Shown piece by piece: positions 1 to 64,000 of a stretch of DNA of 64,000 nt. A model generated the notes under the pieces. It was not told the origin of the DNA and searched no databases. It saw only the letters and a list, made by a program, of their open reading frames with translations. How positions within the stretch are numbered: position 1 is the stretch's first letter; each line of letters opens with the position of its first letter. A program made the position numbers and the translations under genes. This stretch comes from a bacterium (GTDB lineage Bacteria > Elusimicrobiota > Elusimicrobia > UBA1565 > UBA9628), in the NCBI GenBank assembly GCA_021799485.1, contig JAJZAK010000006.1, positions 1-64,000 on the forward strand, written 5' to 3'.

Positions 1-1
1 G

Positions 2-3000
2 ATCAACATCCAGGTTCTTGGGAACATGTACGTGGCGGCGGGGGCGACGGTGACCGCGGACGGGTTGGGCTATGCGGGAGGGGCTCCCGGGCAGGCCGGA
101 TCGGGACCGGGCGCCGGTTCCGGGTCGGGCAACGACGGCGGGGGAGGGTCGGGCTACGGCGGCTTGGGCGGCGTGGGCTACGGCGGGACGCCCGGCGGGG
201 CGATCTACGGCTTCACCGCGATTCCAAGCGAGCTTGGCTCGGGCGGCGGAGGCTCCAACAACGTCGGCGGCGGCGGAGGCGGCGGCGAAGTCGCCCTTGT
301 CGTCGGCGGAACCTTGACCGTCAACGGGGCGATCACGGCAAACGGCTTCGCGGGGCTCTCCAATGGGAGCTACGGCGGAGGCGGAGGCTCGGGCGGGGCG
401 ATCGACTTGTCGCCGTTCGCCCTCGCGGGAGACGGGCAGATACTCGCCCAGGGCGGCCCGGGCGGCGCGGGGAGCCAAAGAGGCGGCGGGGGGGGCGGCG
501 GCGGCCGGATCAGCTTCACGGGCGGGGTGTTCTTGGGGACGGCGTCGGTCGCGGGGGGCGCGGGCGGGAGCCTGGGCGAGGAGGGCGACATCGGCACGAT
601 CGGGCCCTACTCCGCCCAAAGCACGACGACGGTCTCGGGGAACTCCGAGCTCTCCGTCACCGCGAACCAGCCCGTGACGATGTCCCAAGTGAGCACGACG
701 AGCGTGACGGGCTCCTTGGTGCTCGCCACCGCGACCTCCCAGGGCATCTACCCGGTGAGCGGCATCTACCAACTGGGCCCCGACACGACGACCTTCGATC
801 CGCCCTTGACCATGGTTTTTCAGTATTCGACGACGACGCTGGCCGAGCTCAATATCCTGAGCCAGACCTTGCTCCTCTACGAGTTCTTCCCGAGTTCGGG
901 GCTTGTCCCGGTGCCCAATCAATACAACGACACGGCGCACGACGAGATCATCGTCCAGATGACGTCCTTCGCCTCCATCTTCGCCCTCTTCGGCCGAGCC
1001 CGCGACGTGACGCCCCCCGTGACGACGCTCGCCTTCTCGGGCGGCTACCAGTTCGCGGCTTCGAGCAGGACCTTCCTATCGAGCCCGACCTTGATCGGCT
1101 TCTCGGCCTACGATCCCGTGGTCGAGGCGACCTCCACCGGCGTCGCCTTCACGCAGTACCGCGTGGACGCGTCGAGCGCGGCCCCCTTCGAGCTTTTCGT
1201 CTCCTCCTTCAGCCTCCCGCCCGGCCTCCACGAGATCGACTACCGTTCCCAGGACGGGGCGGGGAACTTGGAGCCGACCGAGACGAGCGAGGTCCTCGTC
1301 GACACGGTCGCGCCCTCGATCGCGATCAGCTCGCCCGCCGCCGGGACGCGCTACGTCGCGGTGCTGAGCACGATCACGATCCTCTTCACGGCCAAGGACC
1401 CCTACGACGCCCAGCCCAGCTCCTCGGCCCTCCTGGTCGAGCTTCAGCATGAGGAAGGCCCCGTCTCGGGCTCGACCGAGGCCGTGGTCACGAACGGCGA
1501 GCAAATATCTCCCCTGAACCTCGACCAGGGCGTCTGGCAATTGCAGGTGACGGCCGCCAATTTCGTTCACCTCAGCACATCCGTCTTTTCCTCGTCCTTT
1601 ACGATTGTTCATGACGTGGAGCCCCCGAGGACGACGCTCGCGATCGGCCCGCCGGAGGCTCCGGGACCCAGCTCCGCCACCTACGTCGCCAAGGCCACGA
1701 GCTACACCCTCTCCTCCATCGACGATCTTCTGGTCGTGGGGGACGGCAAGGGCCTTGGGGTCGCCTCACAGCAGGTCTTTTTGGACTCGGCCGCCGTTTC
1801 GAGCTTCACGAACACCAACCCCGAGGAGGGCCAGGTCTTCGTGAGCACGTTCAACCTCTCCTCGGCGACGGCGGGCGTCCATCTCCTGGGCTATTTCGCG
1901 ACGGACGCGGCGGGGAACGTCGAGGCCATGCATCTCTCGACGATCGCGGTGGACGATATCCCGCCCCTCGTCTCGGTCGCGGTGGGGATGCCGAGCTTCA
2001 CGAACTCCAGCGGGACGGTCTATATCGCGACGCAAACGCCGGTCCTGGTCTCGGCCGCGGACCCGCCCATCCCCGCCCTCTCGACCACCGCCGCGACCTT
2101 CCCCGGCTCGGGCGTGGCCTCTCTCTCCATCGCCCTTGACACGACGGCGTTTTCGAGCCTGGCCGCGAGCTCGGAGGTCCTCTCGGGGCTGCCGGAGGGG
2201 CGGCATCTGGCTCTCCTCTCGGCGACGGACCGCGTGGGGAACGCCGCCGTGCCCTCGAGCTTCACGGTCTTGGCCGACTCGACCCCGCCCGTCTCCAAGA
2301 TCGCCATAGGAACCCCGTCCTTTGAGCTTCCAAGCGGCCTTGCTCTCGTGAGCTCGACCACGCCGCTTCTCGTGGTCTCGACCGACCCGGTCTCCAACGG
2401 GGTCGCCTCCGGCGTCATGGCCTCCTACGTCGCCGTCGGCTCCGCGCCCTTTACGGTCTCGACCGGGCCCTTCACGCTCTCCCCGCCCGACGGCCTCCAG
2501 ACGATACGCTTCTACGGCGTGGACAACGTGGGCAACGCCGAGCTGGTTAAGAGCACGTCCGCCGTTTTGGATTCGACGCCGCCGATGATTCTTCTCCTTT
2601 CGCCCTCGGCGTCGGACGGCGGGCTCTGCCGGGTCTTCGGCGGGACCGTCCCCGTGATCGGTTCGGTTTCCGACCTCTACTTCAAGAGCTACGTCCTCGA
2701 CTACGCCTCGTCGCAGAATGCTTCCTCCTTCACCGTCATCAGCTCGGGGACCGTGGCCGTGAGCACGGGTGTTCTGGGAGCATGGGACACGGCAGGGCTC
2801 TCGGGCTGGCAGACCCTGCGGCTGACGGCGGCGGACCTCGTGGGCAACGTCTCGGTCGCGACGGCGAGCGTCTTCGTCGGAAGCCCCGCGCTCCTCATGG
2901 CGATCGAGTCGGGGCGGCGGGGCTTCAACAAGCCCTCGGGCGTCGCGGTGGGAGCCGCGGCCACGATCTACGTCGCGGACACGAACAACGACCAGGTCGA

Positions 3001-4660
3001 GTTCTTTACCTCGACCGGCGGCTTTTTGGGGGCCTTCGGCCGCGGCGACGGCCTCTCGGACGACCCCGACGACCTCACGACGGGGCGGTTGATCCTCAAC
3101 AAGCCCAAGGACGTCAAGGTCGACGCGGCCGGGAACCTCTATATCGCCGACACGAACAACAACCGCGTGGTCATGGTCTCGCCCTCGGGGCAGATCCTGC
3201 TCCAGTTGGGACGCGCCCAGCCGCAGGACCTACATAAGGACCACGACGACCCCGACGATCTCGCCGCGATGCCGCATTGGGACATGGGCCCCGGCCGGTT
3301 CAACCATCCCTCGGGGGTGGCGGTCGACGCCGAGGGGAATATCTACGTCTCGGATACCTTCAACTACCGCGTGGAGGTCTTTTCGCCCGCCGGGAGGCTC
3401 GTCTCCATGTTCAACCTGCCGCCCATCCGGCCCCCCAACCCACCCGCGGCCGGCTTCCCCGAGCCCCTGGATTCGGAGAACGCGGACGAGGCGCCGGACA
3501 ATATGGACCGCGGCGAGCCCTTCGGCATCGCGGTGGACGGTTTCGGGGTCATCAGCGTGACGGACGGCAAGGGCGACCGCCTCCTTAAATATACGCTCAA
3601 CGGGACGTTGATCGCGAGCCTGGGCGGCCCCGGCGCCGGCTCGGGGCAGTTCCACAAGCCGGAGGGGGTGTCGAAATCGATCGGTGGCGCCTGCCTCTAT
3701 GTTTCCGACCGCTTAAACGACCGCGTCCATCGCTTCGACCCGCTGGGGGACGACACGCTGATCTTCGGGGCGTTGGGGAACCTGGGAGCCTCGAGCGGCG
3801 GCGGGATCGTCTTCAACCAGCCCATCGGTCTCGCCCTCGACGCCGCCGGGAACCTCTACGTCGCGGACCGAAACAACAACGCGATCGAGAAATTCGGCGT
3901 CCCGACCGCCGCCCCGCCCGTCCTCGTCGCCGCCTCGGACATCGTCCAAGGGTTGATCCCGGCGCTGCCCGGCGGCCGGCTCGCGCGGACCGACCGCTTC
4001 GAGGTGGACGTGCCGCCCGCGGCGTTGAGCGCCGACACGGTGATCACGATCGGACCGCCCTCGCAGACCGACGGCATGACCCTGGCCCTCGAGGGCCGCA
4101 GCATGCAGAACCACGCCTTGGTCGCGATCTCAAGCGCGGTCGAGTTCGGCCCCGAGGGGACGAGCTTCATGAAGCCCGTAAGCCTCATCCTGCCTTATAT
4201 ACCCACCGAACTGCCCAATGGGGCGAACCCCGCCCAATTGGAGGTCTGCTGGTGGAACCCCCAGGCCCAGGACTGGCAGGCGATGCCCTCGACGGTCGAC
4301 GCGTCGAGCATGGTCGTCGTCGCCCAGACGACGCATTTCTCGCTCTATCAGGTGATGCTGCCCGCCTCGATCAAGCCCCAGGACGCGCCGTCCAACAACG
4401 TGGCGGACGTCCAGATCGCCTGCGATCCCCTGAGGCCCAACTGCTCCCCCATGAAGTTCAGGAACCTCCCGGCCTCGGCCAGGCTCAAGATCTACACGCT
4501 CATCGGCGCCGAGGTGGCGGACATCTCGGTCGACGCCAACGGCGACGCGACGTGGCTGGGCACGAACAAGAGCGGACGGGCGGTCGCCTCCGGAATCTAC
4601 TTCGTCTATGCCGAGGGCCAGGGCGGATCAAAGACCTTCAAGGTGGCGGTGGAACGATGA
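2..4660 (+). CDS. Giant secreted Gly-rich / Ig-like / NHL-repeat protein with C-terminal FlgD-like domain (5' end outside window)
   Basis: The frame is open from base 2, so the gene starts upstream; 1552 residues are visible. In order: a Gly/Ala-rich stretch (about 1-215) with repeated GGGGGGG runs; a ZU5-like all-beta segment (about 220-340); five or more roughly 110-residue bacterial Ig-like units, each opening with a D-x-x-P-P motif (about 340-960); six NHL-type beta-propeller blades with YVADTNNN-like cores (about 965-1300); a second ZU5-like segment; and a C-terminal FlgD-like Ig domain (KIYTLIGAEV, SGIYFVYAEG). Such proteins are normally exported and surface-bound or extracellular, and the last domain resembles C-terminal sorting or anchoring domains. 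The stop overlaps the start of the PorV-family gene (ATGA), so the two are probably translationally coupled and functionally linked in export. Substrate or binding partner is unknown. Confidence 0.85.
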   Translation: MNIQVLGNMYVAAGATVTADGLGYAGGAPGQAGSGPGAGSGSGNDGGGGSGYGGLGGVGYGGTPGGAIYGFTAIPSELGSGGGGSNNVGGGGGGGEVALVVGGTLTVNGAITANGFAGLSNGSYGGGGGSGGAIDLSPFALAGDGQILAQGGPGGAGSQRGGGGGGGGRISFTGGVFLGTASVAGGAGGSLGEEGDIGTIGPYSAQSTTTVSGNSELSVTANQPVTMSQVSTTSVTGSLVLATATSQGIYPVSGIYQLGPDTTTFDPPLTMVFQYSTTTLAELNILSQTLLLYEFFPSSGLVPVPNQYNDTAHDEIIVQMTSFASIFALFGRARDVTPPVTTLAFSGGYQFAASSRTFLSSPTLIGFSAYDPVVEATSTGVAFTQYRVDASSAAPFELFVSSFSLPPGLHEIDYRSQDGAGNLEPTETSEVLVDTVAPSIAISSPAAGTRYVAVLSTITILFTAKDPYDAQPSSSALLVELQHEEGPVSGSTEAVVTNGEQISPLNLDQGVWQLQVTAANFVHLSTSVFSSSFTIVHDVEPPRTTLAIGPPEAPGPSSATYVAKATSYTLSSIDDLLVVGDGKGLGVASQQVFLDSAAVSSFTNTNPEEGQVFVSTFNLSSATAGVHLLGYFATDAAGNVEAMHLSTIAVDDIPPLVSVAVGMPSFTNSSGTVYIATQTPVLVSAADPPIPALSTTAATFPGSGVASLSIALDTTAFSSLAASSEVLSGLPEGRHLALLSATDRVGNAAVPSSFTVLADSTPPVSKIAIGTPSFELPSGLALVSSTTPLLVVSTDPVSNGVASGVMASYVAVGSAPFTVSTGPFTLSPPDGLQTIRFYGVDNVGNAELVKSTSAVLDSTPPMILLLSPSASDGGLCRVFGGTVPVIGSVSDLYFKSYVLDYASSQNASSFTVISSGTVAVSTGVLGAWDTAGLSGWQTLRLTAADLVGNVSVATASVFVGSPALLMAIESGRRGFNKPSGVAVGAAATIYVADTNNDQVEFFTSTGGFLGAFGRGDGLSDDPDDLTTGRLILNKPKDVKVDAAGNLYIADTNNNRVVMVSPSGQILLQLGRAQPQDLHKDHDDPDDLAAMPHWDMGPGRFNHPSGVAVDAEGNIYVSDTFNYRVEVFSPAGRLVSMFNLPPIRPPNPPAAGFPEPLDSENADEAPDNMDRGEPFGIAVDGFGVISVTDGKGDRLLKYTLNGTLIASLGGPGAGSGQFHKPEGVSKSIGGACLYVSDRLNDRVHRFDPLGDDTLIFGALGNLGASSGGGIVFNQPIGLALDAAGNLYVADRNNNAIEKFGVPTAAPPVLVAASDIVQGLIPALPGGRLARTDRFEVDVPPAALSADTVITIGPPSQTDGMTLALEGRSMQNHALVAISSAVEFGPEGTSFMKPVSLILPYIPTELPNGANPAQLEVCWWNPQAQDWQAMPSTVDASSMVVVAQTTHFSLYQVMLPASIKPQDAPSNNVADVQIACDPLRPNCSPMKFRNLPASARLKIYTLIGAEVADISVDANGDATWLGTNKSGRAVASGIYFVYAEGQGGSKTFKVAVER

Positions 4661-5652
4661 ACGGCGGGGGGCGTGGGTCGGGGAGCAGAAGGCAGAGGAC
4701 GGCGAGCCTGTTCGCATGCTTTGCAAGCCTCATCCTCCTTGCGCGGGCGGCGTCGACGCAGAGCTTCGCTTCGGGGGGCGCGGGGACGGCGGCGGCGGAC
4801 TTCCTGGAGCAGGGGGTCGGCGCCCGCGCGATCGCCATGGGAGGGGCCTACTCCGCCGTCGCCAACGACGCGACCGCTCTTTACTGGAATGCGGCGGACC
4901 TCGTCGGCATCCAGAAACGCTCCCTCGTCCTCATGCACTCGCAGTACCTGGCCTCGACCTTCTACGACTACGCCTCCTACGGCCAAAAGCTCCCATCGGG
5001 CGGCGCCTTCGGCCTGGGGTTCCAGTACCTGAACGCGGGAAGCATCTCCCAGACTGACGCCAACTTTAACACGATCGGGAGCTTCTCGCCCTACGACCTG
5101 GCCGTTTCCGCCGGCTACGCGGACACGCTCAAGGACGTCACCGACGCCCCGTTCCTCAATGGCTACGCGTTCGGAGTCGCGGCGAAATACGTGCGCTCGG
5201 CCATCCTCCAGGCCGCGCAGACGGGCGCGGTCGACCTGGGCGTCCTATCGCCTTTCTACTTCGCGGATCGCTTCCGCTTCGCGCTCACGGCGCAGAACCT
5301 CGGCGGGACGCTCCATTTCGAGCAGGGCTCGGAGAGCTTGCCCGTGATCCTCAAGGCGGGGAGCGTCGTCGAAATCACCGGGAACTGGATCGCGAGCGCG
5401 GACGTGGGGGCGCCTCGGGACGACGCGCCCTACGTCGCCGTGGGAACGGAGTACGTTTTTCCGATCAAGGACCAGTGGACGGTGGCGGGGCGGTTAGGGT
5501 ATAACTCGGAGACGATGCCTGGAATCGCTGGGGTGACGGGGGCGTCGGCGGGTGTGGGCTTAGGCTACAAGAGCCTCGACGTCGACTACGCCGTCGTTCC
5601 TTACGGCGGGCTCGGGCTGACGAACACGGTGTCGGTGGGGTTTAAGTTCTGA
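4657..5652 (+). CDS. PorV/PorQ-family outer-membrane beta-barrel protein
   Basis: 331 residues. The start is the ATG whose TGA overlap closes the upstream gene; it gives a basic N-terminus and a hydrophobic signal segment (about 14-34). The mature start contains the PorV-type signature: GARAIAMGGAYSAVANDATA followed shortly by YWNAADL, a FadL-like outer-membrane barrel family. The C-terminus ends in aromatic-terminated beta strands (VGFKF), as outer-membrane barrels do. In type IX secretion PorV shuttles cargo at the cell surface; here its coupling to a giant protein with a C-terminal sorting-like domain suggests a similar export or attachment role (inference). No Por secretion core genes are in this window. 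A 3' remnant of a close paralog lies at 6721-6944. Confidence 0.82.
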   Translation: MNGGGRGSGSRRQRTASLFACFASLILLARAASTQSFASGGAGTAAADFLEQGVGARAIAMGGAYSAVANDATALYWNAADLVGIQKRSLVLMHSQYLASTFYDYASYGQKLPSGGAFGLGFQYLNAGSISQTDANFNTIGSFSPYDLAVSAGYADTLKDVTDAPFLNGYAFGVAAKYVRSAILQAAQTGAVDLGVLSPFYFADRFRFALTAQNLGGTLHFEQGSESLPVILKAGSVVEITGNWIASADVGAPRDDAPYVAVGTEYVFPIKDQWTVAGRLGYNSETMPGIAGVTGASAGVGLGYKSLDVDYAVVPYGGLGLTNTVSVGFKF

Positions 5653-5677
5653 GGGACAAGAAAGGGAGGTAATTGCG

Positions 5678-6115
5678 ATGAATGAAAATTATCGACAAAT
5701 CTATTCGGAGCTTTATTACGATGCTTTCCCGGAAATTTTCCACAGAACGTTGCTAAAACTTTTTGGGGGACAACCTTTTGGGCCATGGTCGGAGGAAGCG
5801 GGATGGCTGCGTCGAATCATCGATGATGTTGAAAAGGAATTGTTACGTTCCTCGACCTACGAACTAAGGGCGGATGCAAAATTCTGGCTTTTGACAAATC
5901 TGTGGTATATGATAGTCGTGCCTACGCAAAGGGCAGGCAAAGAGCCGGGTGAAGTTAAAAATATTATTGCCTCCGATGTTCGCACCATCGTCTCGCATGC
6001 TGTTGAAATGGCCAAGAAAACCAATAAGCGGGAACTGTCGGCACATTCCATTGTTGAGGCGCTGCACGGTTCTTGGAATCATCTGAAATCTGGGGCCTTG
6101 GACCTCTGGGAGTAA
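5678..6115 (+). CDS. Hypothetical helical protein (accessory island)
   Basis: 145 residues, no family recognised. A good Shine-Dalgarno (GGGAGG, about 8 nt before ATG) supports the start. The protein is mixed-charge and looks mostly alpha-helical, with no signal peptide or transmembrane segment; it is acidic at the end (ALDLWE). Base composition and codon use are clearly more AT-rich than the surrounding genes (AAA, AAT, GAA, TTG common), which suggests acquisition by transfer. It is followed 6 bp later by a membrane protein gene, probably in one transcript. The pair sits directly behind the intact PorV-family gene and in front of a broken copy of a paralog's 3' end. A role in a two-gene accessory module is inference only. 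Confidence 0.6.
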   Translation: MNENYRQIYSELYYDAFPEIFHRTLLKLFGGQPFGPWSEEAGWLRRIIDDVEKELLRSSTYELRADAKFWLLTNLWYMIVVPTQRAGKEPGEVKNIIASDVRTIVSHAVEMAKKTNKRELSAHSIVEALHGSWNHLKSGALDLWE

Positions 6116-6121
6116 TAAGCG

Positions 6122-6622
6122 ATGCCTGCCACTACTGAAGACAAGCGGACCGCAGTAAATATGGTGGCGAACTTAAGCGGTTATCTCATGACGGCCTCTC
6201 TCTCAGCTCTCGGGGCTCAGGCCGCAATTTTGGCCTATGTAATCGACAAGCGGACTCATTTAGCCTGGTATTTTGTGGTCTCCGGTTGTGCCGCAGCGCT
6301 TCTGGTCCTAAGTTTGATCGAAGGGGGAAAAGGCATCTCTGAAATTTACAAGAATGGTTTTGCTGGGCGGTGGAAGATAAAAACTTCGTGCCGTACATTC
6401 GATACCCAAGCTTTATTGAGCTTGGGTGGGGTCGTATTGGTAGCGGCCTCTGTGGTCCTAGGTGTCCCCAAGTCGGAAACCTCCTGTGACTACCAATGTC
6501 TTCAAAACGAGATCGTGATTCTCAAGGCGGAGATTGGGGAAATGAAGGAGGCGGCCAGCATTCGGAGAAGGAAACAAAATATATCACGGCGGCCTAGGGA
6601 GACATTCCAACCGGGAGAATGA
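6122..6622 (+). CDS. Hypothetical membrane protein with three predicted TM helices
   Basis: 166 residues, not recognised. Hydrophobic stretches at about 17-40, 48-66 and 93-115 look like three transmembrane helices. A C-terminal heptad-like segment (about 125-150: LQNEIVILKAEIGEMKEA) may form a coiled coil, and the tail is strongly basic. A Cys-x3-Cys pair follows the third helix (SCDYQC). GC content is lower than in the flanking core genes. It starts 6 bp after the preceding hypothetical gene, so the two are probably co-expressed. The arrangement (soluble protein plus small membrane protein) is seen in some defence or toxin modules, but nothing here proves that; function is unknown. Confidence 0.6.
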   Translation: MPATTEDKRTAVNMVANLSGYLMTASLSALGAQAAILAYVIDKRTHLAWYFVVSGCAAALLVLSLIEGGKGISEIYKNGFAGRWKIKTSCRTFDTQALLSLGGVVLVAASVVLGVPKSETSCDYQCLQNEIVILKAEIGEMKEAASIRRRKQNISRRPRETFQPGE

Positions 6623-6720
6623 TGGGTGCAAATAAGACGGTTCGTAAACCGAAGACGAGCAACAAGCGTCAATATAGATGAACTGCACGATATACGTCTG
6701 GAACAGCTGGCGTGAGGGTC

Positions 6721-6944
6721 CTATGTCGCCACAGGAACAGAGTATGTTTTCCCGATCAAGAACCAAACGGACAGTGGCGGGGCGATTAAGGTATAACTTG
6801 GAAACCATGCCTGGAATCGCTGGGGTGACGGGGGCGACGGCGGGCGTGGGCTTGGGCTACAAGAGCCTCGACGTCGACTATGCCGTGGTTCCTTACGGCG
6901 AGCTTGGGCTGACGAACACGGTGTCGGTGGGGTTTAAGTTCTGA
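6721..6944 (+). pseudogene. 3' remnant of a second PorV-family gene
   Basis: This stretch matches the last about 224 bases of the intact PorV-family gene (5430-5652), including the stop codon. In the last 150 bases I count about 10 differences (roughly 93 % identity). About seven are synonymous and four change a residue, so the copy probably evolved as a functional paralog before being broken. An extra base near 6770 shifts the frame relative to the original, and everything upstream of about 6721 is missing. An open frame from 6678 exists but its N-terminal part is unrelated to PorV. The remnant lies right after two AT-rich foreign-looking genes, which suggests their arrival removed the 5' part. 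Confidence 0.8.
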
Positions 6945-6998
6945 GATGAGTAGCTGAATCAAACAAGGAAGCTTTAAGAAAATAACTGGGAATCATTA

Positions 6999-8465
6999 AT
7001 GCCGTTACGTCCATTATTTTTCTTCCATAGGTCCAAGACTGACGAACACGGGAGTTATATTCGTGTCCTACCAAGTACACTGGGGCCCTGGATGGGCGTC
7101 GTTGTTGGTGCGGGGTCCCACGCATTGTCACTAGAAATTTTTGAGCATATTCCTATGCTCCGGGGCATCTTCAGCACACTTAAAGAAAACCAACCAATAT
7201 TATTGGATATCGCAGCGTTTCACGATGCGACGGTCGAGCAAACGATCATACTCCATTCATCATTTCGCCGTGGCGGCGACCCGCCAACAAGCCTCCAATA
7301 TCATTTCCAGCCGCCCGAGCCGGGACGGAGAGCCTTCCTTCGGGTGACGCATGAGAAGGGTTATGTGAGCTGGCATTTGCCGAAGCCGGCAAAGGGAGCA
7401 CGTGTGCCTGGGGTGGCGGCTTTCGGTGCTGAGGGATGGGATTTCGAGATCCCCCATATCCATCCAGACGATGACGCAAAACTAGGCTTATTTGGGGATC
7501 TCGGCGCGAAAATAATCCATGTGATTACGTTTAAAATAGTTGAGGGCGCGAGCGATGAACTGATATCGAAATTCGCCGGGACTGTCGAAGATGGCCTCGT
7601 TAAAGAGAAACTTCATGATATATATATAAAAAAGGATATAACAGCGGGCGAAATTGGTGCTGGCTCGGTATCCCTGAAAGTCCTCGCACTCGTTCATGGG
7701 ATATTTAGCTCGACGCAAAAGGCGTTTGAGTCTCTTCTAGCTAACAACGCTGCTTTCTTAATGAATCTTCCGGGTAATTATGACGCGATCATCGGCTTCG
7801 ATCACAAAACGGTCACCGCATCCCCGGCCGATAATGCTGCCACATTGAACGCGCTGCTTGCGAGAAGGTTTCCGAATCGCATCATCGACCTGAGCATCCT
7901 CTCTCACAGCAGGGGCGGATTGGTTTCGAGATATTTCGTAGAAAAATCCCACAATAAAATGAATAGGCCAGTGGCGCTTGTAATGGTCGCTACTCCTAAT
8001 AATGGCACGCCACTGGCCGACTCAACGCACATCGAACGTATCGTGAACGCCGCATCGGTGGGGCTCGGTCTTTTCCACACCTTTGAGTATGAGAAATTGG
8101 TGATGGGGATTCTGAAGTTTGCGCTCCATGGTGTTGGCGCTCTTCCCGGCATTGAGGCGATGGTGCCGAACGGCGTATTCTTGGCGGGGTTAAACCGACT
8201 CCCCAATGGGGGAACTACACGATATTCAATCATGCGCGCGGACTTTACTCCTAATGGCTATATCGGAAGAATGGCTGATGCATTGTGGACATGGGTGTTC
8301 CTACAGGGGGGTCCCAACGATCTTTTCGTGCCATGGAATTCGGTGCCCGGCTGCTCGCCAAGGCAACGGTTTAATAAAGATTTTGGCTTCCAGGGAGGGA
8401 GAGTCTCTCACGCGACCTTTTTTACCGATGCGCAGGTAAAGACGAATCTCTCACAGCTTCTTTAA
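6999..8465 (+). CDS. Alpha/beta-hydrolase (DUF7379-like), putative lipase/esterase
   Basis: 488 residues. The C-terminal half is an alpha/beta hydrolase: an oxyanion-type LVHGIFSS at about 231-238, a nucleophile elbow S-H-S304-R-G-G, a candidate catalytic Asp in GGPNDLFVPW (about 440) and a candidate His in RVSHATFF (about 470). The elbow has Ser instead of the first Gly of GxSxG. The N-terminal 220 residues are unlike known enzymes I can name and may be a recognition domain. The pattern HGxFSS...GFDH...SHSRGG resembles, from memory, the DUF7379 hydrolases found near caspase-like or trypsin-like conflict proteins. No signal peptide is seen, so the protein is probably cytoplasmic. The start has no clear Shine-Dalgarno and is uncertain. 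Composition is AT-rich compared with the core genome. Confidence 0.7.
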   Translation: MPLRPLFFFHRSKTDEHGSYIRVLPSTLGPWMGVVVGAGSHALSLEIFEHIPMLRGIFSTLKENQPILLDIAAFHDATVEQTIILHSSFRRGGDPPTSLQYHFQPPEPGRRAFLRVTHEKGYVSWHLPKPAKGARVPGVAAFGAEGWDFEIPHIHPDDDAKLGLFGDLGAKIIHVITFKIVEGASDELISKFAGTVEDGLVKEKLHDIYIKKDITAGEIGAGSVSLKVLALVHGIFSSTQKAFESLLANNAAFLMNLPGNYDAIIGFDHKTVTASPADNAATLNALLARRFPNRIIDLSILSHSRGGLVSRYFVEKSHNKMNRPVALVMVATPNNGTPLADSTHIERIVNAASVGLGLFHTFEYEKLVMGILKFALHGVGALPGIEAMVPNGVFLAGLNRLPNGGTTRYSIMRADFTPNGYIGRMADALWTWVFLQGGPNDLFVPWNSVPGCSPRQRFNKDFGFQGGRVSHATFFTDAQVKTNLSQLL

Positions 8466-8531
8466 TGAGCGTGTCCCAAGTCCCCCAACGGCAAACCATG
8501 GGATATTTCCAATCGGCGTATGGAGGAGAAG

Positions 8532-9119
8532 ATGAAGCACCAAATGATCACTTACGGGATCGTCCTGCTTAGTCTGACAGCGGGGGCATGCGGTGGGCAT
8601 AGGTTGGGTGCGCAGGCGGTGCAGGCCATGACCCTGGAATCCGCGCTTGAATCAATTCCAAGGGCGTTGGATGCGATGTCTGAAAAGAGAAGTGGCAAGG
8701 TAAAGTACGGCCTTATGCCGGAGGAAGTCGACGTCACCATGAACGTTGGGCTCTCGACCGACGACAAGGGGACGCTATCTGTGACGCTCCCAGTGCTTGA
8801 AAACGCCAGTGTCGGCGGACAGAAGAGCGCGGAGGCCAGCACTTCCAGCACGAATATCATCACCGTGATCTTCAAGAATCTTTTCTTCGCCGATCAGAAA
8901 ACCGTCATTGGGTTTTATGCCGAAAAATACTCTCTCCATGAACTCTTGGACCAGCTTGCGTCCTCAACGGCGACATGGGCGGTGGATAGCATAAACGGCA
9001 AACCCGGGACCAACGCTCCCGGCCTTGGACCCATTGTCACTACAATGAATGCTCCCGACAGGGAAGCCGCCAGAGACACTAAAAAATATCGCCAGGCAAA
9101 AAATACTTCGGCGCGTTAA
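8532..9119 (+). CDS. Lipoprotein with possible Trypco2-like domain
   Basis: 195 residues. The start was chosen because a perfect GGAGGAG lies 3 nt before this ATG, while the earlier in-frame ATG at 8520 overlaps that Shine-Dalgarno. Residues 1-19 form a short signal peptide ending in the lipobox TAGAC, so lipid attachment at Cys is likely. The middle (about 30-110) has the layout ALESIPRAL - PEEVDVTMNVG - GGQKSAE - NIITVIFKN, which resembles the small beta-rich Trypco2 domain, named for co-occurrence with trypsin-like effectors. I recognise this by pattern only, with about even odds. It follows the putative hydrolase gene by 66 bp in the same orientation, so the two may form one accessory system. 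Confidence 0.55.
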   Translation: MKHQMITYGIVLLSLTAGACGGHRLGAQAVQAMTLESALESIPRALDAMSEKRSGKVKYGLMPEEVDVTMNVGLSTDDKGTLSVTLPVLENASVGGQKSAEASTSSTNIITVIFKNLFFADQKTVIGFYAEKYSLHELLDQLASSTATWAVDSINGKPGTNAPGLGPIVTTMNAPDREAARDTKKYRQAKNTSAR

Positions 9120-9201
9120 TTGTGTCACGAGGCCGGGCATTGAACAAAGTACCTATTGTTACACGCATCCCTGTGGCCAAAATGAGGCCAAACCATCCGG
9201 G

Positions 9202-9564
9202 AAACGGGGTGTTCTCGAAAAACCCCTTGTCCGCCCCCAGCGTCTTGGGCCGAAGCCTCAGCCGTTTCTTCACCCGATCCAGCAAGCGGAGTCCGCCTTC
9301 GCGCTCCGCGGCAGGACCACGAAACACCTCCACCCCGATGCCCATGAGGATGCGGTTGCGGTTCTCCATCACGCCATTGACGGTATAGCCTGGAACAGCC
9401 GTCTCCTTGTTCGATTTCGTCGCGATCCGCGCGTCCAGGTCCGTCGTCGAGCGATGTGTCTTGTTCGAGCGCTTCTCCCCGCGCCAGTCAACCGACGGAT
9501 TGCCCTTGTCGTCGTCCTTGCCCCCGCGCCGCTCCGCCCAAGTAGATTCGGTCCTCGTAGACGG
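9202..9564 (-). pseudogene. Transposase remnant (IS4/IS5-superfamily DDE type)
   Basis: Reading the minus strand from 9564 downwards gives a continuous fragment with transposase landmarks: GNPSVDWRGEKRSNKTH, then STTDLDARIATKSNKE, then VMENRNRILMG, then PAAEREGGLRLLD and TLGADKGFF. These match the central DDE region of IS4/IS5-type transposases. A stop at 9565-9567 cuts the N-terminal side, and after ADKGFF the frame runs into unrelated sequence, so both ends are missing; no terminal inverted repeats were found. Bases 9120-9201 and 9568-9647 hold nothing I can identify, except that minus-strand bases around 9540-9605 could encode RRRKLVLDEYVVTVYEDRIY in another frame, possibly a broken gene. 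The remnant marks the island as a site of past mobile-element activity. Confidence 0.75.
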
Positions 9565-9647
9565 TCACCACGTACTCGTCGAGGACCAACTTCCTGCGCC
9601 GGGGCCCGCGTTGGGGGCACGGCCCCCGGCGCGTCCGGCGTCCCGGC

Positions 9648-9890
9648 CTACACGCCAACGCCCGCTCCCGACGCCTTCAAGAACCCCTCTCTCTTAAGGC
9701 GCTCGGCGATGGCCTCAAGGCCGAGCCGGTAGAAGCTGACGCCCTTTTCCTTCTTATAAGCCTTGGCCGCCGTCAAGACCTCGGGCGTCACGCGGATCGC
9801 GCGCACGAGCGTGTTCGCCGTGGACGCCGCCTCCTCCGCCCTCGCCTCGGGCGCGGGGTCCTTCTTTTGAGTCTTCTTCGCTTTCGTCAT
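9648..9890 (-). CDS. Small Lys-rich protein, putative ribbon-helix-helix DNA-binding protein
   Basis: 80 residues. A Shine-Dalgarno AAGGAG lies about 7 nt before the ATG. The first 25 residues are Lys/Ala-rich and probably disordered. Residues 28-72 (LVRAIRVTPEVLTAAKAYKKEKGVS...) have the beta-strand plus two-helix layout of ribbon-helix-helix proteins, such as antitoxins or plasmid copy regulators. No toxin partner can be read next to it: the downstream side is the IS remnant. It may be a solitary regulator or the survivor of a damaged toxin-antitoxin pair. Family assignment is by pattern only. Confidence 0.55.
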   Translation of the reverse strand: MTKAKKTQKKDPAPEARAEEAASTANTLVRAIRVTPEVLTAAKAYKKEKGVSFYRLGLEAIAERLKREGFLKASGAGVGV

Positions 9891-10076
9891 CTCGTTTTCT
9901 CCTTGTGATGCGATTCGCGGGCGGCCCCGCCTTCCGGCGGGCGCCCGTCGAGGGGACAGGACTACCTCATAACGCGCCGGACATCAAGCCCTCTTTCCCG
10001 GCGGGCGCTGAAATGACTGGATTGAGGCCGCCGAACTGAGGCTCAATGTGAGGACCAAGGAGGTGGCCAACAGCCC

Positions 10077-10274
10077 ATGGAAACCATCGAAAAGACCGAA
10101 CCGCGCCAGGAGAGCGTCCTGCGCCAGTTGAACGCCCTCTGCGCCATGTCCATCAAGGAACTGAAAGTCCGCTACAAAGAGCTCTACGGGGAGGACGATC
10201 CTCCGAGCCAGAAGGACTATCTGCTGCGCCGCATCGCCTATAAAATCCAGGAGAAGGCCTACGTAAACCGGTGA
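10077..10274 (+). CDS. Short DUF2924-like protein
   Basis: 65 residues. The core LNALCAMSIKELKVRYKELYGEDDPPSQKDYLLRRIAYKIQE matches the N-terminal helical motif of DUF2924 proteins (sxxELrxxwxxLfgxxPPxxxrxxLxxrlAyxiQe). Full members are normally about 140-170 residues and sit next to site-specific recombinase genes. This copy stops just after the motif, and no recombinase is present, so it is either a short form or a truncated survivor of a lost mobile element. An AAGGAGG lies about 12 nt before the ATG, a little far. The stop codon is inside the left arm of a strong palindrome. Confidence 0.6.
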   Translation: METIEKTEPRQESVLRQLNALCAMSIKELKVRYKELYGEDDPPSQKDYLLRRIAYKIQEKAYVNR

Positions 10275-10322
10275 CACCATACCGATTTCTCCACAGTGTA
10301 GAGAAATAGGTATGGTGTCACC
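10270..10322. repeat. 22-bp inverted repeat (hairpin), 9-nt loop
   Basis: Left arm 10270-10291 and right arm 10301-10322 pair over 22 bp with a single mismatch; the loop is CACAGTGTA. Each outer end reads GGTGACACCATACC. The left arm contains the stop codon of the DUF2924-like gene. No T-run follows on either strand, so a simple intrinsic terminator is unlikely. The size and shape fit a REP-type palindrome or the end of a lost mobile element (inference). Confidence 0.85.
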
Positions 10323-10395
10323 AATTATTAGGACCAGGATGGGTCAGAAACGGGCCGGAAGGCCGCGCCTGGCAAAATGTTAAACTGACGCCGGG

Positions 10396-12159
10396 ATGAA
10401 AAATCTCCGGCGCCTCGCGGCCTATGCCGCGCCCTGGAAGAAGCGCTTCTTTATCGCCGCCGTCTTCATGGCCGTCGTCGCGGCCCTAAACGGCGCCACC
10501 GTCTGGCTCTTGAAGCCCACGGTCGACCGCGTTTTTCTCAACAAGGACGTCAAGACCCTCCATCTTCTGCTCGTGCTCATCCCGGGAGTCTTCCTCCTCA
10601 AGCTCGTATCGACCTACACGCAAAATTATTTCATGCGCTATGTCGCCCAACGCTCGATCCAGGCGATCCGCGAGGAGCTTTTCCGACACCTCCACCGGCT
10701 CTCCATCAACTATTCCTGGAAGTCAAAGTCGGGAGATATCATCTCCCGGATCACGAACGATCTTGCCAGGCTTGAATCCGGGCTGCAGGATATTCCGCTT
10801 TATCTGATCCGCGACGGACTCACGGTGGTCGCCCTCGTCGGCGTCATGATCTGGATCAACTGGCGCTTCGCGCTCGGGGCCCTTGTCGCGGTCCCGATGG
10901 TCGTCACGGTTCTCGTGGTCCTCGGCCGCAAGCTCCGCGCTTCGAGCCGCCGCGCCCAATCCCTCACGGGGGAGATCGCCCACCGGTTCCAGGAGAGCCT
11001 TCACGGAATGCTCGTGGTCAAGGCCTTCAACTACGAGGAGTTCGCGATCCAGAGGTTCCTCAAGGACAACGACTCTCTCTTCCAGCAGATGATGCGCTAC
11101 CAGCGCGCCAACGCCCTGGGAGGGCCCTTGATGGAGTTTCTAGGGAGCCTTGTCATCACGGGGCTCGTCTACGTCGGGGGGGCCAGGATCATCTCGGGCG
11201 CGATGACCCCCGGAGCCTTCTCGACTTTTCTCGCGAGCTTCTTCGCGGCCTACCAGCCGATCAAGAATATCGCGAACATGAACGCGAATTACCAGATGTC
11301 CCTGGCCGCGGCCGAACGCGTCTTCGCGGTCTTAGACGAGAAGCCCGCGATCGTCGAGAAGCCGGGCGCCTTGCGTCTCGACCATCGCGCCGTGGGCGTG
11401 TCCTTCGAGAACGTCTTTTACCGCTATCCGGGCAAGGAACGCTGGGCCCTCGAGGGCTTGAGCCTCGAGATCGCCTCGGGTGAAACCGTCGCCATCGCGG
11501 GATCGAGCGGCTCCGGCAAGACGACGCTCGTCCAGCTCCTTTTAAGGCTTTTCGACCCGCAGGACGGCCATGTGCTCGTCGACGGCAGGGATATCCGGGA
11601 CTATTCCCTCTATTCGCTTCGGCAGGCGATCGGGCTCGTCAACCAGGAGACGATCCTGTTCAATGGCACGGTCATGGAGAACATCCTGGTCGGAAACCCG
11701 CACGCTTCCCGCGCGGACGTCGAGCGCGCGCTCGATCTCGCGGACGCGAAGATATTCGTCTCGGAGCTTCCCTACGGCCTTGATACCCAACTGGGAGAGC
11801 GCGGCCAAGGGCTCTCCGGCGGGCAGCGCCAGCGTCTGGCTTTGGCCCGAGCTCTCGTCAAGAATCCGCCGATCCTGGTCTTAGACGAGGCGACCGCGCA
11901 TTTGGACAGCGAAAGCGAGAGGAGCGTCCAGGCGGCGCTTGAGCGCGTGCTGCCGGGGCGGTCGTCGATCGTGGTCGCGCACCGGCTCTCGACGCTCCAA
12001 AGCGCCAGCCGCATCGTCGCGCTCCGGCACGGCCGGGTCGCCGAAACGGGAAGCCACGCGGAGCTTCTCTCCCGCGGAGGCGTCTACGCGACCCTTTACA
12101 AGATCCAGCAACTCGAGCCCGAGGAAGAAGCGGCCCCCGAGACCGCGCCCGCGACTTAG
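10396..12159 (+). CDS. msbA: MsbA-type lipid A / lipid-flippase ABC transporter
   Basis: 587 residues, a full half-transporter. The N-terminal 310 residues carry the six-helix exporter membrane domain (first helix about 18-36). The C-terminal nucleotide-binding domain has Walker A GSSGSGKTT (about 368-376), the Q-loop in LVNQETILF, the signature LSGGQRQR (about 472), Walker B ILVLDEA and the H-loop VAHRLST (about 527). The family acts as a homodimer in the inner membrane, flipping the lipid A core or related lipids for outer-membrane assembly; LptD at 33904-36153 would work later in the same route. The tail EEEAAPETAPAT is acidic and probably disordered. The 3' end overlaps the convergent nuclease gene by a few bases. 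Another substrate cannot be excluded. Confidence 0.88.
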   Translation: MKNLRRLAAYAAPWKKRFFIAAVFMAVVAALNGATVWLLKPTVDRVFLNKDVKTLHLLLVLIPGVFLLKLVSTYTQNYFMRYVAQRSIQAIREELFRHLHRLSINYSWKSKSGDIISRITNDLARLESGLQDIPLYLIRDGLTVVALVGVMIWINWRFALGALVAVPMVVTVLVVLGRKLRASSRRAQSLTGEIAHRFQESLHGMLVVKAFNYEEFAIQRFLKDNDSLFQQMMRYQRANALGGPLMEFLGSLVITGLVYVGGARIISGAMTPGAFSTFLASFFAAYQPIKNIANMNANYQMSLAAAERVFAVLDEKPAIVEKPGALRLDHRAVGVSFENVFYRYPGKERWALEGLSLEIASGETVAIAGSSGSGKTTLVQLLLRLFDPQDGHVLVDGRDIRDYSLYSLRQAIGLVNQETILFNGTVMENILVGNPHASRADVERALDLADAKIFVSELPYGLDTQLGERGQGLSGGQRQRLALARALVKNPPILVLDEATAHLDSESERSVQAALERVLPGRSSIVVAHRLSTLQSASRIVALRHGRVAETGSHAELLSRGGVYATLYKIQQLEPEEEAAPETAPAT

Positions 12160-13355
12160 GAGCTTAGCTCGTCGAGCTTGAGTTCGATCGTCTCGATCTT
12201 TTCCGAAAGCTCGGAGAGTCTCGCGCGGATGTCGGGAGGGAAGGCGGGGTCGCCTAGGAAGGCCTCGATCTTGGGCTGAGAGGGAGCAAGCGTCTTTTCG
12301 TAAATCCCGGCCGAGCGCAACAACTCCAGGACCCGCTTTTTATCGGGGAACGACCAGCGAATCCTGTTTTCCTTCACGGCCTGATACCGGGAGCCGAAGG
12401 CGCGCGCGTAGCCCTTTTTCTGGAAGATCGCGAGCACATGGGCCTTAAGGCGCTCGACCTCGTCAAGGAGAGAGCCCAGCTTGTCGATCGTGGCGGCCAG
12501 CTCCGCGTCCGAATCCTGGGACGCCGCGGCGACGGAAGCCGAAGCCTGTCCTGCCGCCCGCGCGCCGGCGGGCGGGGCGGCGAGTTCGGGAACCCGGCGG
12601 GCGAAGGACTTGAGCGACTCGGTCCTAAAGACAGGGCAAAGCGAGCGGTAGTCGCAGAAGCGGCATTTGGTTTCCTGGGGCGCGGGGGCGAAGACGCCTT
12701 TCGTGATCCCGTCGGCCGCCGCGACGACGCGCTTCTTGACGCCGTCGATGCGCTCCCGCGGCCGCCGGGGAAGCGTGTGCTCGGTGAGGCTCGGCAAGTG
12801 ATAGAAGGAAAGCCGCGCGACCTCGGCTCCCAGCAGGCTCTCGCAGGCGGCCTGGTACATCGCGAGCTGGGTGTCCTCGGCGACGCGGGCCGCGTCCAGG
12901 GCCTTGCCGGTCTTATAATCGACGATCGAGAGGCGGCCGTCTTCCAGGCGATCGATGCGGTCGACCTTCCCCGTCACGGGGATTCCCTCCATCGTCGTTT
13001 TAAAGTTGTACTCGACGAAGAGAGGGATGTGAAATTCCGGGACGTGCTTGCGGTAGAAAAGAGTGATGAGGTCCTTGCCCTCTTGGAAATACTGCGCCTC
13101 GGTCTCCTCGTCCTTGTAGCCGCGGCTGACCCAATGCTCCTTGTAATGGGCGAGCACGGCATCCAGAGTCGGGGCCGGCGGCGCCTTCACCCCGTAGAAG
13201 AACTCGAGCGCCGTATGAACGCTTTGGCCAAAGGAGAAGTAATGCTTGGGCTTTTCCGGAATGCGGTCGATATAGCGGAACTTGTATTTTTGCGGGCATT
13301 CCTCGTAGAGCGTGAAGGAGGAGTAGGAAAGCGGCCTCGGCAAACCCGCGGGCAT
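12156..13355 (-). CDS. RecB-like PD-(D/E)XK nuclease with Fe-S cluster
   Basis: 399 residues. The PD-(D/E)XK superfamily (PDDEXK_1) core is visible: LSYSSFTLYEECPQKYKFRY near the start, GKVDRID (Asp132) and IVDYKTGK (Asp146, Lys148), and a QLAMY motif. Four cysteines, Cys20 plus C241-x2-C244-x5-C250, match the Fe-S clamp of AddB- or Cas4-like nucleases. The C-terminal 150 residues are helical and contain a likely coiled coil. The expected function is DNA processing in repair. No cas genes or CRISPR repeats are nearby, so a Cas4 role is not supported. It is the last gene of the sigma/anti-sigma/RadC/lipoprotein operon, starting 12 bp after the lipoprotein stop; with RadC this gives the operon a DNA-repair flavour. 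Confidence 0.82.
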   Translation of the reverse strand: MPAGLPRPLSYSSFTLYEECPQKYKFRYIDRIPEKPKHYFSFGQSVHTALEFFYGVKAPPAPTLDAVLAHYKEHWVSRGYKDEETEAQYFQEGKDLITLFYRKHVPEFHIPLFVEYNFKTTMEGIPVTGKVDRIDRLEDGRLSIVDYKTGKALDAARVAEDTQLAMYQAACESLLGAEVARLSFYHLPSLTEHTLPRRPRERIDGVKKRVVAAADGITKGVFAPAPQETKCRFCDYRSLCPVFRTESLKSFARRVPELAAPPAGARAAGQASASVAAASQDSDAELAATIDKLGSLLDEVERLKAHVLAIFQKKGYARAFGSRYQAVKENRIRWSFPDKKRVLELLRSAGIYEKTLAPSQPKIEAFLGDPAFPPDIRARLSELSEKIETIELKLDELSS

Positions 13356-13367
13356 TGCGTATTGTAA

Positions 13368-14255
13368 CTATTTCCTGGCGATGCCCAGGAGTTCCGTGTG
13401 CGGCGTCTCGAAGTTTTTGCCGCCGATCGTCGTCTTGACGAGCCCCGTGAAGGGCGCGTAGTAGCGGAACTCCCAGGAGCCGGGAAAGCGCGAGTCCGCG
13501 GCGCGGACCTTAAGGCAGCCGGAGTAGCGGCCGGCGCGCGTCGAGACGGCGGCGGCCGTGGAAACGATAAGATAGCGCATGCGGCGCCGGGCTTCGGCGT
13601 TTTCCCAGGACATCCCCTTCGTGAACGGGTATCGCAGGATGGCTCCCTGCCGGCCGCCGCGGCTTTCAACGAGGCGCCAGTCCGACTTTTCGTAGCGCAG
13701 CTCCTCGTCCCGGACAAGCCTGCGCCCGGCGTAGAGCCGGCTTTGCATGAGGGCCGTTCTCCCTCCCGCGGCCTTTCGAACCGAGACGATGAGGCGCATG
13801 TTCCGTCCGCGGCTCTGGCTGTCCCCGTAGGTCCAAGAGAGGCCCTCTTCAAGGGGGAAGAAATCGGGGCAGCTCATGAGTCCGGCGCGGGCGTCCGCCA
13901 CGCAGGATTCAAGCGCCGGGAAGTCCCGGGCGGCCGCGGAGAAGTCCGCGAGGGCGGCCGCGCAGTCCATGAGGCGCTGGGCCTCGACGCGCCCGGCGCG
14001 CACGCGCGCCTGGCAGGCGAGAGGGTCGCGGGGGCTATCCTCGATGACGCCTCGATAGGCCCTCAGGGCCTTGAGCCATTCGCCGTGCTCCTCGAAGCGA
14101 AGGGCTTTTTTGTAGGAGTAGGAGGGGGAGGAACAGCCGCCCCAAAGGAAGAAGGAAGAAGGAAGAAGGAAGAAGGACAAAAAAAGGCGTGGCCCCCGGA
14201 AACCCTCGGAAGAATGCCCTCCCTTCATCTTCCGCCTTCCATCGTCCGCCTTCAT
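13368..14255 (-). CDS. Hypothetical lipoprotein with TPR-like N-terminal region
   Basis: 295 residues. The start ATG overlaps the TGA of the radC-like gene (ATGA). A hydrophobic segment at about 23-38 ends in the lipobox LWGGC (Cys41), so this is probably an outer-membrane or periplasmic lipoprotein. Residues 45-125 look like TPR helices (YKKALRFEEHGEWLKALRAYRGVI). The C-terminal 170 residues form an unrecognised, probably beta-rich domain with WTYGDSQSRGRN and WEFRYYAPFTGLVK. The signal-peptide core (about residues 28-36) is encoded by four perfect 7-bp repeats, so slippage would switch the frame. Function is unknown; the operon context links it to envelope-stress-type regulation. Confidence 0.72.
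   Translation of the reverse strand: MKADDGRRKMKGGHSSEGFRGPRLFLSFFLLPSSFFLWGGCSSPSYSYKKALRFEEHGEWLKALRAYRGVIEDSPRDPLACQARVRAGRVEAQRLMDCAAALADFSAAARDFPALESCVADARAGLMSCPDFFPLEEGLSWTYGDSQSRGRNMRLIVSVRKAAGGRTALMQSRLYAGRRLVRDEELRYEKSDWRLVESRGGRQGAILRYPFTKGMSWENAEARRRMRYLIVSTAAAVSTRAGRYSGCLKVRAADSRFPGSWEFRYYAPFTGLVKTTIGGKNFETPHTELLGIARK
14147..14174 (+). repeat. Tandem heptanucleotide repeat, 4 x GGAAGAA
   Basis: Four perfect 7-bp units followed by a partial fifth (GGA). It lies inside the coding part of the minus-strand lipoprotein signal peptide. A run of seven A follows at 14179-14185. Because 7 is not a multiple of 3, gain or loss of a unit would put the gene out of frame. Confidence 0.9.
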
Positions 14256-14647
14256 GGGAGGAGCCCCTTCTCTCGGAAGCTAAAGAAGCTGGAGTCGGAG
14301 ACGATCACGTGGTCATCGAGGGGGATGCCCAGAAGCCGCCCGGCCTCCTTCAAACGCTCGGTCGTGCGCACGTCTTCCTGCGAGGGGGTCGAATCGCCCG
14401 AGGGATGGTTGTGGAGGACGATCACGGAGCACGCGCCGTGGACGATCGCCGGATAGAACACCTCCCGCGGATGGACCAGGCTCTGCGTGAGCGTTCCGAT
14501 CGAGACCGTCTCCTGGTAAAGAAGGCCGCCGCGGGCATTGAGGTAAAAGGCGATGAAATGCTCTTTGCGGGCCCGGCGCAAGGAGCCGGGGACCCGCGCC
14601 ACGACGCCCGAGGGGCTGGAAAGAACCGGAACTTCCCTTGGGTTCAT
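14252..14647 (-). CDS. radC: RadC-like JAB/MPN-domain protein (short form)
   Basis: 131 residues from the ATG that overlaps the anti-sigma TGA (ATGA). The whole protein is one RadC-type JAB domain: an HFIAFYLN strand, then the metal motif HNHPSGDSTPSQED (His79, His81, Asp92). Normal RadC is about 220-230 residues with an N-terminal helix-hairpin-helix; that part is absent, as in RadC proteins carried by mobile elements. The biochemical role of RadC proteins is still unsettled; a DNA-related or metalloprotease function is assumed. It lies second after the ECF sigma factor and is coupled on both sides by ATGA overlaps, so it is probably induced with that sigma factor. Confidence 0.85.
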   Translation of the reverse strand: MNPREVPVLSSPSGVVARVPGSLRRARKEHFIAFYLNARGGLLYQETVSIGTLTQSLVHPREVFYPAIVHGACSVIVLHNHPSGDSTPSQEDVRTTERLKEAGRLLGIPLDDHVIVSDSSFFSFREKGLLP

Positions 14648-14910
14648 GCGGGCCGGCGCCTCCGCCCCCGGCGACGCGCGCTCTTCCTGGCGAGAAGGAG
14701 CAGCGTTTCTTTGAAGCCCTTCGGGGCCTTGGCGGCGGCGATCCGTTTGATTCCGGCCCCCATGGCCTTGAATTCGGAAAGAAGCTCCCGGCACTTGGCG
14801 CAGGCGTCCAAATGCCGATCCTGCGCGCGGCGTTCCGCGCGCGAAAGCTCCCCGTCGGCGTAGGCCGAGAGGCGTTCCGGGTCACACCCGGATTGGCCGT
14901 TTTTTCTCAA
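14644..14910 (-). CDS. Cytoplasmic zinc-binding anti-sigma factor
   Basis: 88 residues. The N-terminal half has the ZAS anti-sigma motif: SAYADGELSRAE, then H33-x3-C37-x2-C40. There is no transmembrane segment; the C-terminus is basic (RKSARRRGRRRRPA). It overlaps the 3' end of the ECF sigma gene by 29 bp and the start of the RadC-like gene by ATGA. The family holds its partner sigma factor inactive and releases it on a signal. Since this one is soluble, it may sense a cytoplasmic condition such as redox state through the zinc site (inference). Confidence 0.85.
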   Translation of the reverse strand: MRKNGQSGCDPERLSAYADGELSRAERRAQDRHLDACAKCRELLSEFKAMGAGIKRIAAAKAPKGFKETLLLLARKSARRRGRRRRPA

Positions 14911-15475
14911 GAAGCGCCTTTCTCAGAGAGGTCCTCGCTCTGAAAATCCTGGAACGCACCGTCCCCAGCGGGCAGCCGAGAATCTCGGAGATTTGACGGT
15001 ATTTCAATCCCTCCGCCTCGCACAAAACGAGTATAGCCTTCTCCGCCGGAGGCAGGCAATCGAGAGCCCGCCGCAGCCGGTTCTCGTCCTCGCGCCGCTC
15101 CAAGGCCGCCAGCAAGTCCTCCGAGCCGTCCGGCAGCGCTTCGAGATAATTGCGGGGCGCGGATGCCGCGCCCTCTCCCACGGCCTCCCCATGCAGCGGC
15201 ACGAAGAACCGCCTCTCCCATCGGCGCATGCTGTCCCTATAGACGTTTCTCAGCACGGTGATGAACCAGGCCTCGATCGGCCTGCCCGAAGGGGCTCTTT
15301 CCCATCCCTTCAGAAGCTTTAAAAACGCCTCTTGCACGATCTCCCTCGCATCGTCCGCGTCTCCGCAAAGCTTGAGGGCGACGGAATAGGCCCGGTCGGC
15401 GTAGTCTTCAATGAAGTGTTCCACCATGGTCTTGGTCCACGGCCCTCTGCTCTTATTAACGGTTATGCCCGCCAT
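14882..15475 (-). CDS. ECF RNA polymerase sigma factor
   Basis: 197 residues from the ATG at 15475; an alternative ATG at 15427 gives 181 residues and starts exactly where the sigma-2 domain begins. Region 2 is AYSVALKLCGDADDAREIVQEAFLKLL with an AWFITVLRNVYRDS motif. Region 4 is LPPAEKAILVLCEAEGLKYRQISEILGCPLGTVRSRI. A GGAAC - 17 nt - CGTTA pair at 15483-15457 (minus strand) looks like an autoregulated ECF promoter; if real, transcription begins after the 15475 ATG and the 15427 start is right. Neither start has a strong Shine-Dalgarno. It heads an overlapping operon: anti-sigma, RadC-like, lipoprotein, nuclease. A histidine kinase gene diverges from it. Confidence 0.9.
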   Translation of the reverse strand: MAGITVNKSRGPWTKTMVEHFIEDYADRAYSVALKLCGDADDAREIVQEAFLKLLKGWERAPSGRPIEAWFITVLRNVYRDSMRRWERRFFVPLHGEAVGEGAASAPRNYLEALPDGSEDLLAALERREDENRLRRALDCLPPAEKAILVLCEAEGLKYRQISEILGCPLGTVRSRIFRARTSLRKALLEKKRPIRV

Positions 15476-15483
15476 TTTGTTCC
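15457..15483 (-). promoter_or_regulatory. Possible ECF-type promoter (GGAAC-N17-CGTTA)
   Basis: On the minus strand GGAAC (15483-15479) and CGTTA (15461-15457) are 17 bp apart, matching the general ECF promoter layout. It would drive the sigma factor from the internal ATG at 15427. A related pair precedes the second ECF gene at 59542-59565. Confidence 0.35.
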
Positions 15484-15494
15484 CGGCTTTTTTC

Positions 15495-15533
15495 GTAACA
15501 AAATCGCAACGCCCTCGACATCGCCTTGTAACA
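15495..15533 (+). promoter_or_regulatory. Direct repeat GTAACA in divergent promoter region
   Basis: GTAACA occurs at 15495-15500 and 15528-15533, 33 bp apart (about three helical turns), in the short region between the divergent sigma-factor and histidine-kinase genes. The spacing would put both on one face of the DNA, which suggests an operator, but there is no independent support. Confidence 0.25.
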
Positions 15534-15558
15534 GCCCCCCGTCCATAATGGCATCGGT

Positions 15559-16428
15559 ATGAGCCAGAGCATGAAATCCGCCGCGGCATCCGTTCAGGCG
15601 GCGCCCGAAGGAGCCGGGAGCTTCCACGATCTTCCTCCTTCCTATCTGACCCACGAATTGCGCGCCCCGATCACCGCCGTCCGCCTCGGTCTCGAGATGC
15701 TCCGAGACAGCCTTGGCACGCGCCTTTCCCATCAGGAGGAGGGTCTCCTCTCCATCGCGATCAAGAACAGCTCCCGGATGGAGGGGCTCATCGATGACAT
15801 CCTCGACTGGGCCAAGATGTCGGCGGGCAAGATGGACGTGCGCTTGGCGCCCGTCGCCGCGGGCGACATCGCGCGGGAGGCGGTCGAGGGGCTTCAGGCC
15901 CTGGCGATCGCGAAGGGAATCAGGCTGACCCGTGAAGAGCCGGAGGTGCTGGGGCCAATCCTGGCGGAGCCCAAACGCCTCCAGCAGGTTCTCGTCAATC
16001 TCATCACGAATGCCATCAAGTTCACTCCTCCGCGCGGGCGGGTCGTCGTCTCGATCAAGGCGGGGCGCGGCGATCACGAGGGGGCGGCCGTCTTTCGCGT
16101 CAAGGACTCGGGCCCCGGCATGTCCGCCGACGATCTGGAGAAAATCTTTAAGCCTTTCGTGCAGACGAAGGCCGGGGCGGCTTCGGTCGGGATGAAGGGG
16201 ACGGGCCTCGGGCTGGCGCTTTCGAAACTCTTGGTTGAGCTTCACGGCGGCAGGATTTGGGCCGAAAGCTGGCCCGGCTGCGGCTGCGAATTTTACGTCA
16301 CCATTCCCTTCGCCGCGGCCGGGGGGAGGGAGTCCCGGCCGATTTATTCGGAGCCCATCGAATACCACGGGCTCCTGCTTTCCCTCTCTCGACGTCTCAA
16401 CGCCGTTCTCGCCTTCCTCGGCTTGTAG
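15559..16428 (+). CDS. Soluble sensor histidine kinase (HisKA-HATPase)
   Basis: 289 residues. There is no membrane segment or recognisable sensor domain; the kinase core begins almost at once. The H-box is YLTHELRAPITAVRL (His32), the N-box NLITNAIKF (about 146), G1 DSGPGM (about 182), an F-box around KIFKPF and G2 GTGLGLALSK (about 214). It should phosphorylate itself and a response regulator, but none is adjacent. The last 35 residues, after the VTIPF strand, are unusual and unassigned. It is divergent from the ECF sigma operon with about 80 bp between the genes, so shared regulation is possible. The partner protein is unknown. Confidence 0.85.
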   Translation: MSQSMKSAAASVQAAPEGAGSFHDLPPSYLTHELRAPITAVRLGLEMLRDSLGTRLSHQEEGLLSIAIKNSSRMEGLIDDILDWAKMSAGKMDVRLAPVAAGDIAREAVEGLQALAIAKGIRLTREEPEVLGPILAEPKRLQQVLVNLITNAIKFTPPRGRVVVSIKAGRGDHEGAAVFRVKDSGPGMSADDLEKIFKPFVQTKAGAASVGMKGTGLGLALSKLLVELHGGRIWAESWPGCGCEFYVTIPFAAAGGRESRPIYSEPIEYHGLLLSLSRRLNAVLAFLGL

Positions 16429-16461
16429 TCCTTGATCGAGAGGCGGCGTCTCCATGCGCTT

Positions 16462-16478
16462 GCGGCTCCTTGAGCCGC
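16462..16478. other. Small hairpin between convergent genes
   Basis: GCGGCTC and GAGCCGC pair perfectly around a 3-nt loop in the 151-bp gap between the kinase and desaturase genes. There is no clear T-run, so termination is only a possibility. Nothing else is recognisable in the gap 16429-16579. Confidence 0.3.
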
Positions 16479-16579
16479 ATTATCCGCCCGAGAGCCGCGG
16501 GACGGATGGGCCTTTCAGGGCATGCGGGCGCAGAACGTTAGGCCCCCGCGATCAGGGACTTAAGGCTCTGCTTTTGTTT

Positions 16580-17833
16580 TTACAAGCTCGACTGCTTGAG
16601 GAGGTCGACGAGCGCGGTCAAGGTGACGAGCTGGGCGCTCGGCTGGGGAAGGCGGTTGAGGAGGCTCACGGTCCCGCTCCATTTCTTCAGGCTTTCCCGG
16701 AACTCTTGCCGGCGGTTTTCGAGGGCGGCGAGGAGCTTGCGGCGCGATGCCGTGGAGACATCTCGATGGGCGGCCTTGTAGTCGCGGCGGGCCTGGTGGT
16801 ACTGGGCGAACGAAAGCTCGATGGAGCGCTTGAGCGTCTCGAGCCGCTCCCGCATCGCGGTCCAGGCGCTGGCGTGGGGAGCCGTCGCCTCGCGGGGCGC
16901 GAATTTCTCGGAGAGGGCCCGCAGCTCCACCTCAAGACGAGCCTTCACGATGAGCGATTCCGGGGTGCGCTTCAAGTTCGAGACGAGGCCCAGAGGGCGC
17001 ATGGCCAGCAGCCACCACTTCGTCGCGTCGAATTGATGGGCCCGCAGGCCGTTGCGGTAGTCGGCGGGAAACCGATGATGGAAGTTGTGATAGCCTTCCC
17101 CGAAGGTGACGATCCCCAGCCAGGCGTTGTCGCGGGCGGTGTTGTCGAGGGAATAGGGCCTGGATCCGTAAAGATGCGCCGCTGAATTGATGAGGAAGGT
17201 CATGTGCTCAACGAGGACCACGCGCAGAAAACCGCCCCAGAGAAGCCCTGCCAGGGGGTGGCCAAAGGCCAAGCCGACGAGCGTGGGGAGGACAAAGCCC
17301 GCCGTTATGGCGATCGACAGATAATGCTTGTCCTGCCAGACGGCGAGCGGGTTTTTGAGCAGGTCGGGGATGTTTTGAAAGCGCACGCTGCGCGGTCGCG
17401 GGTTCTTCAAGAGAATCCATCCCATGTGGGCGTAGAAGCCGCCTTTGAGAATATTGTAGGGGTCTTCTTCCTGGTCCACGAACTGGTGGTGGTATCGGTG
17501 ATCCGAGGACCAGTGGAGAACCGTATTCTCGAAGGCCGCGGCGCCGAAGATCAGATAGAAAAGTTGGAGAGGCTTCGAGCATTCGTAGGTCTTGTGGGAG
17601 AAATAGCGGTGGTAGCCCGCGGTGATCGAAAGCCCCGAGAGGATGTACATGACGGCGAAGATGGCGAGGTCCGCGGCGCGAACGCCGTTATAGTGGACAT
17701 ACAGCGCCGTTCCGGCGAAGGCGACGATCGGCGTGACGGTGAGGAAAAGGACGTTGCCAAGGTCGATCGGACGTTTTGTCGCGGTTAAAGAAGCGTTTTG
17801 ATCGATCAATTGAGTGGACATATTTTGGTTCAT
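16580..17833 (-). CDS. Delta-9-type acyl-CoA / acyl-lipid fatty acid desaturase
   Basis: 417 residues. The three histidine boxes of membrane desaturases are present: H75-RYFS-H80, H112-RYHH116, and GEGYHNFHH (His249, 252, 253), plus the extra His220 of NSAAH. Hydrophobic stretches between them fit the usual four-helix topology. The enzyme is a di-iron oxygenase that inserts a cis double bond into saturated acyl chains and needs O2, which fits with other oxygen-linked genes here. The C-terminal 115 residues (about 300-417) form a charged helical or coiled-coil extension not typical of the family. It begins 6 bp after the inositol-monophosphatase stop, so the two are probably co-transcribed. 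Confidence 0.9.
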   Translation of the reverse strand: MNQNMSTQLIDQNASLTATKRPIDLGNVLFLTVTPIVAFAGTALYVHYNGVRAADLAIFAVMYILSGLSITAGYHRYFSHKTYECSKPLQLFYLIFGAAAFENTVLHWSSDHRYHHQFVDQEEDPYNILKGGFYAHMGWILLKNPRPRSVRFQNIPDLLKNPLAVWQDKHYLSIAITAGFVLPTLVGLAFGHPLAGLLWGGFLRVVLVEHMTFLINSAAHLYGSRPYSLDNTARDNAWLGIVTFGEGYHNFHHRFPADYRNGLRAHQFDATKWWLLAMRPLGLVSNLKRTPESLIVKARLEVELRALSEKFAPREATAPHASAWTAMRERLETLKRSIELSFAQYHQARRDYKAAHRDVSTASRRKLLAALENRRQEFRESLKKWSGTVSLLNRLPQPSAQLVTLTALVDLLKQSSL

Positions 17834-17839
17834 TATACG

Positions 17840-18640
17840 CTATTTGCCGGCCCCCGTTCGAAGAATTTTGAGCATCCCGGCATGCAGGAGGCCGTTTGTC
17901 GCCAAGGTTTCTCGGCCGAAGCGCCGCCAGCGGTTTCCCCATGGATTTCCGGAAAAATCGCTGACGCGCCCGCCTGCCTCCTCGACAAGGAGAAGACCCG
18001 CCGCGACGTCCCAAGGGTTGAGGCTGAATTCCCAATAGCCGTCGGCTCGTCCGGAGGCGATCCAGGCCATGTCGAGCGCGGCGGAGCCGCTGCGCCGGAC
18101 GTCGTGGGATCGCACCATGAAGCGCCTGTAGAATTCGACGTAAAAACGGGAGCGTTCCGCCCTGTCGTAGGCGAAGCCCGTCAACAGCAGCGATTCCGAG
18201 AGTCCGCGGGTCCTGCTGACGCGCGCGGGGCGGCCGTTGAGGCGGGCGCCCCGGCCGCGCTCGGCCGTGAAGCGCTCATCCCGGAAAGGGTCATAAACCC
18301 CCGCCAGGATGGGCCTTCCGCGCCGCAAGAGCGCGATCGAGACGCAGGCCGCGGGATAGCCGTGCGCGTAATTGGTCGTCCCGTCCAGCGGGTCGATGAC
18401 CCAGAGGAATTCCGCGTCCTCGCGCCGCCGATGCTTTTCTTCGGCGACGATCCCGTGGGAAGGGAAGCGCTTTTCGAGCAGATCGACGATGAAAGACTGG
18501 CTTTGAAGATCCGCCTGGGTCAGGAGATCGGCGCGTCCCTTGTAGCTGATGGAGACATGGCCGAAATGGCGCAAAAGGAGGCGGCCGGCCCCGTCGAGGG
18601 CGCGGTCCAGCGCGGCTTTAAACGGCCGAAGGTCGGACAT
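17840..18640 (-). CDS. suhB: Inositol monophosphatase family protein
   Basis: 266 residues, the usual family length. Metal-binding motifs: EE at 67-68, VIDPLDGTTN (Asp83, Asp86) and NPWDVAAG (about 206-213). These enzymes remove phosphate from myo-inositol-1-phosphate or related sugar phosphates with Mg2+; bacterial SuhB also acts in ribosomal RNA antitermination. Which role applies cannot be told from sequence. It is followed by the desaturase gene after 6 bp and is divergent from the EF-P gene with 72 bp between them. Confidence 0.88.
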   Translation of the reverse strand: MSDLRPFKAALDRALDGAGRLLLRHFGHVSISYKGRADLLTQADLQSQSFIVDLLEKRFPSHGIVAEEKHRRREDAEFLWVIDPLDGTTNYAHGYPAACVSIALLRRGRPILAGVYDPFRDERFTAERGRGARLNGRPARVSRTRGLSESLLLTGFAYDRAERSRFYVEFYRRFMVRSHDVRRSGSAALDMAWIASGRADGYWEFSLNPWDVAAGLLLVEEAGGRVSDFSGNPWGNRWRRFGRETLATNGLLHAGMLKILRTGAGK

Positions 18641-18712
18641 CGCGGCATTCTACCAAACGGAAACCGCCGGCCCCTTGAAGAGGACGGCGCGGCTTTGGCA
18701 AGATGGAATCGA

Positions 18713-19399
18713 ATGATCCCGGCTTGCGAACTCAGAAACGGCGCCGTGGTGCGGCTTGACGGCGCGTTCTACAAGGTCGTCGAGTCCGTCGGCCACGCGG
18801 GCGGCGGCCGGGCCGGCGCCATGGTGCACGCCAAGCTGCGGGAGCTTTCAACCGGCCGCGTGATCGAACGGCGCTGGAACACCGACGACAAGGTCGACGA
18901 GGCCGCGGTCGAGCGCGTCACGATGCAGATGCTCTTCCGCGAGGGGGATGTCTTCACCTTCATGAACCCGCGGACCTACGACCAAATCCCGATCCCCGCC
19001 GCCATCGCGGGCCCGGCGGCCGCCTTCCTCAAGGAAAATGACGAGTGCGAGATCGAGTTCTTCGAGTCAAAGCCCCTCTCTCTTCATTACGCGCCGACGG
19101 TGGACATGACGGTCTCCTCCACGGGACAGGGGCTCAAGGGCCGCACGGAATCCACTCTCAAGGAAGCCGTGCTCGACAACGGCATGACGGCGCTCGTCCC
19201 CCAATTCATCAAGGAGGGGGATCGCGTGCGCATCGAGGTCGAGACTGGAAAATATCTCGACCGCGTGACGGAGCATGAGACGAAGGGCGCCAAGTTCACG
19301 ACGGCCGCGGCGCCTCAGCGGGCCGAGCCCAAGGCGCCTCCCAAGACGGAAGCCCCCGAAAAGTCCCGGACAAAGCCGTCCAAAACCGACAGGAGCTGA
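18713..19399 (+). CDS. efp: Elongation factor P with Arg-tipped loop and basic C-terminal tail
   Basis: 228 residues from this ATG; the open frame continues upstream but over the divergent gene. The three EF-P domains are clear (AKLRELSTG, TFMNPRTYDQIPI, SSTGQGLKGRTESTLKEA, VPQFIKEGDRVRI). The loop that reaches the ribosomal P-site is HAGGGRAGAM, placing Arg33 where the modified Lys or Arg sits. Normal EF-P ends around residue 187; here about 38 extra residues rich in Pro, Ala and Lys follow. EF-P relieves stalling at polyproline. No EarP, EpmA, EpmB or YmfI gene is in the window. Confidence 0.93.
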   Translation: MIPACELRNGAVVRLDGAFYKVVESVGHAGGGRAGAMVHAKLRELSTGRVIERRWNTDDKVDEAAVERVTMQMLFREGDVFTFMNPRTYDQIPIPAAIAGPAAAFLKENDECEIEFFESKPLSLHYAPTVDMTVSSTGQGLKGRTESTLKEAVLDNGMTALVPQFIKEGDRVRIEVETGKYLDRVTEHETKGAKFTTAAAPQRAEPKAPPKTEAPEKSRTKPSKTDRS

Positions 19400-19422
19400 T
19401 CGGCTTGGCTCCGGCGCCCGCG

Positions 19423-20310
19423 TCAGCGGGACGGGGCGGGGACGAGAAAGATGTCGGCGGGGCAGCTGCCGCGAGGCTGAGGCACAAGCATCTTCCCCAA
19501 TTGCTCGGGCGCGAGGAGCTGGCTGGCAAGCCCTATATTGACTTCGGATAAAATCTCCCTGCCGTCCCCTTGACGGGAACAGTCGAAGCCGACGTCGGCG
19601 GCGCTTCCAGGACCGTAGTCGGCCTCAAAAGCCTTGGCCAAGTCGGCAAGCTCGACGGTCTGGCCGGCGTGCCCGGCCAGGAAATTCCCGAAATTCGATT
19701 GCGCGACGGCTCTGACGAGGGCTCCGGCCCGATTGAAGAATTCCTCGGGAGAGTAGCCCGAGCAACTGCCGTGGCGGTACCACTCGTGCCACTCCAGGCA
19801 GGACTGGGGATTGGCCCCGGGCATCACGGCGGCGAGCCCCGAGAGCGCCGCTTGTGAAAGCCCGGGATTGGGCATCTGGCACCATTGATGTGACTGGTCG
19901 AGGGATTCGATGTCGGGGGAGACGCCGCAGAAGCCATAGCTATGCTGGGAATCGTGACTTTGGTTGGGCCAGAGCCCATGTAGGATGAGGTGTTTCGCCG
20001 CGAAGCCGTCGGGGGAGTGAAAGGCGAAGCCGCATTCCGCGAGATCGGGATGTTGTTCGCAGAAGGCGGGCAACCACGTCAGGGCCAGAACATAATTGTC
20101 GAAATGACCGGCTACGGGGCCGTTTCCCGCGGAGTCCTGCTCCATGAGAGCGTCGTTGGAGAGGCGCCATTGAGAGGAATCAATCCGGCTCAGGGATGAG
20201 GCCGCGGCGGCGGCGGTTTCCTCGTCGCCCGCGCGGACTGGTTGGATGATAAAAGCGACTGCCGCCGCCAGCAAGATCGGAGCCCATTTTCTAATCGGCA
20301 TATTATTCAT
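19423..20310 (-). CDS. Secreted ribonuclease T2 family protein
   Basis: 295 residues. The ATG at 20310 gives a signal peptide (basic start, hydrophobic ILLAAAVAFIIQPVRA). Both catalytic blocks are intact: LILHGLWPN (CAS I, His at about 111) and EWHEWYRHGSC (CAS II, catalytic Glu and His at about 166-170). Cysteines are numerous, as expected for a disulfide-bonded periplasmic or secreted enzyme. RNase T2 cleaves RNA without base specificity through a 2',3'-cyclic intermediate and in bacteria usually serves nutrient scavenging. It is the last gene of a minus-strand series of exported proteins, converging on efp. Confidence 0.9.
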   Translation of the reverse strand: MNNMPIRKWAPILLAAAVAFIIQPVRAGDEETAAAAASSLSRIDSSQWRLSNDALMEQDSAGNGPVAGHFDNYVLALTWLPAFCEQHPDLAECGFAFHSPDGFAAKHLILHGLWPNQSHDSQHSYGFCGVSPDIESLDQSHQWCQMPNPGLSQAALSGLAAVMPGANPQSCLEWHEWYRHGSCSGYSPEEFFNRAGALVRAVAQSNFGNFLAGHAGQTVELADLAKAFEADYGPGSAADVGFDCSRQGDGREILSEVNIGLASQLLAPEQLGKMLVPQPRGSCPADIFLVPAPSR

Positions 20311-20420
20311 TCTCACTCTCGCTCATGAAATAGTCGCGAATGCGCAGCAAGAATAAGCCCGAACGTTTCGACTGTCAAGGGCCTTCGCCCGCGGCGAGAA
20401 CGAGACGCGCCAAGCGCGAC

Positions 20421-21323
20421 TCATGGCCGCCCTGGAAGGAACCCCGACGAATGCCTCGCAACGACGCGCCAGCGCGGGTCGACATAGAGGTTGTAGAGGG
20501 GCTTGAAAGCGGCGTCGTCCGCGGGTTTGGCGGAACGGATGAAATCAGCGGTTCCGCCGGCGGCGGGGAAGGCCGTGACGAGGAGGTGGCGTCCGCCGCG
20601 GAAGACCTCGTAGATCAAAAGCGGCGCGCCATCCTCCGCGGCGCCCGGGACGGAACGCATGTCGAAAAGATGGGTCCTCACGGACGCCGAAACCTTCCGG
20701 CCCTCCGGCGTTTCCCACGTCACATCGTCCTCAAGGCGGCCGAGGGGCGTGGCCGTCGGTTCGAGCCGGGCGGCGGCTGAAGGCGCTCCCGAGACGCCGA
20801 TCAGCCGATATAAGACCGCCGTCAGGTTGGAAGTGAACTCGCCTGCCGGGGGCTCGGGGCCGAATGTCCCCGCGGGAAGCCCGAGACGCTCGTCGATTCG
20901 CGCCTCGATCCAGCGCCGACCCTTGAGCCCATAGGGCGTCTGGAGTTGGGAAAAAAGATAGCCGTAGGTGTGCATCATCCCCGCGGGGGCATGGGCGACT
21001 CCGGCCGTGACGCGCCGCGGGATGCCCAGTCCCTTCATGACCCCGGGCGGCAGGATGTCGGCTTTCGCGTTCGCATCCAGGAGATTCGAATCGGTCCAGC
21101 ACTTGCGGGAGACCTCGGCCGCGATGCGCAGGCGTTGCGGCAACCCCGGTAGGACGTCCTGCAGTTGGGTCGCCGTCTGCCCTTGCATCAGCCTGGCATA
21201 AAGCGCGGCGTAGGCAGCGTAGGCCTCGGGGCCTTCAAGCGTCGCCGCGTGAGCGACAGGAGCCGCGGCGGCGGTCGCGGAGACGAAAGCCAGCGATAGG
21301 GCGGCGCCGACCCTCAAATCCAT
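20421..21323 (-). CDS. Hypothetical secreted protein
   Basis: 300 residues, family not recognised. Residues 1-26 form a typical signal peptide (hydrophobic SLAFVSATAAAAPVAHA with an A-x-A site). The mature part has a segment with MMHTYGYLFSQLQTPYG and a C-terminal beta-rich region (LLIYEVFRGGRHLLVTAF), and ends with YNLYVDPRWRVVARH. A single Cys is visible (KCW). It follows the thioredoxin-fold gene by 16 bp in the same direction, so it is probably in one transcript. Periplasmic location is likely; function is unknown. Confidence 0.7.
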   Translation of the reverse strand: MDLRVGAALSLAFVSATAAAAPVAHAATLEGPEAYAAYAALYARLMQGQTATQLQDVLPGLPQRLRIAAEVSRKCWTDSNLLDANAKADILPPGVMKGLGIPRRVTAGVAHAPAGMMHTYGYLFSQLQTPYGLKGRRWIEARIDERLGLPAGTFGPEPPAGEFTSNLTAVLYRLIGVSGAPSAAARLEPTATPLGRLEDDVTWETPEGRKVSASVRTHLFDMRSVPGAAEDGAPLLIYEVFRGGRHLLVTAFPAAGGTADFIRSAKPADDAAFKPLYNLYVDPRWRVVARHSSGFLPGRP

Positions 21324-21339
21324 GGCGTTCAGTTTAAGT

Positions 21340-21852
21340 TTAAGGCAAGCCGAAATTGCGGCGCTCGATTCCCCGCAACTCGGCGGGGTCGGAAGGCGGA
21401 GAGCTCTCCGGCAGTCCGAAAGTCTTGCTCAGGATGCGCCCTTGCGCGTCCGAGACGTAGGCCGTCGGAACTCCGTCTTGGGGGAAAAGCGCGCCGGGAT
21501 CGAGCAGAGTCCCCGGCCCGAAATACGCCGCGTAGGCGCGGACGGCCCGATCGGTATCGTCTCCCACGATGACGCGGGCGGTGACGCCGCGGCGGCGCAC
21601 GTCGTCTTCGACCGCTTTGATGACGGGGCCGGACCGGCGGCAGTGCGGGCACCACGGAGAGACATAGACGGTGAGGCACCTTGGAGTGGGGCAGGCATCC
21701 AAGACGACCGTCCCCGGAGAGCCTAGGACGGGCAATTCGATTTTGGGCATGACGCCGTGCGCGCCCGATGACGCCCTTCCGGACCAGAGAGCGCCGACGA
21801 GAATGGCGAGAGCGGCGATGGCCGGCCAAGAAACGGCGCGAGAAGGTTTCAT
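21340..21852 (-). CDS. Thioredoxin-fold disulfide protein (CPHC)
   Basis: 170 residues. An N-terminal hydrophobic segment (about 9-25) is a signal anchor or signal peptide. The thioredoxin-fold strand LTVYVSPWCPHCRRSGPVI carries the CPHC active site typical of DsbA/DsbC-type oxidoreductases, and a cis-Pro loop follows (DGVPTAYV). A second Cys pair (DACPTPRC) lies just before the fold. It should exchange disulfides in the periplasm, which fits the Cys-rich secreted RNase T2 two genes downstream. It begins after the FIST gene with a 91-bp gap; same strand. Confidence 0.78.
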   Translation of the reverse strand: MKPSRAVSWPAIAALAILVGALWSGRASSGAHGVMPKIELPVLGSPGTVVLDACPTPRCLTVYVSPWCPHCRRSGPVIKAVEDDVRRRGVTARVIVGDDTDRAVRAYAAYFGPGTLLDPGALFPQDGVPTAYVSDAQGRILSKTFGLPESSPPSDPAELRGIERRNFGLP

Positions 21853-21943
21853 GCCGGCGACGGAGAATTTTCTTCAGGCCGGATTTGAGCCGCAGCGATG
21901 CAGGAGGCTTCCGCGAAGAAGAGCGCGGCCGTGGAGAGCGGCA

Positions 21944-23125
21944 TCAGCTGATGACGACGAGGCTCGAGGTATAGCCATGGACGTAATTGCGGCCCAGCAC
22001 GGGGCCGATCTCGCCATTGGCGAAGAATCCCGCCAAGGGGATGGGCCCCAAGATCTTTTGAATGAGGGCGCTGTCATGGTCCGGCTTGCCGTAAAGGCCG
22101 CGCCCGCGCCCGCAACAACTCGCGAGAATGGCGCCGTAAGGAATCCCCGGCTTGAGAGACAAGCCTTCCAGCCATTCCCGCAAATCATCCGCCGAGGTCT
22201 TGGCGTCGCGCACCTGAAATTGGATGGTTTGGCCCGGACGCGGCTCGGCTCCCAGGGCCATGGCGCCGTTAGGGGGGTCGAATCCTAGGATGTTGCGCAC
22301 GAGGAAGTCTCCCGCTTTGAAATCGCGGCGCCTTTCGTCCATGAGAATGCCGGCGAAGAGAGAGCGTCGGGCGAGAGCCTGTTCCCGAGGGGAGATCCCT
22401 TCCAAGGTTTCCTTAAGGGTCTCGAGAGCGGGGCGGCCGCCGAGTTGGTAGACCAAGTTCTCCGAGGCCTTGGTCACGATCCAGGGCTTGCCGATGGGCC
22501 GGCAACCCTGGGCGACGGCGACATTGAAATCGATATCGCCCGTCAGAGCGCAGCCGACGAGGCCCTCGGCAAAGACATCCGCGCCTAGAAGAAGCCAGCT
22601 TGGCTTGCCGATAGCGAAGCCGGAGGCCAAACCCCCGATGGCGGGAGCGCCCGGATAGGCCGCATTGAAAAGGGCCAGGGAGGCATCGACGTCGAAGCTC
22701 GCCGGATCGGCGAAGAGGAGAAATCGGGGCTTCTCGGTCGGGTAGACGTCAAGGGCTTCGATGAGCTTGGCGGGGCTTTCAAGGGCGGCCAATTCGCGTG
22801 AGGAGAAATAAAAGGTTTTGATTTTCGCGTCCGGAGCCGAGAGGGCGAAGGCCGAGACGGCGGGGGAGAACTCGATCTCCCTTGACCCGCCGATGACGCC
22901 GCTGGCGTTGACGGCTGCTATTTCGCGGGAGGGGATGACCTCCCGCGCGGCGGCGGCAAGCTCGACGGGCTTGAGACCGGGAAAAAGATCCGCGACAAAG
23001 AGGATCAGAAGATCGCAGGACGCGCCCTCCAAGCCGCGCGCGGCGACGGATGCGGCCTCTTGGACGGCCTCGCGCCAATCCGCGCCGGTGGAAAGCGCCG
23101 CCCCAAATCTTTTGGGCCTCGTCAC
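21944..23125 (-). CDS. FIST domain protein (FIST_N + FIST_C)
   Basis: 393 residues, the length of a stand-alone FIST protein. The N-terminal part has CDLLILFVADLF and the alternating beta-strand pattern with IAAVNASGVIGGSREIEF; the middle holds PAIGGLASG and EGLVGCALTGDI; the C-terminal FIST_C part ends with GPIPLAGFFANGEIGPV and NYVHGYTSSLVV. FIST domains are thought to bind small ligands, perhaps amino acids, and are usually joined to signalling modules. No kinase or cyclase domain is fused or adjacent here. It starts just downstream of the phospholipase-D-like gene. Confidence 0.85.
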   Translation of the reverse strand: MTRPKRFGAALSTGADWREAVQEAASVAARGLEGASCDLLILFVADLFPGLKPVELAAAAREVIPSREIAAVNASGVIGGSREIEFSPAVSAFALSAPDAKIKTFYFSSRELAALESPAKLIEALDVYPTEKPRFLLFADPASFDVDASLALFNAAYPGAPAIGGLASGFAIGKPSWLLLGADVFAEGLVGCALTGDIDFNVAVAQGCRPIGKPWIVTKASENLVYQLGGRPALETLKETLEGISPREQALARRSLFAGILMDERRRDFKAGDFLVRNILGFDPPNGAMALGAEPRPGQTIQFQVRDAKTSADDLREWLEGLSLKPGIPYGAILASCCGRGRGLYGKPDHDSALIQKILGPIPLAGFFANGEIGPVLGRNYVHGYTSSLVVIS

Positions 23126-23134
23126 AGCCCTATT

Positions 23135-24613
23135 TTACAACGTAGGCAGGCCGCCGCGAAGGGCGTGGATGGCGCCTTGGACGGCATGCTTCACGAAGGT
23201 CGCGCCGCGCTCGTAGCCGTAGTAGGCCACGCTGATGCCCTGATAGAGGGCCTGCTTGGGCTTGGAGGGGACGTGCTCCTGAAGATTCGCCAGCGTCAGG
23301 GGAGCCGAATCGGCGATATCCTTTAGGAACAAATCGCGGTCGAGCTGAGCCACGGCCGCGGCGTCCTGGACCTCGACATTGAGCTCGTTTTGGCTCACCT
23401 CCAGGAGCGGCATGAGATTGCCGGAGCCGACGCTTCCCCATCGTCCATCCACGGACATGGCCTTCGTATGGAACATGCGGGGGTAGGCGTAGACCTTGAC
23501 CCCGGATTGAAGGAGCTTCTTGAGGTGCCAAGCTTCGGCGCCCCCGGAAATCTTATGGTTGACATGCTCGTTATAGATGAACCGCACGTCGATCCCATGG
23601 CTCGCCGCGTCCTCGAGCGCCTGGAACACCTTGCCGTCCGTGAAGTAGCAGTTTTCAATGTAGATGTTCCGCCGGGCTTGATGAATATGCTCCAAAGCCG
23701 ACTCGCGGATGCGCCATTGCGAGTTAAGGTTGGGGTCGGTCGCGACGACTCGTGCCTTCGGAGCAGGAGAAGGCACGGTTTCCTTGGGGAAAATGTCCTT
23801 GGCCTTGGCGCCGCCCGCGGCTGTCCAGTGCTTGTCGAAATGATGGGCGAGCCTCATCGCGGCGGCGGAGCCGACGACATGGGCCGCGGCGTCGTGCCAG
23901 GAATAATTCTCGTCGTTGGGCATATAGCCGGTGGCGACCCCCTCCGTGCCGTCCATGACGAAGACCTTCCGGTGGTCCCGCTCGAGGGGGAAGAAGCCCT
24001 TGCGGCCCGCGTTGGAGTAGCGCACATCGATGCCGGCTTGGCGCATCGCATCGTACATCGCGGCCGTCCCCTGGCCTAGGGCCAACTTGCCGTCCTGCAG
24101 GTCATGCAACGGATAGATGTAACGTCCGTAGAGGTTGTCCACGAGAACCCTCACTTGGACGCCGCGATGGGAGGCGTCCATTAGGGCCCGAGCCATTTTC
24201 ATGCCGTGCGTATCCCCGCGAAATTCCATGAATTCAACGTCGAGCCGACTGGTGGCGCGGGCGGCCATGTCCAAAAGGCCCTTCTCGATTCGCGGGCTGC
24301 CGGCCCAGAACTCGACCTGTCGAACGGGGACATAGGCGGAACTGGGCTTGGCCTGGGAAAAAAGGGCCCTGGAGACGGCTTTTCTCGATCCGTCGAAAAG
24401 CGTTGAAAGAGAAGCGCCGCTCCCGAGGCTCGCGGCGGCTTCTTCGAGGATCGGAGAATGATTCGAGACCGGGATGGGCGCCCCGATCGCCGACGGAGCG
24501 GCCGCCGCCGTGATGCCGGTCGCCGTGCCGCTTGAGCCCGAGACGTCGAGAGCTCCCCAGGCGGGAGCGCCAAGAGCCAAGGTCAGGGCGCTGATCGCAT
24601 AGCGTGCCCGCAT
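23135..24613 (-). CDS. Secreted phospholipase D-like protein (two HKD motifs)
   Basis: 492 residues from the ATG at 24613, chosen because it has GGAG at good spacing and opens directly with a signal peptide (MRARYAISALTLALGAPAWG). Two catalytic motifs are intact: HRKVFVMD and HTKAMSVD, each followed by a G-S/T-x-N-like strand (GVATGYMPND, GSVGSGNLMP). The family includes cardiolipin synthases, phospholipases and nucleases. The signal peptide argues for a periplasmic or secreted phospholipid enzyme. It lies directly after the M48-like gene and before FIST in one run of minus-strand genes. Confidence 0.85.
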   Translation of the reverse strand: MRARYAISALTLALGAPAWGALDVSGSSGTATGITAAAAPSAIGAPIPVSNHSPILEEAAASLGSGASLSTLFDGSRKAVSRALFSQAKPSSAYVPVRQVEFWAGSPRIEKGLLDMAARATSRLDVEFMEFRGDTHGMKMARALMDASHRGVQVRVLVDNLYGRYIYPLHDLQDGKLALGQGTAAMYDAMRQAGIDVRYSNAGRKGFFPLERDHRKVFVMDGTEGVATGYMPNDENYSWHDAAAHVVGSAAAMRLAHHFDKHWTAAGGAKAKDIFPKETVPSPAPKARVVATDPNLNSQWRIRESALEHIHQARRNIYIENCYFTDGKVFQALEDAASHGIDVRFIYNEHVNHKISGGAEAWHLKKLLQSGVKVYAYPRMFHTKAMSVDGRWGSVGSGNLMPLLEVSQNELNVEVQDAAAVAQLDRDLFLKDIADSAPLTLANLQEHVPSKPKQALYQGISVAYYGYERGATFVKHAVQGAIHALRGGLPTL

Positions 24614-24641
24614 GGCCTGAGGTCTCCGGTAGTCCCGCATT

Positions 24642-25730
24642 TTACAGGGATTCGCCCGAGCCGGCCGTGGTGATCGCCGCAGCCGCGGCGGCCGCGTTGG
24701 GAGATGCCATCGAGGAAACGATAGACTCAAGCCGAGCGATCCGCTTGGGAGTGACCGCTCGTCCGCTGCGCATGATTTTTCCCATAAGGCCTCGGGGGAG
24801 CTGCCCCGGCTGCTCCGCGTAGTTCGAGGCCATTCGCTTCCAGAATCGGACCGCCTGCTTGGGGTCGTAACCGGCTTTGGCCATCAGCATGACGCCGACG
24901 CGATCGGCTTCATTCTCCTGGACGCCGCTGAAGCCGATCGTCGTCCCTTGCCGGATGCCGTTCGTCGCCAATCCGTAATAGGTTCCATACGCGATCTCAA
25001 GGGTGCTGATGCCCATGATCGTCGCGGGAGCGGCGGCCAAGGCCAGAACGGGCGCGACGACCGCTCCGGCGGCCATCAGTCCGCCCTGCACGAGCAGGAT
25101 TTCCGATATGCGTTCCCCCATGTGCCGTTGAATCGCGTGGGCCATCTGATGGCCGAGCAAAGCCGCGAGCTCGTCGTCGGTCCGGGCGAGGGCGACCATG
25201 CCCGAGAGGACGCCGATCTTGCCGCCGGGAAGGGCAAAGCCCTGGTCGGGGTCTCCCGCGATTTGGAAGGGAGCCGAGGTGGGTCCCTCTCGGACCAGTT
25301 TGACCTCCCAGTTCCAGTCGGGGCGTCCGGACACGGCGATCAGACGCGAGGTGACGCGCTGGACCCTGGCCAGGGATCGGGCGCTGTCGGAAAGAACGGA
25401 GTTGGAGAGGAAGCGCTGGTAAAGAGCCTGTCCAATGCCCGTCTCCCACGGCTCCTTAAAAAGGTCGATACGGTGGCGCCCGGTGTTAGGCGCCGTGGTC
25501 TTGGCGTGGAGCGTCGCCCGGAAATGATGAAAGCGCTCCCTAAGTTTTTGCAGGCTTCCCGGCTCGGCGAGCCTTGTGCCGGCTTGAAGACTCTGCGCGA
25601 AGCCGGCATCGCCTTCGACGCTGACGCCTTCAAGCGACCGCGCCTGAAGGGTTGGACATATAATAAGAGACGCTGCCAAAAGGGTCCATAGAGGCGCGTT
25701 GCGGCAAGGGGTTAATCGTCTTATGTTCAT
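24642..25730 (-). CDS. M48-like metallopeptidase homolog with altered active site (HQMAH)
   Basis: 362 residues from the ATG at 25730; upstream in-frame starts are TTG only. An N-terminal signal segment (about 11-30) points to export. The fold is M48-like: TDDELAALLG-HQMAH-AIQRH at 186-203 and later ENEADRVGVMLMAKAGYDP with the third-ligand Glu. The classical HEXXH is HQMAH here: the general-base Glu codon GAG is CAG (Gln195). The two His ligands and the ENEAD motif remain, so metal may still bind but peptidase activity is doubtful. It could act as a chaperone-like or regulatory pseudo-peptidase of the BepA/YfgC type. It precedes the phospholipase D-like gene by 28 bp. Confidence 0.82.
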   Translation of the reverse strand: MNIRRLTPCRNAPLWTLLAASLIICPTLQARSLEGVSVEGDAGFAQSLQAGTRLAEPGSLQKLRERFHHFRATLHAKTTAPNTGRHRIDLFKEPWETGIGQALYQRFLSNSVLSDSARSLARVQRVTSRLIAVSGRPDWNWEVKLVREGPTSAPFQIAGDPDQGFALPGGKIGVLSGMVALARTDDELAALLGHQMAHAIQRHMGERISEILLVQGGLMAAGAVVAPVLALAAAPATIMGISTLEIAYGTYYGLATNGIRQGTTIGFSGVQENEADRVGVMLMAKAGYDPKQAVRFWKRMASNYAEQPGQLPRGLMGKIMRSGRAVTPKRIARLESIVSSMASPNAAAAAAAITTAGSGESL

Positions 25731-25823
25731 GGGGGAAAATATAGCAACGAGACTCAATCCGAGCCAGGGCCGTTAGTCCCAAAGGCGAGGGACAAGAGTC
25801 CTAGGTCTTATGGGCAGCGGTGA

Positions 25824-26328
25824 TTACGGCGATTTGACGTAATCCGCCACGAGATCCCAATTCCGGGAGATTTCCCGCTCAAGATCCGCGACGTTGCGGC
25901 CCGCTTGCCGCTCGACGGCGCGTCCCTGGCCGGCGGGAACGGACTCTTTTTGATGAGGCCAAAGACGGCTTTCTTCCATATAGAAATGCTCGCGAAGTTT
26001 CTGGCAGAGCTCGGAAGCCAGGGATTTAAGCCGTGGGAAATCATACTCCCCGGTCTCTCGCAAAATATCGAGAATGTCCCGGTGGAGGCGACGGATGTCT
26101 TTTTCCTGGCCGGAGATCGTCGCCGCAAGCCTGGCCGCTTCGGCATCCCCGCCCCGCGGAGGCCGCATGAAGACCCTCGACTCGATCGCCTCGTGGCGGT
26201 CAAGCGCCGGAAGGAGGACGAGGAGGGCGCGCTTGAGTTCGAGCCGCGCCGCCGCCTCGTCGAGGTTGAGAGTCGCGTCGATCCGGGCGATGATCTTATG
26301 GAACAGAGCGTGTTCCTTGGAGAGGCTT

Positions 26329-26342
<14 letters not shown>
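25824..26342 (-). CDS. Hemerythrin HHE-domain protein
   Basis: 172 residues, mostly helical. The four-helix HHE pattern is visible: SLSKEHALFHKIIARI, ALDRHEAIESRVF, KDIRRLHRDILDIL and LREHFYMEESRLWP, supplying the His and Glu residues that bind a di-iron centre. Such proteins bind O2 or NO or buffer iron. The start overlaps the end of the PEP synthase gene by 14 bp, so the two are translated from one transcript. The C-terminal 40 residues are an extra basic helix. Confidence 0.82.
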
Positions 26343-28800
<2,458 letters not shown>

Positions 28801-28845
28801 GGCGTCTCTCAACGGAGAGACGCAACGTTTAGGCTAACTGGAGAG

Positions 28846-29385
28846 TTACGCGCCGGGACGGAAGCAGAGCCGGCAGCGGGCCTCGTATTTGTCCGCGGAG
28901 CCGACTTCGATGATCTTTTTCGAGACGGAGAGCCTCTGCGAACGATTCGCGGGGCTTCCGCAGAGCGCGCATATCGCCAGATTTTTGGCGACGAATTCGG
29001 CGACCCCCATGAGGAGCGCCGTCGCGGGGAAGGGCTTCCCCCGGAAATCCTGGTCGAGTCCCGCCGCGATCACGCGCTTTCCCTTGTCCGCCAGCGATTC
29101 GCAGACCGCGACGATGCGCGTTCCGAAGAACTGGACCTCGTCGATCCCCACCACGGAGGTGTCGGCATCCACGGCGGCCAGGACTTGGGACGCGGAGGTG
29201 AGGGGCTTTGAGGCGATGCGGGTCTTGTCGTGGGAGACGATGTGGTCCTCCAAGTAGCGCTTGTCGAGGACGGAGCTGAAGACTTGGACCTTCTGCTTGG
29301 CGAGAGCCGCCAACTTGAGCCGGCGGATCAGTTCTTGGGTCTTCCCGGAGAACATGCTTCCGACAATGACCTCGATCCAGCCCAT
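28846..29385 (-). CDS. tdk: Thymidine kinase
   Basis: 179 residues from the ATG that starts the conserved domain (MGWIEVIVGSMFSGKT, Walker A at 9-16). VVGIDEVQFF is the Walker B / DEVQF motif, and QDFRGKPF is the lasso region. The C-terminal zinc site is seen as CALCG and CRLC. The enzyme phosphorylates thymidine for salvage into dTTP. The open frame extends further upstream, but that part is low-complexity and unlike any Tdk. It lies between the rfbB-like and ppsA genes on one strand. Confidence 0.93.
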   Translation of the reverse strand: MGWIEVIVGSMFSGKTQELIRRLKLAALAKQKVQVFSSVLDKRYLEDHIVSHDKTRIASKPLTSASQVLAAVDADTSVVGIDEVQFFGTRIVAVCESLADKGKRVIAAGLDQDFRGKPFPATALLMGVAEFVAKNLAICALCGSPANRSQRLSVSKKIIEVGSADKYEARCRLCFRPGA

Positions 29386-29458
29386 GGAGGGACGCCAGAG
29401 AGGATAAGGGGTCGGCCTTAAGGAGGCCGATGCCGAGCCTCTCTTCCTGCCCGGGATG

Positions 29459-30496
29459 CTAGCGTGCCGCCGCTTCCTTGGTTTTCTCGGCATATTGCTC
29501 TCGATAATAAGCGGAAAAAACAGGCGATTGCTTGAGGGGCCGCCACCAGGAGCGCCGGGACTGGTACCAGGCGGCGGTCTCCCGCAAGGCGCGGTCGAAA
29601 TCGGAGGCAGGATCGGAGGCAGGGCGGTATCCCAGCTTGGACAGGGCGCGGGAGTCAAGGGCATAGCGGCGGTCGTGCCCGGGACGGTCCGGGACTTGGC
29701 GGACGAGGCTTTTCGGAATTCCCATGACCTTCCGCATTTTTAGGACGAGATCGCGGTTCCTGAGGAGAACGCTTCCTCCTACGTTATAGGAGCGGCCCGG
29801 CGATCCCTTTCTTAAGATAAGGTCGAGCGCCCGGACGCAGTCATGAACGTAAATCCAGTTGCGAACCTGCCCTCCATCGCCGTAGAGGGGGAAGGGCTTC
29901 CCCTCGCTCCAGTTCGTGATCATGAGGGGGAGGGCCTTCTCGGGGTATTGATAGGGGCCGAAATTGTTGGAGGGCCTCGCGATGACGACGGGCAGGCCGT
30001 AGGTCTTGTGATAGGCGGTCGCCAGATGGTCCGCGGCGGCTTTTGAGGCCGCATAGGGACTCGTCGGCCTGAAAGGGGCGTCCTCGGAGCTTTTCCCGCG
30101 GAGAACGGGGCCGTAGACCTCGTCGGTGCTGATATGGAGGAAACGCTTGATCTCGCCTGCGCGTCGGCGCGCTTCCTCGAGGAGGACATGAGTTCCCAGG
30201 ACGTTGGTCTTAAGGAAGGCCTCCGGGTCAAGGATCGATCGGTCGACGTGGGTCTCGGCGGCGAAGTGGGCCACGGCTTGGACTCCCTTCATCGCTTGGC
30301 GGACGGTCTCCGGATCGCTGATGTCGCCTCGGAGGAAGCGATAGCGGGGGTGGGGAAGGAGATCCGCTAGGTTTTCGGGATTTCCCGCGTAGGTCTCGGC
30401 GTCGAGATTGACGATCTCGTCCTTGGTTTCGGCCAATGCTCGCCGGATGAAGTTGGATCCGATGAAGCCCAAGCCCCCGGTCACGAGGACCTTCAT
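29459..30496 (-). CDS. rfbB: dTDP-glucose 4,6-dehydratase
   Basis: 345 residues (an extra ATG two codons upstream is possible). It is a short-chain dehydrogenase fold with VTGGLGFIGSN for NAD, the catalytic triad region HISTDEVYG and YAASK, and RPSNNFGPYQYPEKALP, all typical of RmlB. It converts dTDP-glucose to the 4-keto-6-deoxy sugar, the first committed step to rhamnose and related surface sugars. The other Rml enzymes are not in the window. It follows the epimerase gene by about 12 bp, giving a nucleotide-sugar pair for O-antigen or capsule synthesis. Confidence 0.87.
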   Translation of the reverse strand: MKVLVTGGLGFIGSNFIRRALAETKDEIVNLDAETYAGNPENLADLLPHPRYRFLRGDISDPETVRQAMKGVQAVAHFAAETHVDRSILDPEAFLKTNVLGTHVLLEEARRRAGEIKRFLHISTDEVYGPVLRGKSSEDAPFRPTSPYAASKAAADHLATAYHKTYGLPVVIARPSNNFGPYQYPEKALPLMITNWSEGKPFPLYGDGGQVRNWIYVHDCVRALDLILRKGSPGRSYNVGGSVLLRNRDLVLKMRKVMGIPKSLVRQVPDRPGHDRRYALDSRALSKLGYRPASDPASDFDRALRETAAWYQSRRSWWRPLKQSPVFSAYYREQYAEKTKEAAAR

Positions 30497-30508
30497 GCCC
30501 ATGGGGGT

Positions 30509-31531
30509 CTACGCCGCAGAGGCGACACGGGGCCGGGCTCGTCCCTTGAAATAGGCCGAGGCAAAATAGTCCCAGGTGTCCACCACGCCGTCCTCGAAAC
30601 CCACCAAGGTCTTGTATCCCAGATCTCGCTTGGCCCCCGAGATGTCGGCGTAGGTCTTGCGAACGTCCCCGGCCCTCTTGGGGTGCATTTTCCTTTCGAG
30701 GCGGCGGCCGACGACCTTCTCGATGACTCGGATGAGGTCGTTAAGGGAATAGGAGCAGCCGTTCGCGATATTATAGGCCTTGCCGACGCCCTTTGGGGTC
30801 CTCAACGCCAGGAGATTCGCGAAGACGATGTTTCTGATGTGGGTGAAATCGCGGCTTTGCTTTCCGTCCCAATGGAGTTCCAGGGGTTCTCCACGCCAGG
30901 CCTGCTCCATGAAGCGCGGGATGACCGCCGAATAGAGGGATTCGGGGTCTTGTCTCGGCCCGAAGACGTTGAAATAGCGCAAGCTCACCGTCGGGAGGCC
31001 ATAGGTCTTGGCGAACAGGACGCAGTAGTGTTCTCCAGCGAGCTTGGAGGCCGCATAGGGGGAGAGAGGGGAGGGGAGGTCCGTTTCCTTTTGGGGGAAG
31101 CGCTTGGAGTCGCCGTAGACCGAGCTTGACGAGGCGTAGACGACCCGGCCGACCTTGGCTTCCTTTGCCGCCCAGAGAAGGTTCAAGGTTCCCGTGCTGT
31201 TGGATTCGTGGCTGTCGATGGGGTTGTCCACGGATTTGGGCACGGAACGCAGCGCCGCTTGGTGGATCACCGCCTTGACGCCCGAGACCGCCCGCCGGCA
31301 GTCCTCGATCGAGCGCAGGTCTCCCCGGAGAAACTCGACCTTGTCCTTAAAGGAAGCCATGTGCTCAGGTTTCCCGGTCGAGAGGTTGTCGAGGACGCGC
31401 ACGGGAACGCCGGCGCCCACCAAGGCCTCCGCGATATGGGAACCGATAAAGCCGGCCGCGCCGGTGACGAGCACGGGGCCGTCGGCGGGAGAGAAGAGCC
31501 CCAAGGGCAAGGATGGGGATTTAGCGGCCAT
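30509..31531 (-). CDS. NAD-dependent nucleotide-sugar epimerase (UDP-GlcNAc/GalNAc 4-epimerase-like)
   Basis: 340 residues. The NAD site is VLVTGAAGFIGSHIAEAL, the active site ASSSSVYGDS plus YAASK, and substrate motifs RYFNVFGPRQDP and SRDFTHIRNIV. The motif SVPKSVDNP after the first half is typical of WbpP/TviC-type 4-epimerases, which interconvert UDP-GlcNAc and UDP-GalNAc (or the acids). GalE or a UDP-glucuronate epimerase is an alternative. It is the first gene of the minus-strand run down to 19423 and pairs with rfbB. Confidence 0.82.
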   Translation of the reverse strand: MAAKSPSLPLGLFSPADGPVLVTGAAGFIGSHIAEALVGAGVPVRVLDNLSTGKPEHMASFKDKVEFLRGDLRSIEDCRRAVSGVKAVIHQAALRSVPKSVDNPIDSHESNSTGTLNLLWAAKEAKVGRVVYASSSSVYGDSKRFPQKETDLPSPLSPYAASKLAGEHYCVLFAKTYGLPTVSLRYFNVFGPRQDPESLYSAVIPRFMEQAWRGEPLELHWDGKQSRDFTHIRNIVFANLLALRTPKGVGKAYNIANGCSYSLNDLIRVIEKVVGRRLERKMHPKRAGDVRKTYADISGAKRDLGYKTLVGFEDGVVDTWDYFASAYFKGRARPRVASAA

Positions 31532-31720
31532 GGGCTTCTACAACCTCTTGAGCGACCGTGCTCGTGGAGGGCAAGCAAGCGACGTTGCAGATCAAAATTT
31601 CGGCTGTGTCAGGCACGGTGGGATTTTATCTCATTTGAGGTTGCCCCGAAAGTCCCGGGTCCGAAGGGCCCATAAGGCTCTTGGTGCTTCCCCTTCTCGG
31701 CATTATATAAAGGATGACAT

Positions 31721-33907
31721 ATGATGCGAGCGCATTCATTGCTCTGCCTGTGGGTTGCCGGCATCCTTGCTTGCGCCCCTTGCTCGGCATATTCGCAAGC
31801 GGCCGATGGCACGGCGCCCCAAAGCGTCTGGACGAAGGCCAGTGTCGGAGAATCCTTCTCCGACGACGACCTAACGACGAGCGAGAAGACCAACTTCGGC
31901 TTTAATTTCCAGAACTCCGGAATGCGCGGCTGCGACCGCTTTCCTTATATTTTTAACTCGATTCCCATCTCCTACGCCATCCCGGCGATTGCCGGGGCCA
32001 ACTCCCTCATTACGAATCTGGCGGGGAGCGGCACCAGGAAATTTCTCCGGGATCCCCAATATGGCCGTCTCTTCCTCGACGACGAGATCAACGTGAATCC
32101 CACCTTGGGCCCCAGCCGGGAGATCGCGACCCCCATCAAGGGACTGCCCCTCTCGTTTTTCGGGACCGTGAATCTTAACGGCACGTCGGGGGTGGCGCGG
32201 CCTCTTCCCAACCAGGATTCATGCAAGGAGATCAAGCAATACTTGAAGCTGTGGGATTTCAAGCTCGTCCTTCCCTTGTCCGGCAAGCGCTTTGCCGCGA
32301 TGTTGCCCGGGGAAATATGGAGGATCCCCGTCACCTTCACGATACGCATCGGTCCCTCGGCGGGTTATTCGGTGACGAACTCCGTCTCGGGAGGGCTTCT
32401 CTCCGGCGCGGCCCAGCAGGCCCTTATGCAGGGCGTCAACGTCGTCATCGCGATTTCCGGGAGCACCCAAAAGTCGGCCACGGTCACGTTGCGCCGCTTG
32501 GACGAGAATTCGCTGCGGGTGCGCGTGAGGCTTGGCCGCGCGAGGATTCTCGACGCGAACGGAACGGTTTTCGCGGGAGCGCCCGTCGTCGGAATGACCG
32601 AGTCGCTCGTCGGGGGGCTCGTCGGGCATCTTTCGAAGACGATCGCTCCGGCCGTCGCTTCCTATGTATCCCAGGAGTTGCTTCTCATGTTGAGCGGCCA
32701 GCTGACACTCGACTGGTCCCAGACCGCCGGGGATACGGCGGTTCTCGAGTATGTGCTCAATCCGAACAACGCGGATCAAATGGACATCCTGGCGCGGCTC
32801 CTGCGCGGGGACCTCAACGTCTTTAAGCAGCTTGTCCGGTTCTCCAGACTCTCGAAACCCTCCTCCACCGACAACACGGATCTCAAGCGATTGTCGGCCC
32901 TCGAGAAAGAGCATTCGCAAGCTCTGGGCCAGAAGCCCAGCTACTCCGGCCTGACGGCGATCCGCTCCGCCATGGCCCAGATTTCGGGGGGCTTGCCGTT
33001 CATAGGGAACTTCGCGTGGAATCGCGGCCATGACGAGTCGAGCTTCCTCGACATGCACAAAGAGGGGTACGACCGCTACCACGTCTACGACGCCTCCCGG
33101 CAAAAAAATTGGGGGCTGTTTTATATTCCCTTCGCCGGCACCGTCTCTCTGAGAAACCACAGCCAAAGCATCCAGGCGTTCTCATCGAAGAACAGCTCCG
33201 GCTCCTCCGTCGGCGCCTCCGTGCTCTTTGTCGACCAGCACGGCGCCCTGCGCCGGGTCGGCAAGAGCGCGGCGAAGGCCCTTGAGGAGTACAACGGCGT
33301 CATGCGCTATGTCGGCGCCCACGGCTCGGGGACTAACCGGACGATGGAAATACCGGTTCCGAGCGTGCTTTCCTCAGGCACGGCCACCGCAGTCAAGAGA
33401 TCGAACATGAACTTCTCCCTGTATCTTTCCTCGACGGCGGTGGGCTCCATCCTCAAGACATCCTCCGACGAGGTGATGGCGGCCTATCGCAACGCCTTCC
33501 CGGAGCGCGAAACCGCCCGCACGGGGATCATCGGCGGCCTGGCTCGCGCCGTGGACGGGCTCATCAACCGCCGCGGCGATAAGAAAGCGGCGCGCTTGGC
33601 TGGGGACATAACGAAGGCCGGGGAGTCCTCCGATCAGGACGAGCAACTCGCGGCCTTCGCGAGGATCGTCTCCGGCAAAGGCAAGAGTAAGATGGGATTC
33701 AAGGACGTCTTCAGGGTTCTCGTCCAATTCGTCGATCCGACGGAGCTCGCCGGGGATCTTTTGATGACCGTCGCCACCCAGATGGGCCAGGCGAACAGCG
33801 GAGAGACCCACCTCGTCTACAACCAAGATCTTCTCCACAGCCCTTCCGTCGAGAGCTTCGCCAAGACCAAGTATCGCTACATACCGCCCCAACCGTTGAC
33901 CGATTAG
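31721..33907 (+). CDS. Large hypothetical secreted protein
   Basis: 728 residues, family not recognised. The start has AAGGA about 7 nt upstream. Residues 1-27 are a signal peptide (LLCLWVAGILACAPCSAYSQA). The mature part has no obvious repeats: an N-terminal beta-rich region with paired Cys (RGCDRF, DSCKE), a central helical stretch with a Gly-rich hydrophobic segment (VVGMTESLVGGLVGHL), and a C-terminal region ending in KYRYIPPQPLTD. It is probably periplasmic or outer-membrane associated. The gene converges with lptD and overlaps its 3' end by 4 bp, so the two mRNAs would be antisense at their ends. Confidence 0.7.
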   Translation: MMRAHSLLCLWVAGILACAPCSAYSQAADGTAPQSVWTKASVGESFSDDDLTTSEKTNFGFNFQNSGMRGCDRFPYIFNSIPISYAIPAIAGANSLITNLAGSGTRKFLRDPQYGRLFLDDEINVNPTLGPSREIATPIKGLPLSFFGTVNLNGTSGVARPLPNQDSCKEIKQYLKLWDFKLVLPLSGKRFAAMLPGEIWRIPVTFTIRIGPSAGYSVTNSVSGGLLSGAAQQALMQGVNVVIAISGSTQKSATVTLRRLDENSLRVRVRLGRARILDANGTVFAGAPVVGMTESLVGGLVGHLSKTIAPAVASYVSQELLLMLSGQLTLDWSQTAGDTAVLEYVLNPNNADQMDILARLLRGDLNVFKQLVRFSRLSKPSSTDNTDLKRLSALEKEHSQALGQKPSYSGLTAIRSAMAQISGGLPFIGNFAWNRGHDESSFLDMHKEGYDRYHVYDASRQKNWGLFYIPFAGTVSLRNHSQSIQAFSSKNSSGSSVGASVLFVDQHGALRRVGKSAAKALEEYNGVMRYVGAHGSGTNRTMEIPVPSVLSSGTATAVKRSNMNFSLYLSSTAVGSILKTSSDEVMAAYRNAFPERETARTGIIGGLARAVDGLINRRGDKKAARLAGDITKAGESSDQDEQLAAFARIVSGKGKSKMGFKDVFRVLVQFVDPTELAGDLLMTVATQMGQANSGETHLVYNQDLLHSPSVESFAKTKYRYIPPQPLTD

Positions 33908-36153
33908 GGCGTTGAAGGGCCGCCCGTTCCCCAGGGGTTCCAGGCCTGATCCGGCCACCATTCGGATTCCCAGTCGTGCTCCGTCGCCTTCTGGCGTTGG
34001 GCGGCGCTGGGTTGGGTGAGGCTGCCGAAGCGCAGGGTCACCGTGAACTTCACCTCCTCGACGCCGGGGCGGAAGATGAAGTTGAGCTGGGTCATGAAGT
34101 CGTGCCAAAGTTTGCGGACGGCGAGCTCCTTGTCAAAGAGCTGGAAGCTGCCCAAACGGTAGAAGGCGTTGGGGGTCGTCATGGCCGCCCGCAACGCTCC
34201 CACGAACTGCCAAGTGCTGTCCAAGGGGCGCCAGCCGAATTGGATGTTGGCGACATAGGAGGAGCTTTCTCCCACGTCGAAGCCGACGCTCGTGTCGAGG
34301 AAGGTTTGAGAGAGCTGCCCCCAGGTGGCGTCCGCCAGGAAATTCTGGTTGCCATAGGCGACGCTGTAGACGTCGTGCAGGGTGAGGTTGAGATTCGGCC
34401 GCGCGAGATAAGTGGCATCGACCGTGATAGGCTCGATGCGTTCCTTCGTGGTGAGCGTCTGGTCCCTGAATTGGGCGAAGTTGTAGCCCGACACCGCGCG
34501 AATGGTCGAGTTCGTCCCGATGATCTTGAAATATTCCAGGCTCGCCATATTCGCCTCGACGCCGTAGTCCTCGGCGGAGGAATCCGTCAGAAAGGAGTTG
34601 GCCCGCTGTCGGCCGCGGTAGATGTCGATCAAATCCACTTGGCCGGGGGCCCCGTTGTAGCGCAAATCGGCCTTGGCGCTGTAGCGGCCGACGAAGGCGT
34701 CCGTGCTCGCGGTCACGGTCCCGTTCTCTCCGGGAGAATAGGCTTGCCTGTAGTAGCCCGCCGTATAGGCCAATGTCGGCAGGAAGCTCAGGTGCCTGTT
34801 GAGGACGAACTCCTTGTCTCCTTGCCACCCGACGGTGGCGTCTCTCTGCGTGAGCCCGTTGTTGTAGATGTCGAGCTGGGAAGCGGGGGTGTTCGCATAC
34901 CAGGGAGTCTCGGTCGCCGCGCCTTGCTGGGGAAGGCCCAGGGTGTAGCTGTTCTCGACATGGGCCGAAAACAGGTTGATCCACGGCACCTTGTTGAACT
35001 TCATCGCCGTCGTCTGGAAGTCGCCGTAGAAGCTGTCTTGCACTTTCTGAAAAGACAGGCCGTTGGGGTTGTCTTGACGGGAGTAAGCCGCTCGAGCGAC
35101 ATAGGCGGAGGTCGTGTAGTAGATCGAGCCGTCGGTGATCAGGTAGGGGGCGATCGGAAAGACGTTGCCGCGCTGGTAGTCGTTGGCGAAGTTCGGGTCC
35201 GACATCTTCTGGATGCGGGCTTGGAAGGCGGTATTCTGGCTCAGCTTTTGGTAGGTGTTCGCGGCGATGTCCCAGCGCTCATGCGTGAGGCCCTGCTCCC
35301 CGAACTGGTTGTCCGTTTTTCCGGCCTCGTTGATGTTGTAGAGATAGACCGACGTGCGGTGGTTGATGCCCTGGTGCTGGTTGAAGTAGAGCCCGTAGCC
35401 CACGCCCTCGTTGGTGTACTCGTCCACCATGTCCCGCATGTAGACCTGCGAGCTGAAGTGCATGGTGAGCATCCCATGAACGGCATAGCCGTTTCTGGGG
35501 TCATAGCCGGGCATGACCATCGGTTGGAGGAACGGCGTCTGGCCCGCGGGGACGATGGACTTGTAGAAAAAGGGGAAGTAAAAGAGGGGCTTTTGGCCGA
35601 GATAAAAGACCGTGTTGCGCGCCAGGAGATAGTGCTGGGGATAGACGGTGAGCTTTGTGGCGTGGAAGTGGTAATGAGGCTTGGGCACGAGATCGCAGCT
35701 TGTGAAGTCCGCGTCCCAATAGTCGACGTGGTGGTCGGACCAAAGAATGCTTTTGGGCGCGTGGACGCGCCAGAAGCCGGAGCCCGCGGAAACGTTGTCG
35801 ACCGTTCCGGAGCGCGACATGAAGTCGAAGGAGCCCGGATCTCCATAGATGGCGTTTTCGCCGTCCGAGAGGAAAAATGGCCCCGCCGACCAGCAGAACC
35901 GGCGCTGCGTGTCGATCCAAAGATCGTTCGACTTGATTGTCCAGGTCGACTCTAGGATCTTGGCGTGGCCGTTGAGGTGGACGAGGGAGTTCGTGCTGAC
36001 GTAGTCGACGTGGTCGGCGCTGAAGTCGATCCGGGGCGTGGCGCTCGAGTAGGAGGGGCCCGGCGGGAGGGGGTAGCCAGAGGAGAAGTCCTGGGCTGCC
36101 AACGGAGCGCAATATAAAAGCGCCGCCGCCAGAACCCCTCGGAATCGTGGCAA
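33904..36153 (-). CDS. lptD: LPS-assembly protein LptD-like (OstA)
   Basis: 749 residues, the family length. Signal peptide at about 1-20 (MPRFRGVLAAALLYCAPLAA). An N-terminal OstA/LptA-like beta-jellyroll follows (IDFSADHVDYVSTNSLVHLNGHAKI). Then comes the long LptD barrel with typical motifs: a Cys in DADFTSCD, PLFYFPFFYKS, MPGYDPRNGYAV and GYGLYFNQH. LptD with LptE inserts LPS into the outer leaflet. Only one Cys of the usual two pairs is evident, so the disulfide control known from E. coli LptD may be absent. A TTGACA at 36191-36186 (minus strand) lies upstream but has no convincing -10. Confidence 0.82.
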   Translation of the reverse strand: MPRFRGVLAAALLYCAPLAAQDFSSGYPLPPGPSYSSATPRIDFSADHVDYVSTNSLVHLNGHAKILESTWTIKSNDLWIDTQRRFCWSAGPFFLSDGENAIYGDPGSFDFMSRSGTVDNVSAGSGFWRVHAPKSILWSDHHVDYWDADFTSCDLVPKPHYHFHATKLTVYPQHYLLARNTVFYLGQKPLFYFPFFYKSIVPAGQTPFLQPMVMPGYDPRNGYAVHGMLTMHFSSQVYMRDMVDEYTNEGVGYGLYFNQHQGINHRTSVYLYNINEAGKTDNQFGEQGLTHERWDIAANTYQKLSQNTAFQARIQKMSDPNFANDYQRGNVFPIAPYLITDGSIYYTTSAYVARAAYSRQDNPNGLSFQKVQDSFYGDFQTTAMKFNKVPWINLFSAHVENSYTLGLPQQGAATETPWYANTPASQLDIYNNGLTQRDATVGWQGDKEFVLNRHLSFLPTLAYTAGYYRQAYSPGENGTVTASTDAFVGRYSAKADLRYNGAPGQVDLIDIYRGRQRANSFLTDSSAEDYGVEANMASLEYFKIIGTNSTIRAVSGYNFAQFRDQTLTTKERIEPITVDATYLARPNLNLTLHDVYSVAYGNQNFLADATWGQLSQTFLDTSVGFDVGESSSYVANIQFGWRPLDSTWQFVGALRAAMTTPNAFYRLGSFQLFDKELAVRKLWHDFMTQLNFIFRPGVEEVKFTVTLRFGSLTQPSAAQRQKATEHDWESEWWPDQAWNPWGTGGPSTP

Positions 36154-36273
36154 AGCGCGGTAAGGTTAACCTGCGCTTTTCAGTTTGTCAATAAGTCTTA
36201 CTATATAGAAAGTAAACCTTCGCAAAGATTCATCTCGCGAAGACCCTTCAAAGACGGCTTCAGAGGCCGGCTT

Positions 36274-38517
36274 TTACCAGACCCGGCATTGCGGGCGGCG
36301 GACCATGGCGGAGTTCGCCGGGCAACGGAAAGCCTCTTGGAACTCCGGCATGTTCATGAGTACCCCGTTGACGCGGTAGCGCCCCGGAGAGTGCGGGTCG
36401 GTGCGCGCCTGGAGAGCGGCCGCCTGGGCGGTCTTGTTCTCGCACCAAATTTGCGCATAGCTGACGAAAAAGGTTTGTTCGGGGCTCATCTGGCCCTTGG
36501 GATCCGCGGCCGGCGTTTGTCCGGGCCGCGACGCCTGGAGGGCCTTGAGGGCGATGCGGACGCCGCCATTGTCCGCGGTGTTTTCTCCCAAGGTGAGATT
36601 GCCGTTCACATGCACCGTCCCGGTCGCGACGAAGCCGGAATATTCCTTGACAAGGCAATCCTCGCGTTTTTTGAAGGCCTGCGCGTCCTTTTTCGTCCAC
36701 CAGTCGCGGCGATTTCCATCGGCGTCGAACTGGCGGCCCTGGTCGTCGAAGCCGTGAGTCATCTCATGCCCGATGACGGCGCCGATTCCGCCAAGGTTTT
36801 GGGGCGCGGAGAATTTGTTCGAGTAGAAGGGCGGCTGGAGAATGCCGGCCGGGAAGTTGATGTTGTTTTGCAAGGGGTCGTAGTAGGCATTGACCGTCGG
36901 CGGGGTCATGTCCCAATCGTTTTTGTCGACGGGCTTCCCGATCTTGTTCAAGGTCCGGCGCGCCTCGAAAAGCGTCGCGTTGCGGACGTTGCCGACCAAG
37001 TCGTTCGGGGAAATGGCGACCGAGGAGTAGTCCTTCCATTTGGCGGGGTAGCCGATCTTGTTCGCGATGGCGGCGAGCTTGGCCAGCGCCCGCTTTTTCG
37101 TATCCGGAGTCATCCACGGGAGATCCTCGAGGTCTCCGTCAAAGGCGCGCTCCAGGGCTTCAACCATCGCAAGGGCGGCTTTTTTCTCCCGGGGCTTGAA
37201 TTTGAGCTTGACGTAGGCGCGGCCGAGGGCGTCGCCCAGGTTGCGGTCCGTGAGGGCGACGCAGCGTTTCCAGCGCGGCGAGATTTCTTTTTGTCCCGAG
37301 AGGGCCTTGCCGAAAAACAAGAAATTTTCGTCGACCAAGCTCTTCGAGAGAAGCGGAGCGAAGGCGTGTAAGGTTTTCCAGCGCAGAAAGGCTTTCCAGT
37401 CGTCGAGCGGGACGTCCGCCGACATCCTGTCCAGGCCCTTGAAGAAGCCGGGAACGGCGACGTTGAGGCTCGTGAAGGCCGGGGCGCCGACGCCCTTAAG
37501 GTACTCTCGCCAGTCGAAATGGGGGGTCTGCCGCATGAGTTCGGAGAGCTTCGTCATGTGGTAGACCTTGGCGGGATCGCGCCTCTCGACATTGCCCATC
37601 GATACCTTGGCCAGCGCGGTTTCAAAGGCGAGCACGCGAGAGGCGTCCAGAGCGGCCTGCGAAGCGGATTCGCCCGCGAGCGCAAACATCTTTTGGATGT
37701 GGATTCGGTATTGATCGCGGAGCTTGCGCGAGTCAGGGTCTTTGTTCAGGTAGTAGTCCCTTTCCGGGAGACCGAGGCCCCCTTGGTCCACCGTCGCGAT
37801 CTCCATCTTGGCGTTCATGTCGTCTGGTTGCGAGCCAAAGTTGAAAAGGGCCCCGCCCATCTCGAGATCGAGCTTGGCGAGCTCGGCGGGGATGTCGGTT
37901 TTGTCTTTCAGGGCCGCGATCGCGTCGAGCTCCCCTTGGATCGGCTGGATGCCCGCCTTGTCGGAGCGAGTTTCGTCCATGCAGGATTTGTATAAATCGC
38001 CGATCTTCCGGATGTCCGGCGTCTTGCCGAGTTCGGGCTGGGAAGCCTTCAGGAGAATCTGCTTGAGGACCAGCCTGTTTTGCTCCGCGAGTTCCGAGAA
38101 GGTCCCCCATCGGGATTGGTCGGCGGGGATGGGGTTATGGGCCATCCAGGGCCCGCAGGCGTACTGGAAAAAGTCGGCGCAAGGGTTGACCGATGGGTCG
38201 ACCGGCATGAGGCCTCGAGATCCCAAGGAGCCGTCGCGGGCGAGGCTTGCGAGCGATTTCGAGGCAGGCGTCGCGGAGATCCGTCGCGATCCCGAATTGT
38301 CGAAAAGTTTGGCGGCGGCGGAGGCCTGGCGGGCGGCAAGGAGCCTGGCCAAAGCGGATGAGACGGGCGGACGGGCCTTCCCGGCGTCCCGCGAGATGGA
38401 TGGAGCCGCGACGACGGCGGCCGAGCTTTTCGGAACGGAAGGCTGGGCGCCGGCGAAGACTGGGATGGGCAATCCCGCGGCTAAGGCGAGGGCCAGCGTC
38501 GATGTCACGAGGGGCAT
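36274..38517 (-). CDS. M13-family (neprilysin-like) zinc metallopeptidase
   Basis: 747 residues. A signal segment (about 1-24) suggests export. The catalytic site is intact: VIGHEMTHGFDDQG (about 579-592) and ENTADNGGVRIA (about 642), with the substrate motif NAYYDPLQNNINFPAGILQPP before it and the C-terminal CRVW typical of M13. The N-terminal half carries PCADFFQYACGPW, also a family hallmark. It cuts small peptides, probably in the periplasm. Its start overlaps the end of folC by 13 bp. In the segment 36154-36273 upstream of lptD I see no gene. Confidence 0.92.
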   Translation of the reverse strand: MPLVTSTLALALAAGLPIPVFAGAQPSVPKSSAAVVAAPSISRDAGKARPPVSSALARLLAARQASAAAKLFDNSGSRRISATPASKSLASLARDGSLGSRGLMPVDPSVNPCADFFQYACGPWMAHNPIPADQSRWGTFSELAEQNRLVLKQILLKASQPELGKTPDIRKIGDLYKSCMDETRSDKAGIQPIQGELDAIAALKDKTDIPAELAKLDLEMGGALFNFGSQPDDMNAKMEIATVDQGGLGLPERDYYLNKDPDSRKLRDQYRIHIQKMFALAGESASQAALDASRVLAFETALAKVSMGNVERRDPAKVYHMTKLSELMRQTPHFDWREYLKGVGAPAFTSLNVAVPGFFKGLDRMSADVPLDDWKAFLRWKTLHAFAPLLSKSLVDENFLFFGKALSGQKEISPRWKRCVALTDRNLGDALGRAYVKLKFKPREKKAALAMVEALERAFDGDLEDLPWMTPDTKKRALAKLAAIANKIGYPAKWKDYSSVAISPNDLVGNVRNATLFEARRTLNKIGKPVDKNDWDMTPPTVNAYYDPLQNNINFPAGILQPPFYSNKFSAPQNLGGIGAVIGHEMTHGFDDQGRQFDADGNRRDWWTKKDAQAFKKREDCLVKEYSGFVATGTVHVNGNLTLGENTADNGGVRIALKALQASRPGQTPAADPKGQMSPEQTFFVSYAQIWCENKTAQAAALQARTDPHSPGRYRVNGVLMNMPEFQEAFRCPANSAMVRRPQCRVW

Positions 38518-39812
38518 GGCGCCAAGTCTATCAAGTTTTGATCCGGAGCAAGGAGATCGTTCACCCGAGAGGCGAGATACAGGGAGCCGGAGACGACGGC
38601 GACGGGAGGTCCATCCGACCGAAGCCAGTTCTTGAACGCTTCGTCAAAAGTCGGAGCGCTCCATATCCGTGCCTCGGGCGCGCGGCGTCGGAGGAGGCGG
38701 GCGAGATCCCGGGACTCCAGGGCGCGGGCTCCCGGCGGCTGGGTCGCCGCCGCCCACCGCATCAGCGGCCTAAGGATTGAAAGGACGGTTCCGGCGTCTT
38801 TGCCGCGATTGAAGCCTAAAAACCAGAGCGCCTCCCTCCTAAGGAAGGGGGATTTTTCCCAAGTCGCGCGAAGGTTGCTCGCAGCCTCCGCGTTATGGGC
38901 CCCGTCGATGACGACGGTTTTATCGCCGGTCCGAAGGACCTGAAATCGGCCCGGCCAAGCAAGGCGCGAGAGCCCGCGGCGGAGGGAGTCGGGCGTGATC
39001 CGTCTCCGGCAATCGGGCGGCAGGCGATGGAGAACCGCGGCCGCGAGGGATGCGTTGCGGCGCTGTCGTTCGCCGAGAACCGAGAGCGTGAGGCTCTCGC
39101 CGTTCTGGGACGTCAACTCTTGCCGGTTTCCTTCCCAATCGATGCGTTCCGCGTGCCAGGATTCCGGTATGACGTCCAGGGGAACGGCCAACTTCCTGGC
39201 TTCCGCGCGCAGGATCTCCAGAGCCGCGGGCTTGAGCTCGGGGCAGATCGCCGGAGAACCGGCCTTGAAGGCGCCGGCTTTTTCCCTGGCGATGCTTGGG
39301 AGATCGCCGCCAAGCGTTTCGGCATGGTCGTAGTCGACCGACGTGATGACGACCGCCAAGGGCCGATCGAAGACGTTCGTCGCGTCCCGCCTCGCGCCAA
39401 CTCCGGCCTCCACGACCGCCACGTCGACTTTTTCCGCGGAGAAGCAAAGAAATGCGGCGGCCGTCAGCAGCTCGAAATAGCTCAGCGGGGCATCTTCGGA
39501 CTTGAGTATTTCCACGAGGAGCGCCGCCAACGCGTTTTCTCCAATCCAACGGCCGCCTAAGCGGATGCGTTCCCTGACGCACGATAGATGCGGAGAAACG
39601 TAAAGCCCGGTCTTGAAGCCAGATTCCCGGAGGATCGACTCGAGCATCGCGGCCACGGAGCCCTTGCCGTTCGTGCCGGCGACGTGGATGACGGGGAAAT
39701 CCCTTTGCGGATGATTCAAGCGGCTCAGGAGGCCCTTGAATTTATCCAGATCGGAAGCGATGCCCAAGCCGCCGCGCGCCTCGATCTTTTCGAGAATGGG
39801 CGGGGCGGTCAA
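38505..39812 (-). CDS. folC: Folylpolyglutamate synthase / dihydrofolate synthase
   Basis: 435 residues, a Mur-ligase fold. The P-loop is GTNGKGS (46-52); further motifs are SPHLSCVRERIRL, VVEAGVGARRDATN, SVDYDHAETLG and VIDGAHNAEA. The enzyme adds glutamate to folates, and often also makes dihydrofolate from dihydropteroate. The start overlaps the murA stop (ATGA), and its end overlaps the M13 gene. The gene closes the run rpmE-prfA-prmC-murA-folC. Confidence 0.92.
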   Translation of the reverse strand: MTAPPILEKIEARGGLGIASDLDKFKGLLSRLNHPQRDFPVIHVAGTNGKGSVAAMLESILRESGFKTGLYVSPHLSCVRERIRLGGRWIGENALAALLVEILKSEDAPLSYFELLTAAAFLCFSAEKVDVAVVEAGVGARRDATNVFDRPLAVVITSVDYDHAETLGGDLPSIAREKAGAFKAGSPAICPELKPAALEILRAEARKLAVPLDVIPESWHAERIDWEGNRQELTSQNGESLTLSVLGERQRRNASLAAAVLHRLPPDCRRRITPDSLRRGLSRLAWPGRFQVLRTGDKTVVIDGAHNAEAASNLRATWEKSPFLRREALWFLGFNRGKDAGTVLSILRPLMRWAAATQPPGARALESRDLARLLRRRAPEARIWSAPTFDEAFKNWLRSDGPPVAVVSGSLYLASRVNDLLAPDQNLIDLAPCPS

Positions 39813-41062
39813 GAGCTCAGGCGCCGGACGCGCGCGCCCAAACCGCGCAGCCTCTTCTCGAGCCGCTCGTAGCCGCGGTCAATGTGGTAGACGCGGTCGA
39901 TGACGGTTTCTCCCTTCGCCGCGAGGGCCGCCACGACGAGCGCGGCGCCGGCCCTGAGATCCGAGGCCATCACGGGGGCGCCGTTGAGAGCCGCCACCCC
40001 GTCGATTCGAGCTTGATCGCCGTCGACATGGATTTGAGCGCCCATGCGCGCCAATTCCGCGGCGTGGAGCATCCGTTTTTCGAATATGGTTTCACGCACG
40101 AGGCTTTTGCCCCGCGCGAGGCTCATGAGGGCCATCCAAGGAGGCTGAAGGTCGGTCGGGAAGCCGGGGTGGGGGGATGTCTTGATGGAGGCGGCGCGAG
40201 GCCGGCCCGCCATGCGAAGATGGATGGAAGTCCCTTGGACGAGTATTTTGGCGCCGACGCGCTCGAGGGCGCCGATCACGGCCTTGAGATCCGACGGGCG
40301 GGCCTTTTCGAGAAGCAAGTCGCCGCGGGTGGCGGCGGCGGCGATGAGAAAGGTCCCGCTCTCGATCCGGTCCGCCGGGATTTCGTAGCGGCCGCCTCTC
40401 AAGACGGCGCGGCCGCGGACGCGGATCGTTCTCGTTCCGGTCCCGGAGACCTCGGCTCCCATCAGGCGCAGGAATTCGCCCAAAGCATCGATTTCCGGCT
40501 CGCGCGCGGCGTTCTCGATCGTCGTTGTTCCCTCCACGGCGGCCGCCGCCATCATCAAGTTTTCGGTCGCTCCGACGCTGGGGAAGGAGAGGGGGATGCG
40601 GGCGGGATGAAGAGAGTCGGCGCTAAGGAGGACGTCGCCCTGGGAGTAGCTGGTCCGGGCCCCCAGGCGCTCGAATCCCGAGAGATGGATGTCGATGGGG
40701 CGAAGGCCGATCGCGCATCCGCCCGGGATCGGGACCCGGGCGCGCTTGAAGCGCGCCAAGAGAGGCCCCGCGACGAGGATCGAAGCCCGCATTTGCTTCA
40801 CGAGATGATAGTCGGCGCGGGTCTTGATCGTCTTGGAGGCCAAGACGGCCGCGCGGTGTCCGGCATGATGAACCTTCTTGCCGAGGGTTTCAAGAAGGCG
40901 CAGGGTCGTGCGGATATCCCGCAGGGCGGGGACTCTCGTGAATTCGCAGGCCTCGTCCGTGAGCAGTGATGCGATGAGGATCGGAAGGGCCGCGTTCTTC
41001 GAACCGTTGGCGGCCATGACGCCCCGCAGGGGTTTCCCTCCCACGATCTCAAATTTATCCAT
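39809..41062 (-). CDS. murA: UDP-N-acetylglucosamine 1-carboxyvinyltransferase
   Basis: 417 residues. It has the conserved start NGSKNAALPIL (Lys22, Asn23) and the catalytic loop PGGCAIGLRP with Cys116, which takes part in PEP transfer and is the fosfomycin target. Other blocks are GATENLMMAA and HPGFPTDLQPPWMAL. It makes the first committed step of peptidoglycan synthesis: PEP + UDP-GlcNAc to enolpyruvyl-UDP-GlcNAc. It lies 6 bp after prmC and overlaps folC by ATGA. Confidence 0.95.
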   Translation of the reverse strand: MDKFEIVGGKPLRGVMAANGSKNAALPILIASLLTDEACEFTRVPALRDIRTTLRLLETLGKKVHHAGHRAAVLASKTIKTRADYHLVKQMRASILVAGPLLARFKRARVPIPGGCAIGLRPIDIHLSGFERLGARTSYSQGDVLLSADSLHPARIPLSFPSVGATENLMMAAAAVEGTTTIENAAREPEIDALGEFLRLMGAEVSGTGTRTIRVRGRAVLRGGRYEIPADRIESGTFLIAAAATRGDLLLEKARPSDLKAVIGALERVGAKILVQGTSIHLRMAGRPRAASIKTSPHPGFPTDLQPPWMALMSLARGKSLVRETIFEKRMLHAAELARMGAQIHVDGDQARIDGVAALNGAPVMASDLRAGAALVVAALAAKGETVIDRVYHIDRGYERLEKRLRGLGARVRRLSS

Positions 41063-41068
41063 GGAACA

Positions 41069-41932
41069 CTAGCGCCGCGCGAGGATAAGGCGCTCCACGG
41101 AGTCGGAGTCCTTAAGGGCCCGGGCGTCCCGGAAGCCGTGGCGGAGCAGTTGATCCAGCACCGCGCGCGTCTGGCCATGGCCGATCTCGATCGCGAGAAA
41201 CCCGCGAGGCCGCAGACATGCTGCGGACCGACGCAAGACCCAGCGGACCGCGCTGAGCCCGTCCGGCCCGCCATCCAAGGCGCGGCGGGGCTCGCAGAGG
41301 ACCTCCGGCTCAAGGAGAGAGAGTTCCGCGGTCGGGATGTAAGGAGGGTTGGAGATCACGAGATCGGCCCATGGTTTCTCTCCCGCGGGGGGGCGTCTCA
41401 GATCCTCACGACGGATCTGGATGTTTTTCAGGCCGGCGGATGCGGCGTTGAGCCTCGCGGTCCGTAACGCCGCCGCGGAGATGTCCGTCGCGACGACGCG
41501 GGCCGTTGGGCAGGATTGGGCGATGGCGATGGCGATGGCCCCGCTCCCGGTCCCGATCTCGAGGATGCGGCGGGGTATCGGCCCTTCGGATTTGAGGATG
41601 CCTATCGTGGCTGAGACCAGCTCCTCGGTCGAGGGTCTGGGGACGAGGACCCCGGGACCGACACGCAGGCTAACGCCTAGAAACGGCTGGTTGCCGAGCA
41701 CGTAGCCCAGGGGGATGCGGGAAGCGCGTCTTTCGACTTTCCTCCAAAAATGTCCCGCGGCCCCGGAAGGCAGGGGCTCGTGCGCGCGCGGCGCCCAGTC
41801 GAACCTTCCTGTTTTAAGGCAGTCTGCCATTAGAAATTGCGCGTTCGCCGCCGGTTCCGGAGTTCCGCACGCTTCAAGCCTTTGTTCGGCCCGGCGGACC
41901 CAGTCGCCTATCGTGGCGCCCCTCGCGCTCAC
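41069..41932 (-). CDS. prmC: Release factor glutamine methyltransferase
   Basis: 287 residues. An N-terminal helical domain is followed by the SAM-binding Rossmann domain (ILEIGTGSGAIAIAIA) and the catalytic NPPYIP (195-200). PrmC methylates the Gln of the GGQ motif in release factors. Its gene overlaps the end of prfA by ATGA, the classical prfA-prmC pairing. Confidence 0.95.
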   Translation of the reverse strand: MSARGATIGDWVRRAEQRLEACGTPEPAANAQFLMADCLKTGRFDWAPRAHEPLPSGAAGHFWRKVERRASRIPLGYVLGNQPFLGVSLRVGPGVLVPRPSTEELVSATIGILKSEGPIPRRILEIGTGSGAIAIAIAQSCPTARVVATDISAAALRTARLNAASAGLKNIQIRREDLRRPPAGEKPWADLVISNPPYIPTAELSLLEPEVLCEPRRALDGGPDGLSAVRWVLRRSAACLRPRGFLAIEIGHGQTRAVLDQLLRHGFRDARALKDSDSVERLILARR

Positions 41933-42978
41933 GCGGCCGCCTCTTTCTTGGCCAGCTCCGAGCGCATGGTTTCGAGGATGTCCTGGATGTCGCCTTCCAT
42001 GATGGCCGGAAGGTTGAACCAGGAACGCTCCAGGCGATGGTCCGTCAGGCGGTTTTGGGGGAAATTGTAAGTGCGGATTTTCTCGGAACGATCGGCGCTT
42101 CCGACCTGCTTGCGCCTTTCCTCGGTTTCTCCCGCCTTGGCGGCCTCCTCGCGTATGCGGCCGAGCTTGGCCTGGAGGATCTTGAGGGCCTTGAGCTTGT
42201 TTTTGAACTGCGATCGCTCATCCTGGCACTGCACGACGATGCCGCTCGGCAGATGCGTGATTCGGATGGCTGTCTCGACCTTGTTGACGTTTTGTCCTCC
42301 GTGGCCGCCGGCGCGATAGGTGTCGATCTTGAGATCCTCGGGGCGCACCGGGACCTCGCCCTCTTCTTCGACTTCCGGAAGCACGGCGACCGTCGCCGTC
42401 GACGTGTGAATGCGTCCCGACGCCTCCGTCTTGGGAACGCGCTGCACCCGGTGGACTCCTCCCTCCCACTTAAGCCAGGAATAAACATCCGCTCCCTGGA
42501 TGTAGAGGGTCGCCTGCTTGATGCCCTTGAGTCCCGTCGCGCTCAGGTCCACTATCTCGGCTTTCCATCCGCGAGTCTCCGCGAAGCGCCGGTAAAGACG
42601 CAGAAGATCCGCGGCGAAGAGGGCCGCCTCCTCCCCGCCCGCTCCCGCTCGGACCTCGAGAAAGGCATTGCGGCTGTCGCCGGGGCCTCGATCGAGATCG
42701 CGCAGGAGGGTGGATTCGATGTCCTTGATCTTTTCCTCGATGCGCGGCCTCTCCGCGCGCGCGAGATCGGCCAATTCCTTGTCCGAGGATCGAAGGATCT
42801 CGTCGAGCTCCGCGATCTCATGCTCCAGGCGGAAGACTTCGGAGGCCCGGGTCGCGAACGCCGAGAGTTCGCGGTGGCGGCGGCTGATGGCCTTGAGCTC
42901 CTCCACGGGAGGGTTCGAGGCGAGACGCCTCTCGATATCGGCGAATTCCGCCATGAGGGCGGAGAGCCGCGGATCCAT
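41929..42978 (-). CDS. prfA: Peptide chain release factor 1
   Basis: 349 residues. The GGQ motif (227-229 in GGHGGQNVNKVETAIRITH) is intact. The stop-codon recognition site is HRVQRVPKTEASGRIHTS; the tripeptide reads P-K-T rather than P-A-T, a known natural variant of type-1 factors. It terminates translation at UAA and UAG. It lies 45 bp after rpmE and overlaps prmC. Confidence 0.96.
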   Translation of the reverse strand: MDPRLSALMAEFADIERRLASNPPVEELKAISRRHRELSAFATRASEVFRLEHEIAELDEILRSSDKELADLARAERPRIEEKIKDIESTLLRDLDRGPGDSRNAFLEVRAGAGGEEAALFAADLLRLYRRFAETRGWKAEIVDLSATGLKGIKQATLYIQGADVYSWLKWEGGVHRVQRVPKTEASGRIHTSTATVAVLPEVEEEGEVPVRPEDLKIDTYRAGGHGGQNVNKVETAIRITHLPSGIVVQCQDERSQFKNKLKALKILQAKLGRIREEAAKAGETEERRKQVGSADRSEKIRTYNFPQNRLTDHRLERSWFNLPAIMEGDIQDILETMRSELAKKEAAA

Positions 42979-43023
42979 GGATTAAAATAGGGAGGGAGCG
43001 GGAGCGCCCCGGCGGGGGGGACG

Positions 43024-43407
43024 CTAGCTTGGAGTGACAGCTGCTGGGGTCTTGGAGGGCTTGGCGCCGCCCTTCTTGCTGCCCGTCGGCTTTTCCTCGG
43101 CCTTGCGAGGCGCGGTCGAGAGGACGCTTTTTTTGACGGGCTTTGTGCCGACGGCCGGCATCTTGCGCGAGGGTTTCGAGGGGGCCTTTCGCACGACGGT
43201 CTTGCCGCCGGTCGCCTTGAAGCGCTTCTCGAATCGCTCGACGCGTCCAGCCGTGTCCACGAGCTTTTGCTGGCCGGTGAAAAAGGGATGGCACGCGGAG
43301 CAAATGTCAAGCCGTATCGAGCCCCGGGTTGACCGGGTTTCGAAGGTGTTGCCGCAGGCGCATACGACTTTGGCCGTCTCGTAGACGGGGTGAAGGTTGG
43401 CTCTCAT
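43024..43407 (-). CDS. rpmE: Ribosomal protein L31 with long basic C-terminal extension
   Basis: 127 residues. The first about 70 are ribosomal protein L31 with the zinc-type C16-x-C18 ... C36-x2-C39 pattern (C+ form). The remaining about 57 residues are rich in Lys, Pro, Ala and Ser, far longer than normal L31 (about 70). An extended -10 box (TGTTATAAT) sits just upstream, and no Shine-Dalgarno is visible before the ATG. A terminator isolates the gene from the next upstream one. It heads the prfA-prmC-murA-folC group. Confidence 0.93.
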
Positions 43408-43423
43408 GGGTTAATATCGGATC

Positions 43424-43429
43424 ATTATA
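43424..43429 (-). promoter_or_regulatory. Extended -10 promoter element of rpmE
   Basis: On the minus strand TGTTATAATG is an extended -10 (TGnTATAAT) 17 bp upstream of the rpmE ATG. The predicted leader is only about 10 nt and lacks a Shine-Dalgarno. No good -35 is seen, as expected for extended -10 promoters. Confidence 0.55.
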
Positions 43430-43450
43430 ACACATGCGGCGCGAAAAAAG

Positions 43451-43481
43451 AAAAGGCCGATCCACCGCGGATCGGCCTTTT
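43451..43481 (-). terminator. Intrinsic terminator, 13-bp perfect stem
   Basis: AAAAGGCCGATCC pairs perfectly with its complement around a 5-nt loop. On the minus strand the stem is followed by a T-rich tract (TTCTTTTTT). It would end transcription of the small His/Lys-rich gene at 43528-43806 before rpmE. Confidence 0.85.
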
Positions 43482-43490
43482 AATGATGAT

Positions 43491-43512
43491 CTCCTGGCCC
43501 TCGGGCCAGGAG
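43491..43512. terminator. Second stable hairpin next to terminator
   Basis: CTCCTGGC and GCCAGGAG form a tight GC-rich stem just after the His/Lys-rich gene and before the main terminator. It probably helps protect the 3' end of that mRNA or adds to termination; there is no T-run of its own. Confidence 0.5.
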
Positions 43513-43527
43513 CGATCCGGCGGGGCC

Positions 43528-43806
43528 TTAGTGGCCGACGCCGGTCGCGGGCGTGGCCGGCGCCGGAGCGACGGCCTTCTTAACGTGCTTCTTGCCCATC
43601 TTCCGCATCTTCTTATGGCCGGCCTTCTTGGCCATCTTATGGAGCGGCTTATGATGGACGTGCTTCTTCGCCTTCGGGGAGCCCTGTGGGGCGGTGACGG
43701 ATGGCTTCGCGGCGGCGCCGGCTGGAGCCGGAACGTTGTTCTGAGCCGACCCAATGGCCGAGAAGGCCAAGGCGGCGGCAACGGCGAGCGTCAGCTCTCT
43801 AATCAT
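43528..43806 (-). CDS. Small secreted His/Lys-rich protein
   Basis: 92 residues from the ATG at 43806, which begins a signal peptide (MIRELTLAVAAALAFSAIGSAQ); AAGGAG lies about 13 nt upstream. The mature part is extremely basic and His-rich (KAKKHVHHKPLHKMAKKAGHKKMRKMGKKHVKK), flanked by Pro/Ala/Thr linkers. It may bind metal, phosphate or polyanions at the cell surface; no family can be named. A strong terminator follows. Its 5' end faces the KimA-like permease gene across a divergent 156-bp region. Confidence 0.7.
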   Translation of the reverse strand: MIRELTLAVAAALAFSAIGSAQNNVPAPAGAAAKPSVTAPQGSPKAKKHVHHKPLHKMAKKAGHKKMRKMGKKHVKKAVAPAPATPATGVGH

Positions 43807-43962
43807 GATATGGAACGTTCTCCTTGGTTTGGATACCATTTGCGATTCCGTTCGACGGCTTGGCGCTTCGGACTTCCATGCCGCCAGGAAGCATTATATA
43901 TTACGCTGAAGCATCGAAAAAGTTCACGGCTTAAGATTTTTATATGATGATTCGCACGGTTA

Positions 43963-45939
43963 ATGGTCAAGCGCTTTAGAAGGCTCGTCTTCGGAGCCCC
44001 TCGCGACGTCGAAGACCCTGGCGTTCATCACAAGATATCGCTCATCGCCTTTTTGGCTTGGGTCGGGTTGGGGGCGGATGGGCTCTCCTCCTCTTGTTAC
44101 GGCCCGGACGAGGCCTTTAGGGCCTTGGGCGGGCACGCCTATCTGGCGCTCCCGCTCGCGCTCGCCGTCGCTCTAACGGTTTTCATTATTTCCTACTGCT
44201 ACACCCGGATCATCGAGCACTTTCCATTCGGCGGAGGGGGATATATCGTCGCCGGCCGGCTTCTGGGCCCCACGGTGGGGCTTGTGTCGGGGAGCGCCCT
44301 TCTCGTCGACTATGTCCTGACGATCTCGGTCTCGATCGCGGCGGGCATCGACGCCTTTTTCAGCTTTCTTCCCTATTCGTGGCAAGGCTTAAAACTGGGA
44401 ATGGAATGCTCGATCATCGTCGCCATGATGCTCATGAATCTGCGGGGGATTAAGGAATCGGTGACGGCATTGATGCCCATTTTCCTCCTCTTTCTCGCGA
44501 CCCACGCCGTCATCATCTTGGGGATCCCCTTCGTGATGACGGGGTCCTTCGGGGCGGCCGCCGAGGGGGCGAAACAGGGATTTGCGGGCGGCTTGGCAAG
44601 CCTGGGCGCGGCGGGTCTTTTCGGTCTTTTTCTGAGATCCTACTCGCTCGGCGCCGGCACCTACACCGGGATCGAGGCGGTTTCAAACGGCCTCCCCATC
44701 ATGAGGGAGCCCAAGGTCGAAACGGGCAAGCGCACCATGATTTACATGGCGCTGTCCCTGGCGCTCACCGCCGGAGGCTTCTTGCTCGGCTATCTCCTTT
44801 TGAACGCCCATCCTGTCCCCGGCCGAACGATGAACGCCGTCCTCATCGACAACTTTGTGAAGGGTTCCTGGCTGAGCGGCGGGCGCGGGGGGAGATGGTT
44901 CAAGATCGTGACGCTTCTCTCTGAAACCGCGCTCCTGATCGTCGGGGCCCAAACCGGCTTCATCGACGGCCCGAGAGTCATGGCCAACATGGCGCATGAC
45001 TCCTGGCTCCCCAACCGCTTCGGGACCCTCTCCGACAGGCTGACGATCCAGAGCGGGGTCTTCTTGATTTCCGCGGTGGGCCTGGGGACGCTCCTGTACA
45101 CCCGCGGTGAGACGAGCACGCTGGTCCTGATGTATTCGATCAACGTCTTCATCACGTTCTCTCTTTCCCAGCTTGCCATGATGCGATTCTGGTTCGGGAG
45201 CCGCCGTCGGGACCCTTCCTGGACCTGGAACATATTCGTCCACGGCGTGGGCTTCGTGCTGTGCTTCTCCATCTTGGGGGTGAGCCTCTACACCAAGTTC
45301 TTCCAGGGGGGCTGGTTGACCATCCTGCTGACGGCGTTGCTCGTCGGCGTCTGTCTCCTGATCAAAAGGCATTATCGCATCGTCAAGAAGAACCTTTCGC
45401 GATTGGATGAAATCATGACGGGACTGCCCCGCACGGAGGAGACGCCGGGCAAACCCCTTGATCCCAAGGCCCCGACGGCGATCCTTCTTGTCGGCGGCTT
45501 TGGCGGCCTCGGGATCCACTCGATCCTGGCCATCCAAAAGCTTTTCCCCTACTATTTCAAGAACTTCATCTTCGTTTCGGTCGGCGTTGTGGACGCGGCC
45601 AGCTTTAAGGGGATCGCTCGTGTCGAGGAGATCCGGCGCACGACGGAGAGATCCTTAAAAGACTACGTCGCCCTTGCCCGCAGCCTGGGTTTTGCCGCGG
45701 ACTGGCGCATGGAGATGGGGACCGACGTTCTCGAGCAGGCGGAGCGATTGTGTCTCGAGTCCGCGAGAGACTATCCGCGCGCCATCATCTTCGCCGGGAG
45801 GCTCATCTTCGAGGATGAGAAGTGGTTTCACAGGATTCTCCACAACGAGACGGCCTATCAGATTCAGCGCCGCCTTCAGTTCGCGGGCTTAAACGCCATG
45901 GTCCTCCCCGTCCGCGTGCTGGCCGGATCCGCGGCGTAA
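43963..45939 (+). CDS. APC-superfamily permease, KimA-like potassium/amino-acid transporter
   Basis: 658 residues. The first about 480 have 12 or so hydrophobic helices of the APC fold; DGLSSSCYGPDEAF in the first helix, FPFGGGGYIVA, and SGSALLVDYVLTISVSIAAGIDAF match the KimA group of K+ importers. The C-terminal 180 residues are cytoplasmic, with a Rossmann-like beta pattern (TAILLVGGFGGLGIHSILAIQ), like the tail of KimA. Amino-acid permease function cannot be excluded. In Bacillus kimA is controlled by c-di-AMP through a riboswitch; the 123-bp leader here is too short and shows none. The last 51 bp overlap the convergent symporter gene. Confidence 0.78.
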   Translation: MVKRFRRLVFGAPRDVEDPGVHHKISLIAFLAWVGLGADGLSSSCYGPDEAFRALGGHAYLALPLALAVALTVFIISYCYTRIIEHFPFGGGGYIVAGRLLGPTVGLVSGSALLVDYVLTISVSIAAGIDAFFSFLPYSWQGLKLGMECSIIVAMMLMNLRGIKESVTALMPIFLLFLATHAVIILGIPFVMTGSFGAAAEGAKQGFAGGLASLGAAGLFGLFLRSYSLGAGTYTGIEAVSNGLPIMREPKVETGKRTMIYMALSLALTAGGFLLGYLLLNAHPVPGRTMNAVLIDNFVKGSWLSGGRGGRWFKIVTLLSETALLIVGAQTGFIDGPRVMANMAHDSWLPNRFGTLSDRLTIQSGVFLISAVGLGTLLYTRGETSTLVLMYSINVFITFSLSQLAMMRFWFGSRRRDPSWTWNIFVHGVGFVLCFSILGVSLYTKFFQGGWLTILLTALLVGVCLLIKRHYRIVKKNLSRLDEIMTGLPRTEETPGKPLDPKAPTAILLVGGFGGLGIHSILAIQKLFPYYFKNFIFVSVGVVDAASFKGIARVEEIRRTTERSLKDYVALARSLGFAADWRMEMGTDVLEQAERLCLESARDYPRAIIFAGRLIFEDEKWFHRILHNETAYQIQRRLQFAGLNAMVLPVRVLAGSAA

Positions 45940-47448
45940 AGGCCCCGGCGGCTGCCGGAACATCCGGGCCCCGAAGAAGACGGCGATGGCGCCTGCGGGA
46001 ACGTAGAGCCGCCAGTAATCGGCGTGGAGCGCGCGCCAGAAGCCCGAGCCGTCGCCGGGGGAGAGTTTCCAGGCGAGGACCGCCAGCGTGAGCGTGACGA
46101 TGGTCGAGCCCAGCATGAGTCCGACAAGCGGCCTTGAGGGCACGCGCCAATCGGTCAGGACCGCCAGCGCGAAGAGTCCTAGCAGCGGGCCGTAGGTAAA
46201 GGACACCATCCGAAAGCCCAGCCACAAAAGATCGCCCCAACGAGGCAAAACGAGCGCCAGGAAAAGAAAGAGAACGCCGAAGCCCACGAACGATATCTTG
46301 GAGACATCGAGATCCCGAAGGGCGGGGCCGCCTCCCTTCCATGTCTTGTAAAAATCGACGGTGAAGGAGGTCGCGAGCGCGGCCAAGGCGGAGTTGGAGC
46401 TGCCCATGGCGGCCGCGGCGAGCGCGGCGAGGAGGAGACCTTTCAGGCCGCTCGGCATGGCGTAAAGGATGAAGCGGGGAAAGACATGGTCGGGGTCGCC
46501 GACGCCGGCCGCGAAATCCGGATGGAGTTGGGCGAAGGCGTAGATCGAGACGCCGATCAAGAGGAAGACGAGCGCGATGGGGACCGAGACGAGGACCGAG
46601 AGGATGAGACTCCAGCGGGATTTTTCGGGGTCGTCGCACATGAGCAGCCTTTGGACGAGATCCTGGTCCGTGCCGTACGCCGCCGCCGAATTGAAAAATC
46701 CCCAGCACGAGATCAGGAGGAAAAGCCACAGATTCTTCGGTTTGAGGAACTCGATGAAATTGAGCTTGTCGTAGACCGAACCATCCGGGGCCCGGGCGTG
46801 GCGTGCCGCGTGAATGATGGCTGGAACGCCGCCTGGGACTTGGCCCGCGACGAAAACGACGGCGGCTCCGGCGGCGACGACGATGAGCAGAAACTGAAGG
46901 AGATCCGTCCATGCGATCGCCTTGCCGCCTCCCGCCGTCGAGTAGGCGAGAATAATGAGGATCGTCAGGGTGACCGCCCAAGGATAGGACAGGACGCCGC
47001 CGCTCGCGACCTCAAGGACTTTGGCCGAGGCCACGACGCGGACCGTCGAGGCCAAGGTCCTTGAGACCAAGAAGTAGCCCGAGGCGGCGGTTCGGGCGCC
47101 AGAACCGAAGCGCCGGTCGATCGTCTCGTAGATCGAGGTGACGCGGAGCTTCTGGTAATAAGGAAGAAAAACGGCGGCAACGAAGAGGGCCGCGGCGATG
47201 TCGCCGACGTTGCCAAAGAGGTAGCGGCAGTCGGCGGAATAACCCTCGGCGGGGCCGCCGATCAGGGTCAAAGCCGAGATCGACGTCGCAAGGAAGCTCG
47301 CGGCCGTGACGAGCCAGGGGATCCGGCGCCCTGCGAGGAAGTAATCCTCCGCGCTTCGCGACGGTGTCTCGGCGGCCCAAATCCCCACCCCGAAAAGGGC
47401 CACGACGTAGCCCGCGAGGATCGCCGCGTCGAGGGAGGAAAGGTTCAT
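45889..47448 (-). CDS. Sodium:solute symporter (SSS family)
   Basis: 519 residues from the ATG at 47448; the longer frame adds a low-quality N-terminus. It has about 13 hydrophobic helices, beginning AAILAGYVVALFGVGIWAA. SSS motifs are AEDYFLAGRRIPWLVTAASFLATSISALTLIGGPAEGY and, later, YGTDQDLVQRLLMCDDP. It imports an unidentified substrate (sugar, amino acid or organic acid) with Na+. It is the last gene of the hpt-to-tsaE run, 55 bp after tsaE, and its 3' end overlaps the convergent permease gene by 51 bp. Confidence 0.88.
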   Translation of the reverse strand: MNLSSLDAAILAGYVVALFGVGIWAAETPSRSAEDYFLAGRRIPWLVTAASFLATSISALTLIGGPAEGYSADCRYLFGNVGDIAAALFVAAVFLPYYQKLRVTSIYETIDRRFGSGARTAASGYFLVSRTLASTVRVVASAKVLEVASGGVLSYPWAVTLTILIILAYSTAGGGKAIAWTDLLQFLLIVVAAGAAVVFVAGQVPGGVPAIIHAARHARAPDGSVYDKLNFIEFLKPKNLWLFLLISCWGFFNSAAAYGTDQDLVQRLLMCDDPEKSRWSLILSVLVSVPIALVFLLIGVSIYAFAQLHPDFAAGVGDPDHVFPRFILYAMPSGLKGLLLAALAAAAMGSSNSALAALATSFTVDFYKTWKGGGPALRDLDVSKISFVGFGVLFLFLALVLPRWGDLLWLGFRMVSFTYGPLLGLFALAVLTDWRVPSRPLVGLMLGSTIVTLTLAVLAWKLSPGDGSGFWRALHADYWRLYVPAGAIAVFFGARMFRQPPGPLRRGSGQHADGEDHGV

Positions 47449-47503
47449 GGCGGCGACGGAAGTCGACGGCGCGCCGCGGATGGCCGCGGAGGACGTCGAA
47501 AAA

Positions 47504-47992
47504 TCATGAAGCCTTCCGGCGGCTTCGGCCGCATCGCATGAGCGCGGCAAGGATCTCTTTGGGGCGTTGGCCGCGAGCCTCGATGCGAATGCGGCGGGCG
47601 TCGCCCTGGGAATGGAAGAACCTTAGATCGAGACGGTCGCCCGGAAGGTAGATGTCGCCCGATTCGGGCCACTCGATCGCGATGACGCCCGCGGGGTCCT
47701 GGAGCGCCGCCTCGATTCCAACGTCGCCCGTATGAGCCGCGGCGACGCGGTAGAGATCGAAGTGGTGGAAGACGAGGCCCTTGCGGCGGTAGATGCGTTC
47801 GAGGGTGAAAGTCGGGCTCTGGACGGGCGCCGGGATTCCGAGTCCCCGGACGAGCCCCGAGACGAATGTCGTCTTGCCGCTGCCGAGCTCTCCTCTCAGG
47901 CAAAGGATGTCCAGGGGCTTGAGGAGGCGCCCCATGCGCTCTCCCAGCGAGAGCGTCTCGTCCGGGCCTCTCGTATTAAGGGCTTGCGTCAC
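47504..47992 (-). CDS. tsaE: tRNA threonylcarbamoyladenosine biosynthesis protein TsaE, start rebuilt by a fold-back insertion
   Basis: 162 residues. Walker A is RGELGSGKTTFVSG (Lys40); other TsaE blocks are SPTFTLERIYRR, FHHFDLYRV and IEWPESGD. TsaE is the ATPase of the t6A modification complex with TsaB and TsaD. The GTG at 47992 is the best start available today. It lies inside the left arm of a fold-back element, and no Shine-Dalgarno precedes it. Removing the element rebuilds an ATG start reading MVVNTRGPDET, which overlaps the thiL end. The open frame also continues upstream through the element, so an N-terminally extended product is possible. Confidence 0.88.
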   Translation of the reverse strand: MTQALNTRGPDETLSLGERMGRLLKPLDILCLRGELGSGKTTFVSGLVRGLGIPAPVQSPTFTLERIYRRKGLVFHHFDLYRVAAAHTGDVGIEAALQDPAGVIAIEWPESGDIYLPGDRLDLRFFHSQGDARRIRIEARGQRPKEILAALMRCGRSRRKAS

Positions 47993-48244
47993 AATAATAT
48001 GAGTGATTTGGAGGCCCCTATCCGAACCGGATGCAAGGCGCGAGGAGCGAGCATACCGAGCGTATGTGAGCGATTGAGCAACGCCGCAGGCGGCCGGAGA
48101 AGGGCCTCCCGCTGCGGGCCGTCCGCTTTCGGGCTGCGACATCGTTGCGCTCGCCTTACAGGCCTCGGCCTGCGCGGCTCGCGCGCCTCGTCTCGCCTCG
48201 AAACTCGGACGGCCAAATCAATCATATTATTGTGACACAAGCCC
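47980..48244. mobile_element. 265-bp fold-back (MITE-like) element with 31-bp terminal inverted repeats and TAA target duplication
   Basis: The left end 47980-48010 and right end 48214-48244 are inverted repeats matching at 29 of 31 bases. The flanks are direct TAA repeats (47977-47979 and 48245-48247). The inside is also an imperfect inverted repeat: around 48020-48090 it holds GCAAGGCGCGAGGAGCGAG-like sequence whose counterpart recurs in reverse around 48135-48210. It has no transposase gene, so it is non-autonomous. It splits thiL from tsaE, and its two arms supply the present thiL TAG and the tsaE GTG. Gene-free bases 47993-48243 hold only this element. Confidence 0.85.
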
Positions 48245-49161
48245 TAACGACCATGCCGTTGGCGGAACTGGTCGTACCCGTCTTGGATGGATCCGGACAC
48301 GCCGTCGCGCCTGGTGAATATCCCGATCCGGTAGGCGGAGGGCAGGGCGGCCATGAGCCTGCCAAATCGTCGGGGGGGGACGCCGAAGAGTAGCCCGTAA
48401 TCCTCTCCGGCGTCCGGGTTTCCTGGCGCGATAGGGACGCGGTCGAGCCTATAGGACACTCCGGAGGCCCGGGCGATCTCCGCGGCCGAGCGCGAGAGAC
48501 CGTCCGAGTTGTCGATGAGGGAGGTCGCGAGCCTGGAGCGCGCGAGCACGCGGGCTGCTTTAAACTGCGGCTCCGGCTCCCAAAACGCCCGGACCGCCCG
48601 GCCGCTCTTGATTCCCCGGCGCAGTTCGGACAATCCTTTTCCAGCGAGGCCCAAGGGGCCGACTCCGCACAGGATGTCCCCGGCGCGGGCCCCGGAGCGT
48701 CGAAGGATGAAACGGGGATCCGCCTCTCCCAGGGCCGTCAAGCCGAAAAAGACTCGCTCGGAGCGCACCAGGTTGCCTCCCAGCAGGGCGGTCTTGAAGA
48801 GGGCGCAGTCGGCCGAGAGCCCTTCAAGAAATTCCTGGAAGCGACGCTCGGGCGTCGAGCCCGGAAATCCCGCGGTCGCGAGGGCCGCGAGGGGCTTGAC
48901 GTCCCCCATGGCCGCGAGATCGCTTAAATTGACTCGCAAAAGTTTTCGGCCGAGCCTCTTGAAATCCGCCCAACGGCTTTCAAAATGAGTCCCCTCGACA
49001 AGATCGTCGTGGGTCGCGACGAGAACCTTGCCGGAGCCGATCTTGAGGAGGCCGGCGTCGTCTCCGGGACCGAGAAGAAGAAAAGGGAAGCGCTGCCGCT
49101 TAAGCCGCGCATAGATGCGATCCAGGAGGCGTGCCTCGCCAATCGAGGAGAGGAATGTCAC
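48244..49161 (-). CDS. thiL: Thiamine-monophosphate kinase
   Basis: 305 residues. Conserved parts: GPGDDAGLL near residues 31-39, THDDLVEGTHF, RVNLSDLAAMG, GGNLVRSERVFFGLTALG and NSDGLSRSAAEIA. It phosphorylates thiamine monophosphate to the active cofactor TPP. The stop is TAG, formed by TA of the flank plus the outermost base of the fold-back element; without the element the stop would be TAA after the same Arg codon. The start overlaps the nnrD stop by 4 bp. Confidence 0.92.
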   Translation of the reverse strand: MTFLSSIGEARLLDRIYARLKRQRFPFLLLGPGDDAGLLKIGSGKVLVATHDDLVEGTHFESRWADFKRLGRKLLRVNLSDLAAMGDVKPLAALATAGFPGSTPERRFQEFLEGLSADCALFKTALLGGNLVRSERVFFGLTALGEADPRFILRRSGARAGDILCGVGPLGLAGKGLSELRRGIKSGRAVRAFWEPEPQFKAARVLARSRLATSLIDNSDGLSRSAAEIARASGVSYRLDRVPIAPGNPDAGEDYGLLFGVPPRRFGRLMAALPSAYRIGIFTRRDGVSGSIQDGYDQFRQRHGR

Positions 49162-50084
49162 CGCGCGAGCTTTTTAAAAGCTTGAGGCAGGTTATCGATG
49201 ACGTCGCTTGCGGTCGTGGACCAGACGCCCAAGGTCCGGCAGGCGAAATCTCCGGCCAAGCCATGAAGATGGGCGCCCAGCGCGGCGGCTCCGAAGGCGG
49301 TTTCCATGGGCGATCCCTTGAAACGGCCGCTCGCGATCATCTGGGCCCAGAGCCCGGCGAGGAGGCCCGTTAGGACGTCCCCGGAGCCTCCCTTGGATAG
49401 GGAGGGGCCTCCCGTCGCGTTGATGACGGCCTCCCGGCCGTCCGAGACGACGCTGCCGCGCCCTTTGAGAAGGCAGACGCCGCGCCAGTCCTGGGCGAGC
49501 TTCATCGCCGAGGCGGAGCGGTTTTTCAGGACGGCCGTCGTCCGATGGAGGCCGAGGCACCGCGCCATTTCGCCGGCGTGCGGGGTGAAAACGCATGGAA
49601 TGGATCGACGGCCGGCGAAGAGATCCCGGGCGCGCTTCGCGGCTCCCGCGAGGGCGTTTAAGGCGTCGGCGTCCACCACCGCCGGGAGGTCGATGTTCTC
49701 AAGGAGGGAGAAGACGAGCTCCTGGGCGCCGGGCGCGAGCGAAAGGCCGGGCCCGATCGCGACGACGGTGAACCGGCGGTTTTGGAGGGCTTCCTCGATG
49801 GCCGCCAGCGCGGAGGATTCGATCGCGCCCGCGGAGGATTCCGGGAGCCCGAGCGTCAAGGCCTCGGGAACGGCGGCCGCGGCGGCGTCTTGGAGGCTTC
49901 GGGGCAGGGCCAGCGTGACCAAGCCCGCTCCCGAGCGCAACGCCGCCCGGGTCGAAAGAAGGGGAGCTCCGAGCATTCCCCGAGAGCCTCCCACGATGAG
50001 GGCGTGCCCGAAGACGCCCTTGTGGTCGTCGGGCCATCGCGGGACGAGAGCGCGCCGCAGCGAGGCTAGGGAGGAGGTGGCCAT
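49158..50084 (-). CDS. nnrD: ADP/ATP-dependent NAD(P)H-hydrate dehydratase
   Basis: 308 residues, the stand-alone kinase-like domain of the YjeF/NnrD family. Typical blocks are GHALIVGGSRGMLGAPLLSTRAALRSGAGLV, PCVFTPHAGEMARCLG, LLKGRGSVVSDG and the active-site SKGGSGDVLTGLLAG. It repairs hydrated NADH and NADPH. The epimerase half (NnrE) is absent, so a separate gene elsewhere must supply it. It overlaps both neighbours (acpS and thiL) by a few bases. Confidence 0.92.
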   Translation of the reverse strand: MATSSLASLRRALVPRWPDDHKGVFGHALIVGGSRGMLGAPLLSTRAALRSGAGLVTLALPRSLQDAAAAAVPEALTLGLPESSAGAIESSALAAIEEALQNRRFTVVAIGPGLSLAPGAQELVFSLLENIDLPAVVDADALNALAGAAKRARDLFAGRRSIPCVFTPHAGEMARCLGLHRTTAVLKNRSASAMKLAQDWRGVCLLKGRGSVVSDGREAVINATGGPSLSKGGSGDVLTGLLAGLWAQMIASGRFKGSPMETAFGAAALGAHLHGLAGDFACRTLGVWSTTASDVIDNLPQAFKKLAR

Positions 50085-50447
50085 GATCGGGATTTGCCGG
50101 AGGCCAACGCGACCGCCGCGGCGTAGCGCTCCGTGTGGGTCAGCGACAGATCAAGATCGCGTCGTACGCGTCCCTGGACGATGACGTAGGGACGGCCGAG
50201 GTCGTCGCGTTCGACGCGGATATCCTTGAGCGCGACGCCGCCATGTCCGAGAGCTTTCCAGACCGCTTCCTTCGCCGCGAACCTCGCTGCGAAATGAGGC
50301 CAGGGCTTTTTCTTGGCTCGGCAGTAGCGGATTTCCTCCGGGGCGAATACCCGAGAGAGAAATAAGGGAGTGCGCCGGGCCACGGCCTTGATGCGGGAGA
50401 CCTCGATGATGTCGAGGCCCAGGCCCGCGCCGCGTCCCGCTCGGCCC

Positions 50448-52307
<1,860 letters not shown>

Positions 52308-52310
52308 CGT

Positions 52311-53042
52311 TTAGGCCAGGAGTTTTTTCATCTCGGCGACCGCGGCGTTGATCCCGACAAAGACGGAGCGGGAGACGATCGAAAAGCCGATGTTGACGGC
52401 CTCAAGATGGGCGATGCCGGCCACCGCCCGGACGTTCTCGTAGTCGAGCCCGTGTCCGGCGTGCACTCTCAGGCCGAGCTCATGGGCCAAGTAGGCCGCC
52501 AGGTCTATTTTTTCGAGGGCCGTCTTGCCCTCGCGGCCTCCTTTCGACTCGGCGTAAGCGGTCGTGCAAAGCTCGACCGTGTCGGCGCCGAGGCTCTTGG
52601 CCGAGCGCACGGCGGAGGCTTCCGGGTCGATGAAGAGGCTAACGGACATGCCGGACTTCTTGAGGCGCTCGATCGCCCGGCCGGCCGCCTTCTCCGCGCC
52701 GTCGGCGAGTCTGAGGCCTCCCTCCGTCGAAACTTCGCCGGGACGCTCCGGCACGAGGCAGACGGAGAAAGGCTTGGCTTTCGTCACGACGGCCAACATG
52801 GCTGGATCGGCGCATACCTCGACGTGGGTCTTGCCCCTGAGGCGGCACAACTCGAAAAGGTCCTTGTCCTGAATGTGGCGGCGATCGCGGCGCAGGTGGG
52901 CGACGATCATGTCCGCCCCCGCTTGCCGGGCGAGCTTGGCGGCCGCGATCGGGTCGGGTTCGACGTCCCGCCGCGCCTGCCGCAGGGTGGCCCAATGGTC
53001 GATGTTCACGCCGAGCTTGACCGGCCGATCTTCAAAGTTCAT
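52311..53042 (-). CDS. pdxJ: Pyridoxine 5'-phosphate synthase
   Basis: 243 residues, the family length. PdxJ signatures are KLGVNIDHWATLRQARR, IVAHLRRDRRHIQD, VCLVPERPGEVSTEGGL and VHAGHGLDYENV. It joins aminoacetone phosphate and deoxyxylulose phosphate to form PNP in the DXP-dependent vitamin B6 route. The usual HLREDRRHI reads HLRRDRRHI here. The start overlaps glmM by 11 bp. Confidence 0.95.
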   Translation of the reverse strand: MNFEDRPVKLGVNIDHWATLRQARRDVEPDPIAAAKLARQAGADMIVAHLRRDRRHIQDKDLFELCRLRGKTHVEVCADPAMLAVVTKAKPFSVCLVPERPGEVSTEGGLRLADGAEKAAGRAIERLKKSGMSVSLFIDPEASAVRSAKSLGADTVELCTTAYAESKGGREGKTALEKIDLAAYLAHELGLRVHAGHGLDYENVRAVAGIAHLEAVNIGFSIVSRSVFVGINAAVAEMKKLLA

Positions 53043-54462
53043 CCCAATCCGCCTCCTCGCTAGTTTCGTTCAGATAAACGGCGCCCAGCGCGCGGGCGAT
53101 CGTCCTCACGCGGCCGGCCCCCGGGCCCTCCACCATCAAGCGCAGGAGGGGTTCGGTTCCCGAATAGCGCGCCACGATGCGCCCCGTCCCCTTGAGAGCC
53201 GCTTCGTGGCGTTTGAGCGCCGTCTGGAAGCGGCGAAGCGCGTCGAGAGGGGGTTTGCGCGGCGCGGGGACGTTGAGAATGACTTGGGGAACGGGAACGT
53301 AGGCCGGGCGCAGGCTTGAAAGGGGCCGGCCTCGGGCGCGGGCGAAGGCGAGCGTCTGAAGCGCCGTCAGCATGCCGTCGCCCGTTTTGGCCCAATCCCA
53401 AAAGACCAGATGACCCGACGATTCGCCGCCCAGGCTTAAATTCTCGCGCTCCAGGGCGTCGGAGACATGGCGGTCTCCCACGGGGACTTGGATGGCCGTG
53501 ATGCCGAGAGCCTCCAGGTGCCGCAAGAGCGCGTAATTGGACATCGTCGTCACGACGACCTTGGCGCGGCGCAGAAGCCTCCGCTCAAGGAGTTCCAGCG
53601 CGGCGAAGGCGATGAGGGAATCGCCGTCCCACAGCCGTCCCGTCTCGTCGGCGATCAGCACGCGGTCCGCGTCTCCGTCGAAGCTTAATCCCGCGAAGGC
53701 CCGGGCCGATTTCGTCGCGCGAACCATGCGTTCCGGATGGACCGAGCCGCAGTCGCGGTTGATATTGGTCCCATCAGGGTGCGCCGCGATGGGCGTCACC
53801 TCGGCCCCGAGACTCTTAAAGAGCGCTGGCGCCAGCGCCGAGGAGGCGCCGTTGGCGCAGTCCACCACGAGCCGAAGGCCCCGTAGATCCAGATGCGCCG
53901 GGAAGCTCGATCTCAGGAAATCCCGATAAAGCTTCAAGCCCCATTGCGAACGCTCGACGCGAGGGCTCTCCCTAGGGGCCGCGGCTTGGCGGGAGGGCGG
54001 GAAAAACTCCTTTTCCGCCCTGGCTTCCTCCTCCTGCGACATCTTAAAGCCGTCCGCCGTGAAGAACTTGAGACCGTTGTAGCGAGCGGGGTTGTGGCTC
54101 GCCGAAATGGAGATTCCCAGGACGCCGCCGAGACGGGGCACCAGCCTCGAAAGGGAGGGGGTCGGCAGAATGCCGAGGTCGATAGCCTTGATCCCCGCCC
54201 GGGCAAGGCCCCGCGCCGTCGCGGCGGCGAGGGACGGGCCGGTCCCCCTCCCGTCGCGGACGATCAAGGCCCGCGGCGGGCCGCCGTTGGCGGCCCTAGG
54301 CCGAGATCGGAGGAGGATCGAGGCCGTCGCGGCGACGAGCCGAACGACGGAGTCGCGGTCGAGCGGGAATTCGCCCGGAATGCCGCGGATCCCATCGGTG
54401 CCGAAAAGCCGCGGCGCTTCGGAGGACTGGCTAGGCAGGGGCGCCAGCCTTGAGGATGCCAT
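53032..54462 (-). CDS. glmM: Phosphoglucosamine mutase
   Basis: 476 residues. FGTDGIRG at 20-27, the phospho-Ser loop [15 protein letters not shown] (Ser122), the metal loop [26 protein letters not shown] and the C-terminal [15 protein letters not shown] are all present. It converts glucosamine-6-phosphate to glucosamine-1-phosphate. It overlaps ftsH by 32 bp and pdxJ by 11 bp. The folP gene often found between ftsH and glmM in other bacteria is missing here. Confidence 0.95.
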
Positions 54463-56245
54463 CGATGTCTTCGCCGGTCAGGATTTCCTTGTCGAAAAGC
54501 TTGGCGGCCATGGAGTCGAGGATCTGCTTGTGTTTGGCGAGAAGCTCCCGGGCTCTCTGCTGCGCCTCGAGCACGATGCGCTTGACTTCCTCGTCGATGA
54601 TCTGGGCTGTTTTTTCCGAATAGCTGCCTTTCTGGACGATGTCCCGTCCCAGGAAGACCTCCTGGTCGGGCTTCTTGAGCGACAAGGGGCCGACCTTCTC
54701 GCTCATGCCGAACTCGGTGACCATTTTGAGGGCGTAGCTCGACGCCTTGGCGATGTCGTCCGCCGCGCCGGTCGTGATCTCGGCGAAGATGAGTTCCTCG
54801 GCGGAACGCCCGCCCAGCAGGACCGCGAGCCGATTGAGAATTTCGGTCTTGGAGGTGAGGACCTTGTCGGTCGTCGGGAGCTGGAGAGTATAGCCCAGCG
54901 CTTGGCCGCGCGAAACGATCGAGACTTTGTGGACGGGGTCCGTCTCCGGCAGGAGCTTCGCGACGAGCGCGTGTCCCGACTCATGATAGGCGACGACGCG
55001 TTTTTCCTTCTCGCTCATGAGGCTCGATCGCTTCTGAGGCCCCGCCATGACCCGCTCGATCGATTCGTCAAGTTCGGAGAGGCTTACCGCCTCCTTTCTC
55101 CTTCGAGCGGCCAGCAAGGCCGCCTCGTTGACGACGTTGGCGAGGTCGGCGCCGGTGAAGCCCGGGGTCCTTCGGGCGATCAGGGATAGATCGGCGTCCG
55201 CCTCCATCTTGACCCCGCGGGCATGGACCTTGAGAATCTCCTCGCGACCCTTCAAGTGGGGGATCGGGACATGGATCTGGCGGTCGAAGCGGCCCGGCCT
55301 CAGCAAGGCCGGGTCGATGACGTCGGGACGGTTGGTGGCCGCGATCAGCACGATGCCCTTGTTCTGCTCGAAGCCGTCGAGTTCGATGAGGAGTTGGTTG
55401 AGGGTCTGCTCGCGCTCGTCGTGTCCTCCGCCGATGCCGGCGAAGCGGTGCCGGCCGACGGCGTCCAACTCGTCGATAAAGATGACCGCGGGCGGGGTTT
55501 TCTTGGCCTGCTCGAAGAGGTCCCGTACCCGCGAGGCTCCGACTCCGACGAACATTTCGACGAACTCGGAAGCGGAGGCGGAATAGAAGGCGACGCCGGC
55601 CTCGCCCGCGACCGCTCGGGCGAGAAGAGTCTTGCCGGTGCCGGGCTGGCCGTAGAGAAGCACGCCGCGCGGCATCTTGCCTCCCAGCGATTGAAACCGG
55701 TCCGGATTTTTTAGGAATTCGACGATCTCCTGGAGTTCCTCCTTCGGCTCGTCGCAGCCCGCGACGTCGGCGAAGGTCGTCTTTTTTTGCTTCGCCTTCT
55801 CGTCGACCAGGTGGGCTCGGGCGCGCCCGAACGCGAGCGCCTGCCGCCCGCCGACCTGGACCTGCCGGATAAAAAAGAACCACCACAAGCCGAAGAACAG
55901 GATCACCCAGCCGATATTGACCAGGATGCCGGTCATCCAGCTCCTGTCGGGTTCGCCTTGGAAATCCTGGACGTGGTAAGCTTCAAGATCTTCCACGAGC
56001 TTGGGGTCGGGGAGGGGGATGGTCTTGAAGCCCTGGATGGCGCCGTCGGAGGCCTTGTATTTTCCGCGAATGAGATCCGGCTGAACCCGGACATCGGCCA
56101 AGCGGCCCTCGTGCAGATAGCGCTTGAAAGAAGAATAGGGGATGTCGGCCTTTTGGGAGGAGGGCTTGAGATTTCCGAAGATCGCGACGAGGGCGACAAA
56201 GCCCAACACCCAGAGGGCCAGCTGTTTGGTGTTCTTGTTTTCCAT
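54431..56245 (-). CDS. ftsH: ATP-dependent zinc metalloprotease FtsH
   Basis: 604 residues. N-terminal transmembrane segment (about 9-25), periplasmic domain, second TM (about 110-130). The AAA+ module has [37 protein letters not shown] and the SRH. The peptidase has HESGH (about 420-424) and the third ligand in TGAADDI. It degrades misfolded membrane proteins and regulators such as LpxC. It lies 11 bp after hpt, the usual hpt-ftsH pairing. Confidence 0.97.
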
Positions 56246-56256
56246 TGAAAGGCCGC

Positions 56257-56835
56257 TTAGACCGTCGCCGTTTTCGGCTGGGGCGCGCCTTCACGGAGCG
56301 CCGGCTGCCGCATGACTCCGACGTAGGGGAGGTTGCGGTATTTCTCGTTGTAATCGAGGCCGAAGCCGATGACGAACTCGTTGGGGATGGGAAAGCCGAC
56401 GTAGCGCGCCTTGAACGGCATGCGGCGGGGCACCTGCTTGTCGAGGAGGGTGCAGACCTCCAGGGATTTCGGTTTGCGCGTCTTGAGGTTCGAGACGATG
56501 TAGTTGATGGTTAATCCCGTGTCGATGATGTCCTCGACGAGGAGGACGTCCTTGCCCTCCGGGTTCTCGCGCAAGTCGAGCAACAGCCGCGCGACCCCGG
56601 TCGAGCGGGTGCCTTCATAGGAGGAGATGCTCACGAAATCGATCGCGCAGTCGAGCGGCACGGCCTTGATGAGCTCCGCCAGGAACGGGATGCTGCCTTT
56701 AAGAATTCCCACCATGATGAGGTCTCGGCCGCGATAATCGCGGCCGATCTCGGCCCCGATCTCCTTGATGCGGGCGCGGATTTCTTCCTCGGGAATAAGG
56801 ATGCGCTCGATGACGGGGTGAATAGCGCCGCTCAC
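56257..56835 (-). CDS. hpt: Hypoxanthine phosphoribosyltransferase
   Basis: 192 residues. The PRPP-binding motif is [11 protein letters not shown] (about 97-107); [13 protein letters not shown] and [15 protein letters not shown] match bacterial Hpt. It salvages hypoxanthine and guanine to IMP and GMP. It heads the long minus-strand housekeeping run and is divergent from the REC-kinase-REC gene with 55 bp between them. tilS, often upstream, is absent. Confidence 0.94.
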
Positions 56836-56890
56836 ACCATAGAATAACTTTATTGCCGGAACCGATCAAGTGGTGCTAAAATCGCCTTAG

Positions 56891-58414
56891 ATGGATTCAC
56901 CGGACGCCCCCGCCCAACGCATTTCGATCCTCATCGTCGACGACTCCGTCGAGACGCAGCAAATGTTTAAAATGCAGATCGAGGCGATTCCCGGCTGGAG
57001 TCCCTCTGTCGCCGTCGCGAAAAACGGGGAAGAAGGCCTCTCGAGGCTCAAGGATGGGTTGTTCGACCTCGTCTTCCTCGACTACTTGCTGCCCGGGGCC
57101 GACGGCCTCGAGATTCTTGGGAGGATCCGGCAGCATTATCCGCAGCTCGCGGTCGTGATGCTGACCGGCGCCGGATCGGAGCGCGTGGCGGTCGAGGCCA
57201 TGGCCAAGGGCGCGATGCATTACCTGACGCGCTCGGAGGTGTCCGTCTCGGACCTGGAATTCATCTTCGGCCGGGTGATGGAAATGAAGGCGCTGTCGCG
57301 CGAGAACGAGGAATTGAAGGTCGCCTCGGAGACGCGCGAGCGGTTCCTCGCCAACATTTCCCACGAGATGCGCACCCCGCTCGCCGTCATCTTGGGCTAC
57401 GCCGAAACTTTGAAGGACGGGGTCTTCGGCCCGCTCAACGACGATCAACGCAAGGCCGTCCACGGCATTATCGCGCGCGCCTCCGATTTGAAGAGCAGCC
57501 TCGGCCGCATCCTGCGTCTCAAGGAGGGCGCCGAGGAGCCTCTGGCGCCGCGGGACGTGGAGTTGCGCGCCCTGGTCGCGGCCAGGGTCGCGGAGGTCTC
57601 AAGCCAGGCGATGACCAAGAAGATATCGATTCATTGGGAGGCCCCCAAGGAGGAGATTTGGCTGCGAGGCGACGGGGAGCGCCTCGCCGAGGTCGTCGAC
57701 GCCTTCCTCTCCAACGCCATTCGTTTCTCCAAGACAGACAGCTCTGTGGAGGTCGATCTGAGCCGCAAGGGCGCCGAGGTCGTCGTTTGCGTCTCGGATC
57801 ACGGGCCGGGGATTTCCCAGGATATGCTGCCCCGCGTGTTCGAGGAGTTCGGAGCGGCCAAGGTTCGCGGCATGACGAAGGGAGGCGGGCTGGGGCTGGG
57901 ACTGCCTCTTGCCAAGCGCATCGTCGAGCGCCACGAAGGGAGGATCTGGCTTGAGTCGGCGCCGGGACGCGGAACCAAGGCTTGCGCCGCCTTCCCATCC
58001 ATAGCGGCTCCCGCCGCCGACCGTCGGCCCACCGCGCCGATCACGAGCGAGAAGCGCGTTCTCATTGTCGAGGATCATCCAGAGATGGGCGGCATCCTGA
58101 TGCTCGTCATCTCCACGTTGGGGCCGGGGCTCGATTTCGAGATCGTTCGCGCGGCCGCGGAGGCCGAGCGGATCCTCCAGGAGAAAACCCCCGATTTGAT
58201 GGTGCTGGACTTGCTGCTTCCCGGGATGGACGGCCTGGGGATTCTGGATCGGATCAGAAGGATGGAGCCCTTGCGTCGGCCCGCGGTTCTGGTGTTGACG
58301 GGGCATGCCGAATCGGCGGCCAAGGCCCAGGCCCTCGGCCCCGACGCCGTGCTGATGAAGCCTGTCTCCAAGAAGCTGCTCCTCGATACGGCGGAGAGGC
58401 TTCTCAAGAGATAG
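56891..58414 (+). CDS. Soluble REC-histidine kinase-REC hybrid
   Basis: 507 residues, no membrane segment. First receiver: DDS near 17-19, phospho-acceptor Asp64 in VFLDYLLPG; its usual conserved Lys is replaced (YLTRSEV). Kinase: H-box NISHEMRTPLAVILGY (His158), N-box AFLSNAIRF, G1 DHGPGI, G2 GLGLGLPLAK. Second receiver: IVEDHPEMG, VLDLLLPGMDG (Asp near 440) and VLMKPVS with the Lys intact. The input is probably phosphorelay through the first receiver rather than a direct ligand. No output domain is fused. ddl follows 18 bp later. Confidence 0.88.
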   Translation: MDSPDAPAQRISILIVDDSVETQQMFKMQIEAIPGWSPSVAVAKNGEEGLSRLKDGLFDLVFLDYLLPGADGLEILGRIRQHYPQLAVVMLTGAGSERVAVEAMAKGAMHYLTRSEVSVSDLEFIFGRVMEMKALSRENEELKVASETRERFLANISHEMRTPLAVILGYAETLKDGVFGPLNDDQRKAVHGIIARASDLKSSLGRILRLKEGAEEPLAPRDVELRALVAARVAEVSSQAMTKKISIHWEAPKEEIWLRGDGERLAEVVDAFLSNAIRFSKTDSSVEVDLSRKGAEVVVCVSDHGPGISQDMLPRVFEEFGAAKVRGMTKGGGLGLGLPLAKRIVERHEGRIWLESAPGRGTKACAAFPSIAAPAADRRPTAPITSEKRVLIVEDHPEMGGILMLVISTLGPGLDFEIVRAAAEAERILQEKTPDLMVLDLLLPGMDGLGILDRIRRMEPLRRPAVLVLTGHAESAAKAQALGPDAVLMKPVSKKLLLDTAERLLKR

Positions 58415-58432
58415 CATGGAAGGCGCGGGGCC

Positions 58433-59521
58433 ATGAGAAAATTGAAAGTCCTTCTTTTATGCGGAGGACGGTCCGCGGAGCATCAGGTATCTTTGGTCTC
58501 CGCCGCGACGATCGCCCGGGCGCTTTCGCCCGCGAAATTCCAGATCGAGACGGTCTATATCGATTCCAACGGGAGATGGTTGACGGCGTCCCGGAAACTG
58601 CTGGAAAATCGCGGCAGAGTGAATGGAAAGGCTCCGGCGCTGGCGGCGTCCCGGTCCCTTTCGCCTCTGGCGGCGGCAACGAGCTCGGGGGCCAAGGGAT
58701 TCAAGCCCGACGTCGTCTTTCCCGTCCTCCATGGGCCCATGGGAGAAGACGGAACGATTCAGGGCCTTCTTGAATCCGCCGGGGTGCCTTATGTGGGCGC
58801 GGGAGTCCTAGGATCGGCTCTCGGCATGGACAAGGACGTCGCCAAGCGCCTGGTCCGCGCCGCGGGGCTTCCGGTGCTTCCCTATGTCGTGGCGCGACCT
58901 GGCTTCCCCATCCCGAGCGATGTCGGCGCCCTTGGGTTTCCTTTGTTCGTCAAGCCCGCGGGGCTCGGTTCCTCGGTCGGGGTGTCCAAGGTTGAAAGGA
59001 AGGCCGAATTGGGGAAGGCGCTGCGCGAGGCTTTCCGCTTCGACACGAAAGCCCTCGTCGAAAAGGCCGTCGAGGCCCGGGAGATCGAATGCGCGGTGCT
59101 GGGAGATCCGTGGTCGAGGCCGGGCGACCCTTTGGAATTGAGGGCTTCGGGGCTGGGGGAAGTCGTGGCGCGCGCCCGATTTTACACTTACGCGGCCAAG
59201 TATCTAGATCCGGACGGCGCCGAGCGGTTCATCCCAGCGCCGCTTCCGTACGCGAAGACGGCCGGCATCCGGGAGATGGCGGTCCGCGCGTTCCGCGCGC
59301 TGGAGGGCTACGGAATGGGGCGCGTGGATTTCTTGCTCGACAAACGGACGGGGAAGGTCTATTTCAATGAGGTGAACACCATCCCGGGCTTTACCGCCTC
59401 CAGCATGTACCCGGAACTGTGGAAGGCAGCCGGCGTTCCGACGCCCAGGCTGGTGGAGCTTTTGATCGATTTGGCGATCCGTCGCTCCGGCCGGCGGCGC
59501 CGCCTGAGGGTGAAGCCGTGA
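58433..59521 (+). CDS. ddl: D-alanine-D-alanine ligase
   Basis: 362 residues, an ATP-grasp enzyme. VLLLCGGRSAEHQVSLVSA at the start, FPVLHGPMGEDGTIQGLLESAGVPYVG, the FVKPAGLGSSVGVSKV loop and the metal-binding VYFNEVNTIPGFTASSMYP are diagnostic. It makes D-Ala-D-Ala for peptidoglycan. It follows the hybrid kinase gene by 18 bp, so the two may be co-transcribed. Confidence 0.95.
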   Translation: MRKLKVLLLCGGRSAEHQVSLVSAATIARALSPAKFQIETVYIDSNGRWLTASRKLLENRGRVNGKAPALAASRSLSPLAAATSSGAKGFKPDVVFPVLHGPMGEDGTIQGLLESAGVPYVGAGVLGSALGMDKDVAKRLVRAAGLPVLPYVVARPGFPIPSDVGALGFPLFVKPAGLGSSVGVSKVERKAELGKALREAFRFDTKALVEKAVEAREIECAVLGDPWSRPGDPLELRASGLGEVVARARFYTYAAKYLDPDGAERFIPAPLPYAKTAGIREMAVRAFRALEGYGMGRVDFLLDKRTGKVYFNEVNTIPGFTASSMYPELWKAAGVPTPRLVELLIDLAIRRSGRRRRLRVKP

Positions 59522-59541
59522 TCGTTCGCTTTCCGAGCCGC

Positions 59542-59565
59542 GAACTTTTGGGGCCGCGCGGCGTA
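59542..59565 (+). promoter_or_regulatory. Possible ECF-type promoter (GAAC-N16-CGTA)
   Basis: GAAC (59542-59545) and CGTA (59562-59565) lie upstream of the second ECF sigma gene, with AGGAG and the GTG start following. The layout resembles the pair before the first ECF gene, which supports autoregulation, but the match is short. Confidence 0.3.
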
Positions 59566-59582
59566 CTACCTTAGGAGACTGG

Positions 59583-60155
59583 GTGGCTAAACGAAACATC
59601 GCTCAGTGGGAGGGATTGTGGCGCGATTCGTGCCGCAAGGCCTACCGTTTCGCCTACCGCCTATCGGGAAACGAACAGGATGCCCAAGACATGGCCCAGG
59701 AAGCTTTCGCTCGAGCCTTCGATCATTGGGATCGCTACGATGGAGAGCGCCCTTTTGAGGCCTGGCTTTTCGAGATCCTGCGCAACGTCTTCCTCGATTC
59801 CCTGCGGCGCGGGCAACGTCGTCCGACCGTCGGCCTCGACGGGTTTTCTTCTTCGGCGGATGGGGATGGCGCCTCCAGCAGAGCCGAGCGCCTTGCCGAC
59901 GGGGAAGAGCAGCCTCTTGAGTCTTTATCGCGGGAAGAGGAGGAGGGCATGATTCGCAAGGCCTTGGCCGAACTCCCCGAGCATTACCGCGCCGCCGTGG
60001 TGCTGCGCGACATCGAGGGTCTCTCCTACGAGGAGATCGGCAGGATTCTCTCTTGTCCGGCGGGGACCGTCCGCTCCCGCATCCACCAAGGCCGCCGTCT
60101 GATCGGCTTGGCCTTCGAGCGCGTTGACGATAAAAATCGAGCGATCTATGACTGA
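59583..60155 (+). CDS. ECF RNA polymerase sigma factor
   Basis: 190 residues from a GTG with AGGAG 5 nt upstream. Region 2: AYRFAYRLSGNEQDAQDMAQEAFARAF and AWLFEILRNVFLDSLRR. A Ser/Gly-rich linker (SSSADGDGASS) follows. Region 4: LAELPEHYRAAVVLRDIEGLSYEEIGRILSCPAGTVRSRIHQGR. The 3' end overlaps its anti-sigma gene by 8 bp. This is the second ECF pair in the window. Confidence 0.93.
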   Translation: MAKRNIAQWEGLWRDSCRKAYRFAYRLSGNEQDAQDMAQEAFARAFDHWDRYDGERPFEAWLFEILRNVFLDSLRRGQRRPTVGLDGFSSSADGDGASSRAERLADGEEQPLESLSREEEEGMIRKALAELPEHYRAAVVLRDIEGLSYEEIGRILSCPAGTVRSRIHQGRRLIGLAFERVDDKNRAIYD

Positions 60156-60783
60156 ATTCACGCATCCAGACCCGGAGATTCTTTCCGCCCACCTCGACGG
60201 CGAACTTCCGCCGTCCGAGGAATCGTCCGTCAACAAGCATCTCGCCTCGTGCCCCGCGTGCCGCGAGGCGCTCCGTCGTTTTCATGACGTCAAGGCGGCG
60301 CTCGCGAGGACCACGCGCCCGGAGATGCCGGCGGCTTTAGCCCGGGCGGTCGAGAAGCGCCTGGGAAGAAATTCCGAGGCTCTCGATCCGGATCCTTTGC
60401 CCGCGCGGAATGGCGACAGGTCCTGGATGCCTTGGGCGGCCCTCGCCTTCGCGACGATGATCGTCGGGTTCTGGCTTCGCGGCTTCCTTTCCGTTCCCGG
60501 ACATACGGTTCAAGGAGTCATCGCCCAGCGCGGGGGGCCTTCCGTCCTTCATGGTTCCGGCGCGCCCTCATCGGTCCAGGCCAAGAGTCCGCCCGATCTC
60601 CTATGCCGGTCAATCGAGTGGGGGCCCAACGGAGGCAAAGATCTGCCGATCTCCTGCCCGCCGGGGTATCTCAAGGAATCCACCGCGAAAAGCGATGAGC
60701 CCCCCGCTTTCCCGGCGATTTACCTAAAATCCGTCTCTCCCACGCCTCGCGCCTCGAACGAGGCGCAAGCCAAGAAGCCTTAG
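60148..60783 (+). CDS. Membrane anti-sigma factor with zinc-finger domain
   Basis: 211 residues from the ATG that overlaps the sigma stop. The ZAS motif is H31-x3-C35-x2-C38 in NKHLASCPACREAL, after ILSAHLDGELPPSEE. One transmembrane helix (about 95-113) places the C-terminal part outside the membrane, where Cys residues (LLCRS, ISCPPG) might sense redox or envelope stress. It should hold the adjacent ECF sigma factor at the membrane. The 88-residue anti-sigma at 14644 lacks a membrane anchor, so the two pairs differ in signal location. Confidence 0.85.
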   Translation: MTEFTHPDPEILSAHLDGELPPSEESSVNKHLASCPACREALRRFHDVKAALARTTRPEMPAALARAVEKRLGRNSEALDPDPLPARNGDRSWMPWAALAFATMIVGFWLRGFLSVPGHTVQGVIAQRGGPSVLHGSGAPSSVQAKSPPDLLCRSIEWGPNGGKDLPISCPPGYLKESTAKSDEPPAFPAIYLKSVSPTPRASNEAQAKKP

Positions 60784-60865
60784 ATCTCATCCAGGCCTTT
60801 TGGCCTTCTTTTTGTTAGGACAAAGGGCTCAGGCGGCCGCAGTTTTTTGGATTTACATAGTCCCC

Positions 60866-62032
60866 ATGCTTGTCCAGTCCTTGCTGATGCTGGCTCTCCC
60901 GCTGAACACGGCGCATGCCCAATCCTCGATGGCCGATGCCTGGACCGCCGCGCGGGCGTTGGCGGCGTCAACGAGAGGTGATCGTGCTTGGGGCCGCTCC
61001 GTCAATCGGCGGCCCGACGGCGCGATCAGAAGCGATGAGCGCGTCTCCAGGAGGATCGACGCCATCGTCGCCGAACACCTCTCCGCCGGCGGTCCCGGCG
61101 CCGTCGTCGGCGTCGTCAGGGACGGGAAGATCTTGTTCCGGCAGGGTTACGGCTACGCCGACATTGCCCGGAAGACGCCGTTGACGTCGGGCATGCGTTT
61201 CGACCTGGCCTCCGTTTCAAAGCAATTCACGGCGATGGCCGTCATGATCTTGGCCGAGCGCGGGGAGGTGGCCCTCGGTCGGCCGGCGGGCGACTACCTC
61301 CCGGAATTTTCCGAAGCGCTTGATCCGAGAGCCCGCTCGATCCGCGTCGTGGATTTGCTGCATATGGTCGAGGGCCTGGCTGATTACACCGAGTTGGGAG
61401 GAGGCGTGGACTATCACCACATGACGAACGAAGACGCGGCCAGGATCATGCTCGCCGAGCCGCTCCTCTTCGCGCCTCGCACGCGATATCACTATTCGAA
61501 TACCGCCTACAATATGCTCGGTCTCCTGGTCAAAAGGGTTTCGGGCGTCGGCCTGGGCGAGTTCCTGAGAACGAATGTTTTTAGGCCCCTCGGCATGTTC
61601 CACTCCGTTGTTCTGGATCATCTCGGGCAGGTCATTCCCGGGCGGGCCGACGGCTATGCCAAGAAAAATGGCGCCTTCGAGCCCGCTCGCAACGACACGG
61701 AACAACTCGTCGGCGACGGGAATCTATTCTCGACGGTGGACGATCTCCTGCGGTGGGACCAGGCGTTGTTTGACCGTCCTCCCGTCTCGCCGGCGATGCT
61801 CGCTCGCGCCTGGACGAGTGGACGGTTGGCCGATGGGACCGCCACCCATTACGGTTTCGGCTGGGAGATCTCTCAGCAGGGGCGCGTCGTGTCCCACGAG
61901 GGGGGATGGATCGGCACTTGCACCTATAATCGCCTTGATCGCGAAAAAAAGCTCGCCGTCGTGGTCCTATCCAACGACGAGGGATTCCCTTCGGACGCCG
62001 TCGGCGACAGGATCGCCGAACTCTGGCGCTAA
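60866..62032 (+). CDS. Secreted serine hydrolase, class C beta-lactamase / DD-peptidase fold
   Basis: 388 residues from the ATG that opens a signal peptide (MLVQSLLMLALPLNTAHAQ); a TTG further upstream is in frame but less likely. Active-site S116-V-S-K119, the YxN motif as YSN in YHYSNTAYNM (about 209) and HEGGWIG as the third motif. The family includes esterases, peptidases and AmpC-like enzymes; there is no specific evidence for antibiotic resistance. A short GC stem with a T-run at 60793-60815 may end the preceding anti-sigma transcript. Confidence 0.85.
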   Translation: MLVQSLLMLALPLNTAHAQSSMADAWTAARALAASTRGDRAWGRSVNRRPDGAIRSDERVSRRIDAIVAEHLSAGGPGAVVGVVRDGKILFRQGYGYADIARKTPLTSGMRFDLASVSKQFTAMAVMILAERGEVALGRPAGDYLPEFSEALDPRARSIRVVDLLHMVEGLADYTELGGGVDYHHMTNEDAARIMLAEPLLFAPRTRYHYSNTAYNMLGLLVKRVSGVGLGEFLRTNVFRPLGMFHSVVLDHLGQVIPGRADGYAKKNGAFEPARNDTEQLVGDGNLFSTVDDLLRWDQALFDRPPVSPAMLARAWTSGRLADGTATHYGFGWEISQQGRVVSHEGGWIGTCTYNRLDREKKLAVVVLSNDEGFPSDAVGDRIAELWR

Positions 62033-62046
62033 GCAGTCCGATGCTT

Positions 62047-62076
62047 GCGGCGGCCCTCGGCAAAGGAAGCCGCCGC
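62047..62076. other. Hairpin after serine hydrolase gene
   Basis: GCGGCGGC (62047-62054) pairs with GCCGCCGC (62069-62076) around a 14-nt loop just after the stop. The following bases are only weakly T-rich, so it may be a poor terminator or mRNA 3' stabiliser. Confidence 0.35.
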
Positions 62077-62093
62077 CGAGCCTTTCGATTAAA

Positions 62094-62122
62094 TTGACTT
62101 CCGGCGAGGACGACGATATAAT
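62094..62122 (+). promoter_or_regulatory. Near-consensus sigma-70 promoter for the A-type carrier genes
   Basis: TTGACT (62094-62099), 17-bp spacer and a perfect TATAAT (62117-62122). A strong GGAGGAG Shine-Dalgarno and the ATG at 62166 follow. This is the clearest housekeeping promoter in the window. Confidence 0.8.
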
Positions 62123-62165
62123 AAAAATGAGTTGTCGGCGGTATTTTTAGCCGGAGGAGAAAGTC

Positions 62166-62489
62166 ATGCTGACTATGACGGAGCGCGCGGTTCAAAAAGT
62201 TCAGAGTTTTATGGCGGCCGAGGCGGACGCCAAGGGGAAAAGCCTTCGCGTGAGCCTGAGGCCCTCTGGCTGCGCGGGCTACGAGTACCTTCTCGGCTTC
62301 GACGTCAAAAAGGACGGCGACGTGGTGCTGCCGCAATCGGGGTTCGATGTCCTGGTGGACCCGCAAAGCCACGAGCTTATCTCGGAAGCGACGATCGATT
62401 TCGAGGACGGCTCGATGGGTTCCGGCTTTAAGATCAGCAACCCCAAGGAGCGCGGTTCCTGCGGTTGCGGCAAGTCCAAGCAATTTTAA
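62166..62489 (+). CDS. A-type iron-sulfur carrier protein (HesB/IscA/ErpA family), copy 1
   Basis: 107 residues. Cysteines are at the A-type positions: Cys36 in RPSGCAGYEY and C99-x-C101 in GSCGCG. Such proteins carry Fe-S clusters from a scaffold to target enzymes. A strong sigma-70 promoter and GGAGGAG precede it. The second A-type gene begins 65 bp after its stop. Confidence 0.9.
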   Translation: MLTMTERAVQKVQSFMAAEADAKGKSLRVSLRPSGCAGYEYLLGFDVKKDGDVVLPQSGFDVLVDPQSHELISEATIDFEDGSMGSGFKISNPKERGSCGCGKSKQF

Positions 62490-62554
62490 CGGCGAGCTTT
62501 CGGCGTTCAGGCCGTTCGATGCGCGCCGAACGCCGACTGTGGGAAACTGGCACC

Positions 62555-62878
62555 ATGGTGACATTGACAGAGCGGGCGGCCAAGAAGGTCCTTGCCTTGG
62601 CGGAGGGCCGCGGATGCGTCCGGCCCGTCTTGCGCGTTAGAGTCGGGGCCGGCGGGTGCTCCGGCATGAGTTATCAATTCGAGGTCGAAGAGGACGTCCG
62701 GCCGGAGGATCTCGTCTCCGAAACCGAGGGGGTTCGCGCCGCCGTCGATCCTCGATCCGATTTCTTCATTGGCGGCTCGGTCGTGGATTATGAGGAAAGC
62801 CTGATGAAATCGGGTTTCAAAGTCACGAATCCCCTCGCCAAGAGTTCCTGCTCCTGCGGCGCCTCCTTTAACGTTTAA
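62555..62878 (+). CDS. A-type iron-sulfur carrier protein (HesB/IscA/ErpA family), copy 2
   Basis: 107 residues. Cys35 in GAGGCSGMSYQFEV and C99-x-C101 in SSCSCG are the cluster ligands; the GGCSGMSY block is closer to the classical IscA/ErpA consensus than copy 1. The ATG at 62555 starts the conserved MVTLTERAAKKV. It has the same length and design as copy 1, suggesting tandem duplication with divergence. The next gene begins on the base after its stop. Confidence 0.9.
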   Translation: MVTLTERAAKKVLALAEGRGCVRPVLRVRVGAGGCSGMSYQFEVEEDVRPEDLVSETEGVRAAVDPRSDFFIGGSVVDYEESLMKSGFKVTNPLAKSSCSCGASFNV

Positions 62879-64000
62879 ATGCCGCAACGCGGCGCCGGGT
62901 TGCGCCTCCCCGCGCCGCAGATTCCCAAGCCGCCTTTCGGCCGCAAGCGCCATCCCTTCTTCATGTACGGGATGATCCGTTCTCAAGGCGAGGCGATCCG
63001 GCGGACTTTGCGTCCCATCGTTTCGCTTGAGGACAGGCTGCCCGAGCCCCCGCCGCGCGGCAAGACGATCCTGACGGGGATGGGGACATCATTTCATGCC
63101 GCCCTCGCGGCGGCGCGGGCGTTCAACGCCGTGCTGGGAGGCGACCGCGAGGCTCAAGCCGTGGCGGCCTTCGACCTCTGGGAAAATCCCGGCCTCGTCT
63201 CGGGGGTTTCGCTTGCGATCGCTTATTCGGAGTCCGCAACCACATGGATGACGCTGAGAGCCCTGGAGGCGTTTCATGGCCGCCGGATTCCGTCGATCCT
63301 GATCACCGCGGCGAAATCGGCGCCGGCGGCCAGGCGGCTGGCTCGAGTCCTGCCGACAAGCGGGGCGCGCGAATCCTCCTGGACGCACACGGCCAGCATG
63401 ACGGCGGCTCTCGCCGCGAGCTATGCCCTGATCGCCCGATGGGCCGGCCGGGGAATCGCGGCGTTCGACCATCTCGCGCGGCTCCCCGTGGCTGTCGATG
63501 AGGCGGTGCGGGGTTTTGAGCGGCCGATGAAAGAGGCCGCGTCAGGTTTCCGGGGGGCGACCAAGGCCGTGCTGCTGGGGTCCTCTTTCGGAGAGCCGGT
63601 CGCCCGCGAGGGAGCCTTGAAGCTGCGCGAGGCGGCGGGTCTCGGCGTCGCCACATGCGGCATCGAGGAGTTTTTGCACGGCTTTCTCCCGTCGGTGGAC
63701 GCTCGGACCGTCGTGATGGCCGTCGCTGAGAGCCGCGCCCAACTCCTGCGCGCCCGTCAGGCCCTCGCCGCCGCGCGGCGGGTGCGGGCGCCAACCCTGC
63801 TCTTCGACGGGACGGGCGAGAGCGGACTCCGGGGGCCTCTGGAGCTCTCTTTGCCCGCCGTTTATGCGCCGTTTTCGGCGGCGGCGCACGTGGTTCCCTT
63901 TCAATGGCTTGCCTATTGGCTCGCCGTGGGCAAGGGGCGCAACCCGGACGTGATGGCGTTGGACCGCGGGCCGTACTTCGCGGCGCGCTCCTCCTTCGGG
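62879..64000 (+). CDS. SIS-domain sugar isomerase/aminotransferase-like protein (3' end outside window)
   Basis: 374 codons are visible and open to the window edge, so the 3' end is missing. The ATG directly follows the stop of the second A-type carrier (TAAATG). Two SIS domains are seen: GKTILTGMGTSFHAALAAARAF with AIAYSESATTWMTLRAL, and AVLLGSSFGEPVAREGALKLREAAGLGVATCGIEEFLHG. The second matches the GlmS isomerase domain, but the glutaminase domain is missing. It resembles AgaS- or FrlB-like enzymes acting on phosphosugars; the substrate is unknown. The true glmS is at 50448-52307. Confidence 0.82.
   Translation, partial: MPQRGAGLRLPAPQIPKPPFGRKRHPFFMYGMIRSQGEAIRRTLRPIVSLEDRLPEPPPRGKTILTGMGTSFHAALAAARAFNAVLGGDREAQAVAAFDLWENPGLVSGVSLAIAYSESATTWMTLRALEAFHGRRIPSILITAAKSAPAARRLARVLPTSGARESSWTHTASMTAALAASYALIARWAGRGIAAFDHLARLPVAVDEAVRGFERPMKEAASGFRGATKAVLLGSSFGEPVAREGALKLREAAGLGVATCGIEEFLHGFLPSVDARTVVMAVAESRAQLLRARQALAAARRVRAPTLLFDGTGESGLRGPLELSLPAVYAPFSAAAHVVPFQWLAYWLAVGKGRNPDVMALDRGPYFAARSSFG

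Follow-up and report, generated by a model that had tools for sequence, protein, structure and literature searches.

An exported-looking M48-family protein without the catalytic glutamate and the HPx4R plug, conserved in one bacterial genus next to a phospholipase D-family gene

Introduction

The window analysed here, a stretch of 64,000 nucleotides of bacterial DNA, encodes on its minus strand an M48-family protein of 362 amino acids (24642..25730, stop included, ATG at 25730) that has lost two elements of the active site, namely the general-base Glu of the HExxH zinc motif, which is replaced by Gln, and the His-Pro pair of the HPx4R plug. Both losses are shared by the two other members of the genus that were examined. 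Three features expected of a pseudopeptidase are found in this protein: the catalytic residue has been lost, the fold has been kept, and the gene is under purifying selection. We consider the chances somewhat better than even that it is an exported, zinc-holding M48 pseudopeptidase, which would act in the periplasm as a binding or escort protein. As judged part by part from the sequence, the protein is very probably inactive as a peptidase and quite probably has a selected binding role, while a phospholipase D (PLD)-family protein encoded immediately downstream could be its client or partner, a suggestion to which we give a little less than an even chance. Pseudopeptidases themselves are already known, and the one proposed here would be a conserved M48 form that lacks the general base and the plug alike.

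Protein, zinc site and predicted fold

The N-terminus of the protein is a signal-peptide-like segment by inspection, so that it looks exported, and its sole Pfam match is Peptidase_M48 (PF01435, residues 121-336), which scores 84.8 bits against a cut-off of 20.3 and shows that HQMAH is not a chance motif. This motif occupies residues 194-198 (25137..25151, minus strand; CAT CAG ATG GCC CAC), with CAG instead of GAG as the codon of residue 195, within a zinc helix that reads G-H194-Q195-M-A-H198-A-I-Q-R-H203, where H203 lies five residues past H198. By alignment, the ENEAD motif (residues 272-276; 24903..24917, minus strand) retains the third zinc ligand, Glu272, together with Asp276. The original prediction had described precisely this arrangement, a replacement of HEXXH by HQMAH at Gln195 with both His ligands and ENEAD kept; its numbering is correct, and the strand, which it left unstated, is the minus strand. 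All three genus members read HQMAH and thus lack the catalytic Glu, and all three retain H194, H198, H203, E272, D276 and R330 in an alignment of 50 rows. The rows of this alignment are the window protein, its two relatives in the genus, whose ends were set by hand, and 47 ranges taken from the 110 others; L009, which has an internal TGA, is omitted, and the other omissions are mainly near-copies or weak relatives.

An AlphaFold2 model of the window protein, computed with the 50-row alignment as input, reached a pLDDT of 74.8 and a pTM of 0.74, with a core above 90. In ten-residue blocks, pLDDT is 90-97 over residues 181-210 and 271-300, 52-68 over 221-270 and 44 at 311-320, and the lid (about 221-270) and the plug (311-320) are accordingly the low-confidence parts of the model. 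The best Foldseek matches are 3c37 and BepA (6ait), which align to the model in VIA-align 2 with Z 17.1 (rmsd 3.6, 202 residues aligned) and Z 16.9 (rmsd 2.8, 193 aligned), respectively, compared with Z 8.9 for ZMPSTE24. The zincin fold of the M48 family is thus predicted to be kept.

Conservation of Gln195 and selection on the gene

The conservation of Gln195 among orthologs, which had been proposed as a check, is borne out, as Gln is present in both other genus members examined and is specified there by a codon that differs from that of the window. The orthologs do not all carry HEXXH, as the refutation named in the original prediction would have required. The orthologs in genomes G001 (the same gene as L033) and G002 (the same gene as L034) share 84% and 76% identity with the window protein and both read HQMAHAIQRH, the Gln codon being CAG in the window and CAA in each of the two. 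The nearest ortholog outside the genus, in genome G012 of the same family (L006/L113), is 49% identical and has Glu, encoded by GAG, with HEMAH and HPITARR both intact; from its sequence it is presumptively an active protease. The single base change that had been suggested earlier, GAG to CAG, agrees with this Glu-type ortholog, and the codons would fit such a change in the genus stem followed by a synonymous one. The genus sample consists of three species of one genus; completeness is about 90% for the window's own genome (G000; 2.31 Mb, 61 contigs, 90.1%) and for G001, and 62% for G002.

Rates of substitution, estimated by the NG86 method for the three genus pairs and to be taken as rough, some dS values being about 1, give dN/dS of 0.227, 0.148 and 0.176 for the whole M48 gene, 0.039, 0.121 and 0.092 for residues 141-204, which contain the zinc helix, 0.191, 0.093 and 0.112 for the lid residues 205-265, and 0.245, 0.187 and 0.188 for the neighbouring PLD gene. 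The M48 gene is under purifying selection that is strongest around the dead active site, and the best-kept segment is the one on which a dead relic should depend least. An error of sequencing or assembly, or a polymorphism of the strain, has in its favour that CAG and GAG differ by one base, but it can for practical purposes be dismissed: Gln appears in each of three separate assemblies, under two different codons (CAG, CAA and CAA), all three lack the His-Pro pair of the plug, and selection on the gene is purifying.

Loss of the HPx4R plug

The place of the plug motif HPx4R corresponds by alignment to residues 324-330 of the window protein (RAVTPKR; 24741..24761, minus strand), where His and Pro are absent and the final Arg is kept. 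In the 50-row alignment, the His-Pro pair is present in none of the three genus rows and in 47 of the 47 other homologs, one of which (L060) is itself a Gln form, while the Arg is kept in all. The two columns are filled in the genus by R-A, R-A and P-E in this alignment and fall into a two-residue gap in an alignment of four rows, so that there is no plug His in the genus under either. None of the three genus proteins has any His after H203, and the G012 protein has the His-Pro pair. The statement in the original prediction that the rest of the fold is retained holds for the three zinc ligands and the fold, but it had missed that the plug His-Pro is gone. At least 85% of the 47 other homologs agree at 49 positions, of which 36 are kept in the window protein, 35 in G001, 38 in G002 and 41 in G012; R269 has been lost in two of the three genus members (the window protein and G001), a possible sign that part of the site is decaying.

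The plug has been studied in BepA, in which H246, within HPx4R, is described as the fourth protein ligand of zinc and as auto-inhibitory; the same authors regard HPx4R as conserved through the Pfam family, report that movement of the plug is required for BepA activity, and suggest that the H246N mutant is deregulated (PMC7950410).

Gene neighbourhood and the PLD partner

The M48 gene is followed on the minus strand by the gene of an exported-looking PLD-family protein with two intact HKD motifs (23135..24640, with an alternative ATG at 24613), directly after which comes a FIST-domain protein (FIST N and FIST C by Pfam; 21944..23125); further on are a 300-aa exported-looking protein with no Pfam match (20421..21323) and an RNase T2 family protein (19423..20316), all on the minus strand. 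The full order in the window is thymidine kinase, ppsA, hemerythrin, M48, PLD, FIST, 300-aa protein and RNase T2, the first two genes having been named by inspection. The corresponding order is ppsA, hemerythrin, M48, PLD, 300-aa protein and RNase T2 in G002, where no FIST gene lies between PLD and the 300-aa protein; thymidine kinase, M48 and PLD up to the contig end in G001; and the Glu-type M48 followed by PLD in G012. The adjacency of M48 and PLD is thus the constant element, found in four of the four genomes that have an ortholog, and both HKD motifs are intact in the PLD protein of each. The original description of an operon with exported proteins applies in part, in that by inspection the PLD protein, the 300-aa protein and RNase T2 look exported, whereas PpsA, hemerythrin and the FIST protein do not.

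A single base separates the M48 stop from the first PLD ATG in the window and in G001, the two overlap in G002, and in G012 they lie 14 bases apart with AGGAGG in the gap; the spacing indicates that the M48 gene is translationally coupled to the PLD gene. Among the 44 genomes of the family, strong M48 matches (at least 49% identity) occur in G000, G001, G002 and G012 only, and these four are also the genomes in which PLD matches score above 250 bits, the best of the remaining matches reaching 119.5 bits. PLD relatives of lower score are widespread, with a match at 1e-15 in 33 of the 44 genomes, and a profile built from the four PLD genes and run on the collected loci matched in those four genomes only. 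Other members of G012's genus that were examined are without a strong match to either gene; with three of the four genomes in one genus, the co-occurrence of M48 and PLD amounts effectively to two independent lineages.

Inspection of three upstream regions revealed an extended -10-like element, TTGCTATATT, just 5' of the M48 ATG (25738..25747, minus strand), although a consensus promoter scan did not list it there. The form TTGCTATA(T/C)T is found in the window, L033 and L034, where it ends 6-7 bases before the M48 ATG with no obvious Shine-Dalgarno sequence, which suggests that transcription may start at the M48 gene and yield a leaderless message.

Two further observations concern other parts of the window. 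An exported-looking protein of 728 aa (31721-33907, plus strand) has no Pfam match at 0.001. An elongation-factor-P-like C-terminal stretch is nearly the same in the window (17798-19399, plus strand) and in L034 (5477-5941, minus strand), where it has a different N-terminus; in the window it is preceded by a long unrelated-looking frame, and the arrangement may reflect a misassembly or an artefact of the frame.

Other M48 proteins and a second, independent Gln clade

Each genus genome has two PF01435 matches, namely the window-type protein and an HtpX-like protein (HELSH, HPP), and the PF01435 search recovered no active LoiP/BepA-like paralog from these genomes (G000 and G001 about 90% complete, G002 62%). 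Eight PF01435-matching stretches were found in G012, of which L183, L186, L188 and L189 show HExxH and HPx4R, and L180 shows HPx4R.

Only one further Gln form, L060 from a Nitrospinota metagenome-assembled genome, appeared among 80 pattern-search loci (80 of 89 were kept) and the read loci of 57 genomes; the peptide pattern contained HQMAHAIQ, and the resulting ratio of Glu to Gln forms is therefore not a frequency. Of 12 Nitrospinota genomes from L060's family, 10 have an M48 match at 1e-20, four of the HQ and six of the HE form. The HQ proteins (L195, L196, L200 and L201; family of G340) are lipoproteins with the codons CAA, CAG, CAA and CAG, respectively, and HPx4R is kept in all ten proteins, HQ and HE alike. 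The gene adjoins rnhB and recJ in five of five regions (L205-L209; three HQ, two HE), with rplS on its other side in three of them, all neighbours having been named by inspection. A duplicated paralog is disfavoured, as HQ and HE forms share one syntenic locus in these five regions, and the catalytic Glu appears to have been lost in place with the plug kept. In a tree of 41 rows, the two Gln groups fall into different clades (100/100 support for each), and two Glu-to-Gln changes are needed, none of 200 bootstrap trees (0%) allowing one; the Nitrospinota change is independent of that in the genus. The genus stem branch in this tree measures 0.79, compared with 0.46 for the G012 tip.

A DNA search of the phylum with an HQ-type pattern, which covers only M/V/I and then A/G inside the motif, matched 61 of 340 genomes in 68 rows, and a Glu control pattern matched 189 of 340. 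At 30 of the 68 loci (L149-L178), a profile built here found no M48 gene. Twenty-five of the other 38 rows were translated, and only the three genus rows, the known M48 proteins, read HQMAHAIQRH; the other 22 translated rows were judged by string alone, and the 13 remaining rows repeat or resemble these strings by eye.

Proposed function and alternative explanations

The ancestral gene would have encoded an M48 protease and formed a two-gene unit with that of a secreted PLD-family enzyme, and G012 would still show this state. In the genus stem, the general-base Glu would have changed to Gln and the plug would have given up its autoinhibitory His-Pro, with purifying selection still acting on the three zinc ligands, the fold and the substrate-side helices. 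Zinc is most likely still bound by three protein ligands, with the fourth position open and no activation of water. Such a predicted open site could hold a substrate without hydrolysing it, the edge strand being represented here by Q-G-F (residues 163-165; 25236..25244, minus strand), the alignment equivalent of the Asn-Ala-Phe with which BepA contacts its substrate (PMC8423444). The disarmed form has been kept intact in relatives, and it therefore probably binds partners rather than cuts them, which would make it a binder, holdase or escort of some exported client protein. The first candidate client is the co-translated PLD protein, by its genomic position the best-placed one, and the second a protein of the outer membrane, in line with LptD as a client of BepA. 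The Nitrospinota form has kept its plug, which could still shut the site. A bolder version of this reading, to which we give rather doubtful standing, holds that M48 proteases have twice evolved into non-cutting zinc-site binders, and that the genus form is an open, hydrolysis-dead peptide trap co-translated with a secreted PLD-type enzyme that it escorts or restrains.

Whether the cleft is used at all is where the structural alternative differs. The protein might be a structural subunit of a periplasmic complex, stabilised by its zinc and binding nothing in the cleft, and the retention of the zinc ligands without the catalytic Glu agrees with this; we nevertheless think it unlikely, as few parts of the protein are as well conserved within the genus as the cleft segment and the lid (dN/dS 0.04-0.12 and 0.09-0.19). 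The range for the cleft segment also weighs against the idea of a non-functional relic, a decaying protease kept by chance after catalysis was lost: it draws on the changes at otherwise invariant positions (E195, H324 and P325 in all three members, R269 in two) and on the long stem branch (0.79 against 0.46), but frames are intact in three species at 76-84% identity, dN/dS in the active-site segment lies below that of the rest of the gene, and both the -10-like element and the coupling to PLD are kept, so that we regard a relic as very improbable.

Continued catalysis, with Gln195 tolerated, deamidated to Glu after translation or replaced by another residue as base, could account for the retention of all three zinc ligands and the cleft helices, and for the fact that Gln has been retained in two independent clades without drift to other residues. 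The equivalent change in BepA, E137Q, however, abolishes proteolysis (PMC7950410), and an autoinhibitory His is most easily lost if no activity is left to restrain, BepA H246N appearing deregulated (PMC7950410); we judge continued catalysis to be very improbable. Much the same low standing is given to a regulator or decoy of an active M48 paralog, a role suggested for ADAM pseudopeptidases and a common logic among pseudoenzymes (PMC3650047): the only other M48 protein in each genus genome is HtpX-like and of a different subfamily, and no active LoiP/BepA-like paralog was found there.

The preferred reading, a zinc-holding and non-cutting binder, does not mean that a dead or unplugged M48 protein is automatically a good chaperone, given the phenotypes of E137Q and H246N in E. 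coli, each of which raises vancomycin sensitivity (PMC7950410, PMC8423444). As BepA E137Q moreover promotes LptD maturation only weakly (PMC7950410, PMC8423444), a good non-cutting binder would need tuning by further evolution, for which the long genus stem would allow. The separability of the chaperone-like work of BepA-type proteins from cutting, and the purpose of the plug, have so far been studied by means of E. coli mutants. Nature appears to supply a comparative series, with Glu lost and the plug kept in Nitrospinota and both lost in the genus, that suits a direct test, and the results suggest that the M48 family includes inactive proteins, which deserve to be annotated accordingly.

Comparison with known systems

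Pseudopeptidases with inactivating active-site substitutions are known from other zincins, notably the ADAM and CLCA proteins, some of which carry HQxxH (PMC11266112, PMC3650047), but these belong to other families than M48 and are mainly animal. According to one survey, Gln is the commonest replacement of the zincin Glu, and what such proteins do is poorly understood (PMC3650047), and a 2024 review gives HQLGH for ADAM7 (PMC11266112). The available text of that review has 0 mentions of M48 among its pseudopeptidase families, and no M48 pseudopeptidase was found in a literature search limited to open-licence papers.

The Nitrospinota HQ lipoproteins likewise conserve Gln in place of Glu, with both CAA and CAG codons; they differ in their separate origin, the kept plug and their location beside rnhB and recJ, where no PLD gene was seen. 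The G012 ortholog shares the M48-PLD order and differs in its intact HEMAH and HPITARR. LoiP/YcaL-type M48 lipoproteins and PDB 3c37 from Geobacter, the best fold match, are likewise single-domain M48 proteins; unlike the genus proteins, the aligned LoiP/YcaL-type proteins have HPx4R, and HExxH in all but L060. The position of the lipobox Cys holds C, S and C in the genus and A in G012 by alignment, with no convincing lipobox context on inspection.

BepA/YfgC, an M48 protease of E. coli that also does chaperone-like work, shares with the window protein the zincin core and the HxxxH and ExxxD ligands, and it is the best NCBIfam match, although the BepA equivalog NF052400 is matched over residues 164-307 only, with 76.3 bits against a cut-off of 570. 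The window protein is unlike BepA in that no C-terminal TPR was found (it ends at residue 362, with PF01435 as its only domain match), in the change of Glu to Gln and in the missing His-Pro of the plug. BepA E137Q is protease-dead, and its contact with substrate persists (PMC7950410, PMC8423444). The edge strand N105-A106-F107 crosslinks to LptD in the E137Q background and is required for degradation and for chaperone-like work alike, and the His switch is thought to let a substrate occupy the site uncut (PMC8423444). Set against this system, the proteins of the genus resemble a natural BepA double mutant, E137Q combined with H246N.

Follow-up and report, generated by a model that had tools for sequence, protein, structure and literature searches.

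The window, a stretch of 64,000 nucleotides from contig JAJZAK010000006.1 (assembly GCA_021799485.1), carries on its minus strand a thiL-like gene of the AIRS kinase family (PF00586/PF02769; 48244–49161) and, after it, tsaE (PF02367), and between the two lies a fold-back element of 265 bp (47980–48244, assigned to neither strand) inside a TAA duplication. The arms at 47979–48011 and 48213–48245 pair at 31 of 33 positions (94% complementary). With TAA counted as the target site duplication (left copy 47977–47979, TTA on the coding strand; right copy 48245–48247; both given for the plus strand), the ends are terminal inverted repeats of 32 bp, the left at 47980–48011 (plus strand) and the right at 48213–48244 (minus strand), matching at 30 of 32 positions. 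A 23-bp end motif, searched with up to 3 mismatches, was found at two places in the whole window, which are the two arms (expected in shuffled sequences: 0), and the folded strand was 9.75 standard deviations more stable than shuffles. Reading frames within the element gave no Pfam match, so that it holds no transposase gene. No Rfam family reached its gathering score in the element, and a sub-threshold match to guanidine-III at 47935–47987 (E 0.12) was regarded as chance. Promoter- or terminator-like sites were looked for inside the element and none was found.

On the minus strand, thiL now ends in CGT TAG (stop codon 48246–48244), the G of which is the outermost base of the element. The native start of tsaE persists as a remnant, in which ATG GTC GTT runs into the element and stops (MVVRACVTII*; 48222–48254, minus strand). 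Inside the left arm, a GTG in the tsaE frame lies at 47992–47990; tsaE beginning there would span 47504–47992 (minus strand, 162 aa) and start with MTQALNTRGPDET. The initial annotation of this DNA, made from the sequence alone, had described an element with TAA direct repeats at 47977–48247, repeats matching at 29 of 31 positions, an outer base that completes TAG as the thiL stop and a GTG in the frame of tsaE; the observation is real, the extent is essentially the one given above, and both codons are present.

Empty sites and copies of the element

A genome of the same genus (G001), whose thiL protein is 91% identical, contains the exact empty site. The junction CGGCATGATCGTTAATACGAGAGG is uninterrupted there, with thiL reading CAT GAT CGT TAA and tsaE reading ATG ATC GTT AAT ACG, and the two blocks that match the flanks of the element overlap by exactly the 3-bp duplication, so that the TAA doubled here stands in a single copy. 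Another species of the genus (G002, 74%) shows the same kind of thiL/tsaE overlap, with the junction CGCATGCTCTTTAGG. Since the overlap is found in both, it is ancestral, and the insertion is younger than the split of the genome studied here (G000) from G001. Several further copies of the element also have unoccupied sites in G001, for example that on contig C33, where G001 has a TGATG stop–start overlap.

Five nearly full copies at 94–100% identity, all without a recognisable protein, were found in the own genome; the four other than the one at thiL–tsaE lie on contigs C41, C2, C3 and C52 and are 94–97% identical. Partial copies occur on contigs C50, C24 and C54, together with more distant subfamilies, and a search of 37 genomes, the own one counted, found related elements in 18. 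At elements with resolved ends the duplications were exact TAA or TTA, with TCA at one further site. At the right junction of the C41 copy (L091), the element-coded RACVTII takes the place of the final residues of a HemL-like class-III aminotransferase.

These results agree with the empty site that had been rebuilt in the initial annotation, with the tsaE ATG inside the end of thiL: the site sought in relatives exists in G001 and differs from the reconstruction by one substitution, G001 and G002, which lack the element at this junction, both have an overlapping ATG, and there are further copies, in the own genome as in relatives, rather than one sequence common to all relatives. Short length with terminal inverted repeats, target duplication with an empty site, dispersed copies and the lack of an internal transposase identify the element as a non-autonomous mobile miniature inverted-repeat element (MITE).

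Exact matches to the core motif in named GTDB genomes came mostly from Elusimicrobia metagenome assemblies and, several times, from one Myxococcales assembly; one match lay in a record titled Bifidobacterium breve MAG (L164), possibly a mislabelled or contaminated assembly. The exact end motif gave none in GTDB genome contigs. The same core was observed under CTAG-type ends in other Elusimicrobia (L143, L160, L161, L162) and under GCGTCCGGCG-type ends with TAA/TAG duplications in the Myxococcales MAG (L140–L168), where the resolved sites were too few to judge a preference for stop codons. A core under such unlike ends points to an exchange of ends or to movement between phyla. For a phage or plasmid origin no match was found.

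Stop and start codons at the element ends

For the placement of the family, 32 independent insertions were collected, the element was removed computationally from each, and a codon-usage model was used to call genes on the restored empty sites. The target duplication overlapped a stop codon in 17 of the 32 insertions, compared with 30 of 1,342 other TWA (TAA/TTA) sites at the same loci (Fisher p ~2e-18), exact fractions that are not to be over-read with a simple gene caller and a sample of this size. The 22 gene ends located at insertions had offsets of 0 or −1 and no others. With offset 0 the stop is the duplicated TAA; with offset −1 (seven gene ends, including thiL) the first G of the element completes TAG. 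Five insertions lie where the stops of convergent genes overlap, and the C33 and C17 insertions lie in TAATG stop–start overlaps.

The preferred target is YTAA (C or T before TAA) with G+C around it. Weighted by this context, TWA sites predict 14–25% of all insertions and 24–42% of the non-genic ones at stops, and 61% of the non-genic insertions were observed there; the value of 42% was obtained with a model trained on non-stop insertions only and that of 24% with a model trained on all insertions. Target preference together with the loss of gene-breaking insertions thus explains most of the stop placement and leaves a modest excess. Special selection for stop codons is therefore mostly accounted for by target context, with a residual excess of p = 0.03 against the strictest model, and no evidence of a host benefit of the insertion was found. 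Hence, from the earlier interpretation of the locus, the mobile insertion, the empty site, the TAG and the in-frame GTG stand, while the proposal that such an insertion is unusual and may be selected for was not borne out, insertions into stops and the use of the element's G being mostly expected.

Read outward, the arm is ATTATT GTG ACG CAA GCC C, followed by the target. As the phase is fixed, the GTG falls in frame at every site where a codon starts with the target A. Read inward from a TTA site, all three frames are closed within 23 nt. Inward closure and outward starts were surveyed for 12 terminal-repeat types and counted in support of the explanation preferred below.

Four genes, namely tsaE, tsaD, a gene for a HisC-like aminotransferase and mnmE of genome G004, have in frame a GTG or ATG that lies in the element 13 nt from the element end, and at all four the old start is cut off or displaced. 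Upstream of tsaD in the own genome, a 44-bp stub of the element remains (C54:27064–27107; L016/L089), and no bacterial start codon other than its GTG lies in frame ahead of the conserved RVLGIETSCDET; tsaD of G001 reads ATG GCT CTT CGA GTC, and the TsaD peptide expected from the arm start would be MTQALRVLGIETS. The tsaD frame on C54 (L089:2596–4992) is open for 799 codons, far past the TsaD domain (28–308), and its remainder gave no confident Pfam match. In G002, the element tip at tsaD (L124), TTATTGTGACGCAACCCC, matches and has the same phase relative to the gene; this tip is of the G002 end type and may thus stem from an independent insertion. At the HisC-like aminotransferase gene on C3, the native GTG AGC GCC GCC GTT is now continued by element sequence. 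At mnmE of G004 the arm bears ATG, with residue 8 as the first of the TrmE_N domain; on contig C6 of that genome (L191, around local position 2762), a jag-like R3H gene ends with its stop codon directly before this ATG. Out-of-frame beheading was not seen among the arm ends examined, where only survivors are visible. Judged from their reading frames, all four genes would be translated from the arm starts, and the three further genes make use of the GTG at tsaE more likely; four in-frame starts alone are no proof, since only in-frame cases would survive.

The GTG of the left arm very probably serves as the new start of tsaE. The resulting TsaE would be of near-native length, with MTQAL in place of MVV and 2 residues more than in G001. 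An unlikely, though not negligible, alternative start is the ATG at 48142 inside the element, from which the frame is open through tsaE (47504–48142, minus strand) and would encode a protein of 212 aa with an element-coded leader of 50 residues. No Shine–Dalgarno sequence is visible ahead of this ATG, and the near-native length obtained from GTG argues against it, as does the tsaD stub, which keeps only the element end with its sole in-frame start. The GTG also stands without a Shine–Dalgarno sequence, and folding of the full-length transcript places it within the terminal stem (predicted unpaired probability ~0). With a ribosome footprint imposed at the thiL stop and extending to +15, its predicted unpaired probability was 0.3–0.5; a footprint to +12 gave no rise. 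Access to GTG by translation-coupled opening of the stem is possible, as is processing of the stem by RNase III, which has been reported for Correia elements (PMC10969869).

Fold, origin and comparison with known elements

Fifteen elements from six genomes (G000, G001, G003, G004, G007 and G035) were alignable over their full length in spite of different end types and share a branched fold of 94 pairs, with 96.4% of cells paired. Both sides had changed in 51 of these pairs, 34 of them outside the terminal repeats. No shuffle reached the fold values, and slid versions dropped to ~40% paired. At the ends the outer 13 bases vary in concert and AATAATATG is nearly fixed. Both strands of the element fold about equally, on which ground a strand-specific RNA function was rejected. 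Double changes in pairs could also be produced by repair between the arms, and with both strands folding equally well any RNA function of the fold is putative.

Taken together, it is highly likely that a MITE inserted into overlapping genes and that its design and target keep thiL and tsaE usable. A putative transposase acting in trans would move the MITE, producing 3-bp duplications at T-W-A sites. After the split from G001, the element would have entered the TTA that overlaps the thiL stop at codons 3–4 of tsaE. Its outermost G would then have turned T-TA/A into T-TA/G, a thiL stop, and the outward GTG, 13 nt from the element end and in phase with the target A, would have become the substitute start of tsaE. 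Opening of the hairpin end that conceals this GTG may be aided by ribosomes arriving at the thiL stop. The frequency of such placements would follow from target preference and the loss of harmful insertions, host benefit being unneeded. Mobility, empty site, TAG and in-frame GTG are observed here and recur at other genes; the supply of a stop and, very probably, of a start hence follows from the build of the element and its landing site, not from one lucky event. Whether the ends have in addition evolved, as a property of the element itself, into an expression-safe cassette, with stop-like targets, a stop-restoring first base, inward stops and an outward start in fixed phase, is doubtful; if so, insertions would survive in tightly packed or overlapping operons, with translation coupling kept via the hairpin.

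Positive selection, by which hairpin, stop and start would regulate or stabilise the thiL–tsaE mRNA as proposed for ERIC/NEMIS, is improbable. The fold is very stable and its core strongly covarying, and co-transcribed ERIC/NEMIS affect the stability of mRNA or undergo RNase III cleavage (PMC2229807, PMC10969869); against this, like placement recurs at numerous genes that have no relation to one another and is for the most part what target preference predicts, the copies are probably young because they are 94–97% identical, and no sign of retention at thiL–tsaE was seen outside the own genome.

As to the source of transposition, the profiles PF01609, PF13586 and PF13359 gave no match in G003, G004 and G007, three genomes rich in copies, and a PIF/IS5-type transposase was rejected as the source on this basis. 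In the own genome, neither the IS1380-like transposases nor the PF01609 matches have matching ends; the IS1380-like copies lie at C36:1–1200, C55:45300–46600 and C26:1780–2370, some of them at contig ends, with no link to the element found. Among the matches listed, there was no matching end pair at a transposon-like distance and, for the three transposase families searched in the draft genomes, no autonomous element with the same ends. Members of the IS5 family of the IS1031 type have a 3-bp TNA duplication and ends starting with G. The element resembles them in its 3-bp T-W-A duplication, its ends beginning with GG and similar terminal repeats, but membership is not claimed, as no transposase of the family with matching ends was found.

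The covarying branched fold over the whole element and the absence of the three tested DDE families from three nearly complete genomes would also fit mobility as a structured RNA or as a substrate of single-strand DNA, in the manner of REP/RAYT or IS200/IS605, with duplications of other origin. This is very improbable, given that clean 3-bp duplications and symmetric GG/CC ends fit a double-strand DDE mechanism and not single-strand Y1, and that both strands fold about equally. A derivative of REP/RAYT or IS200/IS605 itself, which has no duplication and asymmetric hairpin ends, was rejected because the element has duplications and symmetric ends. An ancient, vertically inherited intergenic palindrome without any insertion has next to no probability in view of the G001 empty site, the target duplication and the near-identical copies dispersed in the genome.

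MITE insertion with preserved neighbours gives a testable account of how mobile DNA may enter packed, overlapping operons without breaking them, by a stop-like target, an inward stop and an outward start. Provided that translation does begin in the arms, transposon sequence now forms the start of at least four housekeeping genes, of which three serve tRNA modification. A separate question is posed by the covarying core, which is shared under many different ends in genomes that showed no matching transposase.

The closest known precedent, likened by description alone, would be the MITE Chunjie of Geobacter uraniireducens (Chen et al. 2008, PMID 18660544, cited in PMC10969869), described there with 178–235 bp, tens of copies, terminal repeats and no transposase. 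Short length, several copies, terminal repeats and the lack of a transposase are common to both, whereas element-supplied stop or start codons are not mentioned for Chunjie in that review. ERIC, NEMIS/Correia, RUP and YPAL are likewise small, repeated, hairpin-forming and without transposase, and are often co-transcribed with their neighbours; empty and filled sites are known for YPAL, in-frame fusions of a repeat-coded peptide are known for such repeats, and their duplications are mostly TA or variable (PMC2229807). The fusions reported for them join element frames to genes, whereas here a substitute start codon lies 13 nt from the element end; the present elements further differ in sharing an Elusimicrobia-typical core under many different ends. 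A literature search returned no earlier report of recurrent end-supplied stop or start codons, which is not proof that none exists. What seems new in comparison with these systems is the recurrent use of element ends as stop and probable start codons, together with a covarying core under many ends.
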